Virus record (IMG/VR): IMGVR_UViG_3300009151_000152
Span: 1 to 39,762 of that record
Source of the DNA: a virus
Length of the DNA: 39,762 nt
Reading direction: 5' to 3' (one strand)
Notes under the pieces: generated by a model
Seen by the model: only the letters and a program-made list of their open reading frames with translations
Told to the model about the DNA's origin: nothing
Databases searched by the model: none
Shown here: positions 1 to 39,762 of the stretch, one piece after another
How the letters are laid out: each line of letters begins with the position of its first letter
Numbering within the stretch: the stretch's first letter is position 1
Program-made: the position numbers and the translations under genes

Positions 1-2
1 AT

Positions 3-869
3 CCTATCTACAATGTTGAAGTTCTTTATACTGATGATAGACAAGAAACTCAACAAAAGATTATGAACTATAGACCAGATGTATGTATTTTAAACTATCA
101 TCCAGGTGTAAATCCTTGGATGGAAACATTAAATCTACGTTCACTATATCCAGATATGAAAACGTTTTGTATTGTTTATGATAAGGCAAATCAGTTTGCC
201 GAACAATGGAATCCATACACACATCCTATATGGCAATATATGTTGACCTTTGAGGATAGTGCTGTTGAGAATGAAGGTGTGTTTAGAGTAAATCACGTTC
301 TACCTGTATCACCCACTGTAAGCTATGAAGAAAAAACTATTCCAGTATTTGGTTGGCAAGGTTTTCCTGCACCGTGGAAAGGTGTTGATAAAATGGCAGC
401 ACAAGTTCAACACGAATTTGATGAAGCTATTATACGACTGCACATGCCAGATGGATATTTTACACAGCAAAAGAACTTTTATGGTCCACAGATCGTTGCT
501 CATGTTAACTCAATCATTACCAAACCTGGTATTAAAATTGAAGTTAGTAATGATTGGCTTGACGAACAAGGCATTGTAAACTGGCTTGCACAAAATACAG
601 TCAATTGTTATTTTTATGATTATCTTGATGGTGCTGGTATGAGCGGTAGCATTGATTATGCTATCGCTGCAAAGCGTCCTATTGCAATGAAAAAGAGCCA
701 CCAGTTTAAACCTTATTGGAACTTGGAACCAACTATTTTAATTGAACAAAGTAGTTTAAAACAAATTATTGCTAATGGCACAACACCATGGGAACCCATT
801 TATAAGCGTTTTACAAGAGAACAAATATGGGAAGATTTTAATAGAATATTCAGTAGGATTGGATTATGA
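3..869 (+). CDS. Glycosyltransferase-like protein, 5' end outside window
   Basis: The reading frame is open to the first base of the window, so the gene starts upstream; the ATG at 63 is only an internal methionine. I recognise no named family with certainty. The C-terminal half resembles the nucleotide-sugar-binding half of GT-B type glycosyltransferases: a KPGIKIEV segment, an LxWLAQNT segment, then an aromatic stretch and a D-x-A-x-x-x-x-RPIA segment that resembles the stretch where such enzymes hold the donor sugar. The downstream protein has the same segments in the same order, so the two are paralogues. The stop overlaps the next start as ATGA, showing translational coupling. It probably modifies a host surface or virion glycan (inference from the neighbouring sugar genes). 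Confidence 0.6.
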   Translation, partial: PIYNVEVLYTDDRQETQQKIMNYRPDVCILNYHPGVNPWMETLNLRSLYPDMKTFCIVYDKANQFAEQWNPYTHPIWQYMLTFEDSAVENEGVFRVNHVLPVSPTVSYEEKTIPVFGWQGFPAPWKGVDKMAAQVQHEFDEAIIRLHMPDGYFTQQKNFYGPQIVAHVNSIITKPGIKIEVSNDWLDEQGIVNWLAQNTVNCYFYDYLDGAGMSGSIDYAIAAKRPIAMKKSHQFKPYWNLEPTILIEQSSLKQIIANGTTPWEPIYKRFTREQIWEDFNRIFSRIGL

Positions 870-1873
870 CTTATAAATTTGCACTTATAAACAAAGACCG
901 TGGTGCTTGCAGCATGTCAACTATTGGTAGAATGTTACATAACGTTCTTAAAGACGGTGCGAACTATACCATGGATTACTTTGAAACCAATGATTTAGAT
1001 ATAGCCGCACTTAATAACGGTAAGGTTATTCATCGTGGTAAAGAACGTGAACCATATGATGCTTACTTCTTTAACTATCATATTTCTACAATGCGTGAGC
1101 AAAGTGGTGTCCGCAGTGAAATGATTTGTAAGAACTTGCCTGGTATGAAGTTTTGCTTTCACTTTGAAGGTTTTCCAAACAATCCTTACGCAGGCTTAGA
1201 AGGCGTTAATTTAGATGACTTTGATGCATATTTTTGGGTAGACCCAACCGCTAATTTTCATGACAAACGGTTCTATGCATTTCCACGTCCACTTGGCACT
1301 GCAAAGGTTCAACCATACACGGAAAAAGAAATACCAGTTATTGGAACATATGGTTTAGCTGGTCATGGTAGAAATCTTGGTGCGCTAGTTCACGCAGTAA
1401 ATGCAGAGTTTGATCGTGCAATCATTAGAATGAATTATGCACCTGGCAGTTACTATGGCGATGTTGGCGGCTATGCCAAGATGGAAGTTGCTACACAGTG
1501 CTTGCCTATTGCTAAACCTGGCATTGAAATACGACTTACTGAAAATTATTTCAGTGACCAAGAATTGTTAGAATGGTTGGCACAAAATACTCTTAATGTA
1601 TTCTTCTATGCTCGTAATACAACTGGCATTAGCAGTGCAACTGACCAAGCATTAATGGTTGGTCGTCCAATGATATGCAGTGGTGATCATGCTTTCCGTC
1701 ATATTCACCAGTATATTCCACCATATCCACAAACAAGTTTTAAACAAGCAATTGAGATTGGTACGGAGCAAGTTGCTAAAATGCAACAAGCATGGAATGG
1801 TGAATCATGCAAGAAACGTTTTGCTGAAATATTGTTTGATGAAAACGGTAAATTAATATCGAAGCATGGCTAA
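866..1873 (+). CDS. Glycosyltransferase-like protein, paralogue of upstream gene
   Basis: This 335-residue protein shares with its upstream neighbour the segments KPGIEIRL, L-E-W-L-A-Q-N-T, a following aromatic-rich strand, and D-Q-A-L-M-V-G-R-P. An additional N-terminal half contains YDAYFFNYH and a phenylalanine-rich stretch. The layout suggests a GT-B fold glycosyltransferase with the donor site in the C-terminal half, but I cannot name donor or acceptor. It starts within the ATGA overlap with the preceding gene. Its 3' end overlaps by 21 bases with the stop of the converging epimerase gene on the other strand. Confidence 0.6.
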   Translation: MTYKFALINKDRGACSMSTIGRMLHNVLKDGANYTMDYFETNDLDIAALNNGKVIHRGKEREPYDAYFFNYHISTMREQSGVRSEMICKNLPGMKFCFHFEGFPNNPYAGLEGVNLDDFDAYFWVDPTANFHDKRFYAFPRPLGTAKVQPYTEKEIPVIGTYGLAGHGRNLGALVHAVNAEFDRAIIRMNYAPGSYYGDVGGYAKMEVATQCLPIAKPGIEIRLTENYFSDQELLEWLAQNTLNVFFYARNTTGISSATDQALMVGRPMICSGDHAFRHIHQYIPPYPQTSFKQAIEIGTEQVAKMQQAWNGESCKKRFAEILFDENGKLISKHG

Positions 1874-2653
1874 TTCTAACCCAAGTAGCGGCAGATTATA
1901 TTCTTTAATTCTTTCATTACTGCCAGTATAACCTCTGCTACTTGTGCCTTCTACAACAACCTTGTTGTAATCTAAACCCTTAATATCACAGAATATTTTT
2001 GCTTGTTGACTTAATGTATACTTGTTTTCGTATACACAGTTGATTGCCTTATGACGAATTTGATTATTCAACACCAAATCAATAACTGTTGGAACATCTT
2101 CCAAGTTAAAGAAATCATGCTTGCGATCTTCACTGATTATTACCCTATCATCGTTTAGCAGTCGTTGAAAAAATCTATTGCTTGGTTCGGTATAATGTGC
2201 CAATCCAAATAGTCGTATATTATAGCAGTTATCTCGTTCAGCTAAATGCATTGCTTGCTTATGTTTGAGTGAAGCATAAGGCAGTTTAGGTTCTACGTAA
2301 TTTATATCATCTTCGTCTGCAAAATCTATATTGCGCTCATTATCATATTCATAACCACTGCCAAGGTGAACAAACTTCTTATAATGTTGTGATTGATTTA
2401 ATAGATTCCCAAACATTGCAAAGTTCTTAATATAAAAACTTTCATCTGGATTATGAATCATTTCACGACCATAAAATGCACAGTTAATTACGGTGTCAAC
2501 AGGATGTGCAGCCATATAACTTGTTGTTGAATTAAGATCAGTTAAATCAAGTTCGCTACTGTTTGGAGCAAGAACGTGGTGTCCATATTCTGTATAATAC
2601 TTGACAAGATGCTTACCGATATAACCACTGCCACCTGTAATTAATAATTTCAT
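1853..2653 (-). CDS. NAD-dependent epimerase/dehydratase (extended SDR, RmlD/GDP-fucose-synthase type)
   Basis: The protein has 266 residues. The N-terminus has the Rossmann nucleotide-binding motif TGGSGYIG at residues 6-13, and the catalytic YxxxK is Y126-ASL-K130 with a serine near 99 (HLGSG) as the third catalytic residue. These are the hallmarks of extended short-chain dehydrogenases acting on nucleotide sugars, and the small size fits the RmlD or GDP-fucose synthase branch. It lies among glycosyltransferases, so it probably prepares a nucleotide sugar for surface glycan synthesis. The start at 2653 is supported by a promoter ending six bases upstream; no Shine-Dalgarno is present, so translation should be leaderless. 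Confidence 0.85.
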   Translation of the reverse strand: MKLLITGGSGYIGKHLVKYYTEYGHHVLAPNSSELDLTDLNSTTSYMAAHPVDTVINCAFYGREMIHNPDESFYIKNFAMFGNLLNQSQHYKKFVHLGSGYEYDNERNIDFADEDDINYVEPKLPYASLKHKQAMHLAERDNCYNIRLFGLAHYTEPSNRFFQRLLNDDRVIISEDRKHDFFNLEDVPTVIDLVLNNQIRHKAINCVYENKYTLSQQAKIFCDIKGLDYNKVVVEGTSSRGYTGSNERIKEYNLPLLGLELAMLRY

Positions 2654-2659
2654 ATGCTT

Positions 2660-2688
2660 ATAATATCCTAATATATAATGTATATCAA
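2660..2688 (-). promoter_or_regulatory. Early sigma70-like promoter of the epimerase gene
   Basis: On the minus strand TTGATA (2688-2683), a 17-base spacer and TATTAT (2665-2660) are followed by six bases and then the ATG at 2653. The predicted transcription start is the A of the start codon. Confidence 0.65.
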
Positions 2689-2705
2689 TATTTAATGGAA
2701 ACCCA

Positions 2706-3437
2706 ATGACACCTCAAGAAAGCCACCAACACAGTCTTAAAACTTTAGAATACCTTGCAATGCTTGATGATTATCTTATGGGAATTAAAAACATTGCTGT
2801 TATGGGTGCTGGCATGGGCTATGATGCCGTATGGTGGGCAAATCTTACCAGTTCAGAAGGTCGCAAATATAATTTTAATGTAACTGCAGTTGAGATTGCA
2901 CCGCCATTTGGATTACAAACTGTTCAAGGTATGCAATGGCGATTTGAAGATTTCTCCACAATAGAACTACCGTCACAAGACCTTATATGGTGTCATAATA
3001 CACTACATCACACATTGAATCCTATTGGTACGCTATTTCATTGGCATAAACTTTTGCGCCAAGATGGATTATTAGTTGTAGAAATACCCTATTCACTATC
3101 ATTGAGTAATCATATTGAGCATAATACTGTAAATGTTAATATGACAAACGGCATGTATCATGTTTATACAATGAGCAATCTTATTGTACAATTAGCAAGC
3201 GCAGGTTTTGATTGTCGCAATGCTAATTTCCAATTTGATAAAGAAAACGGTTGGCTTCGTGCAGCAGTTTATAAATCAAGCGATGAACCACGACTGTATA
3301 GCAGTTTATACGAGTTAAAAGATACAAATAGACTTCCATACTGTCTTGACGCTATATTAAGTGGTATTGATAATTTTAACGAAAGCGATTTAATGTTAGA
3401 ATGGATTGATCGTAGCCAAAGTATATTAGGGTTGTAA
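2706..3437 (+). CDS. SAM-dependent methyltransferase (class I)
   Basis: This 243-residue protein has a Rossmann-like SAM site VMGAGMGYDAVWWA near residues 33-46, an acidic strand end in VTAVEIAPP, and a later HNTLHHTLNP segment, followed by LLRQDGLLVVEIPY, the typical post-motif III region of small-molecule methyltransferases (Methyltransf_11/23 type). The target is not visible; a sugar in the neighbouring glycan pathway is a reasonable guess. The gene is followed after one base by a small acidic ORF, suggesting one transcript. Confidence 0.75.
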   Translation: MTPQESHQHSLKTLEYLAMLDDYLMGIKNIAVMGAGMGYDAVWWANLTSSEGRKYNFNVTAVEIAPPFGLQTVQGMQWRFEDFSTIELPSQDLIWCHNTLHHTLNPIGTLFHWHKLLRQDGLLVVEIPYSLSLSNHIEHNTVNVNMTNGMYHVYTMSNLIVQLASAGFDCRNANFQFDKENGWLRAAVYKSSDEPRLYSSLYELKDTNRLPYCLDAILSGIDNFNESDLMLEWIDRSQSILGL

Positions 3438-3438
3438 A

Positions 3439-3642
3439 ATGATGACAACAGATGAATTGTTAGAAAGAATGCTACTTGCTATGGAAAAGATGATTGACGC
3501 ACAAGATGATATGTGGGAAGAAGAAAAGTATTCTAACTATCGTTACCGTGATAAAATTAAACAAGAAGTTTTCTTGCCTGCCAAAGAAGAATTTAAAGAA
3601 TTGTTTATAGAAGTAATTAAAAGCATCAAAACCTCTGCATAA
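3439..3642 (+). CDS. Small acidic helical protein of unknown function
   Basis: The 67-residue protein is rich in Glu, Lys, Asp and Met, and looks almost entirely helical. I see no catalytic or metal-binding motif. It starts one base after the methyltransferase stop with a weak AGGG upstream, so it is probably translated by coupling. I do not recognise a family. Confidence 0.5.
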   Translation: MMTTDELLERMLLAMEKMIDAQDDMWEEEKYSNYRYRDKIKQEVFLPAKEEFKELFIEVIKSIKTSA

Positions 3643-3703
3643 AACGCATACCAGAGTTTCCTAAAATACCCTTGTTTTTTGCTGCGCTGCAACATATATT
3701 ATA

Positions 3704-3710
3704 CTAAATA
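3704..3710 (+). promoter_or_regulatory. T4-type late promoter (CTAAATA variant)
   Basis: CTAAATA lies 24 bases before the ATG at 3735, with the expected start near 3716 and a strong AAGGAGAG after it. The first base pair of the core departs from the ATAAATA consensus. Confidence 0.5.
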
Positions 3711-3734
3711 TTATTGCAGTGCAAGGAGAGAGCA

Positions 3735-3917
3735 ATGAAAACATTAAGTAAGATTTGGAAGAACCTTTTTCCATCACACGAAGAAGATTATCAACGCCGT
3801 TTTGAACAGTTTATGGCTGGTGCAGAAGATATGCGTGAAATTGAATATCGCCACTATCTTTGGGACCGTGGTTTTGGATATAAGAAAAATACTTTTGGTG
3901 GATTACAAATCCGCTAA
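3735..3917 (+). CDS. Small charged protein, unknown function
   Basis: I chose the ATG at 3735 because it sits 5-6 bases after a strong AAGGAGAG, whereas the in-frame upstream ATG at 3714 has none. The 60-residue product starts with a basic amphipathic stretch (MKTLSKIWKNLFPS) and continues with acidic and arginine-rich helix (residues 16-45). The spacing of Glu, Asp and Arg in AEDMREIEYR recalls the bacterial DUF3563 family, but the match is too weak to assign. Its stop codon lies inside a late-promoter-like CTAAATA. Confidence 0.55.
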   Translation: MKTLSKIWKNLFPSHEEDYQRRFEQFMAGAEDMREIEYRHYLWDRGFGYKKNTFGGLQIR

Positions 3918-3920
3918 ATA
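3914..3920 (+). promoter_or_regulatory. Possible late promoter (CTAAATA) of the structured RNA unit
   Basis: CTAAATA overlaps the stop codon of the upstream gene. Six bases downstream lies GGG at 3926, the expected position of a T4 late transcription start, and no coding gene follows before the terminator at 4045. Confidence 0.4.
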
Positions 3921-4045
3921 GTTATGGGACTAGATGCAGAGTCTAGTATCCCTTAACTAGCTTACCCCCTGCTACTATTCGTAGTAGCAGTCCATAACTT
4001 TCAGGAGTTATGCTGTTAAAAACCTCGCACTATGCGGGGTTTTTT
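3920..4045 (+). ncRNA. Putative structured non-coding RNA, about 120 nt, ending in a terminator
   Basis: Between the end of one gene and a strong terminator there is no convincing ORF but a run of perfect stems: ACTAGA/TCTAGT (3929-3934 with 3942-3947) closed further by GGG/CCC; CTGCTACTA/TAGTAGCAG with a TTCG loop (3969-3990); CATAACT/AGTTATG (3993-3999 with 4006-4012); and the terminator hairpin. An alternative long-range stem also exists: GTTATGG (3921-3927) pairs perfectly with CCATAAC (3992-3998), closing the first two hairpins into a multibranch junction and competing with the third hairpin. I do not recognise a known RNA family. Function is unknown; a regulatory or decoy RNA, or a leader for the tRNA region, are possibilities. 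Confidence 0.45.
4023..4045 (+). terminator. Rho-independent terminator
   Basis: CCTCGCA (4023-4029) pairs with TGCGGGG (4033-4039), with one G-U pair and a three-base loop, followed by six T at 4040-4045. The -35 box of the tRNA promoter begins two bases after the T-run. Confidence 0.8.
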
Positions 4046-4046
4046 A

Positions 4047-4075
4047 TTGACAGCATATATAGTATGATATATATT
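4047..4075 (+). promoter_or_regulatory. Sigma70-like promoter of tRNA-Ala
   Basis: TTGACA (4047-4052), 17 bases, TATATT (4070-4075). The predicted start is near 4082, four bases before the mature tRNA 5' end, so almost no 5' trimming would be needed. The promoter can also drive the glycosyltransferase gene at 4179. Confidence 0.7.
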
Positions 4076-4085
4076 ATTATCTAGT

Positions 4086-4159
4086 GGGGAATTAGGCTAG
4101 TGGAAAACCGCCGCCTTTGCAAGGCGGATTCATCAGTTCGACTCTGATATTCTCCACCA
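4086..4159 (+). tRNA. tRNA-Ala (anticodon UGC)
   Basis: A 74-base cloverleaf folds by hand. The acceptor is GGGGAAT/ATTCTCC, the D arm GGCT/AACC with one C-A mismatch, and the anticodon arm CCGCC/GGCGG around loop TTTGCAA (anticodon TGC at 4118-4120). The variable loop is ATTC, and the T arm is ATCAG/CTGAT around TTCGACT. A73 and an encoded CCA (4157-4159) complete it. The third acceptor pair is G3-U70, the established identity element of alanine tRNAs, so the anticodon and acceptor agree on alanine. Confidence 0.93.
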
Positions 4160-4178
4160 ACATCAACAAGGTAATAAA

Positions 4179-4898
4179 ATGACACCGATCAAGATTTTCT
4201 GGCACGTAAATGAACTAGCAGGTTGGAACAATGTAATGGACCAACAATGGGACTTAATTGAAAAGTCTGGACTATGGGATGCAGCCAGTGAAATCAATAT
4301 CTGTATGAATGGTCAACCTTGGACATTTGTTGGATGGTTGCAAACAAAGAATATTAATGATCCTACAGGTAAACTTAAAATGGTAAACGTCAATAAGGAC
4401 GCTGCCCTTCATGAATTTCCTACTCTTTCATATGCACAACATGTTGCCAAGACTGATGAAACACCATTTTATATGTGCTATATCCATCTAAAAGGTTTGC
4501 TGCGTTGGGGTGATGAAAACGTTGGTGATTGGCGTAACTTTATGAATTATTTTACTATTGAACGGTGGCAAGATAATGTTAAAGCACTTGGAGAAGGTGC
4601 ACAAGTTGTTGGAACAAATTATAATACTGAACCTTGGCCGCACTTTGCTGGTAATTTCTGGTGGGCTAAAAGTGATTATGTTGCCACATTAGACCCATTA
4701 CATCATCCTGAAGATAAATTAAATCGTAGCTATACACAGTTTAAGCAACATCCAACCAATCCACATTGGCGATTTGACCATGAAGCATGGTTGCATAGCA
4801 AAGGTCCAGATTATGTAGAATTGGCTCGTAGTCTAGAACCAGGAGAGCGTCACTATCGTGAACGTTATCCACGTGAAAATTATGTTTCAAAATTATAA
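4179..4898 (+). CDS. Glycosyltransferase-like protein with HFAGNFWWA motif
   Basis: The protein has 239 residues. Features in order are an N-terminal IFWHVNELAGWNNV with an aromatic-rich strand, a central FYMCYIHLKG segment, and HFAGNFWWAKSDY near residue 155, a motif I associate with a family of phage and bacterial glycosyltransferase-like proteins. The C-terminal part has an acidic-tryptophan pair in FDHEAWL. The reaction and sugar are not visible. It starts 19 bases after the tRNA with an AAGG sequence upstream and is probably co-transcribed with it. Its last 19 bases overlap the converging gene on the minus strand. Confidence 0.6.
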   Translation: MTPIKIFWHVNELAGWNNVMDQQWDLIEKSGLWDAASEINICMNGQPWTFVGWLQTKNINDPTGKLKMVNVNKDAALHEFPTLSYAQHVAKTDETPFYMCYIHLKGLLRWGDENVGDWRNFMNYFTIERWQDNVKALGEGAQVVGTNYNTEPWPHFAGNFWWAKSDYVATLDPLHHPEDKLNRSYTQFKQHPTNPHWRFDHEAWLHSKGPDYVELARSLEPGERHYRERYPRENYVSKL

Positions 4899-5200
4899 TT
4901 AACAGTTCGTATTTGTGAAATATTGTATTGTTGAAACACAATTAAACTTGCTAAACTTTCAGCAACACACTCAGCAGAACTGTTTAATGCTTGTAAATAA
5001 CTATTGTAGGATTCAAGGTCTGCAAATACCTTAGTTATTTCATATGCATCATCTATTGCTGCATATATTATTTTGTTATCGTGTATGAAACTATTATCGA
5101 TTTCCTCAAGATGAGGTGTATCTTCAAAGGGTAAGGTATTTTTATCAATTGTTTGACCAGATGAATTATCGATATATTTTGTTAATGTCTTAACTGCCAT
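4880..5200 (-). CDS. Conserved-looking hypothetical protein
   Basis: The ATG at 5200 follows a GGAG on the minus strand at normal spacing, so I prefer it over the longer frame from 5230. The 106-residue product is acidic, with an N-terminal strand region (MAVKTLTKYID) and a C-terminal helical segment rich in Ala, Ser and Glu. I do not recognise a family. A late-type CATAAATA lies about 37 bases upstream on the same strand, suggesting late expression, opposite in time to the divergent ATPase gene. Confidence 0.55.
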   Translation of the reverse strand: MAVKTLTKYIDNSSGQTIDKNTLPFEDTPHLEEIDNSFIHDNKIIYAAIDDAYEITKVFADLESYNSYLQALNSSAECVAESLASLIVFQQYNISQIRTVNYNFET

Positions 5201-5223
5201 TTTTTCACTCCAAAAAATAATGC

Positions 5224-5251
5224 TTGACAACCCTAATATTTATGCTATTGT
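5224..5251 (+). promoter_or_regulatory. Sigma70-like promoter of the AAA ATPase gene
   Basis: TTGACA (5224-5229), 16 bases, TATTGT (5246-5251). The leader is about 26 bases with CAGGGA before the ATG at 5284. It overlaps a late promoter on the opposite strand. Confidence 0.6.
5237..5244 (-). promoter_or_regulatory. Late promoter CATAAATA, minus strand
   Basis: Read on the minus strand, CATAAATA (5244-5237) precedes the ATG at 5200 and its GGAG. It lies inside the spacer of the divergent early promoter. Confidence 0.6.
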
Positions 5252-5283
5252 AAGTTATAGACTCAAACACAGGGAAATTTACC

Positions 5284-6069
5284 ATGGCTCGCATGAATGA
5301 TGAAGCAATTATGGCACGTATTGCCGAGCGTTTCGAGATTTTGGAAGATATGACCACTGCCGTAAAGGAAGGTGATGTCCGTGCCATGATCGTGGTAGGA
5401 CCGCCAGGCGTTGGTAAATCCTATGGCGTTCATAAAAAGTTGGACGAACATTCTCTTTATGACGAAGTTGCTGGCAAGGTCAAGTATCAGGTTGTCAAGG
5501 GTGCTATGACGGCTCTTGGTCTGTACGCCAAGTTGTATGAATTCAGCGATGCTGGCAGCGTGTTGGTATTTGACGATTGCGATAGCGTGTTGATGGACGA
5601 GTTGTCACTTAATATTCTCAAAGCCGCACTTGACAGTGGCAAGAAACGCACCATCCACTGGAACGCTGATAGTAATTTGCTACACAAGCAAGGCATCCCT
5701 AACAAGTTTGACTTCAAGGGTGGCGTTATCTTTATCACCAACTTGAAGTTTGAAAACATTCGCTCTAAGAAACTGCAAGATCATCTTGGTGCGCTACAGT
5801 CTCGTTGCCACTATATTGATTTGACAATGGATACTGAACACGATAAATATCTTCGTATTCGGCAGATTGCAGAAAGCGGACAACTGTTTAGTGGTTATGA
5901 TATGACCAAAGAACAGGAAACCGAAATTCTGCACTTTATGAAGGACAATGCCAAGCGGTTCCGTGAAATGTCATTGCGTACTGCTCTTAAGTTAGCAGAC
6001 CTTCGTAAGTCGCAGCCAAACCGTTGGCAGCGTGTTGCAGAAGTAACGATTATGAGGAACGGTGCATGA
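5284..6069 (+). CDS. AAA-type ATPase
   Basis: This 261-residue protein has a Walker A GPPGVGKS at residues 39-46 and Walker B VLVFDDCD at 93-100, followed by a sensor-1-like strand VIFITNL near 150. A long helical C-terminal region ends in KLADLRKSQPNRWQRVA. It lacks the family features of clamp-loader gp44, including the SRC arginine-finger motif in the normal context. Its role is therefore open: a remodelling ATPase in replication or transcription is likely from its early promoter and the helicase gene downstream. It is the first gene of a short operon that ends at the terminator at 6246-6269. Confidence 0.75.
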   Translation: MARMNDEAIMARIAERFEILEDMTTAVKEGDVRAMIVVGPPGVGKSYGVHKKLDEHSLYDEVAGKVKYQVVKGAMTALGLYAKLYEFSDAGSVLVFDDCDSVLMDELSLNILKAALDSGKKRTIHWNADSNLLHKQGIPNKFDFKGGVIFITNLKFENIRSKKLQDHLGALQSRCHYIDLTMDTEHDKYLRIRQIAESGQLFSGYDMTKEQETEILHFMKDNAKRFREMSLRTALKLADLRKSQPNRWQRVAEVTIMRNGA

Positions 6070-6236
6070 AGACATACGATATCAAGGGATATGTGACAAA
6101 GCCACAAACCCCAACTGCACAGTTTCAAGTAACTGTAAATGCCAATGATCAAACAAGTGCTAAACGTTTAGTTCAAATGCAATATGGTATGGGCGGTACA
6201 GTTACTATCCAACGAATATTAGAAAAGAAAAAGTAA
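6066..6236 (+). CDS. Small beta-rich protein, unknown function
   Basis: The start is the ATG within the ATGA overlap with the ATPase stop, preceded by GAGGA. The 56-residue product alternates hydrophobic and polar residues (TAQFQVTVNAND, then GTVTIQRIL) as in a small beta sheet with one helix, ending in basic residues. The pattern resembles small domains that flank phage nucleic-acid proteins, but I cannot assign it. A terminator follows directly. Confidence 0.55.
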   Translation: MKTYDIKGYVTKPQTPTAQFQVTVNANDQTSAKRLVQMQYGMGGTVTIQRILEKKK

Positions 6237-6245
6237 TTTTCTCAA

Positions 6246-6269
6246 ACAGGGCTTTTGCCCTGTTTTTTT
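6246..6269 (+). terminator. Rho-independent terminator
   Basis: ACAGGGC (6246-6252), loop TTTT, GCCCTGT (6257-6263), then a run of T to 6269. The promoter of uvsW starts two bases later. Confidence 0.9.
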
Positions 6270-6270
6270 A

Positions 6271-6299
6271 TTGCCTTATCGTAAATTATTGTGTATATT
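6271..6299 (+). promoter_or_regulatory. Sigma70-like promoter of uvsW
   Basis: TTGCCT (6271-6276), 17 bases, TATATT (6294-6299), then seven bases to the ATG at 6307. The predicted transcript starts at or one base before the start codon. Confidence 0.6.
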
Positions 6300-6306
6300 A
6301 ATACTA

Positions 6307-7752
6307 ATGCTGTGCAAGATTGTAATTCGTGACGAAGTAAATTGTAAACTTGAAGGGCTTGATGCGGATACTCGCCGTAGGCTTGTGGCCAAGTTCAAGT
6401 ATGAAGTGCCATATGCTCGCCATCTGCCAAGCGTTAAGTTAGGACGTTGGGATGGCAAGGTTGCGTACTTTCAATTAGGTGGTAGTACCTATATCAATCT
6501 ACTGCCTGATATCATTGAATATCTCACTGAACGCAATTGGGAATTTGAAATAGAAGACAATCGTTCATCTCGTCAAACATTCGAATTTACTCAGGTAGAC
6601 GAAAGCACATTTGCACATAAGACATGGCCAAAAGGTCATCCTGTCGCTGGTCAACCAATAGTACTACGTGATTATCAAATTGAAATCATCAATAAGTTTC
6701 TTGGTAATACACAGTGTGTACAGAATGTAGCCACTGGTGCTGGCAAAACTATCATGACAGCAGCTTTGAGCCTTATGGTTGAACCATATGGTCGTTCTAT
6801 TGTTATTGTTCCAAGCAAAAGTTTAGTTCTACAAACAGAAGAAGATTACAAAAATCTTGGGCTAGATGTTGGTGTTTATTTTGGTGAACGCAAAGAATTA
6901 GGTCGCACACATACTATCTGCACATGGCAAAGCCTCAATAGTCTTTACAAGAGCACTAAAGGTACAGGCAATGAGTGGACCATGATGCTTAATGTTGCAG
7001 CAGTTATTGTTGACGAGGTGCATCAGGCAAAGGCAGAAGTTCTCAAGTCAATGCTTACTACTGAATTTGCTGATGTTCCTATTCGTTGGGGATTGACTGG
7101 AACTATTCCCAAAGAAGCATTTGAACAAGTTGCACTTAAAGTAGCAATTGGTGATGTTATCAGTCAACTTAGTGCTAGCACCCTACAAGAGGCTGGTGTG
7201 CTGTCTAATTGCCATGTAAATATTGTGCAAACAGTTGAGCACAGTGATTTTAGAAATTACCAAGAAGAATTAAAATACCTTACAACGAATAAAGATCGTC
7301 TTGACCATATGGCAAGCCTTCTTGGTGAAGTTATTAAAACAGGAAACACACTTGTGCTAGTAGACCGCCGTGAATGCGGTGATGAATTGGTTGCACGACT
7401 GCCCAACAGTGTGTTTGTTCAAGGAGACATGAAGAATGCAAAACGCAAAGAACATTATGATGAGATTGCTAACGTCAGTGACAAAATCATTGTTGCAACT
7501 TATGGAGTGGCTGCAGTTGGCATTAATGTTCCTCGTATTTTTAATCTTGTTCTTATTGAACCTGGCAAGTCATTCGTTCGTGTCATTCAATCTATCGGTC
7601 GTGGCATTCGTAAGGCAGAAGACAAAGACTTTGTTCAAATCTGGGACTTAACTGCTGATTGTAAATTTGCCAAGCGCCATCTTACAAAGCGTAAACAATT
7701 CTACAAAGAAGCTAACTATCCATTTACGCAAGAAAAGAGTATCTATAAATGA
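6307..7752 (+). CDS. uvsW: UvsW-like recombination DNA/RNA helicase
   Basis: This 481-residue superfamily 2 helicase matches T4 UvsW in length and layout. A small N-terminal domain with KLGRWDGKVAYF is typical of UvsW. RDYQ (Q motif) is followed by Walker A ATGAGKT near 142-148, DEVH at 236-239, LTGT, and a second RecA domain ending in QSIGRGIR. UvsW unwinds branched DNA and R-loops and shifts T4 from origin-dependent to recombination-dependent replication. I place the start at 6307: the frame continues upstream to a TTG at 6271, but that lies in the promoter -35 box and encodes a hydrophobic stretch absent from the family. No Shine-Dalgarno is present. Confidence 0.93.
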   Translation: MLCKIVIRDEVNCKLEGLDADTRRRLVAKFKYEVPYARHLPSVKLGRWDGKVAYFQLGGSTYINLLPDIIEYLTERNWEFEIEDNRSSRQTFEFTQVDESTFAHKTWPKGHPVAGQPIVLRDYQIEIINKFLGNTQCVQNVATGAGKTIMTAALSLMVEPYGRSIVIVPSKSLVLQTEEDYKNLGLDVGVYFGERKELGRTHTICTWQSLNSLYKSTKGTGNEWTMMLNVAAVIVDEVHQAKAEVLKSMLTTEFADVPIRWGLTGTIPKEAFEQVALKVAIGDVISQLSASTLQEAGVLSNCHVNIVQTVEHSDFRNYQEELKYLTTNKDRLDHMASLLGEVIKTGNTLVLVDRRECGDELVARLPNSVFVQGDMKNAKRKEHYDEIANVSDKIIVATYGVAAVGINVPRIFNLVLIEPGKSFVRVIQSIGRGIRKAEDKDFVQIWDLTADCKFAKRHLTKRKQFYKEANYPFTQEKSIYK

Positions 7753-8519
7753 AGATAGCAGTATGTGGTTGCTCGTTCAGTGCTGTTAGTAATTTACCTG
7801 AGTATGCAGGAACTCATTGGAGTGAAGTTCTTGCCCGTAAACTCGGTGCAGAACTTGTTACATATGCTCGTCAAGGTATTGGCAACAATGTAATACGATT
7901 ACAGATTGATGAAGCTATTAAAGATAAAGCAGATTGGGTATTCATTGCAAGTACTACAGAAGATCGCATTGAATTTCCAGTTGAGAAATTTATTAAGATA
8001 GAAGATGGTTCTCCCAACCATAGTGCTAAGCCAGAAAACCGCAATGGTTATTTGTGGGAAGATGGTTTAAAGAACTTTAACTATGGTGATGCGCATCCTT
8101 ATCGCATGATTGCTGAAACTATGTTTAGTGTGATTGAGAATTACGACCACAACTATCGCATTGCCAAAGTAGATAAGCATACACGAATGGCAATGGAAGG
8201 TTACGCAGCATTTCTTTACGATGCACATTGGAAACGTCAAGTAGATAATTGGGTGTTGTTTGGTGGATTATGGAAATTAGATGCCCTTAAAATTCCATTC
8301 CTTTTTAATCCATGGAATACCTATATTAAAAATAAAAGTTGGAATGAAGATTTTCCACACGAATTTACTCACAAGTATTTTGCACCACCGCAGTTTGCAT
8401 TAGGTGCGTTTTGCGATAGCCATCCTCATGGTGGGGTAGACCCTGGCTATCATACAAGTACAGCGGGACAAGAAGCTATCGCTGAACTATATTATAATTT
8501 TGTTAAGGAAAGACAGTGA
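7749..8519 (+). CDS. SGNH/GDSL-like hydrolase
   Basis: The 256-residue protein has the SGNH layout: block I GCSFS at residues 7-11 with the nucleophile serine, a GIGNN segment near 45 in place of the usual block II/III glycine and asparagine, and a C-terminal HTSTAGQ preceded by DPG, where the family has its catalytic Asp and His. Such enzymes remove acyl groups from sugars or lipids. Next to glycosyltransferases and a deacetylase, a role in altering host surface glycan is plausible. The start overlaps the uvsW stop (ATGA). Confidence 0.6.
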   Translation: MKIAVCGCSFSAVSNLPEYAGTHWSEVLARKLGAELVTYARQGIGNNVIRLQIDEAIKDKADWVFIASTTEDRIEFPVEKFIKIEDGSPNHSAKPENRNGYLWEDGLKNFNYGDAHPYRMIAETMFSVIENYDHNYRIAKVDKHTRMAMEGYAAFLYDAHWKRQVDNWVLFGGLWKLDALKIPFLFNPWNTYIKNKSWNEDFPHEFTHKYFAPPQFALGAFCDSHPHGGVDPGYHTSTAGQEAIAELYYNFVKERQ

Positions 8520-9016
8520 GAATACTAACAGTAGACAATACCGTATTTGAGATGAATAATTTACCAGAACAAGTAGATGATTTACGATTCTGTGTATTAG
8601 ATAATTCTAACCCAAGTGAAGCAGATTATTATTTTCTTCCATTAGTATTTTTAGAAAGTTTTAATGATCCTGCCCTTGTGTTAAAGATTGGTGAACACCG
8701 AATTATGATGCCATATAATTGGCGTATTCTTATTGGTGAAGCAGAGATTGGTGATTTAGAAGCACTACCACTTACAAAATTAAATGACCGTGGTTTTCAA
8801 GCATTTACATTTAATCCAATCAGTTCATTCCGTGCAGCCTTTATGAATATTGAAATTGAAGATGTGTATCAAGATGTGCGCTGGTACTTCCCTAAACTAA
8901 AGAACGGTCAGCTACTTTGTATCCCAATCAGTGACGGACCAAAACCAATTTGCGCTTACTTTGTTAAAGAAATTAGTAGAGCATCGGAAACGATTGACAT
9001 TCAAAACATAGTGTAG
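8516..9016 (+). CDS. Conserved phage protein of unknown function
   Basis: The gene starts with GTG in a GTGA overlap with the previous stop and encodes 166 residues. The sequence is mixed alpha/beta with a distinctive middle and C-terminus: LPLVFLESF, MPYNWRILIGEAEIGDLEALP, NDRGFQAF, FNPISSF, WYFPKLKNGQLL and ICAYFVKEI. I have the impression of a family that recurs in T4-like marine phages, but no function is known to me. The -35 box of the next promoter lies inside its 3' end. Confidence 0.55.
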   Translation: MRILTVDNTVFEMNNLPEQVDDLRFCVLDNSNPSEADYYFLPLVFLESFNDPALVLKIGEHRIMMPYNWRILIGEAEIGDLEALPLTKLNDRGFQAFTFNPISSFRAAFMNIEIEDVYQDVRWYFPKLKNGQLLCIPISDGPKPICAYFVKEISRASETIDIQNIV

Positions 9017-9022
9017 TATAAT
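8994..9022 (+). promoter_or_regulatory. Consensus sigma70 promoter, leaderless arrangement
   Basis: TTGACA (8994-8999), exactly 17 bases, TATAAT (9017-9022): a perfect consensus promoter. Six bases follow, then the ATG at 9029, so the predicted start of transcription is the A of ATG. Confidence 0.85.
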
Positions 9023-9028
9023 ATTATT

Positions 9029-9271
9029 ATGAGCATTGGAAACGCACCACCACCAAAAAGTTATTCAGACGAATGTGGTACCCACATTGGACCCGCAAGG
9101 TGGATGGCAATTCTTCGTGCAACTGAAAACAATCCTACACTAAAAGAACTTGCTGACGAATTGTTAGTAATGTACGAGTTGAGTGAAGAAGTGCAGAAAA
9201 ATGATGACAGCATCTCTGGCATATTTTCACCAACTGCATCAGGTGAGTGGAGAGGAGTAATCCTTGGTTAA
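9029..9271 (+). CDS. Small hypothetical protein ahead of gp62
   Basis: This 80-residue protein begins with a proline-rich segment (GNAPPPKSYSDECG), followed by a helix-forming region with NPTLKELADELLVMYEL and a Gly/Ser-rich tail. No known domain is visible. It is the first gene after a perfect early promoter and has no Shine-Dalgarno, so it is expected to be translated from a leaderless mRNA. Its 3' end overlaps the gp62 start by eight bases. Confidence 0.6.
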   Translation: MSIGNAPPPKSYSDECGTHIGPARWMAILRATENNPTLKELADELLVMYELSEEVQKNDDSISGIFSPTASGEWRGVILG

Positions 9272-9728
9272 TAAACTTGACATTGGTTATGAGATGGCAC
9301 AGTTAGATACCAAGAACCGTGCCTTCTATGATGAACTTACCGATGAAGAACGCAAGAAGTTCTCTACCTATCTTATGTTGCGTTGGGGCAGTGCTGTAAC
9401 GGGTGAGCCTATGTTGCAGCAGTATTATCTGCAAGCAATGAATGAACGTGTTAATAAGCGTTTCTTTGATCTTGGCAAACATCCTAAACTGCAATGGTTA
9501 TTGCTGACTACTGTCTCTCCTAACATGGGCAAGCATCGTCATGAGTGGATGGCGTTTTCTGCACGTAAGTCAAAGAATAAACGTGCGGATATTATTGCCA
9601 AATTATATCCTGAATATAAACTTGATGATTGTGAACTGATGGCAGCAAGCATCCCTGATCCTGAATTTAAGGCAATGTTGGTGGAACTTGGTTGGAATGA
9701 TAAAGAAATCAAAGAGGCAATGAAATGA
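9264..9728 (+). CDS. 62: Clamp loader small subunit (T4 gp62-like)
   Basis: The 154-residue protein resembles the short gp62 versions of T4-like cyanophages rather than T4 gp62 itself. The recognisable part is WLLLTTVSPNMGKHRHEW followed by a lysine-rich linker, LYPEYKLDD, and a C-terminal ELGWNDKEIKEA. With gp44 this subunit loads the sliding clamp. The start is TTG at 9264, supported by GAGAGGAG five to ten bases upstream. The gp44 partner and the clamp gene are not in the window. The next gene overlaps as ATGA. Confidence 0.75.
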   Translation: MVNKLDIGYEMAQLDTKNRAFYDELTDEERKKFSTYLMLRWGSAVTGEPMLQQYYLQAMNERVNKRFFDLGKHPKLQWLLLTTVSPNMGKHRHEWMAFSARKSKNKRADIIAKLYPEYKLDDCELMAASIPDPEFKAMLVELGWNDKEIKEAMK

Positions 9729-9940
9729 CGCTTAAAAGTGCTTTTACAAACACTGGTGATGTTGCGTTTATTAACATTCAAGAAACTTACGGCGGTCAAA
9801 ATATTGATATTAGGTTCTCTATTGAAATGATGGAATTGGTTAAGTTCTGGCGTGAATGGGGACCAGTGTTTAAGAGTCATAATCCAAGCGTGATGGATGC
9901 TCTTCAACAAGCACGAACAATACATGAGATAACAAAATAA
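9725..9940 (+). CDS. Small hypothetical protein after gp62
   Basis: The 71-residue product has a beta-rich first half (GDVAFINIQETYGGQNIDIRF) and a helical second half rich in aromatic residues. It starts in an ATGA overlap with gp62, so it is translationally coupled and probably in the same early transcript. I cannot assign a family. Confidence 0.55.
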   Translation: MTLKSAFTNTGDVAFINIQETYGGQNIDIRFSIEMMELVKFWREWGPVFKSHNPSVMDALQQARTIHEITK

Positions 9941-9941
9941 T

Positions 9942-10760
9942 ATGGACTTACTAACTGTTGTTTATCGTGATGAACTACATTTGCTTGAACATCAAGCATA
10001 CAGTATTGCGTATTATTTTCTTGATGAAATACAAAACATATACGTCATATTAAATGATGACACGCTAACTCATGATGATATTGACGTAAGTTGGTATGGC
10101 GATCTTGGTTATAAAGTCCGCATATTTCATCGCAATGAATTTGGTTATTATCCATCATCACATTTGTCAGGTTGGTATACGCAGCAAGTATGTAAGATAC
10201 TTGGCACTGCACATGCAGAAAGCAATTGGTGCATGATACTTGATGCCAAGACATGGTTTATTCGTCCATTTGAAATTAGTGAAGTATTTGACCAGTATAA
10301 CCGTGCACGATTTGCAATTTGGGATATTCCGCATAACCACTGGGATCGTGGTATTGAATATCTCAAAAAACATTATGATATCCCACGCATTGATTGGTTA
10401 AGTCCTGCTGGTGTGCCATTTCTTGCTGATGTTAAAACGATGCGAGAAATGGTCTATGAAGAACCAGATTTTATAAAGTGGTTTGAAAACAATTGTGAAT
10501 TTCACATAAATGGAATAACTGAATTTCTTTGTTATAGTGCGTGGGTTACCAAACGTGGAAACTTTAATGACTTGTATACTGGTGAACAAGTAATTGAAGT
10601 TGCTAATCTAGCCGATTATGATGTGTCTAACTTTAATGTATGGTGGGAAAAAATTCATAAAGAAAATACGCTTACTGCAAGTGTGCATCCTCGTGCTTAT
10701 AAACTTCTTGATTACGATCAACGTAAAGCATGGGACGAGTTTGTAAAGGAACGCATATGA
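9942..10760 (+). CDS. Glycosyltransferase-like protein (DUF6492-like)
   Basis: This 272-residue protein has the layout of GT-A type families related to DUF6492: an N-terminal VVYRDELHLLEHQAYSI, then a strand IYVILND, a SGWYTQQVCKI helix near residue 75, and CMILDAKTWF near residue 100, in the place of the metal-binding DxD strand. Later segments contain PAGVPFLAD and NGITEF, which could bind the acceptor. The product is unknown. It ends in an ATGA overlap with the PIG-L deacetylase, and the pair may add and then deacetylate an amino sugar. Confidence 0.65.
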   Translation: MDLLTVVYRDELHLLEHQAYSIAYYFLDEIQNIYVILNDDTLTHDDIDVSWYGDLGYKVRIFHRNEFGYYPSSHLSGWYTQQVCKILGTAHAESNWCMILDAKTWFIRPFEISEVFDQYNRARFAIWDIPHNHWDRGIEYLKKHYDIPRIDWLSPAGVPFLADVKTMREMVYEEPDFIKWFENNCEFHINGITEFLCYSAWVTKRGNFNDLYTGEQVIEVANLADYDVSNFNVWWEKIHKENTLTASVHPRAYKLLDYDQRKAWDEFVKERI

Positions 10761-11287
10761 AAGCAGTATGTATGGTTGCTCATCCAGATGATTGTGCGAT
10801 CTTTGCTTACCAATTTATTATGGAACACCGTGATTGGGATTGGACGATATGTTATCTTACCTATCAACGAACCGATCCTCGTGGAGCAGAGATAGCCCAA
10901 TTTTGGAAACAGCGTGGTATTTCAACAATGTTTGCTGGTTTACCCGATACATGGGAATATGTTGAACGTAATGAACTTGGATTTGACACAGAACCAGCAG
11001 AAAAGTGGATACGTGCTGTATGCGATGGCGCAGATATTATACTAACACACAATGAGAAAGGTGAGTATAATCATCCTCATCATATATTCATCTACAAAGT
11101 AACGAGTTTTATTGCTATACCTAAGATTTGGTTTGGAAGTTACCCTGATTATTATAATCAACTAATTAGCACAGTTACACCGCCATATGACCCAAGTGAA
11201 CTTCCACTTCACGAAGAGGTAATTCGTGGATTTGATTTGACATCGTGGAAATATTATATTACCCCTGCAGCACAAAAACTGTTATAA
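10757..11287 (+). CDS. PIG-L/LmbE family N-acetylsugar deacetylase
   Basis: The start at 10757 is set by AAAGGA upstream and the ATGA overlap; the in-frame codons before it belong to the previous gene's end. The 176-residue protein has the zinc-binding AHPDD at residues 8-12 and the second metal motif HPHH in EYNHPHHIF near residue 105. PIG-L enzymes remove the acetyl group from N-acetylglucosamine in glycolipids, mycothiol precursors and similar substrates. Being shorter than most bacterial members, it may be a compact phage version. Its stop overlaps the extended -10 promoter of the next gene. Confidence 0.8.
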   Translation: MKAVCMVAHPDDCAIFAYQFIMEHRDWDWTICYLTYQRTDPRGAEIAQFWKQRGISTMFAGLPDTWEYVERNELGFDTEPAEKWIRAVCDGADIILTHNEKGEYNHPHHIFIYKVTSFIAIPKIWFGSYPDYYNQLISTVTPPYDPSELPLHEEVIRGFDLTSWKYYITPAAQKLL

Positions 11288-11288
11288 T
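11280..11288 (+). promoter_or_regulatory. Extended -10 promoter, leaderless arrangement
   Basis: TGT followed by TATAAT (11283-11288); the -35 region is weak (TTACCC-like). Six bases separate it from the ATG at 11295, placing the predicted start on the start codon. Confidence 0.6.
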
Positions 11289-11294
11289 TACAAG

Positions 11295-12020
11295 ATGGAC
11301 GAATTGCGTAAAATAGCTATTGAAGCAAGAAAAGAATTCAAACCTGGTGAACACGTATGCAAATACTGTGGGCAAGGATTTGTGCGAGAAAGTACGTTAC
11401 AAGTTCATCAATGTGAACCTAAACGTCGTGATCAACAGCGTGGTGAAAAGGGAGTCATTATTGGTTTCCAAACCTGGCTACGGTTTTATGAACTTACACA
11501 AGGTTCGGCTAAGTTAAAAACCTATGAAGATTTTTGTAACAATAACTTCTACAATGCTTTTGTAAAGTTTGGACGACATTGTGTGGCAATTAGTGCAATC
11601 AATGTTAATCAGTTTATGGATTATGTGCTAAAGAAACAAATTAAGATCGATAACTGGTGTAAAGATAAAGTGTATGAAGAATATCTTTATGGTATACTAC
11701 GCAGCGAAAGTTCAAGCGATGCATTAGAACGTTCTATTTTAACCATGCAAGAATGGAGCGAAGAAACAGGAAATGATATTACCACATATTTTACTGCGGT
11801 AAGTGCCAATCGTTTTGTGCAGCATATTCTTAATGGTCGTGTAAGCTGTTGGGCAATTTATTGCTGCGATAATGGCATTGATAAACTTGGAACGCTAAGC
11901 GAAGAACAAGTTACACTTCTTATGCCTTGGATTGATCCAGAATTTTGGCAACGCAAACTACACGATTATACTGCTGATACTGAAATGACAAAGCATATAT
12001 TGACACAAGCAGGTCTTTGA
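11295..12020 (+). CDS. Zinc-finger protein of unknown function
   Basis: The 241-residue protein has a C2HC-type zinc finger near the N-terminus: C22-x2-C25-x12-H38-x-C40, followed by a basic patch PKRRDQQR. The rest is helical with many aromatic residues, and two repeats of a helix pair (FMDYVLKKQI and FVQHILNGRV) can be seen. This suggests a nucleic-acid binding regulator or replication accessory. It heads an early cluster with two small paralogues and the DnaE-palm-like protein. Confidence 0.6.
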   Translation: MDELRKIAIEARKEFKPGEHVCKYCGQGFVRESTLQVHQCEPKRRDQQRGEKGVIIGFQTWLRFYELTQGSAKLKTYEDFCNNNFYNAFVKFGRHCVAISAINVNQFMDYVLKKQIKIDNWCKDKVYEEYLYGILRSESSSDALERSILTMQEWSEETGNDITTYFTAVSANRFVQHILNGRVSCWAIYCCDNGIDKLGTLSEEQVTLLMPWIDPEFWQRKLHDYTADTEMTKHILTQAGL

Positions 12021-12274
12021 TGTCACCACGTTTTATTATTGCTCACAAAGCATCACTACAAGATATCAGAACCATATCCAGTGATATCTATGCTATTGAT
12101 TTGATAAAGAACAAAAGTATACTTGTAATTAGTGATGTTAGTTGGTGGGTTAGTAATGCAAAGGATATTGAGCAATGGTGTAATGCATCATTGACAAAGT
12201 GGTCACAACACGGTATGCTGTTAGGATTTATAAATGATGAAGAACGTAACTTATTCTTAATGAGATGGGCATAA
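12020..12274 (+). CDS. Small hypothetical protein, paralogue of the next gene
   Basis: I take the ATG at 12020, overlapping the upstream TGA, rather than the TTG one codon earlier. The 84-residue product ends in DEERNLFLMRWA, matching the end of the following protein (EEDAALYLLRWG). This ending, an acidic turn plus Leu/Phe-rich helix plus RW, occurs in other small phage proteins in my experience, but its role is unknown to me. Confidence 0.55.
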   Translation: MSPRFIIAHKASLQDIRTISSDIYAIDLIKNKSILVISDVSWWVSNAKDIEQWCNASLTKWSQHGMLLGFINDEERNLFLMRWA

Positions 12275-12480
12275 TGTCTCATGTTGATATTGAATTTTCA
12301 AAAGATATATGGCATAATATCATTGAAGTTGGCGAGTGGCTTGATGAGTATATGCCTAATCCACCAGATGATGAGCAACCCAGATGGTTTATAGCCAATG
12401 GGCAAGATGATCGGTGGGGTATTAGGTTTTACAATGAAGAAGATGCTGCACTATACCTATTGCGGTGGGGAACTAGATAA
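12274..12480 (+). CDS. Small hypothetical protein, paralogue of the previous gene
   Basis: The ATG at 12274 shares an A with the upstream TAA stop, and translation is probably coupled. The 68-residue protein is acidic, with DPPDDEQPRWF-like proline turns and the shared C-terminal EEDAALYLLRWG. It could interact with nucleic-acid enzymes encoded next to it, but nothing in the sequence proves this. Confidence 0.55.
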   Translation: MSHVDIEFSKDIWHNIIEVGEWLDEYMPNPPDDEQPRWFIANGQDDRWGIRFYNEEDAALYLLRWGTR

Positions 12481-13040
12481 TGGATATTGACATAGACTTT
12501 GGAAACCGTGAGGATATCTTGAAACTTATCAAGCATATACCTGCGTCTATCAGCCGTGACGGTACTGTTGTCAAGCATAACACTGGAGTCTATGTCAATC
12601 CTATTCCCCAAAATCCTGTTACGGGATTAAGCAATATTGATTATGATACAGCCGAAGAACTTGGCTATATGAAGTTAGACCTACTGAATGTTCATGTCTA
12701 TAATTCAGTTCGCAGTAACGAGCATCTTGACGAACTCTGTAAACGTGAACCTCAGTGGGAAAAATTAAAGGAGAGAGATTTCGTTGCCAAACTTATTCAC
12801 CTATCAAATCATTATGATATTGTTCAGCAACACTTTCCTGATACCATGGATAAATTGGCTATGGTTTTGGCTATTATACGTCCATCAAAACGATACCTTA
12901 TCGGAAAACGATGGCGAGAAGTAGCTGATGAGATTTGGGTAAAACCAGATGAGGGATATTATTTCAAGAAAGCACACGCCTATGGGTATGCGCAATTAGT
13001 AATGGTTCATATGAACCTATTAACCGAGTCTTTTAACTAA
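12480..13040 (+). CDS. Mini DNA polymerase III alpha (DnaE)-palm-like protein
   Basis: This 186-residue protein carries, in the DnaE order, short versions of the C-family polymerase core. DIDIDF (residues 2-7) corresponds to the catalytic PDxDxDF, HNTGVYVNP (33-41) to the HxAGVVI region, and AEELGYMKLDLLN (58-70) to the second catalytic Asp segment (D67). LAMVLAIIRP (126-135) and YFKKAHAYGYA (161-171) match the later fingers/NKSHA region. Complete DnaE proteins have about 1100 or more residues; here the PHP domain and large inserts are absent. Whether it polymerises is unknown; it might be a regulator or decoy derived from DnaE. This reading rests on motif order, not on an alignment. Confidence 0.6.
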   Translation: MDIDIDFGNREDILKLIKHIPASISRDGTVVKHNTGVYVNPIPQNPVTGLSNIDYDTAEELGYMKLDLLNVHVYNSVRSNEHLDELCKREPQWEKLKERDFVAKLIHLSNHYDIVQQHFPDTMDKLAMVLAIIRPSKRYLIGKRWREVADEIWVKPDEGYYFKKAHAYGYAQLVMVHMNLLTESFN

Positions 13041-13391
13041 CTGCACAACTCTACGTTTAGTTCTGCGCTCTGCAAGTTTAGCAATAGAGACAATATGTCC
13101 TTGCTGATCTTTTATATCTTTTGTAGTTAGGGTAACCGTACTGTAGCGGAATGGATTCCAACTATCTTTAAGAAATATATTAATTGGAATTAGTCTATTG
13201 GATTCCCACCACCATATTTCTGCTGCTTCTAAAAACCCAAGTTTATCTTGATCAGTTCGCAATTTATTAAACGCATACATGCTAACTATATCTGAGTCAT
13301 GATTTTGTATAATGCCAATGTAATCAGCAGTTGGGTATTTTATATAAGATAGGAACGGATATTGCTCAAGCATTTGTTCAATTGAAATCAT
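13020..13391 (-). CDS. Hypothetical protein, lone minus-strand gene
   Basis: The 123-residue protein has an unusual tryptophan cluster in AEIWWWESNRLIPINIFLK and a basic C-terminus (ERRTKRRVVQLVKRLG). The central segment recurs, in my recollection, in T4-like phage hypotheticals without a function. Its 3' end overlaps the mini-DnaE gene by 21 bases, and its 5' end abuts the late promoter of the next + strand gene. Confidence 0.5.
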   Translation of the reverse strand: MISIEQMLEQYPFLSYIKYPTADYIGIIQNHDSDIVSMYAFNKLRTDQDKLGFLEAAEIWWWESNRLIPINIFLKDSWNPFRYSTVTLTTKDIKDQQGHIVSIAKLAERRTKRRVVQLVKRLG

Positions 13392-13399
13392 AATAAATA
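13392..13399 (+). promoter_or_regulatory. Late promoter AATAAATA
   Basis: AATAAATA followed five bases later by GGAG. The predicted 5' end of the mRNA (about 13405) is the first base of the Shine-Dalgarno of the gene at 13417. Confidence 0.65.
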
Positions 13400-13416
13400 T
13401 TAAAGGAGTCCATCAG

Positions 13417-14205
13417 TTGCAGTTAATTTCAGGTTATTTATATCCACAAATTATTACCGTTGTAAAGAACAGTGACTTCACACTTCACAGGGAGAATCAG
13501 TTAGTGTATGCGAAACCATTGCAAATTTACAAAGGTGTAGATAACAAGTTTCAATTTTTTATTAAAAATAATGATCAAAAACCTGTAAGTCTACTTGATA
13601 GTTCAATTCTATTTAACTTGATTGATAGCACCACAAAAGAATTAGTGTTTACCAGAAATCTTGACTTAGTTTATAGTGATAATGGTAGCGCAACTTGCCT
13701 TCTTGAAAGTTCAATGATTGATAATATCAATGCTGGTCTTTATAATTACAGCATTGTTGTTACAAACGGCGAAGGTGTACAAGAAATTGTTTATAGTGAT
13801 GATAACTATAATGCACAAGGTCAAGCACGTATTAATGAAAACGTGTATCCTGCGTTTGTTCCAAGTTTAAAACCAACTATCCTACAATATGGCAACAATA
13901 GCGATACCAACTATCAAAACGTTGCTTACACCAGCAATAGTCTTATGGCTAACTATGTTCGTGGTTCGGCAGTGTATCAAACAGTACAGTATAATGCTAA
14001 TGCATTTACAGGAAATGTTGAATTACAAGCAACGCAAGATGTAAGCAGCACAACCATTGCAAATAGTTATACAACCATCAATACTGTGCAATTGAATAAC
14101 TACACTGGCACAAACTACTTTAACTTCCAAGGCAAATATGCTGCTGTGCGATTTAAGATTACACAAGTTAACGGCACTATGAATTATATCTATTATAGAC
14201 CTTGA
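13417..14205 (+). CDS. Virion structural protein, beta-rich (possibly baseplate or fibre associated)
   Basis: The start is TTG at 13417, seven bases after AAAGGAG; no usable ATG is near. Of 262 residues, the N-terminal domain (about residues 20-125) reads as a beta sandwich: KFQFFIKNNDQKPVSL, then ELVFTRN and LYNYSIVVTNG. This resembles the N-terminal domain of baseplate upper proteins in other phages. The C-terminal part is Asn, Thr and Tyr rich, typical of fibre or tail proteins. A late promoter directly upstream supports a virion role. Confidence 0.55.
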   Translation: MQLISGYLYPQIITVVKNSDFTLHRENQLVYAKPLQIYKGVDNKFQFFIKNNDQKPVSLLDSSILFNLIDSTTKELVFTRNLDLVYSDNGSATCLLESSMIDNINAGLYNYSIVVTNGEGVQEIVYSDDNYNAQGQARINENVYPAFVPSLKPTILQYGNNSDTNYQNVAYTSNSLMANYVRGSAVYQTVQYNANAFTGNVELQATQDVSSTTIANSYTTINTVQLNNYTGTNYFNFQGKYAAVRFKITQVNGTMNYIYYRP

Positions 14206-14229
14206 CATTTGTTATAAATCTGTTATATT
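14202..14229 (+). promoter_or_regulatory. Sigma70 promoter of primase, leaderless arrangement
   Basis: TTGACA (14202-14207) overlapping the upstream stop codon, 16 bases, TATATT (14224-14229) with an extended -10 TGT. Six bases follow to the ATG at 14236. Confidence 0.8.
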
Positions 14230-14235
14230 AGTGTT

Positions 14236-15234
14236 ATGGAAATTACTGACCAAATCATGCAGCATCTGCCATGGAAACGCAAATCCACGCCTAGTAAGTG
14301 GATAAGTTTCAATGCTGTCTGCTGTCATCATAATGGTCATGCAGCAGATACTCGTGGGCGTGGCGGCGTTATGCCTTCACCAGAGGGTGGTATCACGGCA
14401 CACTGCTTTAATTGCCATTATACTGCTTCTTGGCAACCTGGCAATCGACTATCTTATAAGATGCGGCGTTGGATGTCATGGCTTGGTATGGCTGATGATA
14501 CTATCTCTCGCCTTAGCCTATTTGCGTTAGCACAATCTACCCCAGATTATCCACGAGTAGAAGCACGTGAGTTACCCACTTACGAGCCTCGTGAGCCATG
14601 TCCTGGTCGCCCTATTACAAGTTGGTTAAATGATGGATATATCAATGAAAACGATTATAACAGTCTTGAAATGGCTATCAATTATCTTGATTCTAGAGGT
14701 TTTGGTGATAAGTTATCTGATTTTTACTGGACAGACGATCCTGCTTTAAGAAACCGTGTGTTGGTTCCATTTACTTGGAAAAACAAACCTATGGGTTTCA
14801 GTGGGCGGCTGTTTGAAGATGGCAAGAAGAAAATAAAATACTTCTCTAATTATCCAAGCAATATGATATGGGGTTATGACCGTCAACACAAGGATGCGAA
14901 ATTTTGTATTGTCGTTGAAGGACTGCTTGATGCTGTCGCCATCGGTGCGCTTGCAATTTGTAGCAATGAAATTAATGATGGTCAGGCTCAAGTTATCGAA
15001 ACACTTGACCGTGATATCATTGTTGTGCCTGATCGTGATAAAGCTGGTATGGCAATGGTCAACGCTGCTCTAAAATATGGTTGGGGTGTAGCATTTCCAG
15101 AATGGGAAAACGGAATTAAAGATGTAGCAGATGCTGTTGCTAAGTATGGAACACTGTTCACCATGCGTAGTATTCTCAATAGTGTGGAATCAAATAACTT
15201 AAAGATTCGATTGATGGCGAAAAAATGGCTATAA
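14236..15234 (+). CDS. 61: DNA primase (T4 gp61-like)
   Basis: This 332-residue protein has an N-terminal zinc ribbon (C29/C30, H35 and C57-x2-C60, with HCFNCHYTASW) and a TOPRIM-type catalytic core: IVVEGLLDAVAIG with the invariant glutamate near residue 230 and VVPDRDKAG with the DxD near 265. It makes RNA primers for lagging-strand synthesis with the gp41 helicase encoded 1.6 kb downstream. In T4 these genes are close together; here a radical SAM gene and a sulfotransferase-like gene lie between them. The radical SAM gene overlaps its 3' end by 10 bases. It is leaderless from its own early promoter. Confidence 0.88.
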   Translation: MEITDQIMQHLPWKRKSTPSKWISFNAVCCHHNGHAADTRGRGGVMPSPEGGITAHCFNCHYTASWQPGNRLSYKMRRWMSWLGMADDTISRLSLFALAQSTPDYPRVEARELPTYEPREPCPGRPITSWLNDGYINENDYNSLEMAINYLDSRGFGDKLSDFYWTDDPALRNRVLVPFTWKNKPMGFSGRLFEDGKKKIKYFSNYPSNMIWGYDRQHKDAKFCIVVEGLLDAVAIGALAICSNEINDGQAQVIETLDRDIIVVPDRDKAGMAMVNAALKYGWGVAFPEWENGIKDVADAVAKYGTLFTMRSILNSVESNNLKIRLMAKKWL

Positions 15235-16133
15235 AAAGTATTACATTAGAAGTTACTAATATGTGCACCCTAAAATGTTTACGGTGTGCAAGAACTGATT
15301 TCATAAAAAAATATCCGAAGGGGTGGAAAAATCACAACTTAAATTTACAAGATTTAAAAAATTTTCTTGATATTGATTTTAAAAATACATCGTTTACTAT
15401 TTGTGGTAATTACGGCGATGCCATATATTACAATGATTTATTTCCACTGTGTCGTTGGCTAAAAGAAAATGGTTCTACTATTAAATTGCATACTAATGGT
15501 AGTTATAAAACTGCAGATTGGTGGAATAACCTAGCATCAATTCTCGATGAAAATGACGAGGTAAATTGGGCTATTGATGGCACACCTGAAAATTTCACTG
15601 AGTATAGAGTCAATGCGGATTGGGATTCAATTAAGACAGGCATTGATATTATTACAAAAACTAAAATACAGACTGTATGGCGGCATATCGTGCTTAAGTT
15701 CAATCAAGGCACTGTTTCTGAGACTGAAACACTTGCAAAATCTTTAGGTATTAAAAAATTTAGTATTGTTCACAGTGACCGCTGGGAGGAAAATGATGCC
15801 TTAAAACCTGATAGTAATTTTATAAATGCGGCTGATGAATTTAAAACTGCTTGGAAAAAAAATGTCAGAAATTTAGATATTTCTCCAAAATGTTTAACAG
15901 GCGAAACTAGTCATTTTATAACAGCAGAAGGATATTATACACCATGCTGTTATATAGCTGACCATCGTTTTTATTATAAAACCAGATGGGGTAAAGAAAA
16001 ACAAAAATATAGTATTAAAAATACAAAATTTACAGAAATTTTATCAAGACCTGATGTAATACAATATTTCAAGGATTTGACAAATAATATATGTGATGAT
16101 GTTTGCAGGTTTAGTTGTCCAAAGATAGGATGA
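15225..16133 (+). CDS. Radical SAM protein (first of three)
   Basis: The 302-residue protein has the radical SAM cluster motif C14-x3-C18-x2-C21. A barrel follows with segments such as FTICGNYGDA, IKLHTNGS and VNWAIDG, which match the usual GGE, ribose and beta6 region positions. Further cysteines in the C-terminal third (CLTG, PCC, then CDDVCRFSC) suggest an auxiliary cluster of the SPASM or twitch type. Substrate and reaction cannot be told. The gene is visibly richer in AAA, ATT and TTA than its neighbours, in line with recent acquisition. It overlaps the primase 3' end. Confidence 0.8.
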   Translation: MAIKSITLEVTNMCTLKCLRCARTDFIKKYPKGWKNHNLNLQDLKNFLDIDFKNTSFTICGNYGDAIYYNDLFPLCRWLKENGSTIKLHTNGSYKTADWWNNLASILDENDEVNWAIDGTPENFTEYRVNADWDSIKTGIDIITKTKIQTVWRHIVLKFNQGTVSETETLAKSLGIKKFSIVHSDRWEENDALKPDSNFINAADEFKTAWKKNVRNLDISPKCLTGETSHFITAEGYYTPCCYIADHRFYYKTRWGKEKQKYSIKNTKFTEILSRPDVIQYFKDLTNNICDDVCRFSCPKIG

Positions 16134-16137
16134 TGTC

Positions 16138-16857
16138 GTGAATAATATTAATAGTGACACGTTAGTATTTGTTGTTTATTCTCCTGGTGCTTTTGGAAGT
16201 TTTCTTTCTTTGGTTCTAGAGCAGTCAGAACATGTAGATCATCTATGGGACGAAACAGTTATTAATAACTTTGATTCTGATGGAGCAGCACATATAAAAT
16301 TAAGCAATTGGATTAAAAATTTTCATGACGGCAATGACATTGATAGATGGGTAGAATTGCCAGATAATGATAAAATTGAGTATATTGAATCTCGGCTTTT
16401 TAAAGTTCCGACAAACAATTTAAAAATTCATAGGTTTACTGTTCCAAGTGCCATTCCAGAATTGATTAAAATTTTTTCCAAATCAAAAATTATATATATT
16501 CAGTATGATGAACAAAATAAAGAACTTGTGGTTAATAATTTTATTAACAAAATAATAAAGACTGACAGATTTGCTAAGAATAAATTGTCCAGTATTATCA
16601 ATAAGGTACTCTCAAAGGCATCAGACATTGAAAAATTTAAATATTATCGTAAGATTGCCATTGACAGACTTGATAAAATTAACTTGAAAACTATTCCAAT
16701 AGGTGTTAAAATAGTTCCTATTGCTTCATTTTTATCATGGGAAGATTTTTTGGTAGAGTATCAACAAATATGTTCATATTTAAAAATTAAACCAGAATTA
16801 CATAAGGTCAAAGAATTGTATAATGAATTTATAAAGGTAAACGGATTGAATGGCTAA
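16138..16857 (+). CDS. Sulfotransferase-like or P-loop-like hypothetical protein
   Basis: The start is GTG, with AGGA upstream. The 239-residue protein opens with FVVYSPGAFGSFLSLVLEQ, similar in position and shape to the PAPS-binding loop of sulfotransferases (PxxGGTSL-like), and later has KIIYIQYDEQ and a C-terminal SWEDFLVEYQQICSYL typical of that family's end. The PAPS-binding residues are not clear, so this is a tentative call. It sits between a radical SAM gene and the helicase and overlaps the helicase start by eight bases. It is AT-rich like the radical SAM genes. Confidence 0.35.
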   Translation: MNNINSDTLVFVVYSPGAFGSFLSLVLEQSEHVDHLWDETVINNFDSDGAAHIKLSNWIKNFHDGNDIDRWVELPDNDKIEYIESRLFKVPTNNLKIHRFTVPSAIPELIKIFSKSKIIYIQYDEQNKELVVNNFINKIIKTDRFAKNKLSSIINKVLSKASDIEKFKYYRKIAIDRLDKINLKTIPIGVKIVPIASFLSWEDFLVEYQQICSYLKIKPELHKVKELYNEFIKVNGLNG

Positions 16858-18247
16858 ATCATTTGATGCTGGCATCCAAAAACTTTTCATTGAAATGATG
16901 CTAAGTGATCCGCAAAGTTATGTGCGGGTGCAGAATATATTCAATCCAAACAACTTTGATCGTAGTTTACAAAATGCTGCGAAGTTTATTAAAACTCACT
17001 GTGAGCAGCATACTATTATGCCGTTGCTTGAACAGATAAACGCTGCTACAAACAATACTTTTGCACCTGTGCCTGGCATGACTGATGACCATACTGCATG
17101 GTTCTTAGAAGAATTTGAAGATTTTACCAAGCAAAAAGAACTTGAGCGAGCCATTCTTGCAGCAGCAGACCTATTAGAGAAAGGTGATTTTGATCCTGTT
17201 GAAAAATTGATAAAAGATGCAGTACAAATCAGTCTAACCAAAGACCTTGGCACAGATTACTTCCTTGATCCTATTGCTCGTCTTACTAAGATTAAAGATA
17301 ATAACGGACAAACAAGCACAGGTTGGAATACACTTGACCAAAAACTATATGGTGGTTTTAATCGTGGAGAGTTGAATATCTTTGCTGGCGGTTCGGGTTC
17401 GGGTAAATCACTGTTCATGCAGAATATTGCATGCAATTGGGTATTGGCAGGTCTCAATGGCGTTTACATTACGCTTGAATTGAGTGAAGAATTGACTGCT
17501 ATGCGTATTGATAGTATGTTGACCAATACAGCAAGTAAGGATATTTTCAAGAGCATTGAAGATATTGAGATCAAGGTTAGAATGGTTGGCAAGAAGAGTG
17601 GTAAGTTCCAAATCAAATATCTGCCAGCACAAAGCACTATCAACGATGTTCGCTCATATTGTAAAGAACTTCAAGTCCGCACAGGTCGCAAACTTGACTT
17701 TATCATGATTGACTATCTTGATTTGTTGATGCCAGTTAGTGCAAAAGTTAGCCCAAGTGATTTGTTTGTTAAGGACAAATATGTCTCCGAAGAAATTCGT
17801 AACTTTGCTAAAGAAATGGACATTCTACTTGTTACCGCATCACAGTTAAACCGTGCATCGGTTGAAGAAGTAGAGTTTGATCATTCGCACATTTCTGGCG
17901 GTATTTCTAAGATTAATACTGCTGATAATCTATTCGGTATCTTTACATCACGTAGTATGCGTGAACATGGCAAGTATCAGCTACAATTAATGAAAACTCG
18001 TAGTAGTAGTGGTGTTGGTCAGAAAGTTGAACTTGAATTTGATATTGATAGTCTGCGTATTCGTGATATGCCAGATGACGGAGAAGCGCATCAGTTTAAA
18101 AAACCTGTTAGCAGTATCTTTGATGGTGTCAAGAACAAGAGTACAGTTGTACCAAGTAGCGAACCAGAAGAAAGCGGCAAGATAACAGCAGATGTAAATA
18201 GCAGTAAGTTAAAACAAATGCTGGCTAACATCAAACAGAAAAATTAA
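16850..18247 (+). CDS. 41: Replicative DNA helicase (T4 gp41-like, DnaB family)
   Basis: The protein has 465 residues. The RecA-like domain has Walker A GGSGSGKS at 180-187 and Walker B FIMIDYLDLL near 283-292, with an arginine-finger region around FTSRSMREHG. A short N-terminal domain (about 1-130) would bind the primase. gp41 unwinds DNA 5' to 3' at the fork. The last 573 bases of the gene are repeated at 19428-20000. The start is ATG at 16850 behind AAAGG. The radical SAM gene at 18250 starts two bases after its stop. Confidence 0.93.
   Translation: MAKSFDAGIQKLFIEMMLSDPQSYVRVQNIFNPNNFDRSLQNAAKFIKTHCEQHTIMPLLEQINAATNNTFAPVPGMTDDHTAWFLEEFEDFTKQKELERAILAAADLLEKGDFDPVEKLIKDAVQISLTKDLGTDYFLDPIARLTKIKDNNGQTSTGWNTLDQKLYGGFNRGELNIFAGGSGSGKSLFMQNIACNWVLAGLNGVYITLELSEELTAMRIDSMLTNTASKDIFKSIEDIEIKVRMVGKKSGKFQIKYLPAQSTINDVRSYCKELQVRTGRKLDFIMIDYLDLLMPVSAKVSPSDLFVKDKYVSEEIRNFAKEMDILLVTASQLNRASVEEVEFDHSHISGGISKINTADNLFGIFTSRSMREHGKYQLQLMKTRSSSGVGQKVELEFDIDSLRIRDMPDDGEAHQFKKPVSSIFDGVKNKSTVVPSSEPEESGKITADVNSSKLKQMLANIKQKN
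17669..18241 (+). repeat. Direct repeat copy A (3' end of helicase gene)
   Basis: This stretch aligns without any gap to 19428-20000 (offset 1759). By hand count about 74 of 573 bases differ, mostly in third codon positions, with about six amino acid changes. The differences are not spread evenly: 18026-18183 matches with one mismatch. Confidence 0.9.
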
Positions 18248-18249
18248 TA

Positions 18250-19398
18250 ATGACTTCATCATCATCATTTTGCTACCAACCTTGGACAGGTATTGATATA
18301 GATAATAGTGGTTCTATTAGACCTTGTTGCAAGTTTAATACTAAAATTGCAGAGGATTGGGAAGGTTATAATATCAATAATATGAGTATTGATGATTATA
18401 AAAAAAGCAACGGGTTGGCAAAATTAAAAGAATCTTTTGTATCTGGTCAAAAACCAGCAGCATGTGAGCGTTGTTGGAAAGATGAGGCAGCAAATTATCC
18501 TAGTAAACGAACAATGGACGGCGAGCGATGGAAGAAAGAATTTAATGACTTTAATTTAACTGCATCAAATACGTTACTATTGACGCTGCCACTTGGTAAT
18601 ATATGTAATTTAAAATGCAGAATTTGTAGTCCAAACTCAAGTAGTAGTTGGAAAAAAGAATTTCAAGATATCTATAATATAAAGTATAAGGTAGCAGATT
18701 GGGCCAACAATGATTTTGTATGGCAATCATTGTTGGAAATGACCGATGATATTTTAGAATTACATTTACATGGTGGTGAACCATTTTTATATGACAACGA
18801 GAAACATTTAGAAATCTTAAATAAAATTTCTAATTCTCCCAATGCCAGTAAAATTAGATTACATTATAATACAAATGGTACTGTATTCCCAGATCAAAAA
18901 TATTGGGATGCATTTGACAAGATAGGATGGGTTGATATTCAACCTAGTATCGATGATATTGGTGCTCGATTTGAGTATAATAGAAAAAATGCCAAATGGG
19001 ATGAAGTTAAAGAAAACTTAATAAAATATAGAGACTATATTAATATTCGTCCCAATATGCAGTTGAGCATCAGCACAACAGTTAGTGTGTTTACAATCTA
19101 TTATCTTGACGAGATGTTTACATATTTTATGGATAACAAACTACCAAAACCTTGGTTGGGAAAATTATCTAAACCTGAGTATTATAGATGTTCTATATTT
19201 CCATCTGAGCACAAAGAAATTATCAAGAATAAGTTATTGTCTAGTAGTCATGAGGATTTGCAAAACATAAGTCAATGGTTAAACGATGATGACTCTGTGC
19301 TGTTGGATAAATTTAGGGAAAACATTAAATTACACGATGCGTACAGAAAAGAATCATTTAAACAAGTATTTCCCGAAATTTATTCATGGTTGTTCTAA
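18250..19398 (+). CDS. Radical SAM protein with twitch/SPASM-type Cys (second of three)
   Basis: This 382-residue protein has the cluster motif C119-x3-C123-x2-C126 and GGEP at 175-178, preceded by a cysteine-containing N-terminal region (C8, C26, C27, C72 and C75 in FCYQPW, RPCC and CERC) that looks like an auxiliary cluster site. This layout matches the twitch-domain radical SAM proteins I know from marine phages. The reaction is unknown; peptide or sugar modification are both possible. It starts two bases after the helicase stop and ends 24-30 bases before the second helicase copy, so it lies between the two direct repeats. Confidence 0.8.
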   Translation: MTSSSSFCYQPWTGIDIDNSGSIRPCCKFNTKIAEDWEGYNINNMSIDDYKKSNGLAKLKESFVSGQKPAACERCWKDEAANYPSKRTMDGERWKKEFNDFNLTASNTLLLTLPLGNICNLKCRICSPNSSSSWKKEFQDIYNIKYKVADWANNDFVWQSLLEMTDDILELHLHGGEPFLYDNEKHLEILNKISNSPNASKIRLHYNTNGTVFPDQKYWDAFDKIGWVDIQPSIDDIGARFEYNRKNAKWDEVKENLIKYRDYINIRPNMQLSISTTVSVFTIYYLDEMFTYFMDNKLPKPWLGKLSKPEYYRCSIFPSEHKEIIKNKLLSSSHEDLQNISQWLNDDDSVLLDKFRENIKLHDAYRKESFKQVFPEIYSWLF

Positions 19399-19421
19399 CC
19401 AAGATACAAATTCAATAGGAT

Positions 19422-20003
19422 AAACATCTGCAAATTCGTACAGGTCGTAAGGTAGACTTTATCATGATTGACTATCTTGATCTGCTTATGCCTGTTAGCG
19501 CCAAAGTTAGCCCAAGTGATTTGTTTGTTAAAGACAAATATGTATCGGAAGAAATTCGTAACTTTGCTAAAGAAATGCAAATCTTGTTGGTTACAGCATC
19601 GCAGTTAAATCGTGCTAGTGTAGAAGAAGTAGAGTTTGACCATAGTCATATTAGTGGTGGTATTTCTAAAATCAACACTGCGGATAATCTATTTGGTATT
19701 TTTACTTCTCGCAGTATGCGTGAACATGGCAAGTATCAGTTACAGATTATGAAAACTCGCTCTTCAAGTGGTGTTGGACAAAAGGTTGAACTTGAATTTG
19801 ATATTGATAGTCTGCGTATTCGTGATATGCCAGATGACGGAGAAGCGCATCAGTTTAAAAAACCTGTCAGCAGTATCTTTGATGGTGTCAAGAACAAGAG
19901 TACAGTTGTACCAAGTAGCGAACCAGAAGAAAGCGGCAAGATTGTGGCAGATATAAACAGCAGTAAACTAAAACAAATGCTTGCTAATATTAAACAGAAA
20001 TAA
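19422..20003 (+). pseudogene. Truncated second copy of helicase gene 3' end
   Basis: The frame is open from about 19419 to the stop at 20003 and encodes the last 190 or so residues of the helicase, from LQIRTGRKVDF to the C-terminus. It lacks the Walker A domain, and no start codon with Shine-Dalgarno precedes it; the first in-frame ATG is at 19464. About 18% of bases differ from copy A except in one tract, but nearly all changes are silent, so the copy evolved under selection as a functional helicase before being placed here. I read it as a scar of recombination, though a short C-terminal product is possible. Confidence 0.85.
19428..20000 (+). repeat. Direct repeat copy B (second helicase 3' end)
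   Basis: Gap-free partner of 17669-18241. The segment 19785-19942 is identical to 18026-18183 except at 19868. Confidence 0.9.
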
Positions 20004-20019
20004 AAACTTAAATAAAATT

Positions 20020-21033
20020 ATGATTTCTCTTAACAATATTAAACATTTACATATGGAATTTAGTTCACTGTGTAATGCAAGATGTCCATTGTGTCCCCGT
20101 AATTTATTTGGTTATCCATACAATAGTGGATATGAAGAAACTAGCTTAACACTTGAATTAATTAAAAAATCATTTTCGCCGCAGTTTGTTAATCAACTTG
20201 ACCGTGGTATACTAGTTAATGGAAACTTTGGCGATTTTACTGCTAATTTAGAATCACTACAAATATTGGATTATTTTAAAACTTGTAATCCAAAACTAAA
20301 AATACAAATCAGCACAAACGGCAGTGCAAGAAATACAGATTTTTGGCATGAACTTGGTAAATTTTCAAATGCTATTGTAGAGTTTTGTTTGGATGGATTA
20401 GAAGATACACACGCAATATATCGTCAAGATACAAATTTTAATCGAATACTTAAAAATGCAAAAGCATTCATGGATGCTGGTGGTGTTGCTATATGGAAGA
20501 TGATACGTTTTGACCATAACAAGCACCAAGTTGAAGAAGCAGAACAGCTTTCTAAAAAATTAGGATTTTCAAAATTTCAACTTGAGGACCATGGCAGAAA
20601 TACTGGACCAGTGTTTGACCGTGATGGTAAATTAATTCGCACTATGGGCAACTACACTGGATTTACTGATATTGAAAATATAATTAAATTTCAAAGTGAT
20701 TCAAATAAAATTTATTCACATAAACCATATGTTCAAGGTTTGACTCATTCTTGTTTTACAAAAGATAATAATTCAATTTATATTGCAGCAAATGGATTAG
20801 TTTATCCTTGTTGTTATATGGCATTTAATCCGTTAACATATGACCAAGGTTTTAACGGATTTATTAATCGTCAAATTAAACCATTAGTAAAACATAATAG
20901 TTTACATGAACATGATTTAGAAACTTGCATTGGTTGGTTTAGCAGTGTTGAAAGTGCATGGACACGGGATAGCTATGAAAACGGTCGTTTAATACAATGC
21001 GATCAGGTGTGTGGAAAATTTGAAACCGCATAA
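20020..21033 (+). CDS. Radical SAM protein (third of three)
   Basis: The ATG at 20020 is chosen because the upstream in-frame TTG at 19981 lies in the helicase copy. The 337-residue protein has C18-x3-C22-x2-C25 (CNARCPLC), a barrel with VNGNFGDFTANLE, QISTNGS and VEFCLDG, and C-terminal cysteines (YPCCYMA, then CDQVCGKF) suggesting an auxiliary cluster. It is closer in layout to the protein at 15225 than to the one at 18250. It follows a helicase 3' end, just as the gene at 18250 does, so the position after gp41 seems to be a cargo slot. Confidence 0.8.
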   Translation: MISLNNIKHLHMEFSSLCNARCPLCPRNLFGYPYNSGYEETSLTLELIKKSFSPQFVNQLDRGILVNGNFGDFTANLESLQILDYFKTCNPKLKIQISTNGSARNTDFWHELGKFSNAIVEFCLDGLEDTHAIYRQDTNFNRILKNAKAFMDAGGVAIWKMIRFDHNKHQVEEAEQLSKKLGFSKFQLEDHGRNTGPVFDRDGKLIRTMGNYTGFTDIENIIKFQSDSNKIYSHKPYVQGLTHSCFTKDNNSIYIAANGLVYPCCYMAFNPLTYDQGFNGFINRQIKPLVKHNSLHEHDLETCIGWFSSVESAWTRDSYENGRLIQCDQVCGKFETA

Positions 21034-21038
21034 AACCT

Positions 21039-21046
21039 CATAAATA
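21039..21046 (+). promoter_or_regulatory. Late promoter CATAAATA
   Basis: Three bases separate it from ATG 21050, so the expected 5' end (about 21052) lies inside the ATGGAG. This favours an alternative start downstream (TTG 21065). Confidence 0.6.
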
Positions 21047-21049
21047 TTC

Positions 21050-21313
21050 ATGGAGTTTAATAATTTGCGCAAACAATCTCGTAGTATTCTTGATGAGTTG
21101 AGCCAATTAGGGGTTGGTAAGAATACTGGATTAGTATTAGAAAGTCGTGCTAACCATATCATCAATAGTGCTATTAATCTTATTAATCAAATCCGTGAAA
21201 CCTATGATGCTCCAGAGGCAGATGAATTAGAACGCCGACTATTAAATAGTATACGTGCGCAAGAACCTGCCAAGTTTGTTCGTGGGTTAAGGAAGATTAA
21301 TGAGAGCAAATGA
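21050..21313 (+). CDS. Small coiled helical protein, virion region
   Basis: The 87-residue frame from ATG 21050 is almost all helical (RSILDELSQLG, INLINQIRETYDAPEADELERRLLNSI). The true start may be TTG at 21065: the late promoter would begin the mRNA at GGAG (21052-21055), which is well placed for 21065 but not for 21050. I do not recognise the family. The next gene starts inside its 3' end. Confidence 0.55.
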   Translation: MEFNNLRKQSRSILDELSQLGVGKNTGLVLESRANHIINSAINLINQIRETYDAPEADELERRLLNSIRAQEPAKFVRGLRKINESK

Positions 21314-22145
21314 AATATTATCCGAAGTAACAGACCCAAAAGCAACTCCTCCAAAACCAAACGATCCTGAATTTCAGAAGAGTAAAGAATCATTTGTAAA
21401 AATTATTAATCAAGCAGTTGCTGAATATAATGCTCAATTATCTAATTTAAGAAAAACATACGCTGACAAATATAAAGAAATAATAAGTGACAATGACACT
21501 TTAGTTGATAATATAAAAGATGCAATATTTTCTTTCTTAATAAACAAGGGAAATGGTCTTATTCTTGATGCAGATAAAGATTTGTTAAGCAGAACATTTA
21601 ATATTAAATTGCCTCCAAAATCTCCTAATCCAACAGTTCCTCCTACTACAACTGGCGCACCATCTATTTCATCACCGCCACCAAAAACACCATCAGAACG
21701 TGAATTTGATATATTAGATTTGGATAATACCAGCAATGATAATACAAAAAAACCTAAATTTAAAGTGGTTAACAGTGGCAAAGAACCTAAGCAAAATTCA
21801 CTTATTGAAGGTATCTTTCAAATAGATCGCAATACTGGAAAGATAACAATAGACCCAAAAGACATTGATAAGTTGGCAAAACTTACTACTTTTATTTGGT
21901 ATAGAAATCGTAACCTTAAAAATACAAATCCAACTGTATTTGCTAAACAAGCTGGTGTACAATCAACTGGTCGTTCACTAACTAATCGTGTAAACAACAA
22001 TGCACTTGCGAAAGCAGTTGGCGTAGACCCACAAAATCCAGAATTTTTACAATCACTCGTCAATGCTGTTGCAAATAAAGATAACCTTATCAATTTCTTA
22101 GAAAAAGTACGTTCTGTAGCAGGCATCAAGCCGCAAACAAAATAA
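21300..22145 (+). CDS. Virion protein with putative capsid-targeting N-terminus
   Basis: The 281-residue protein begins MRANEILSEVTD, similar to the short cleavable head-targeting peptides of T4 internal head proteins (consensus ending in L/I-x-E). Residues 23-65 form a coiled helix, 100-130 are proline and serine rich, and the C-terminal part is a helical domain with repeated Asn. This looks like an internal or scaffold head protein. The start overlaps the preceding gene by 14 bases and has AAGGAAG upstream. Confidence 0.5.
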   Translation: MRANEILSEVTDPKATPPKPNDPEFQKSKESFVKIINQAVAEYNAQLSNLRKTYADKYKEIISDNDTLVDNIKDAIFSFLINKGNGLILDADKDLLSRTFNIKLPPKSPNPTVPPTTTGAPSISSPPPKTPSEREFDILDLDNTSNDNTKKPKFKVVNSGKEPKQNSLIEGIFQIDRNTGKITIDPKDIDKLAKLTTFIWYRNRNLKNTNPTVFAKQAGVQSTGRSLTNRVNNNALAKAVGVDPQNPEFLQSLVNAVANKDNLINFLEKVRSVAGIKPQTK

Positions 22146-22174
22146 CGGATAACCGCACTATTTTCTCTAACATT

Positions 22175-22182
22175 TATAAATA
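22175..22182 (+). promoter_or_regulatory. Consensus late promoter TATAAATA with leader hairpin
   Basis: Full T4 consensus TATAAATA. The expected start is near 22188, where GCGT (22189-22192) pairs with ACGC (22201-22204): a 5'-terminal hairpin in the leader, then TTTGGAG before ATG 22223. Confidence 0.8.
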
Positions 22183-22222
22183 CTATTAGCGTAATAATAA
22201 ACGCAAATTTTGGAGAATTAAA

Positions 22223-22645
22223 ATGGCAGATTTTTATCGTATTAATGGTAACGCTGGTGTAGTTGGTGATGGCAAGGGTTTTATCTCAACAGCTATCGGT
22301 GCTAGCTTTATCGGAAAGTTCCCTGTAGCAATTGCAGGTTACATTGCAAATTCAAGTGGCACAGCACAAGACCTACGTCTTGAAAGCGGCGTTAACAATG
22401 CAATTCCTGCAATCCTAACCTCAATTTCAAGCAACGTAACTGTTCTTGCATATCAGATTGAAGCAACATCTGGTGGTAATATCAGTCTACTTCTTGAAGG
22501 TGCTGCTGGTCTTGCATCAACTGATGCTGGTATTGCAACAGTTATTCAAAACACTGTTCGCAGCCTAACCGCTGCTGGTAACAACGCAGTTGATTGCAGT
22601 GGTTCACTATTCGTGAACAAGGGCTTCAAGCTAAGCTACACTTAA
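22223..22645 (+). CDS. Probable abundant virion protein, single-gene transcript
   Basis: This 140-residue protein is Ala, Gly, Ser and Val rich with few charges (MADFYRINGNAGVVGDG start, then ISSNVTVLAYQIEATSGG). It has its own consensus late promoter, a strong TTTGGAG and a dedicated terminator, an arrangement typical of the most highly expressed virion genes. Codons are more GC- and C-ending than in neighbours (atc, ggc, aac), also a sign of high expression. I cannot name it; a head decoration or tube-like protein would fit. No family is recognised with confidence. Confidence 0.55.
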   Translation: MADFYRINGNAGVVGDGKGFISTAIGASFIGKFPVAIAGYIANSSGTAQDLRLESGVNNAIPAILTSISSNVTVLAYQIEATSGGNISLLLEGAAGLASTDAGIATVIQNTVRSLTAAGNNAVDCSGSLFVNKGFKLSYT

Positions 22646-22671
22646 TATATCCTAGATATATTACAAAGTTC

Positions 22672-22694
22672 AAGGGCGGGCAACCGCCCTTTTT
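22672..22694 (+). terminator. Rho-independent terminator
   Basis: AAGGGCGG (22672-22679), GNRA-type loop GCAA, CCGCCCTT (22684-22691), with the T-run to 22694. Confidence 0.9.
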
Positions 22695-22727
22695 CTTTGC
22701 CTAAAATAATACGCAATAAGTAAAAAT

Positions 22728-23096
22728 ATGATTCGTTGTTTATCTCTTTTTGATATAAGTCGCAGTAGTAGTGGCAAGCATACTCCAGATCAACTTAGAA
22801 ATTGGCACTGCTTGTTGCAGGCACTTAGTTTATACAGTAAATTTACTGTAGATTCTTATCCAACGCAGATATTCAGAGATATAAACGGTTTAGGTTTTGG
22901 TAAAAATTATGTTGGGCAACATAATGTATGGATATTTGATTTTGAATTACAAGACGCAGAACTTGATATGGATAAGTTATCTAATATAGTACATCAAATA
23001 CCAATGATAACCCTGTTAGAAGAAAGCGCAAACTTTCCAATTAATTGTACTGATTTATATGGCGATAATCAAAATATAGTGTTTTTATTATTATAA
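22728..23096 (+). CDS. Hypothetical protein
   Basis: The 122-residue protein is of mixed alpha/beta character with cysteines at the N-terminus (MIRCLSLFDISRSSSG) and near the C-terminus (NCTDLYG). It has a weak Shine-Dalgarno and no clear promoter; the run between the terminator and its start (22695-22727) shows no convincing -10 box. I do not recognise it. Confidence 0.5.
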   Translation: MIRCLSLFDISRSSSGKHTPDQLRNWHCLLQALSLYSKFTVDSYPTQIFRDINGLGFGKNYVGQHNVWIFDFELQDAELDMDKLSNIVHQIPMITLLEESANFPINCTDLYGDNQNIVFLLL

Positions 23097-23103
23097 CTGT
23101 CAT

Positions 23104-23111
23104 AATAAATA
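23104..23111 (+). promoter_or_regulatory. Late promoter AATAAATA
   Basis: AATAAATA 25 bases before ATG 23137 with GGAG (23128-23131) between. Confidence 0.6.
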
Positions 23112-23136
23112 GTATTTGCTACTGCATGGAGTTGTT

Positions 23137-23409
23137 ATGGCAAAGAAACCATATGAAATAGAGCGAACCAGTTTAGAAGCGCATGTCGATATCTGTGCAG
23201 AGCGTTATGAACAAATGGATACTAAAATGGACACTATGGAATTAAGACTTGCAAAGGTCGAAACCATTGTCAACGAAATTAAAAACATGTTAATTGAAAA
23301 AGAAACTTTGGCTTATAAAAAACTCGTTGGCTTAGGAATTGGCATTATTGGCTCACTACTAACAGCCCTATTGGGCTTAATATTGTATGTTGCAAAAACA
23401 CATACTTAA
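23137..23409 (+). CDS. Coiled-coil protein with C-terminal membrane anchor (XhlA-like)
   Basis: The ATG at 23137 follows GGAG at five bases; the in-frame TTG at 23116 lacks a Shine-Dalgarno. Of 90 residues, about 12-58 form a heptad coiled coil (YEQMDTKMDTMELRLAKVE) and 64-85 a transmembrane helix rich in Gly, Leu and Ile, leaving a short tail outside. This is the layout of XhlA-type proteins that act with holins in phage lysis. A holin or endolysin gene is not visible beside it, so a different membrane role is possible. Confidence 0.6.
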   Translation: MAKKPYEIERTSLEAHVDICAERYEQMDTKMDTMELRLAKVETIVNEIKNMLIEKETLAYKKLVGLGIGIIGSLLTALLGLILYVAKTHT

Positions 23410-23438
23410 TTGACACGCTGTTGCTGTTGTGATATATT
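23410..23438 (+). promoter_or_regulatory. Sigma70 promoter, leaderless arrangement, in a late-gene block
   Basis: TTGACA (23410-23415) directly after the upstream stop, 17 bases, extended -10 TGA plus TATATT (23433-23438), six bases, ATG 23445. Confidence 0.8.
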
Positions 23439-23444
23439 AATTCA

Positions 23445-23879
23445 ATGAGCAAACAATCAGCAACATTTGGAAAAGTAAAAGATTTTATCACGGATCAATA
23501 CAATCAATTGCCTGTTATGGGGGCAGTTATTGTAAAATCTGTGGTAAACGGATACAAGGTTAACGATATCCTTGTTAAAATGGATGGCAACCGATATAGT
23601 GTTGTCAAAGAAAATAGCGAAATAAGTGAATTCAATCAACGTCGCACTGCTATTTTATTTGCTGCATTAGTCAGTAAGAAGAAATATAGCGATAGCAGCA
23701 AGATATATGGATTAGATAAGCAACTTGACATTTATCTTGAAGATAAGCAGTTTTATACTATTCGTTTAAAAAACAATGACAACATGGTATATGAACATCG
23801 ACTATCTCGTGTAGAAAGCGAACTCATTATTATAGATGATCAACTGCGACAATTAGAGAAAAGTGTCGCTCTGCAATAA
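23445..23879 (+). CDS. Hypothetical early protein within the late block
   Basis: The 144-residue product is beta-rich in the middle (GAVIVKSVVNGYKVNDILVKMDGNRYSVV) with a C-terminal coiled helix (LIIIDDQLRQLEKSV). No family is recognised. Its early-type leaderless promoter, in a region otherwise served by late promoters, predicts non-structural early expression. Confidence 0.6.
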   Translation: MSKQSATFGKVKDFITDQYNQLPVMGAVIVKSVVNGYKVNDILVKMDGNRYSVVKENSEISEFNQRRTAILFAALVSKKKYSDSSKIYGLDKQLDIYLEDKQFYTIRLKNNDNMVYEHRLSRVESELIIIDDQLRQLEKSVALQ

Positions 23880-23882
23880 ATA
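23875..23882 (+). promoter_or_regulatory. Late promoter AATAAATA
   Basis: It overlaps the stop codon of the upstream gene. AAGGG (23894-23898) precedes ATG 23906. Confidence 0.6.
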
Positions 23883-23905
23883 CTAGTAAATGCAAGGGCA
23901 TCATT

Positions 23906-24838
23906 ATGTTTATTAAAGAATTTAACAATCTATCAGCAACCGAACTTAACCAACAGTTAAATAAGGTTTACAAATGGCAATTAGATTTGCAAAAAGTCAC
24001 TGAGAGTGATGCTAGTGCAATGATGAACACATTGCAAAATAAAATTAGTAGAATTAAAAAATCACCACAGGCTCACTATGCAGAGCGCAATCCAGAATAC
24101 ATGGAAGCAGTAATGGTTAGCAAAGTCCTAGAAACATGGAAGAATGAAATGGCACACGGTCGTAAAATTATCGCAGAAAAGATGAGAGCAATCAATGCAT
24201 ATTGCTCAGTTGCTCTTAACGAGCGTGAACTTTCACCTTCTGAGATGAACAATCGTGAACGTCTTGTTAAGGCTATGAAAGGCAAGAAAGGTGACTTTGA
24301 AAAGCGTTATGGAAAACGTGGCGAAGAAGTTATGTATGCTACTGCTACAAAGATGGCAAAGAATGAAAGCATTGAGTTACCGCCAGCCCTAACCGAAGGT
24401 GAAATTGAACAAGCACGTGTTACTATGGCTGCTCGTGACCTTGCTGATACTGTTCAAGATATTGTTGAAAAAATCAGCAAGATGCAAAATGAGCAACTAC
24501 CAGCACTTGTAAGTGCAATGAAAGACCAGATTGGTATGGATCAGGCTAATCAGTTTAATGAAGCTACAAAAGCTACACTTTCATCACTTCTTGACTCAGC
24601 AAATACAGCACGTGATGCACTAGATAACGCTAGCCGTGGCGTGTATGACATGGGCGGTAGTGACATGGGTGCTCCTGGTGCTATGGGCGGCGATGATTTG
24701 GGTGCTGCTCCTGATATGAATGCACCACTTGGTGGTGACGAAGCACCAATGCCTCCACGTGATGGCGAAAGTGATTTAAATGCTTCTGATGCTGCAACAG
24801 GCGGACCTGCTGAATTAGGTCGTGGTCTACGAGCATAA
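23906..24838 (+). CDS. Virion-associated protein with conserved RYGxRxxxVMYATATKMA motif
   Basis: The 310-residue protein has an N-terminus resembling a head-targeting peptide (MFIKEFNN), then a helical region. A central RERLVKAMKGKKGDFEKRYG followed by VMYATATKMAKN is a motif I recognise from internal or structural proteins of T4-like marine phages. The C-terminal 60 residues are disordered and rich in Gly, Asp, Met, Ala and Pro. Likely a procapsid core or other head protein. Confidence 0.6.
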   Translation: MFIKEFNNLSATELNQQLNKVYKWQLDLQKVTESDASAMMNTLQNKISRIKKSPQAHYAERNPEYMEAVMVSKVLETWKNEMAHGRKIIAEKMRAINAYCSVALNERELSPSEMNNRERLVKAMKGKKGDFEKRYGKRGEEVMYATATKMAKNESIELPPALTEGEIEQARVTMAARDLADTVQDIVEKISKMQNEQLPALVSAMKDQIGMDQANQFNEATKATLSSLLDSANTARDALDNASRGVYDMGGSDMGAPGAMGGDDLGAAPDMNAPLGGDEAPMPPRDGESDLNASDAATGGPAELGRGLRA

Positions 24839-24839
24839 T

Positions 24840-25178
24840 ATGAAACTTTTAGAGGTTGCTCCAGATTTTATGAAAAGTCAAGCAGGCACACTGATGACTA
24901 TTTTACAATATCTGGAGAGTAAAACTAAACCAGGTGTTCAGGTTCCAATTGCAAATATTGCAAAGTTAATGAATAATGCTGGTTATAGTTTTAGTTACGA
25001 TGCTCTTGATGAATTAATAAACAGCAATCCTAATTTACGTGATATGATTAGCGATTATAATAAAGAGCATATTGTGCTAGGCAAAGAAAGTGTAGCAGAC
25101 AAAGAGCCAGACGAGGCAGAGGCTGAAAAGCAATCCTCTACCGTAGATAATATGGCTAGCAAAGCAAGTAAGTTTTAA
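24840..25178 (+). CDS. Small helical protein, virion region
   Basis: The ATG at 24840 is two bases after the upstream stop. The 112-residue protein starts MKLLEVAPDF, reminiscent of a targeting peptide. It forms one globular helical part with a winged-helix-like spacing (VPIANIAKLMNNAGYSFSYD) and ends in an acidic, Ser-rich tail. Weak Shine-Dalgarno; translation probably coupled. Confidence 0.5.
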   Translation: MKLLEVAPDFMKSQAGTLMTILQYLESKTKPGVQVPIANIAKLMNNAGYSFSYDALDELINSNPNLRDMISDYNKEHIVLGKESVADKEPDEAEAEKQSSTVDNMASKASKF

Positions 25179-25186
25179 TCTAAATA
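25179..25186 (+). promoter_or_regulatory. Late-type promoter TCTAAATA
   Basis: Four bases before ATG 25191; the expected transcript start falls on or one base after the ATG. Confidence 0.4.
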
Positions 25187-25190
25187 CTTA

Positions 25191-26105
25191 ATGCGCATTG
25201 GTGATCTTGAACAATTAACCAACTTTCACGATAAACTTAACCCTGATTTATGGGAAGGTAATCGTTTAAAGCCGCAAGTTCGTCTTGCGCTATTCAAGAT
25301 TGCAAAAGCATTTGTTGACTTTATAAATGTAGAAGATTTAGAGTTAACTGATATTACTATCAGTGGCAGTAATGCTTCATTTAACTACAATGATAAAAGT
25401 GATATTGACCTTCATCTTATTGCCAATAGTAACGGACCATGCAAGGTTAATTTAAAAGATTTATTCCAAGCCAAAAAAGTAATATTCAATGACCAACATG
25501 ATATTGAAATCATGGGACATGCAGTTGAAGTATATGTTCAAGGCAGCGAAGATACGCATATAAGCAATGGCGTTTATAGTGTGTACAACAATGATTGGGT
25601 CAAGTTTCCAAAGAAGATAACTGTTAAACCTGATGTTACAAACATTGAAGATAAGTTTGAGCATCTTGGTGAAGAAATTAAGCAAGCATTAGATAGCGGT
25701 GATCCACAAACTATCGCTAGACTTAAGAAACGTATTAAAGATATGCGCCAAGCTGGTTTAGAAAAGAACGGTGAATTTGGTGTAGAAAACTTAGCATTTA
25801 AATTGTTACGTAATGCTGGTTTAATTCAGAAACTATATGATGCCGAAGTTAAAGAAGTAGATAAAGAATTAAGTTTGGATGAAGGAAACCAATTTACAGG
25901 CGCACTTGCCAAAGCACGTGCCAAAGGACTATCAGAGTTTACGGTTGGTGGTAAAACATTCAAAGTAAAAAATAGCAAAAAGATTGTAAAAGAAGCGGAA
26001 CTGACTGAAAAGTGGAGCAGAAAATATAAGCGCAGTATAGATTGCTCTCATCCTAAAGGATTTAGCCAAAAGGCTCACTGTGCTGGTCGTCGTAAAAAGA
26101 AATAA
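25191..26105 (+). CDS. Nucleotidyltransferase-fold protein with C-terminal Cys/His tail
   Basis: The 304-residue protein carries GSNASFNYNDKSDIDLHL at residues 59-76: the GS plus D-x-D signature of pol-beta-type nucleotidyltransferases (D71, D73). A possible third carboxylate follows near residue 110 (AVEVYV). The middle is helical (ARLKKRIKDMRQAG). The last 30 residues form the basic motif SIDCSHPKGFSQKAHCAGR, with C-x-H and H-C positions that could bind zinc, a tail I have seen at the ends of unrelated phage proteins. The substrate of the transferase is unknown. Confidence 0.65.
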   Translation: MRIGDLEQLTNFHDKLNPDLWEGNRLKPQVRLALFKIAKAFVDFINVEDLELTDITISGSNASFNYNDKSDIDLHLIANSNGPCKVNLKDLFQAKKVIFNDQHDIEIMGHAVEVYVQGSEDTHISNGVYSVYNNDWVKFPKKITVKPDVTNIEDKFEHLGEEIKQALDSGDPQTIARLKKRIKDMRQAGLEKNGEFGVENLAFKLLRNAGLIQKLYDAEVKEVDKELSLDEGNQFTGALAKARAKGLSEFTVGGKTFKVKNSKKIVKEAELTEKWSRKYKRSIDCSHPKGFSQKAHCAGRRKKK

Positions 26106-26108
26106 ATA
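26101..26108 (+). promoter_or_regulatory. Late promoter AATAAATA
   Basis: Six bases before GGAG (26115-26118), which lies seven bases from ATG 26125. The expected transcript starts at the Shine-Dalgarno. Confidence 0.6.
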
Positions 26109-26124
26109 TTACGTGGAGTAAAGA

Positions 26125-26463
26125 ATGTTTACAGCAACCAATGCCAGAACCCAAAGTATTACAAGCGCAACAACAGAAGTTGAAAGCACGTTAATAAATC
26201 TTAATATTATTCAGGCAGTTGCTACTGGTACCACAAGTGTTTCAATATATGGCAATACTCATACTATTGTTAATGGAAACCTAATTGTTGGTACACCAAT
26301 GACACTTGATGCCAATTACTATGCAAGTTGGCAAACAACAACAGCAAACAATTTAGCAAGTGGACAAATGCAATCTGTTATTGACATACTGTCAAAACTA
26401 GGATATACTGTATCTCGTAAATCAACAGACGGGCAGCATATCTATTGGCAAATATCCTGGTAA
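26125..26463 (+). CDS. Small virion-region protein
   Basis: The 112-residue product is rich in Thr, Ser, Ala and Asn with few charges. A segment of alternating hydrophobic residues (TTSVSIYGNTHTIVNGNLIV) is followed by a helix pair and a C-terminal DGQHIYWQISW. The composition fits a structural protein, but I cannot name it. The next gene starts inside its last 19 bases. Confidence 0.5.
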   Translation: MFTATNARTQSITSATTEVESTLINLNIIQAVATGTTSVSIYGNTHTIVNGNLIVGTPMTLDANYYASWQTTTANNLASGQMQSVIDILSKLGYTVSRKSTDGQHIYWQISW

Positions 26464-27146
26464 CACATAATCCACAATACGATTATAAGAAAATAACACG
26501 CAAAGAAACAGATGAGGGTCGCAGGTATCAAACTCCTGATGGCGATATTGTTGCGAGTGTAACCACAATCCTTGACAAGACTAAGCCAAAGGAAAAAGTT
26601 CAAGCACTGCATGAATGGCGACAACGTGTAGGTGTAGCGAAAGCACAGGCTATTACTACAGAGGCTGCTGGTCGTGGAACATCTATGCATAAGCAGTTAG
26701 AAAACTGGCTTGAGTTTGGTGATCTTAAAACAGGTGGTAATATGGTTCATGCCGAAGCTGCTAAAATGGCAACAGTTATTGTCGATGAATATCTTAAAGG
26801 ACAGTTGCAAGAATATTGGGGTATGGAAACTGCTCTTTATTATCCGCAGCTATATGCTGGCACCACTGACCTTGTTGGTGTTTATAATGGCAAACCATCT
26901 ATCATAGATTACAAACAAACAAATAAACCAAAGAAAACTGAATGGATTTCGGATTACTTTATCCAAGGTGCCGCATATGCTGCTGCACATAATAAGTTAT
27001 TTGATACCAATATTTCACAAATTGTAATCCTTATGTGTTCTAAAGATTGTGAACCACAGCGTTGGATCATCAACGGCGAAGAATTTGACCAATGGACACA
27101 AATTTGGTGGGACAGAGTTTGGGAGTTCTATGCGGATAAACCATAA
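26445..27146 (+). CDS. PD-(D/E)XK exonuclease (Cas4/RecB-like)
   Basis: The start is TTG at 26445, with no ATG before MHKQ far inside the protein. The 233-residue protein has GRGTSMHKQLE (motif I region with His) and GTTDLVGVYNGKPSIIDYKQ near residues 140-160, the Asp and D-x-K of the PD-(D/E)XK core. FIQGAAYAAA supplies the QxxxY motif of RecB/Cas4-type nucleases. No iron-sulphur cysteine cluster is evident. It likely degrades or processes DNA ends during replication or recombination. It is read in the same direction as the fibre gene downstream. Confidence 0.75.
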   Translation: MANILVTHNPQYDYKKITRKETDEGRRYQTPDGDIVASVTTILDKTKPKEKVQALHEWRQRVGVAKAQAITTEAAGRGTSMHKQLENWLEFGDLKTGGNMVHAEAAKMATVIVDEYLKGQLQEYWGMETALYYPQLYAGTTDLVGVYNGKPSIIDYKQTNKPKKTEWISDYFIQGAAYAAAHNKLFDTNISQIVILMCSKDCEPQRWIINGEEFDQWTQIWWDRVWEFYADKP

Positions 27147-27149
27147 ATA
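27142..27149 (+). promoter_or_regulatory. Late promoter CATAAATA
   Basis: It overlaps the upstream stop codon. The fibre gene starts 22 bases downstream at 27171. Confidence 0.65.
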
Positions 27150-27170
27150 TCTCTAAAGTGAGATATACGT

Positions 27171-30100
27171 ATGTCAATTGTCCAGATTTCAAGAATCCAG
27201 CATCGTAGTGGTTTATATGAAAATCTACCTCAGTTAAGCAAAGCAGAACTTGGTTATAGTGTAGATACACGCCAATTATTCGTTGGTAACGGTCTTGTCA
27301 CCGATGGTGCACCAGAATCTGGTAATACTGAAATCTTAACAGAATACAGTGATATTCTTAACTTAGCAAATCTTTATAATTATAAAAATAGTGATGCTGG
27401 TTATAATCCGCAAACTGGTAATGCTAAGGCACAATTTAATGGTATTGCGTACAATGGTTCACTGTATGTAGTTGTTGGAAGTAATGGAAACATCCTTACT
27501 AGTACAAACGGCACAACTTGGACTGCAACTGTAAGTGGAACAAACAATAACTTACTTGATATTACATATGGGGGCGGAACATTTGTTGCTGTTGGTGCCA
27601 ATGGAACAGTAATTTATAGTACTAATGGAACAGTGTGGCAAGCAAGTGGCGCAGTTTCTTATACTAATATTAACGCAGTCATCTATGCATCAAGCAAATT
27701 TGTTCTTGTAACATTACTTGGTGAAATTTATACAAGTAACAATGGTATTACTTGGACTCTTCAAACAAGTGGTGTTTCTGTTAGCCTCAATGCAATTGCC
27801 TATGGTAATTCAAAATTTGTAGTAGGCGGAAAAAGCGGAACTGTTTTAACCAGTGCAGATGCTATTACTTGGAGTAATACTACAGTTGGTTATTATGACA
27901 TACTTGGACTTCGTTATGTAACCGATACTAGCGGAAGTTCGTTTTTAGCAACAACTGCTTATAATAAAGTTTATGCTAGTACTGATGGAACAACATGGAC
28001 TCGTAGTTTAATTGATGCATTTGTGAGTGTAACCAATGATGGAACAAATAGTTATGCGCTGACAAGTTGGGGTGATGTTTATAAAAACACTGATGGCTCA
28101 TTAAATTATATTGCCACTATTGCAAGTGGTATTGAAAATTTTACCTACATTTATCATAATGGTGCTGGGTTGTTTACCGCACTGACCGCCAGTGGTGGAA
28201 TCTATACCAGTGGAACAGGAACTACTTGGACACTACGTACTAGTGGTGTAACTACCGGATTAAATGGTGTTTGGTTTGATGGAACAACATGGGTTGTTGT
28301 TGGCAATGCTGGTGTTGTATTAACAAGTACAACTGGCACAACATTCACATCTCAAACTAGCGGTACGTCAAACAATCTACTTGCCATTACAAAACTTAGT
28401 ACAACAACATGGATTGCGGTTGGAGCAAGTGGTACTGTAATTACTAGTCCAAATGCTACAGCGTGGACAACTCGAAGTAGTGGAACAAGCGTAGAACTTC
28501 GTGATGTTGCAGTTGCTGATTTGGGTGGCGGAACATATAAAGCAATTGCTGTTGGAACTGGTGGCATTGGTATTAGCAGTGCTAATGGTATTGCATGGAG
28601 CAGCGCAATTGCCAATAGTGCCACTGATCCAACTGGCACCACTGTAGCATTAAGTGACCTTAATAATATTATGTACTTGACATTCACACCACCTGGTGGT
28701 AGTAGTACAAGTATATGGTTGATAGTTGGTGATCATGGTATTGTTGCCACAAGTAGTAATGGAACAAGTTGGTTTACAAAAACTACAAAAACCTATAGTG
28801 ATTTCACAGGTATTACTTTTGTTAGCACTTATTTCTTTGTTGTCGGCAACAATAGTTTAACCTATCTTAGAAGTCAAGATGCAGCAACCTATACCGCAAT
28901 AAGTGAATATTTTGGTTCTAACGTGTTACAACCAGATTTATATGATGTTGCAACTAATGCAACTACCAATGTTATTGGTGGACAATATGGTTATCTTTAT
29001 ACTAGTACCAATCAATTTAAGTATTGGAAGAAATCTAGCACATCGTTGACATATACAAATCGCAACGTTTCATACTTGAATAGTGTATATTATTCTATTG
29101 GAGATCAAGGACATATATCTACAAGTACTAATGCTACAACTTGGTCAACACAAAGTTATAGTTATGGTGGAACAACAACACAGCGTTCAATTCAAAAGAA
29201 ACTTGATGATTTTGTAAGCGTAAAAGATTTTGGTGCAAAGGGTGATGGTGTTACTGATGATACCGAAGCTATTAACCGTGCAATGTATGAACTATATTGC
29301 CGCACAAGTTCATTGGCAGCAAAAAAAATTCTTTGGTTTCCTGCTGGTAATTATATTGTCAATGGCAGTATCAATGTTCCAAGTCATGCAAGACTTCATG
29401 GTGAAGGAAGTTATAATACTCAAATTACACAAACAGCAAACCCATACATTTATCCATATATTACTTGGGTTATGTATACTGCTGATAACCTACAACAAAC
29501 TAGTAACTTGGCTGGATTAAATGGCGCAGCATTGCCAACTGATATTGTTATTTCAGATATGGCATTGAGTAGCCTAAACGATGGTGTGGTAATAGACAAT
29601 GCATCAAGTATTAGTCTTAATAATATCAGATTTATTGGTCCAAATACAAGTACCGTTTCAATATTAACTGATCCAATAAATGGTTCAACTACTGCTGGCG
29701 TTAAATTTCTTGGTAGAAGTTTAAGTTATTCCGATGATATAAACATAACTCATTGTTTGTTTAGTGGATATCATGTAGGTGTTTATGTGCCAGCAAGTCA
29801 GTATTTGAGTAATACGCTTATTGATAGTTGCTCATTTTTTAATCTTTATCATGGACTTTATTTTGTTGGAACTAGTAGCATAGGTGTAACAATTTCCAAT
29901 AGTGTAATGGACCAAGTTTACAATAGTGGCTGTTGGATTACTAATTCTACAAATTTCTTAAGTGCCGCAAACTATTATAAAGATGTTGGAAACAAGAGCA
30001 CTGGTGTGGCAAACCCATTTTATGTGATTGTTTACTTTGACAACACTGCAAATGGCTGCGCAAGCGTTGGTGACAGCTTTGATCGTGGTGATACGGCAGC

Positions 30101-30494
30101 GGATACATATACGTATGTAAGTAAAACTGCATTAACTGTTGATTGGAATTACACGTATGGTTTAAGATTAGGCACCTTTAATACTTTAATGGGTGATACT
30201 CTTGCTCTTGCAAACAATACCACGGCAGTTCTGCTTACTAACTTAAATTCTATTGGTAAAATTACATTTGGATTTGAATTCCAATATAGTATTGTAAGAA
30301 ACAACAATGTTCGCAGTGGAAATGCTAAATTTACCTTGACAACAGGCGGATTATATAGTATAGATGATGATAGCACACAAAGTGGTGACGTAGGTGTAAC
30401 ATTTGGGTTTAATGGAACCGATTTGACATATACTACTGACGCAAATGGAACAGGGCTTATCAACTTTGCTATCAAATACTTCGAAATGTTATAA
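27171..30494 (+). CDS. Long tail fibre or receptor-binding protein with propeller repeats and pectate-lyase-type domain
   Basis: The protein has 1107 residues. Residues 1-55 are the N-terminal anchor common in such fibres (IQHRSGLYENLPQLSKAELG, then VGNG and SGNTEIL). About residues 88-670 hold roughly fourteen copies of a 40-50 residue repeat with VVVGSNGNILTSTNGTTW as its best example, a YCF48/BNR-like beta-propeller blade. From about 682 FVSVKDFGAKGDGVTDDT marks a pectate-lyase-3 type beta-helix as in tailspikes, followed by a beta-rich C-terminal domain (about 990-1107). It probably binds and may cut surface sugar. Fourteen repeats would fit two seven-bladed propellers. Confidence 0.85.
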   Translation: MSIVQISRIQHRSGLYENLPQLSKAELGYSVDTRQLFVGNGLVTDGAPESGNTEILTEYSDILNLANLYNYKNSDAGYNPQTGNAKAQFNGIAYNGSLYVVVGSNGNILTSTNGTTWTATVSGTNNNLLDITYGGGTFVAVGANGTVIYSTNGTVWQASGAVSYTNINAVIYASSKFVLVTLLGEIYTSNNGITWTLQTSGVSVSLNAIAYGNSKFVVGGKSGTVLTSADAITWSNTTVGYYDILGLRYVTDTSGSSFLATTAYNKVYASTDGTTWTRSLIDAFVSVTNDGTNSYALTSWGDVYKNTDGSLNYIATIASGIENFTYIYHNGAGLFTALTASGGIYTSGTGTTWTLRTSGVTTGLNGVWFDGTTWVVVGNAGVVLTSTTGTTFTSQTSGTSNNLLAITKLSTTTWIAVGASGTVITSPNATAWTTRSSGTSVELRDVAVADLGGGTYKAIAVGTGGIGISSANGIAWSSAIANSATDPTGTTVALSDLNNIMYLTFTPPGGSSTSIWLIVGDHGIVATSSNGTSWFTKTTKTYSDFTGITFVSTYFFVVGNNSLTYLRSQDAATYTAISEYFGSNVLQPDLYDVATNATTNVIGGQYGYLYTSTNQFKYWKKSSTSLTYTNRNVSYLNSVYYSIGDQGHISTSTNATTWSTQSYSYGGTTTQRSIQKKLDDFVSVKDFGAKGDGVTDDTEAINRAMYELYCRTSSLAAKKILWFPAGNYIVNGSINVPSHARLHGEGSYNTQITQTANPYIYPYITWVMYTADNLQQTSNLAGLNGAALPTDIVISDMALSSLNDGVVIDNASSISLNNIRFIGPNTSTVSILTDPINGSTTAGVKFLGRSLSYSDDINITHCLFSGYHVGVYVPASQYLSNTLIDSCSFFNLYHGLYFVGTSSIGVTISNSVMDQVYNSGCWITNSTNFLSAANYYKDVGNKSTGVANPFYVIVYFDNTANGCASVGDSFDRGDTAADTYTYVSKTALTVDWNYTYGLRLGTFNTLMGDTLALANNTTAVLLTNLNSIGKITFGFEFQYSIVRNNNVRSGNAKFTLTTGGLYSIDDDSTQSGDVGVTFGFNGTDLTYTTDANGTGLINFAIKYFEML

Positions 30495-30924
30495 TTGGTT
30501 TACTGGACGCCCTGATAATAAAATTTTAGAATGGCGTTCATATCGTCGCAGTATTGCAAGCGACCATTTGCAAACCGTAGCACGTGATTGGGCTAAATGC
30601 CCAATCATTCCAAATTACTTAGAATATGATGATTCACGTCACTGGCCTGATCCATGGACCCTTGTAAGTGAGGGAAATTACTGTGATTTGGCTCGTGCAT
30701 TGGGAATGTTTTACACTTTATATTATACTTCTTATCCGTTTCGTGATACAATGACTATTGAAGTTTATAAAGATAGAGAAAATCATGAATACCTTAATTT
30801 AGTCAGATGCGAAAACGGATTATATACGCTGAATTACTCTTTGGGTGAAGTTGTAAATAACCTCACTGTCCCGACTGCGGCAGAACTCATAAACAGCGTA
30901 AACTACAAAACATTAAAAATTTGA
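30445..30924 (+). CDS. Conserved hypothetical protein after the fibre
   Basis: The 159-residue frame starts at ATG 30445, overlapping the fibre end by 50 bases; the conserved-looking part begins near residue 17 (NWFTGRPDNK), so the start is uncertain. Two segments stand out: WTLVSEGNYCDLARALGMF with a single cysteine, and ENHEYLNLVRCENGLYTLNY. The Cys then His order recalls transglutaminase-like folds, but I cannot support that. It is probably related to fibre assembly or baseplate, because of its position. Confidence 0.5.
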   Translation: MEQGLSTLLSNTSKCYNWFTGRPDNKILEWRSYRRSIASDHLQTVARDWAKCPIIPNYLEYDDSRHWPDPWTLVSEGNYCDLARALGMFYTLYYTSYPFRDTMTIEVYKDRENHEYLNLVRCENGLYTLNYSLGEVVNNLTVPTAAELINSVNYKTLKI

Positions 30925-30936
30925 AAGAGAGATAAA

Positions 30937-33234
30937 ATGCCAATCAATGTTATTAAGCGTGATGGTCGCAAGGAACCATTGGATATTGAAAAACTTCACA
31001 AGGTAGTATTTTGGGCAACCGAAAATTTAAGTGGTGTAAGTGCAAGTGAATTAGAATTACGTAGTCAAATCCAATTTTATAATAACATTAAAACCAGTGA
31101 ATTACAAGAAACACTAATTAAGGCTGCTGCTGATCTTATTAGTGAAGAAGCAACAAACTATCAATATGTTGCAGGTCGTCTTGTAAATTATCATCTTCGC
31201 AAAGAAGTTTATGGTAATTATCAACCATTTCCGCTAATTGATATTATTAAAAAGAATGTAGGTAGTGGTTTCTATGATGCTAATCTGCTAAGCGATTATA
31301 CAGAAGAAGAGTGGAATCAGATCAATAAGTTTGTAGAACATGAACGTGATGCTACTCTTACCTATGTTGCAATGGAACAACTTCGTGGCAAATATTTGGT
31401 GCAGAATCGTGTCACTGGTGAAATTATGGAAACGCCACAGGTTGCGTATGCACTTATTGCTGCAACACTATTTGCCAAGTATCCGCAAGAAACTCGCCTA
31501 AAGTATGTTCGTGATTATTATGATGCTATTTCCAAGCATGATATCTCGCTACCAACGCCGATTATGGCAGGTCTTCGCACACCACAACGTCAGTTCTCCT
31601 CTTGCGTGTTGATTGAGACTGGTGATAGTTTAGACAGCATTAATGCAACAAGCAGTGCTATTGTTAAGTATGTCTCACAAAAGGCTGGCATTGGCATTGG
31701 TGCAGGTTCTATTCGTGCTATTGGTAGTGCCATTCGCAAGGGCGATGCCTCTCACACAGGCTTAATTCCATTCTATAAGATGTTTCAGGCGGCAGTTAGA
31801 TCATGCTCACAAGGCGGCGTTCGTAACGGTGCTGCCACCCTTTATTATCCGCTATGGCATTATGAAGTAGAAGATTTGTTAGTTCTCAAAAACAACAAGG
31901 GAACAGAAGATAACCGCATTCGCCAAATGGATTATGGTGTGCAGTTTAACAAACTTATGTATGAGCGTTTGCTAAGTGGCGGCGACATTACTTGTTTCTC
32001 ACCTAGCGATGTACCAGGTTTGTATGATGCATTCTTTGCTGACCAAGACAAGTTCAAAGAACTGTATGAGAAGGCAGAGAAGAATCCAAAGATTCGTAAG
32101 AAGACCTATAAGGCAATTGACCTATTCTCACAGTTCATGGAAGAACGCAAGAATACAGGTCGCATTTACCTAATGAATGTTGATCATGCCAATACTCACG
32201 GTGCGTTTATTGAAAGTAAGGCTGTAATCAAGCAAAGCAATCTTTGTGTGGAAATTGCGCTACCTACGAAACCACTCAATCATATCTTTGACGAAGAAGG
32301 TGAAATTTCACTTTGCACACTCTCTGCAATCAATTGGGGCAATGTGAAGGAACCAAAAGATTTTGAAAAGATGTGTGATTTGGCTGTTCGTGGACTTGAT
32401 GCGCTACTTGACTATCAGAACTACCCAGTCATTGCAGCACAGATGAGTACCATGAACCGTCGTCCACTTGGCGTTGGTATTATTAACTTTGCTTACTTCC
32501 TTGCTAAAAATGATATGAGTTATAGTGATCCTCGTGCGTTGGCACTCGTTGACGAGTATGCAGAAGCCTGGTCTTACTATCTTATTAAGGCAAGTAATCA
32601 ACTTGCCATTGAACGTGGTGCTGCACCGAAGAGCAATGAAACCAAGTATGGCAGCGGTGTTTTGCCTATTGATACCTATAAGCGTGAAGTTGATGAACTT
32701 GTTCCACATACGGAGCGTATGGATTGGGAATCACTTCGTGCAAGTCTTCGTGAACATGGTATCCGCAATAGTACACTTATGGCACTTATGCCAGCAGAAA
32801 CTAGTGCACAGGTTGCAAATGCTACAAATGGTATTGAACCACCTCGTTCACTTATTTCTGTTAAGCAAAGCAAGCACGGTGTATTAAAGCAAGTTGTGCC
32901 AGAGTTTCGCAAGTTAAAGAACAAGTATGAATTGTTATGGGATCAGAAATCACCAGAAGGTTACTTGAAACTAGTTGCAGTATTACAGAAGTATATTGAT
33001 CAGAGCATTTCAACCAATACTTCATACAATCCAACATTCTATGCGGATGAAAAGATTCCAATGAGTGTTATGATTGGTCACTTACTGCTATGCTACAAGT
33101 ATGGTATCAAGACGCTGTATTATTTCAATACTTTTGATGGACAAGGCGAAGTTGATATTGCAAAATTAGCACAAGAACAACCGCTACTTGCTGCTCTTGA
33201 TGACCAAGAGAACTGTGAAAGTTGCACTATCTAA
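30937..33234 (+). CDS. nrdA: Ribonucleoside-diphosphate reductase alpha subunit (class Ia)
   Basis: The protein has 765 residues. It starts with an ATP-cone (VIKRDGRKEPLDIEKL), then the barrel with the three key cysteines: C223 in QFSSCVL, the radical C437 in SNLCVEIALP, and C460 in SLCTLSAIN. The C-terminus carries C760-x2-C763, the pair that passes electrons from glutaredoxin. It reduces ribonucleotides to deoxyribonucleotides for phage DNA synthesis. The Shine-Dalgarno GAGAG lies just upstream of the start. nrdB and glutaredoxin follow. Confidence 0.95.
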   Translation: MPINVIKRDGRKEPLDIEKLHKVVFWATENLSGVSASELELRSQIQFYNNIKTSELQETLIKAAADLISEEATNYQYVAGRLVNYHLRKEVYGNYQPFPLIDIIKKNVGSGFYDANLLSDYTEEEWNQINKFVEHERDATLTYVAMEQLRGKYLVQNRVTGEIMETPQVAYALIAATLFAKYPQETRLKYVRDYYDAISKHDISLPTPIMAGLRTPQRQFSSCVLIETGDSLDSINATSSAIVKYVSQKAGIGIGAGSIRAIGSAIRKGDASHTGLIPFYKMFQAAVRSCSQGGVRNGAATLYYPLWHYEVEDLLVLKNNKGTEDNRIRQMDYGVQFNKLMYERLLSGGDITCFSPSDVPGLYDAFFADQDKFKELYEKAEKNPKIRKKTYKAIDLFSQFMEERKNTGRIYLMNVDHANTHGAFIESKAVIKQSNLCVEIALPTKPLNHIFDEEGEISLCTLSAINWGNVKEPKDFEKMCDLAVRGLDALLDYQNYPVIAAQMSTMNRRPLGVGIINFAYFLAKNDMSYSDPRALALVDEYAEAWSYYLIKASNQLAIERGAAPKSNETKYGSGVLPIDTYKREVDELVPHTERMDWESLRASLREHGIRNSTLMALMPAETSAQVANATNGIEPPRSLISVKQSKHGVLKQVVPEFRKLKNKYELLWDQKSPEGYLKLVAVLQKYIDQSISTNTSYNPTFYADEKIPMSVMIGHLLLCYKYGIKTLYYFNTFDGQGEVDIAKLAQEQPLLAALDDQENCESCTI

Positions 33235-33250
33235 AGTAGTATGATATAAT
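33222..33250 (+). promoter_or_regulatory. Sigma70-like promoter of nrdB
   Basis: TTGCAC (33222-33227) in the nrdA end, 17 bases, extended -10 TGA and TATAAT (33245-33250). The leader is about nine bases with AAAAAAGG before ATG 33266. Confidence 0.65.
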
Positions 33251-33265
33251 AATAAAAAAGGTAAA

Positions 33266-34375
33266 ATGATGAGTACAGTATTTGACGCAAATGATAAGAG
33301 CGACCACACCAAGTCGCTTGCATTTCTAGACCCCAATGGTGGTGTAAGTATCCAACGTTATGACACGTTAAAGTATAAGCAGTTTGATAAATTAACCGAT
33401 AAACAATTGGGATTTTTTTGGAGACCCGAAGAAGTTGATATTCTTCGTGATGCGAAAGATTTCAAGGACTTGACAGATAACGAACAGCATATCTTTACAA
33501 GCAACTTAAAACGTCAAATCTTACTTGATTCGGTTCAAGGTCGTGCGCCAGCAGTGGCGTTTGGTCCTATCTGTTCTCTGCCAGAATTAGAAACATGGAT
33601 TACAACTTGGACATTCAGTGAAACTATTCACTCTCGTTCTTATACACACATCATTCGCAATGTGTATGCCAATCCATCAAAAGTATTTGATGAGATGATG
33701 GATATCCAAGAAATTGTTGATTGTGCTGGCGATATTACTGCACTCTATGATGAGTTGATTGCATTTAACGCAGAACATGCACAAATGACCGATCCTTCAA
33801 AATATGATCATTATGAGCACAAGAAAGCACTTTGGCTTGCACTTATGAGCGTGAATATTCTTGAAGGTGTTCGCTTCTATGTTTCATTTGCTTGTAGTTG
33901 GGCATTTGCTGAATTGAAAAAGATGGAAGGCAATGCAAAGATTATTAAGTTAATTGCTCGTGATGAAAATCTGCATCTTGCTGGTACACAAACGCTGCTA
34001 AAACTTCTACCAAAAGATGATCCAGATTATGCGCAGATTGAAGTAGAGTGTCGTGAAGATGCAATCAAACTATTTGATGATGCAGTCAAGCAAGAAAAGG
34101 CATGGGCGCAGTATCTGTTCAAGGATGGCTCCATGATTGGTCTCAACTATCAGTTACTTGCTGAATATGTTGAGTTTATTGCTAATAAGCGCATGCAAGC
34201 AGTTGGTCTTGGTCAGCCATATTCTACTAAGAATAACCCACTGCCTTGGACACAAAAGTGGATTGCTGGCGCAGAAGTTCAAGTTGCTCCACAAGAAACA
34301 GAAATTTCATCTTATGTTATTGGTGGCACTGTGCAAGATGTGGATAGCAATTCATTTAGTGGATTTAGTTTATAA
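33266..34375 (+). CDS. nrdB: Ribonucleoside-diphosphate reductase beta subunit
   Basis: The 369-residue protein keeps the di-iron ligands of the family: D in LLDSVQGRAP, E and H in SETIHSRSY, and E-x-x-H in DENLHL. The radical tyrosine is HSRSY, four residues after the histidine as in E. coli Y122. It stores the tyrosyl radical that starts the reaction in NrdA. It is followed by glutaredoxin with a 13-base gap, and AGAGGA lies before that start. Confidence 0.95.
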   Translation: MMSTVFDANDKSDHTKSLAFLDPNGGVSIQRYDTLKYKQFDKLTDKQLGFFWRPEEVDILRDAKDFKDLTDNEQHIFTSNLKRQILLDSVQGRAPAVAFGPICSLPELETWITTWTFSETIHSRSYTHIIRNVYANPSKVFDEMMDIQEIVDCAGDITALYDELIAFNAEHAQMTDPSKYDHYEHKKALWLALMSVNILEGVRFYVSFACSWAFAELKKMEGNAKIIKLIARDENLHLAGTQTLLKLLPKDDPDYAQIEVECREDAIKLFDDAVKQEKAWAQYLFKDGSMIGLNYQLLAEYVEFIANKRMQAVGLGQPYSTKNNPLPWTQKWIAGAEVQVAPQETEISSYVIGGTVQDVDSNSFSGFSL

Positions 34376-34388
34376 AGAGGAATAATCA

Positions 34389-34640
34389 ATGATTACATTA
34401 TATACAAAAGATAACTGCCCATATTGCGATGGCGCAAAGCACCTACTTGCCAGTTGGGGCGAAGAATATGTGGAAGTAGATATCAATGATGCGGGCGTTC
34501 GTGATTGGCTAGTAGCCGAAGGTCACAAAACTGTGCCGCAGATTTACTTCAACGACAAACTTTTAGTAGAGGGTGGTTATAGTGGACTAAGTAAATTGTC
34601 TATCAACGAATTACAGGAAAGAAAGAATGCTAATCAATAA
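34389..34640 (+). CDS. Glutaredoxin
   Basis: This 83-residue glutaredoxin has the active site C10-PY-C13 (NCPYCDGAK) and the cis-proline region TVPQIYFND, with GGYSGL at the end. It is expected to reduce the C-terminal cysteine pair of NrdA encoded upstream. The next gene starts inside its 3' end. Confidence 0.9.
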   Translation: MITLYTKDNCPYCDGAKHLLASWGEEYVEVDINDAGVRDWLVAEGHKTVPQIYFNDKLLVEGGYSGLSKLSINELQERKNANQ

Positions 34641-34926
34641 TACTGATAAAAATACTGTCTATACCTTTAAAGCTGTCGCGGGCGAAGAAATCATTAGTCG
34701 TGTAAGTGAAGAAAATGCAACTACATATACACTCCTAAAACCGCTAGTTATGATTGCCACACCAAATGGTGGGTTTGGATTAGCGCCTGCAATCTTTAGT
34801 GTTGCACCCACCGATCCTGTAGTGTTAAATAAGAGAGCAGTTGCGCTTTCTGGTAAAACAGAAAGTGACATCGCCACACAGTATCTTGCAAAAACAACAG
34901 GACTGACGTTGGCGACCTCTGTATAA
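34627..34926 (+). CDS. Small beta-barrel protein (Sm-like)
   Basis: The 99-residue protein has the sequence pattern of Sm/Lsm-like proteins of T4-like phages: TFKAVAGEEIISRV followed by strands with VMIATPNGGFGLAPA. It overlaps the glutaredoxin gene by 14 bases. Role unknown; small phage Sm-like proteins are candidates for RNA binding or baseplate adaptors. Confidence 0.5.
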   Translation: MLINNTDKNTVYTFKAVAGEEIISRVSEENATTYTLLKPLVMIATPNGGFGLAPAIFSVAPTDPVVLNKRAVALSGKTESDIATQYLAKTTGLTLATSV

Positions 34927-34938
34927 AGGAGAGTCGAG

Positions 34939-35220
34939 ATGCCTATTCCAACTAAGATGGGAAGCCTTAACACTGCTGGTGGCGTAGCAATGATGGGTGA
35001 TTTTAAAACTTTAATCAACGGAAGACAAGCAAGTCGTATCGGTGATTATGTAACTGGTCACCCTGGGTTTGATCCACGTCATCCGCATCCACCAAACCCT
35101 ATTGTTGTTGGAAGCCGCAGCGTAATTGTCGGCGGCAGACCACTTGGTTTTCTTAGCGTGTTAGATGCTTGCCGCCATATAATGATACCACATGAATCAG
35201 ATGTATTAATAGGACCATAA
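34939..35220 (+). CDS. PAAR-domain tail tip protein (T4 gp5.4-like)
   Basis: This 93-residue protein has the features of PAAR spike proteins: repeated short Gly-rich strands (INGRQASRIGD, VVGSRSVIVGGRPLGF) and His/Cys metal ligands (GHPGF, HPHPPNP, DACRH). These small proteins sharpen the end of the central tail spike and carry a metal ion. A strong AAAGGAGAG precedes the ATG. The two downstream genes are presumably baseplate partners. Confidence 0.85.
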   Translation: MPIPTKMGSLNTAGGVAMMGDFKTLINGRQASRIGDYVTGHPGFDPRHPHPPNPIVVGSRSVIVGGRPLGFLSVLDACRHIMIPHESDVLIGP

Positions 35221-36482
35221 TGCCACTAGGAAGTTATACCACAGGCACAGGAACAATTACAGTTTCAACTGGCACAAATGCAGTAAGTGGCAGTGGTACA
35301 ACTTTCCTTACGCAATTAAAACCTGGCGCAGTTATTGGCAATACGAATAGCAACTTTGCTGGTTATATTTCTACAGTAACAAGCAACACCACTGCAACCT
35401 TGACAGCGGTGAGTGTTATTAATATTGGTGGTGCTGCATTTAAATATCGTCCAATGACGGCAAATACTGCCGCATATGTTTATTATACTACTGGAAATAT
35501 CACAGCAAATAATATTAGTCAGATAGTTACTGGCAATAGCACACACTTTGCAACAGAATTAAAATATGGTGACACTCTTTATATTTCTAATCTTCAAATT
35601 GCAAATGCAAGTGGACCTAATGTTGCTATTGGTATAGTAGAACTTATTACAAGTAATACAAGTTTATATTTGAGTTCTAATGCATTTGCTAATGTTTCAA
35701 ATTTACAATATTGGAATGAATCTGTCACATATACAAGCTATGCACTTTATGGCGGCCCTGGCAGTCAATCTAGCAGTCCTAATGCATTTACTAGTTTAAA
35801 TTTAATACATACACCATTATATACTTGGACACAAAGTGGACTTATTCCAAACGTTGCTGTTGTTAACAATTATCATCCACCAATTCAAGATAGTGTAACT
35901 GGCGTGTTAGTTAATTTACCAGCGAGTATCTATAAGAAAACAGGCAATAGTGTTACAAATACATATGTTGTTGGTAGTTCATTGAGTTTTGACGGAACTG
36001 ATTATAAAGTATTTGATTTTGATGTCAATCAAAATGTATTTGGAACAGATTCATCATATGTGTTGGACGGGCTGAATAACGCCAACGATTTAAAAGAAAT
36101 TGCACTAAGTGGTGATAGCAATCTATATGCTACTAATATTAAAAATTTAATTCCACAAACTTCTGCTGATCAGGCTGCGCCATTTGTCGGTGGCACGGTT
36201 GCTCGTGTTACAGATAAGCATGATTTGGCTGTTAATTATTTTAGTAAGACTAGTCCAATACAACAATTACAAGATAATCCTGCTAATTTTACTGCAAATC
36301 AAGATATATTCTTGCGCAAAGAAGCAAAAGGATTGCGTAAAATTGTTGCAACTGGTGCACCAATAGCGATACCTGGCTTGCTTAATGTTATTGCTGATAC
36401 ATATGTGCCAGGCAATATTGGTTGGACACCGCCACAGTTTAAACAAAGTGTGGTAAATTTACCTAATGTGAATGTGAGTTAA
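35220..36482 (+). CDS. Beta-rich virion protein, probably baseplate
   Basis: The ATG shares an A with the upstream TAA. The 420-residue protein begins with two tandem copies of a small beta domain with the pattern GTGTITVSTGTNAVSGSGTTF and ITANNISQIVTGNSTHF, each followed by FLTQLKPG or FATELKYGD. This is the sort of domain found as an inserted decoration in phage tail proteins. The second half is mixed. Its place between the PAAR tip and the lysozyme-containing protein suggests a baseplate component. Confidence 0.5.
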   Translation: MPLGSYTTGTGTITVSTGTNAVSGSGTTFLTQLKPGAVIGNTNSNFAGYISTVTSNTTATLTAVSVINIGGAAFKYRPMTANTAAYVYYTTGNITANNISQIVTGNSTHFATELKYGDTLYISNLQIANASGPNVAIGIVELITSNTSLYLSSNAFANVSNLQYWNESVTYTSYALYGGPGSQSSSPNAFTSLNLIHTPLYTWTQSGLIPNVAVVNNYHPPIQDSVTGVLVNLPASIYKKTGNSVTNTYVVGSSLSFDGTDYKVFDFDVNQNVFGTDSSYVLDGLNNANDLKEIALSGDSNLYATNIKNLIPQTSADQAAPFVGGTVARVTDKHDLAVNYFSKTSPIQQLQDNPANFTANQDIFLRKEAKGLRKIVATGAPIAIPGLLNVIADTYVPGNIGWTPPQFKQSVVNLPNVNVS

Positions 36483-36484
36483 TC

Positions 36485-39400
36485 ATGGCAAACGTAACGC
36501 TTAAAGACCCAACCTTATTATCTACTTTTTATATGGCCCATGAAGATTTTAAACCAGACACTTATCCTGACTATAACAGTAAAAAACAATTCACTGGCTA
36601 TGCAATAGGTTACGGCAACCATTACAATGCAGATGGCAGTCCAGTTACTGCTAACCAAACTATAACACGAGCAGATGCAGTAACTTTAGCAAATCAGCAA
36701 CTGCCAGGTTATGTTAATCAAGCAGCAGGTCTTATTGGTGTAGATAATTTTAACAATTTAAATGCATCACAGCAAGCAGCACTTGCAGATATAACTGCAA
36801 ACTATGGCGTTGGGCGAGTTCCACGTGCTACTATTGAGGCTTTTAAAAGTGGCAATCAAGATCAAATTGATGCTGCAGTTTTAGGGCAAAATAATAACTG
36901 TCCACGTGATGTTGACCGTGTAAACACAATGCACGGACAAGACCCTGCCAATGTTACCAGAGGCGGAGCAAGTAAAGAAATACCTGCTAATGCAAAAGGT
37001 GGTGCAGCAGGCAGTGGCAGCGGTTGCGCTGGTGCAGGTCTTGGTATACTAGGAGCAATTGCTGGTGCAGGTTTGCTTGGTGGATTAGGCGCAGGTCTAA
37101 ATGGAATACTTAGTGGGGCAATGGGTGCTCTTGGTCTAAGCGGTATAACTGGTGCTATGGGTGGTGCATTTGGTGCAATCAGTAATGTATTAGGCGGCGG
37201 ACTTAGTGGTATTCTAGGTCAAGTTGCTGGTCCACTAAATCAACTTACTGGTGGAGTAATGCAGTCGTTAAGTTCAATTGGCAGTGGGATATTGCCAAGT
37301 TTAACTGGCGTGTTACCTAGCGGTATTACTAACATTGTTAATGGCGCACTTGGTGGTGCAGTTGGCAGTATCATGGGTCCACTTAATGGTATCCTACAAA
37401 ATCCAGCTAATCTTCCAAATGCTATACAACAATTTGCGTATAATGGCGGTCTTAATGGCATGATCAACCGTGTTGCTAATAACATGGTTGGTGGTGCTGC
37501 TTTTGGTGGTGCCAATGCATTTGTTCAACAGATTGGATTAGCAAGTGCTTTTAGCGGCATATCAAATAGTGTCGTTGGTGCTTCTGCCGAAGCCGCAGCA
37601 CTACGATTTGGTGCTAACGTACCAGGCGGCATCGGTGCTAATTTTCTTAATAATAACGGCGTAGTAAGTTTTGGTATGAGTGCACTTACAAGCAATATAC
37701 CAGCAGCAGCAAGTAATTTGCAAAACCTTGGAACATTTTCTACACAGAATATGTTAAGACTACAGCAACCGGCAAATGTTGCTCATCAAATTATTGGTGC
37801 AGGATTAGGAAATACAACTGGATTAACACAGCAATTAGTTCGCAATAATATACCTCTTGCTGGCATTGATAATCCACTATACGATGCGCCTGTTCAAAAA
37901 ATATTAAACAATATAAGTGATCCAACTGCAATTGGCGCAGTGAGCAGTAAGTTTAATTTAGGCACAAGAATTTCTCATCTTGGGCAATTAACTGATATGA
38001 GTGTTATGACTCCTGACTTGTATGCTACGAGTCCAAGCAAGAATTTTAAAGATTTAGGACAGCATTTCTTAAGTTTAGGAATTACTGATGCTAAGAACTT
38101 TGATCAAATTGGAACAGCATTAAGTAAAACAGATGCTGGTCTTGACTTAAATCACTTGAGTCAAATGAAGACTCCTATGTATCAACCTGCAGCAGATACA
38201 CTTAACAAAACATTTGGTTATGGTGGTGGCAGCATTGGTGAATTGACCATGGCTGATTTTCTTGGAACTCCTGCTGGTTATGTCCATAATGATACACTTC
38301 CTGTAATAACAAATGCAAACAATGTTATAATGGGAACTAGTGATGGTCAAATTTTAAATGGTTTAATTATTCAGTTACAAACATTGCTCACAGGTGGATA
38401 TCATGTGCCTGGCAGTTCTGCAAGTGGCGATCAGCCAGCATCAGCCGATAGCATTAATATAAATGGCACAATATATTATACACTGGACGATGCGGTCATT
38501 GCTATGATTGCTGCAATCGAAGCACGATTAACTATTATTAAAAATAGCAGCGATCCAACTGTTAAAGCAGCCCTACAAGCAAGCGAAGCAGCACATGCTG
38601 CAAGTTGTGCACAAATATTAAAAGAAAACCATCATGTTACTACATTTGGCATGGATATCTTTGCACCAGTTCAGAACAATCCAGTTCAGGCATATGTATT
38701 TGCAGATGGTCTTCAATATTATGGTCAACAAACTGGCTATGGTCAAATTGGTGACTATATGGAACGAGTTGCACAAGATAATATCTATGGCGATGCGATT
38801 AAGGGAGCAATGCGCCAGGGTCGTAACGCTGCTGCTCTTGAATCACTTGGCGTTAATGTAGAACGATTTAAATTGCCGCATAGTCAATACTATCGTGATC
38901 CTGCAGCATTTTATCTTGCTGCATATAGTGGTGATTTGCCGCCTGTTCCTGTTAATTTGGTTGATCAAATAATTCCACAAACTCCACAAGATATCTATGT
39001 TGATGCACGTAACGCAATGCTCATTGACAATGGCTATGATCCAAGCACTATGTTGCCAGCACAAGCAGATGAAACATATTATGACCTACAGTGGAATAAT
39101 ATAAGCACCAATGTTCGTGAAAGCATTGGATTATCTGTACTACAACAAGCAGTCGATAGCAATATTATGGTAGTTGGTCCCAATGTTTATATTATTGGGT
39201 TAGACCGTAGACAAAATAAATTTGCAACCATCAACCAACATGGTTTAGCAATAGAAAATAGTGAAATATTTGTTGCTACTATGTTAAGCATAGCAAACAA
39301 AGTTCTATATGGTGACATTGGTACAACCAAGTATAATACGCCATTCTTCACTGACCAAATGGTATATGGCATGTTAGAAATGCTTAGTCAGGTTACGCCT

Positions 39401-39586
39401 GTTAATATTGATGCACTTGCATCTACATTAATTGGAAATGCCGTATTAACTGGTTTTATGACTAAACTTCGTGTTATATTCCAACAACTTCTGCAACAAG
39501 GCAATACAGGAATGGATCGTAACATTGTTGCTCCTTGGGGCGGCAGTGGACCAGATGGTCAAATGAATACGCTACCACGAAAATAA
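36485..39586 (+). CDS. Large tail lysozyme/baseplate hub-like protein
   Basis: The protein has 1033 residues. The first 165 residues resemble GH24 lysozymes: AHEDF (E20), D29 and AIGYG at 40-44, followed by ITRADA. In T4 lysozyme a threonine is the third active-site residue just before IGYG; here it is Ala40. About residues 174-350 are Gly/Ala/Leu rich with repeated GxLxG segments, a membrane-active-like or low-complexity linker, and the remaining 680 residues are a mixed domain. A hub protein that digests murein at the tail tip, as T4 gp5 does, is the most likely role. The order lysozyme-then-linker differs from T4. Confidence 0.65.
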   Translation: MANVTLKDPTLLSTFYMAHEDFKPDTYPDYNSKKQFTGYAIGYGNHYNADGSPVTANQTITRADAVTLANQQLPGYVNQAAGLIGVDNFNNLNASQQAALADITANYGVGRVPRATIEAFKSGNQDQIDAAVLGQNNNCPRDVDRVNTMHGQDPANVTRGGASKEIPANAKGGAAGSGSGCAGAGLGILGAIAGAGLLGGLGAGLNGILSGAMGALGLSGITGAMGGAFGAISNVLGGGLSGILGQVAGPLNQLTGGVMQSLSSIGSGILPSLTGVLPSGITNIVNGALGGAVGSIMGPLNGILQNPANLPNAIQQFAYNGGLNGMINRVANNMVGGAAFGGANAFVQQIGLASAFSGISNSVVGASAEAAALRFGANVPGGIGANFLNNNGVVSFGMSALTSNIPAAASNLQNLGTFSTQNMLRLQQPANVAHQIIGAGLGNTTGLTQQLVRNNIPLAGIDNPLYDAPVQKILNNISDPTAIGAVSSKFNLGTRISHLGQLTDMSVMTPDLYATSPSKNFKDLGQHFLSLGITDAKNFDQIGTALSKTDAGLDLNHLSQMKTPMYQPAADTLNKTFGYGGGSIGELTMADFLGTPAGYVHNDTLPVITNANNVIMGTSDGQILNGLIIQLQTLLTGGYHVPGSSASGDQPASADSININGTIYYTLDDAVIAMIAAIEARLTIIKNSSDPTVKAALQASEAAHAASCAQILKENHHVTTFGMDIFAPVQNNPVQAYVFADGLQYYGQQTGYGQIGDYMERVAQDNIYGDAIKGAMRQGRNAAALESLGVNVERFKLPHSQYYRDPAAFYLAAYSGDLPPVPVNLVDQIIPQTPQDIYVDARNAMLIDNGYDPSTMLPAQADETYYDLQWNNISTNVRESIGLSVLQQAVDSNIMVVGPNVYIIGLDRRQNKFATINQHGLAIENSEIFVATMLSIANKVLYGDIGTTKYNTPFFTDQMVYGMLEMLSQVTPVNIDALASTLIGNAVLTGFMTKLRVIFQQLLQQGNTGMDRNIVAPWGGSGPDGQMNTLPRK

Positions 39587-39589
39587 CGT

Positions 39590-39620
39590 TTGACAAGTTA
39601 TAACTTTAGGGCTATAAATA
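39590..39620 (+). promoter_or_regulatory. Composite early/late promoter
   Basis: TTGACA (39590-39595), 17 bases, TATAAA (39613-39618), which is also the first six bases of the consensus late box TATAAATA (39613-39620). The ATG at 39628 lies seven bases after the late box. Confidence 0.65.
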
Positions 39621-39627
39621 ATATACC

Positions 39628-39762
39628 ATGAAGATTAACGAGATTGTAGAAAATATAACCGAAATGAGTATTAATACGGGCGGTTTAGAATATGAAAGTG
39701 CTGTTGTAAAATCAGTGCAACAGGCAATTCCACATTTTGCAGATCGTGTTAAGTTTACAAAT
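39628..39762 (+). CDS. Partial protein with putative targeting N-terminus (3' end outside window)
   Basis: The frame is open to the end of the window (45 codons). It starts MKINEIVENITEMSIN, similar to MRANEILSE at 21300 and to T4 head-targeting peptides. No Shine-Dalgarno precedes it. Too little is seen to name it. Confidence 0.5.
   Translation, partial: MKINEIVENITEMSINTGGLEYESAVVKSVQQAIPHFADRVKFTN

Follow-up and report, generated by a model that had tools for sequence, protein, structure and literature searches.

A phage gene for the C-terminal half of a putative split minimal DNA polymerase III alpha

The gene at positions 12480–13040 of the window (the whole stretch of viral DNA analysed here, 39,762 nucleotides) encodes a small phage-specific protein that starts at the first catalytic strand of a C-family DNA polymerase and carries the catalytic aspartates. 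It adds a member to the split minimal DNA polymerase III alpha that Iyer et al. 2021 (PMC7824862) described in group 2.2 jumbo phages, and it probably contributes the catalytic half to an accessory C-family DNA polymerase of two subunits acting beside a T4-like replicase.

12480–13040, + strand: C-terminal half (C-half) of a putative split minimal DNA polymerase III alpha (open reading frame, PHROG 11778, AlphaFold model and both fold searches)

The open reading frame begins with ATG and its product of 186 residues has the N-terminus MDIDIDF; location and length are exactly those given in an earlier note on this DNA, and the five DnaE-like motifs listed there (DIDIDF, HNTGVYV, GYMKLDLLN, LAIIRP and FKKAHAYGYA) are all present and in the order claimed. 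In hmmscan against the PHROGs the protein matches PHROG 11778, 'DNA polymerase', over residues 1–183 (E 6e-60), with a weak second match to PHROG 405, a long phage polymerase family (E 7.6e-5). A tblastn search of 50,697 phage records gave 63 with a match (60 listed by tblastn and three further names, in agreement with its organism tallies), all covering at least 80% of the query and all with an identity below 60%. Phages RaK2, GAP32, CBB, 121Q, PA5oct, Atu_ph07, XacN1 and SCTP-2 are among them, and in IMG/VR at least 531 stretches encode a relative. Searched as a single sequence against Pfam, NCBIfam and the PDB sequences the protein finds no polymerase, and its PDB matches are unrelated proteins (E 0.33–0.69), so that the link to polymerases needs profiles or structure.

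Both checks named in the earlier note, a palm-like fold in a structure prediction and a C-family polymerase in profile searches, gave a match. The AlphaFold model of the C-half, built on a 47-sequence alignment, has a pLDDT of 92.9 and a pTM of 0.83, and the palm-like fold is seen in the model, in Foldseek and in VIA-align. With Foldseek against the PDB, rows 1–14 are C-family polymerases (best E 8.0e-4) and the next, unrelated row has E 0.72; with VIA-align, rows 1–16 are C-family polymerases with Z 6.1–9.2, followed by an unrelated row at Z 3.4. The best VIA-align match is PolC 3f2c (Z 9.2, 182 residues, rmsd 3.4 Å), and DnaE 3e0d has Z 8.8. The entire chain is covered, matching E. coli DnaE 401–780, a range that puts 401 at model residue 1 and is one off the sequence register. 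The ranges for Taq (462) and PolC (972) fit D2/D4 by what we take to be the numbering of these enzymes, and that for M. tuberculosis (420) would fit by a deduced numbering. A profile of 47 C-halves against the PDB sequences gave eight matches, seven of which are Pol III alpha at E 0.23–1.6; these values are not significant alone, and the identity of the C-half therefore relies on the polymerase matches being of one family, together with the fold. Aligned with hhalign to six DnaE-type sequences the C-half reaches 92.3% globally and 80.0% in the best local alignment, a second local alignment (30.3%) being misplaced. Homology to Pol III alpha with the catalytic motifs kept, as claimed earlier, is supported, and the observation is far above chance by the PHROG 11778 match, the relatives in 63 phage records and the IMG/VR stretches.

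With DnaE and PolC the protein shares the catalytic aspartates, the K553–D555 motif, the RP motif, the KxHAxxYA steric-gate motif and the palm/fingers fold. It differs from them in what is missing at about one sixth of the length of the single-chain DnaE: there is no PHP domain (no Pfam match, and the 186 residues align to E. coli 401–780 only), no GxGRGS dNTP-binding helix in the chain, which starts after it, the motif being found in a separate N-terminal half (N-half), no thumb between the catalytic strands of the model, where only short elements are seen, and nothing beyond about E. coli residue 780. DnaE and PolC are one chain, whereas the phage enzyme would be two.

The motifs are located as follows.

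12483–12500, + strand: first catalytic strand DIDIDF, with D2 at E. coli D401 and D4 at E. coli D403
12573–12590, + strand: KHNTGV, counterpart of E. coli KHAGGV (hhalign)
12672–12680, + strand: K65-L66-D67, at E. coli K553-F554-D555, with D67 as the predicted third catalytic aspartate (hhalign and E. coli numbering)
12879–12884, + strand: R134-P135 of LAIIRP in the fingers, counterpart of E. coli ALFRPG (profile alignment and hhalign)
12963–12992, + strand: FKKAHAYGYA, with H166 at E. coli H760 (hhalign alignment to YGFNKSHSAAYA)

E. coli DnaE reads P400-D401-F402-D403-V404-D405 and K553-F554-D555, and hhalign, run with the C-half alignment headed by Phosso, pairs K65/D67 with K553/D555, R134-P135 with the RPG at 639, and FKKAHAYGYA with YGFNKSHSAAYA. 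The catalytic residues of the E. coli enzyme are D401, D403 and D555 and its steric gate is H760, according to PMC8485763, and on these residues, the numbering and hhalign D2, D4 and D67 are the predicted catalytic aspartates and H166 the predicted steric-gate equivalent. The three aspartates sit in the C-family palm in model and alignment. The catalytic set D4/D6 and D67 proposed in the earlier note thus holds for D4 and D67, and D2 takes the place of D6, which corresponds to E. coli D405 and is invariant as well, outside the named catalytic set.

Twelve residues (D2, D4, D6, H33, G36, K65, D67, R134, P135, K137, H166 and Y170) are invariant in all 75 distinct C-halves, which, like the 81 N-halves scored for conservation, are mostly loci found by patterns including conserved motifs. 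The same twelve are invariant in all rows of a less motif-biased set of 18, where only the window and locus L015 come from the original finding or the pattern scan (of the 17 N-halves paired with it, 11 are pattern-selected). R10 differs in three of the 18 rows, and F162, K163 and K164 vary too. The stretch between the catalytic strands is strongly shortened with the thumb missing, and the spacing from D4 to D67 is 63 residues compared with 152 in E. coli (D403–D555). Conservation of the metal ligands, K65 and H166, and of the GRGS motif in the partner would argue for catalysis with sugar discrimination.

The N-half is a phage protein of about 175 residues, whose gene lies near a clamp-loader gene in relatives. 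It matches Pfam DNA_pol3_alpha (E 2.1e-8) and PHROG 11127 (E 1.7e-87), and hhalign to DnaE-type sequences gives 96.7–98.3%. In phage CBB it is CBB_328, a protein of 172 residues annotated as DNA polymerase III alpha that carries GLGRGSSVSS and ends with NEFLKW; the CBB homologue of the window C-half is CBB_287, annotated as 'putative membrane protein', and the two genes are about 33 kb apart. An alpha subunit is mentioned in the papers on CBB and Atu_ph07, as truncated in CBB, and this truncated subunit is CBB_328. A model of the N-half of locus L117 has a pLDDT of 88.0 and a pTM of 0.64, and all 15 VIA-align rows are C-family polymerases, with the E. coli DnaE range 278–393 and with structural matches limited to model residues 77–176. 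Since the N-half stops at about DnaE 393 and the C-half starts at about 400, the split point as modelled cuts through a single active site, leaving the dNTP-binding helix on one side and the catalytic strand on the other. Stop-to-stop frames are 182–226 residues in 97 of 97 C-halves and 155–210 in 85 of 86 N-halves, the remaining one having 310, and a fused form was seen in none of these frames. As the GRGS helix, the PHP domain and the thumb are missing, the C-half is no free-standing minimal polymerase; the 'minimal C-family enzyme' of the earlier note is true of the protein pair only, the C-half being without the dNTP-binding GRGS half, which is on a second phage gene in the relatives.

The families are those of the split enzyme of Iyer et al. 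2021, PHROG 11778 for the C-half and PHROG 11127 for the N-half, and the likeness extends to a dNTP-binding N-half and a catalytic, template-binding C-half on distant genes and to a family-B polymerase alongside, in the relatives. The window member differs in that it is from an uncultivated phage fragment where the N-half is not seen, and the family, described there in jumbo phages, is here extended to a 141-kb Alishewanella phage.

Among the named phages 60 records have an N-half match at E<=1e-9, and every one of them also belongs to the 63 records with a C-half. At E<=1e-3 there are 68 records, and the eight weaker than 1e-9, which we assume to be ordinary DnaE genes, were excluded from the count. 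The C-half records without an N-half by BLAST at E<=1e-9 are PP728206.1 (a 109-kb record), OQ508956.1 and OQ508957.1, and in OQ508956.1 the N-half is found by profile (E 2.5e-17). This is Alishewanella phage Slicko01, with the N-half at 79.0 kb, about 11 kb from the C-half, and it places the split polymerase below the 200-kb limit of jumbo phages. A clamp-loader gene lies between the two halves in Slicko01 (L190, which is OQ508956.1 59597–76151, reversed, and L193). Across phages the halves are from about 11 kb (Slicko01) to more than 200 kb (Phosso) apart.

The window, a fragment of 39.8 kb, gave no N-half when searched for it. Candidates for the N-half of its phage are L117/L118, as L118 shares its sample number with L009, and L009 is 99.97% identical to the window over 11,756 bases. 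Of 14 IMG/VR contigs chosen for a C-half one has the N-half, namely the relative G001 (338 kb); in G002 and G010 the N-half query matches only in frames of the 582-residue polymerase type described below, and in the other 11, each of at most 164 kb, there is none. In the other direction 15 contigs were searched, 14 long ones chosen for the N-half and that of L015, with 13 raw matches of which one was dropped, and the C-half is present in 11 of the 14 and in L015. The match dropped, in G027 (E 2.3e-4), was taken as a chance match, as the ORFs examined in its locus L187 look unrelated. G016, G017 and G027 have no C-half, also with two wider profiles, and are perhaps incomplete, since the window helicase was not found there either (one protein query). 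A family-B polymerase (PF00136) is present in 19 of the 19 related genomes tested, in accordance with the kind of phage supposed in the earlier note. Distances between N-halves and between C-halves are correlated in 17 pairs (Mantel r 0.738, reached by 0 of 5000 permutations), as shared descent alone would also predict.

The gene is surrounded by other genes, several of which are conserved neighbours.

6271–7752, + strand: UvsW-like DNA helicase, conserved upstream neighbour (PHROG 16, E 2.9e-71)
11295–12020, + strand: 241-residue protein of PHROG 11058 with one C2H2-like finger, upstream neighbour (zf-C2H2, E 0.0011)
13020–13391, − strand: convergent gene for 123 residues, PHROG 11637, overlapping the 3' end of the C-half gene (ORF and PHROGs)
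14236–15234, + strand: DNA primase, conserved neighbour (PHROG 47, E 7.9e-31)
16850–18247, + strand: DnaB-like replicative helicase, conserved neighbour (PHROG 19, E 3.5e-65)

In Phosso, RaK2, PAC2 and CBB the C-half is likewise followed by a small convergent gene, one or two more genes, the primase and the DnaB-type helicase, and all of these but Phosso have uvsW upstream. In Slicko01 a clamp-loader subunit gene is found just upstream instead, with primase and helicase downstream. A convergent overlapping small gene is likewise present in Phosso, RaK2, PAC2, CBB and Slicko01, and in Pseudomonas phage PAC2 a C2H2 protein is also encoded before the C-half. The zinc-finger neighbour of the earlier note is thus present, with a zf-C2H2 match that is weak and below the Pfam cut-off. 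Directly upstream of the C-half is an ORF of 71 residues (12265–12480), missing in L011, L015 and L033, where the alignment jumps from 12274 to 12479, its DNA being present in L031. Upstream of the zinc-finger gene an ORF of 185 residues (10730–11287) without a useful PHROG match has an AHPDD stretch, which we take to resemble LmbE-type deacetylases. The last ~179 residues of the DnaB-like helicase are duplicated at 19464–20003 with 97.8% amino acid and 86.9% nucleotide identity, the two being separated by a radical-SAM gene (18250–19398); so large a number of silent differences points to recombination with a related phage or to selection acting on each of the two copies. Three radical-SAM-type genes are located around the primase and helicase, of which 18250–19398 and 19981–21033 match radical-SAM families, and 15225–16133 is so called by eye and by similarity to the product of 19981–21033 only (24.8%, E 2.8e-21).

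We infer a physical assembly of the two halves, a polymerase activity and a cellular role for the assembly. The C-half would bring the three metal-binding aspartates (D2, D4 and D67) and, with H166 as the steric-gate histidine, a minimal fingers part, and the N-half, encoded elsewhere, would bring the GRGS helix, which in DnaE holds the incoming dNTP. Together they would reassemble a pol-beta-type palm with an active site common to both chains. As the PHP domain, the thumb and the clamp-binding parts are missing, the enzyme should carry out short-stretch synthesis of low processivity beside the T4-like family-B replicase; with the thumb and the C-terminal regions lost, synthesis would be short-range or would depend on partners. 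The neighbourhood of uvsW, primase and helicase suggests possible roles in filling gaps, in handling primers or lesions, or in synthesis linked to recombination. Against a two-chain enzyme count that no N-half was found in the 39.8-kb window and no C-half in G016, G017 and G027, the distances between the genes, about 11 kb to more than 200 kb, and that without thumb and PHP domain the grip on DNA and the processivity are left without account.

An active nucleotidyltransferase that does not copy a template, i.e. a primer-starting, tailing or end-processing enzyme on the pol-beta-like palm, is an unlikely alternative. The absence of a thumb and the very short fingers would suit it, and the pol-beta fold superfamily includes many transferases that are not polymerases; against it, the steric-gate histidine and its fingers motif have been retained, and such phages already encode a primase.

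Slightly less probable again is a host-takeover factor, where both small proteins would mimic pieces of the host Pol III alpha and bind replisome partners or DNA of the host, so that host replication is blocked or redirected without synthesis. That fragments of an alpha subunit occur in phages with their own family-B polymerase, small and on separate genes, is in line with this. A decoy could do without invariant catalytic aspartates, an invariant lysine and an invariant steric-gate histidine, but none of these varies in the 18 rows; it is also the active site that is kept and not the C-terminal regions containing the clamp, tau and OB parts, and the resemblance to the host DnaE is very low, with no polymerase in the single-sequence PDB matches. 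The inhibitor or adaptor acting on the host polymerase, proposed in the earlier note, fits worse than a catalytic half of a two-subunit polymerase.

The C-half is under purifying selection, with a dN/dS of 0.088–0.154 for the window gene against ten relatives. The relic considered in the earlier note would be a captured dnaE gene in decay, as the sixth of the DnaE length and the missing PHP domain and thumb would suggest; this is contradicted by the dN/dS of 0.09–0.15 in all ten comparisons, the tight length of the 97 stop-to-stop frames (182–226 residues), the at least 531 loci and the conserved gene neighbourhood, and is very improbable.

Close relatives of the window phage also encode a compact single-chain DnaE-like polymerase of 582 residues without PHP domain, separated from the C-half by about 6 kb and encoded on the opposite strand (L092:1264–3012, + strand, on the contig of L015, and also on the contigs of L011 and L033), with the nearest named match at 37.2% in uncultured phage LR756508.1. 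It shares the motif order with the split enzyme, and its GRGS-type helix adjoins the DIDID strand; it differs in being one polypeptide from a separate gene, with more of palm and fingers kept. No unsplit C-family polymerase was found in the window, either with PF07733 or in tblastn with the 582-residue protein, where matches were at chance level (best E 0.043).

The split enzyme is a putative one, predicted in 2021; the literature searched, with subscription journals mostly outside, contained no experimental test, and the main text of the 2026 review 'The biology of jumbo phages' does not contain 'DNA polymerase'. The chances are about even that it is a natural two-chain polymerase of about 360 residues in total, with one active site assembled in trans from the dNTP-binding helix on one chain and the metal-binding aspartates and steric gate on the other, serving as a dedicated second polymerase of large and mid-sized phages, possibly switched on by assembly and possibly near the ancestral core of bacterial replicases. 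At this size it would, to our knowledge, be the smallest C-family polymerase, and the C-family replicases otherwise known to us are large single-chain enzymes. A conserved pair of halves of about 180 residues each offers a direct test of the minimal fold for DNA synthesis, and bears on why a bacterial-type polymerase is retained as a second one by so many phages that have a T4-like polymerase.

Follow-up and report, generated by a model that had tools for sequence, protein, structure and literature searches.

Why does a phage carry the 3' end of its replicative helicase gene twice, with a radical SAM gene between the two ends? The DNA that raises this question, called the window throughout, is one virus record of 39,762 nt (IMGVR_UViG_3300009151_000152, positions 1-39,762) from a large freshwater virus infecting bacteria. 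It encodes a DNA primase, a DnaB-like helicase, a second DNA helicase (6271-7752) and the large subunit of ribonucleotide reductase, and its closest isolates by helicase DNA belong to the PA5oct group (~69% identity). Taken together, these few genes suggest a large phage near the Arenbergviridae.

The repeated helicase end and its radical SAM genes

The locus contains the following genes and gene parts.

16850..18247, plus strand: intact gp41-type DnaB-like replicative helicase, 465 aa (phrog_19, E=3.5e-65; PF03796), A lineage by trees
17669..18247, plus strand: copy A, the repeated part of the helicase (ungapped repeat, offset 1759)
18250..19398, plus strand: rS1, a radical SAM gene, 382 aa, with an N-terminal SPASM-like match (PF04055, E=1.8e-11; PF13186)
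19428..20003, plus strand: copy B, the headless 3' end of a second helicase (L012/L013 lineage by tree), with no internal stop and no start of its own
20023..21033, plus strand: rS2, a second radical SAM gene, 336 aa (PF04055, E=4.8e-5, below the Pfam cut-off; phrog_21308, E=2e-22)
21050..21313, plus strand: d1, which encodes a small virion structural protein and bounds the cargo slot on its downstream side (phrog_11854, E=1.7e-18)

The original prediction was that the 3' end of gp41 recurs ungapped 1759 nt downstream, that a radical SAM gene separates the copies, and that each helicase end is directly followed by such a gene. All three points hold. Copies A and B form a direct repeat at an offset of 1759 nt, with 76 mismatches in 580 nt (86.9% identity) and no gaps, and the repeat cannot be due to chance (E = 0 by blastn, E = 1e-119 for protein). 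Only one gene, rS1, lies between them, beginning 2 nt after the stop of copy A, and rS2 begins 19 nt after the stop of copy B. The predicted extent of the repeat, 19422-20003, needs revision: helicase homology begins at 19428, and the tail of a convergent gene occupies 19399-19429. The predicted ~74 differences and ~6 amino acid changes were close, since copy B itself differs from copy A at 6 residues outside the joint, with a seventh (E to H, codon 17666) derived from the donor tail; what the prediction did not capture is that the divergence is uneven along the copy. Third codon positions hold 53 of the 79 mismatches between A and B in 17663-18247.

The reading frame of copy B is open up to its own stop (20001-20003). 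Its first ATG is at 19464, and no start codon with an evident ribosome site was found in it; copy B is probably inert, untranslated DNA. Since its split from L012, one of the collected loci (L numbers), copy B has accumulated 14 synonymous and 0 non-synonymous changes of its own in 121 codons, the joint codon excepted. This pattern bears out the earlier view that copy B derives from a working helicase. With no decay visible, copy B has spent nearly its whole history inside such a gene, and the truncation is recent.

Relatives of rS1 and rS2 reach only 22-25% identity at most among 50,697 phage records, so this cargo is almost unknown in isolates. A third radical SAM gene, of the SPASM type, lies upstream of the helicase (15225-16133). 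None of the loci compared is closely related in DNA to the surrounding region, 15200-16800, so primase and helicase seem to be separated by a second variable slot.

Two helicase lineages and the joint between them

In trees of 17663-18025 (363 nt), copy A groups with L005, L007 and L065 (96/95) and copy B with L012 (95/87); forcing A and B into one clade costs 49 log units and is rejected (p-AU 5.7e-6). The proposed search for the helicases nearest to copy B therefore ends at the L012/L013 lineage. The first 813 nt of the intact helicase (16850-17662) group with L005, L065, L008 and L010, and their placement with the B lineage is likewise rejected (p-AU 5e-8). On these two trees, the intact helicase belongs to one lineage up to at least position 18025, and copy B to another.

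These placements bear on two ways of making the repeat within a single lineage or by an invading element. A tandem duplication of the helicase end in place, with later divergence of the two copies, would account for a 158-nt block in which A and B are near-identical and form sister rows. It fails over the 363 nt, where each copy has other relatives, and it does not account for the convergent-gene tail at the joint. As an origin of the copy as a whole it is refuted by the tree, and we give it virtually no probability. The original prediction had named a tree with A and B as closest relatives as the result that would count against it; such a tree is rejected over the 363 nt and is seen over the 158-nt block, where a second event, gene conversion, is needed.

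Integrating elements that target gene ends enter a gene and restore its 3' end with a copy of their own. Had such an element entered the helicase gene and pushed the old end (copy B) downstream, the same layout would result, namely a whole gene, cargo and a displaced gene end. However, the intact helicase has a 5' part that belongs to the A lineage and not to that of the displaced end, which rules this candidate out; no second helicase end of this type occurs in 134 slots (~95 distinct), and searches against Pfam and PHROG found no integrase or homing nuclease between the copies, only rS1. We regard this route as highly improbable.

What lies at the boundary of copy B points instead to two phages. 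Two features are located there.

19384..19429, minus strand: truncated 3' tail of a convergent gene, 14 codons and a stop (DVYPIEFVSWLEQP*), overlapping the end of rS1; 19399-19429 matches L151
19428..19442, no strand assigned: illegitimate crossover joint, donor CTTTAAATTTGTA versus helicase CTGCAAATTCGTA by sequence comparison

In L024, L031/L151 and L077, a convergent gene follows rS1 and overlaps its end; in L031 it encodes a 427-aa radical SAM protein (PF04055). The 31 nt between the rS1 stop and copy B (19399-19429) are identical to L151 at 28 of 31 positions, compared with 18/31 at the best other place in that locus. A similar tail follows rS1 in L032, and the tails in L077 and L032 are more diverged. 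At the joint itself, the sequence is ACATCTTTAAATTTGTA in the donor relative and GAACTGCAAATCCGTA or GAACTTCAAATTCGTA in B-lineage helicases. Of 13 nt, about 10 are alike and the longest exact run is 5 nt, indicating little homology at the crossover. The closest relatives also change across the joint: copy B goes with L012, copy A and the upstream helicase with L005/L065, and rS1 with L031 (its nearest relative is L151/L031, at 85%, where it is also directly 3' of the helicase).

Both halves of the arrangement exist separately. The order helicase, rS1, convergent gene is found in L024, L031 and L077, and an rS2-type gene stands directly behind the helicase in L012-L014, the nearest relatives of copy B; the helicase-rS2 type order recurs in L008, L011-L018 and others. 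These parental-type arrangements are known in relatives at 82-92%, not in the parents themselves, as the nearest helicases are 86-92% identical, the nearest rS1 is 85% identical, and neither parent is among the collected loci. An exact scan for the joint between copy B and rS2 returned only contigs already known and no pre-event parent.

Because two lineages meet within one contig, we considered an assembler-made chimera of two strains. The window is the sole contig spanning both copies, and assemblers struggle here: the contigs of assembly 3300009182 break at 18610/18615, and L004 ends at 18235 after three letters of the B type. In that assembly, contig 3300009182_001238 carries the end of rS1, the joint, copy B and rS2 at 100%, and contig 3300009182_001239 carries copy A and the start of rS1 at 99.985%, leaving a gap of 4 nt between the two in window coordinates. 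The joint (19399-19440) is thus present at 100% in a second assembly (L156/L187), which may share reads with the window. The proposed search of virome contigs for the junction was done as an exact scan of 2.9 million contigs, and only the L156/L187 assembly matched. Graph assemblers need shared k-mers of 21 or more, whereas the joined sequences share only ~5 consecutive bases, so that an assembler would have no shared k-mer on which to join them. The precise inclusion of the donor gene's tail at the joint also argues against an artefact, and a chimera seems to us very unlikely.

We conclude that, very probably, two co-infecting relatives crossed over illegitimately and unequally in the cargo slot between helicase and d1, and that the locus is the scar of this single event. 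Parent 1 would have carried helicase A, rS1 and the convergent gene (like L031), and parent 2 a helicase B ending in front of an rS2-type gene. Their genomes would have been joined at ~13 nt of patchy similarity, the 3' end of the convergent gene meeting the middle of helicase B. Given parents of these two kinds and the tail at the joint, one crossover can explain the gene order, and two such phages suffice. The prediction had described rS1 as an inserted gene; it does lie between the copies, yet a single crossover would place it there with no insertion into a pre-existing order. The product would have kept the whole of helicase A, gained rS1 in front of rS2, and been left with a headless helicase end, copy B. 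It would have been viable, since helicase, rS1, rS2 and d1 are all whole. T4-type phages replicate by recombination. The joining step here may have started in the convergent gene and entered the helicase of the other phage at very short homology, by strand invasion or by template switching.

The rS2 allele now behind copy B is 96-99% like L157, versus 67% like L012, which suggests further exchanges near 20.2 kb. Identity to L157 across 20200-24673 is 98-99% and starts ~200 nt inside rS2, compared with ~84% before it; a further recombination joint near 20.2 kb, within rS2, is the likely reading of this step.

Sequence exchange between the copies

Identity between A and B is 82% in 17663-18025, 99.4% in 18026-18183 and 81% in 18184-18241. 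The central block, which the original prediction missed, defines two further features.

18026..18183, plus strand: gene-conversion patch in copy A, 157/158 identical to 19785-19942
19785..19942, plus strand: gene-conversion patch in copy B, probably the donor (identity profile and tree tests)

Conservation does not explain the patch because relatives vary at 107 sites within it, and A and B show 1 mismatch at these 107 otherwise variable sites. In a permutation test, the contrast between 157/158 in the patch and 82% around it gave p=5e-5, the floor of the test. This pattern is the signature of later gene conversion between the repeats. Both of its copies are nearest to L012, the relative of copy B elsewhere. 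Grouping the patch with L005, the relative of copy A, is weakly rejected (p-AU 0.047), whereas grouping it with L012 is not (0.51); on these 158 nt, B to A is the better guess, and the conversion probably ran in that direction. Homologous recombination between the direct repeats would thus have copied the 158-nt patch, probably from B to A, with rS1 not deleted.

The patch shows that the repeats do interact, and a direct repeat of 576 nt should favor the loss of rS1 by homologous recombination. One contig resembles a product of such an interaction. L004 (assembly 3300027741; L004:7374-7386 corresponds to window 18223-18235) is the same as copy A until 18222, then has the letters of copy B at all three differing sites (18223, 18229 and 18232), and ends at 18235. 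Recombination between A and B in a variant of the population may explain this contig, as may an assembly error. An exact scan for its switch from A to B returned only known contigs and did not find an rS1-free recombinant.

These observations raise the question of whether copy B, left by the same crossover, has been kept because it is useful, as an arm for gain and loss of rS1, as a conversion donor for the helicase tail, or as 5' context for the expression of rS2. That copy B is intact and has exchanged sequence with copy A fits such a role, as do the B letters in the tail of A in L004. Against it, copy B is young, so that absent decay proves nothing; it is found in one phage only; and it offers no evident site for starting translation. 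We think retention for use unlikely and hold to a crossover remnant that has since exchanged sequence with the intact gene.

The cargo slot, a second scar and known systems

We surveyed the helicase-d1 slot in 134 loci (~95 distinct; L005-L183), where it ranges from 9 bp to 4.9 kb. It is empty in 17 of the ~95 distinct slots and holds up to five genes in others. The modules include the rS2 family (43 genes), the rS1 family (26, on either strand), a DNA polymerase III alpha-like gene (24, minus strand), a gene for 295 aa on the minus strand that has no match in Pfam, and others that are rarer. The helicase-d1 gap is a hotspot for modular cargo. The DNA polymerase III alpha-like gene is optional cargo in L035 (1533-3236, minus strand; 567 aa) and 23 other slots; it matches PF07733 and PF17657 only and is much shorter than a full DnaE. 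In L135 (2316-4309), two rS2-type alleles, 74% alike in amino acids, lie head to tail in one slot.

No other partial helicase copy of the length of copy B was found in the 134 slots by blastn and profile search. One clear scar besides that of the window exists among the ~95 slots. In L143 (2444-2574), the 5' end of a d1 copy (83 nt, 96%, E=1e-31) is fused to a shrunken 3' remnant of the helicase, retained in exact pieces of 23 nt; this scar lies between two radical SAM genes, with a whole helicase and d1 outside. It is independent of the scar in the window and of the same kind. Behind an rS2-type gene in L172 (3405-3440) is a possible 12-residue remnant of the helicase C-terminus, too weak (E 0.8) to be counted. 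Judged from the two clear cases, stacking by unequal joints has happened at least twice at this slot, and most slots have no scar.

In a broader scheme, the slot would grow as one unequal crossover after another adds a radical SAM cassette to the stack and leaves part of a core gene behind; the leftover repeat would let homologous recombination trim or re-exchange the cassette, making the helicase end a recombination arm altered by gene conversion. We offer this generalization tentatively and consider it doubtful.

The gain of cargo beside core genes in large virulent phages is usually inferred from mosaic comparisons only, the intermediates being gone. In the window such an intermediate survives: both parental sides can be recognized, a third gene has its tail trapped at the joint, and a repair patch was added later. 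This supports the view that one way of stacking cassettes is a single unequal crossover at a tiny stretch of homology. A caution for phylogeny also follows: the leftover copy can overwrite the core helicase gene itself, and trees based on that helicase would then be misled.

Recombination with illegitimate or limited homology feeds phage mosaicism in T4 relatives (PMC2993671) and has been quantified in temperate phages (PMC3945230); a review of T4 relatives describes the entry of new DNA via reciprocal illegitimate exchange and invasion by free 3' ends (PMC2993671). The window shares with these cases (PMC2993671, PMC3945230) a low-homology joint between relatives, a novel gene beside a core gene, and core functions left whole. 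It differs in that the joint is unequal, so that a gene end was duplicated and the tail of a third gene trapped, and in that a later conversion patch is visible. In the literature searched we found no direct precedent for a phage that duplicated part of a gene through illegitimate recombination, which does not establish that none exists. The process is known; the example is new, unusually complete and well resolved.

Three further systems resemble the slot. The hypervariable regions of pelagimyophages, which are T4-like myophages, are islands between core genes with radical SAM cassettes as gradual additions (PMC7029224); the slot in the window differs in lying at the helicase-d1 boundary of a large phage group related to PA5oct, and in retaining the readable scar of one addition. 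The Campylobacter group II phages CP220, CPt10 and CP21 carry 11-12 radical SAM genes, an exchangeable block with five of them, and repeats thought to serve recombination (PMC2853527, PMC4546147). Those repeats are arrays of units, mostly of 72-86 bp and mostly outside genes, whereas the repeat in the window is a piece of a core gene. In the Arenbergviridae and Wroclawvirus (PA5oct, Cassandra), as in the window, genes for primase, DnaB-like helicase and a small virion structural protein come in that order; Cassandra and similar isolates have an empty slot, with 40 nt from helicase to structural gene, whereas in the window it is filled.
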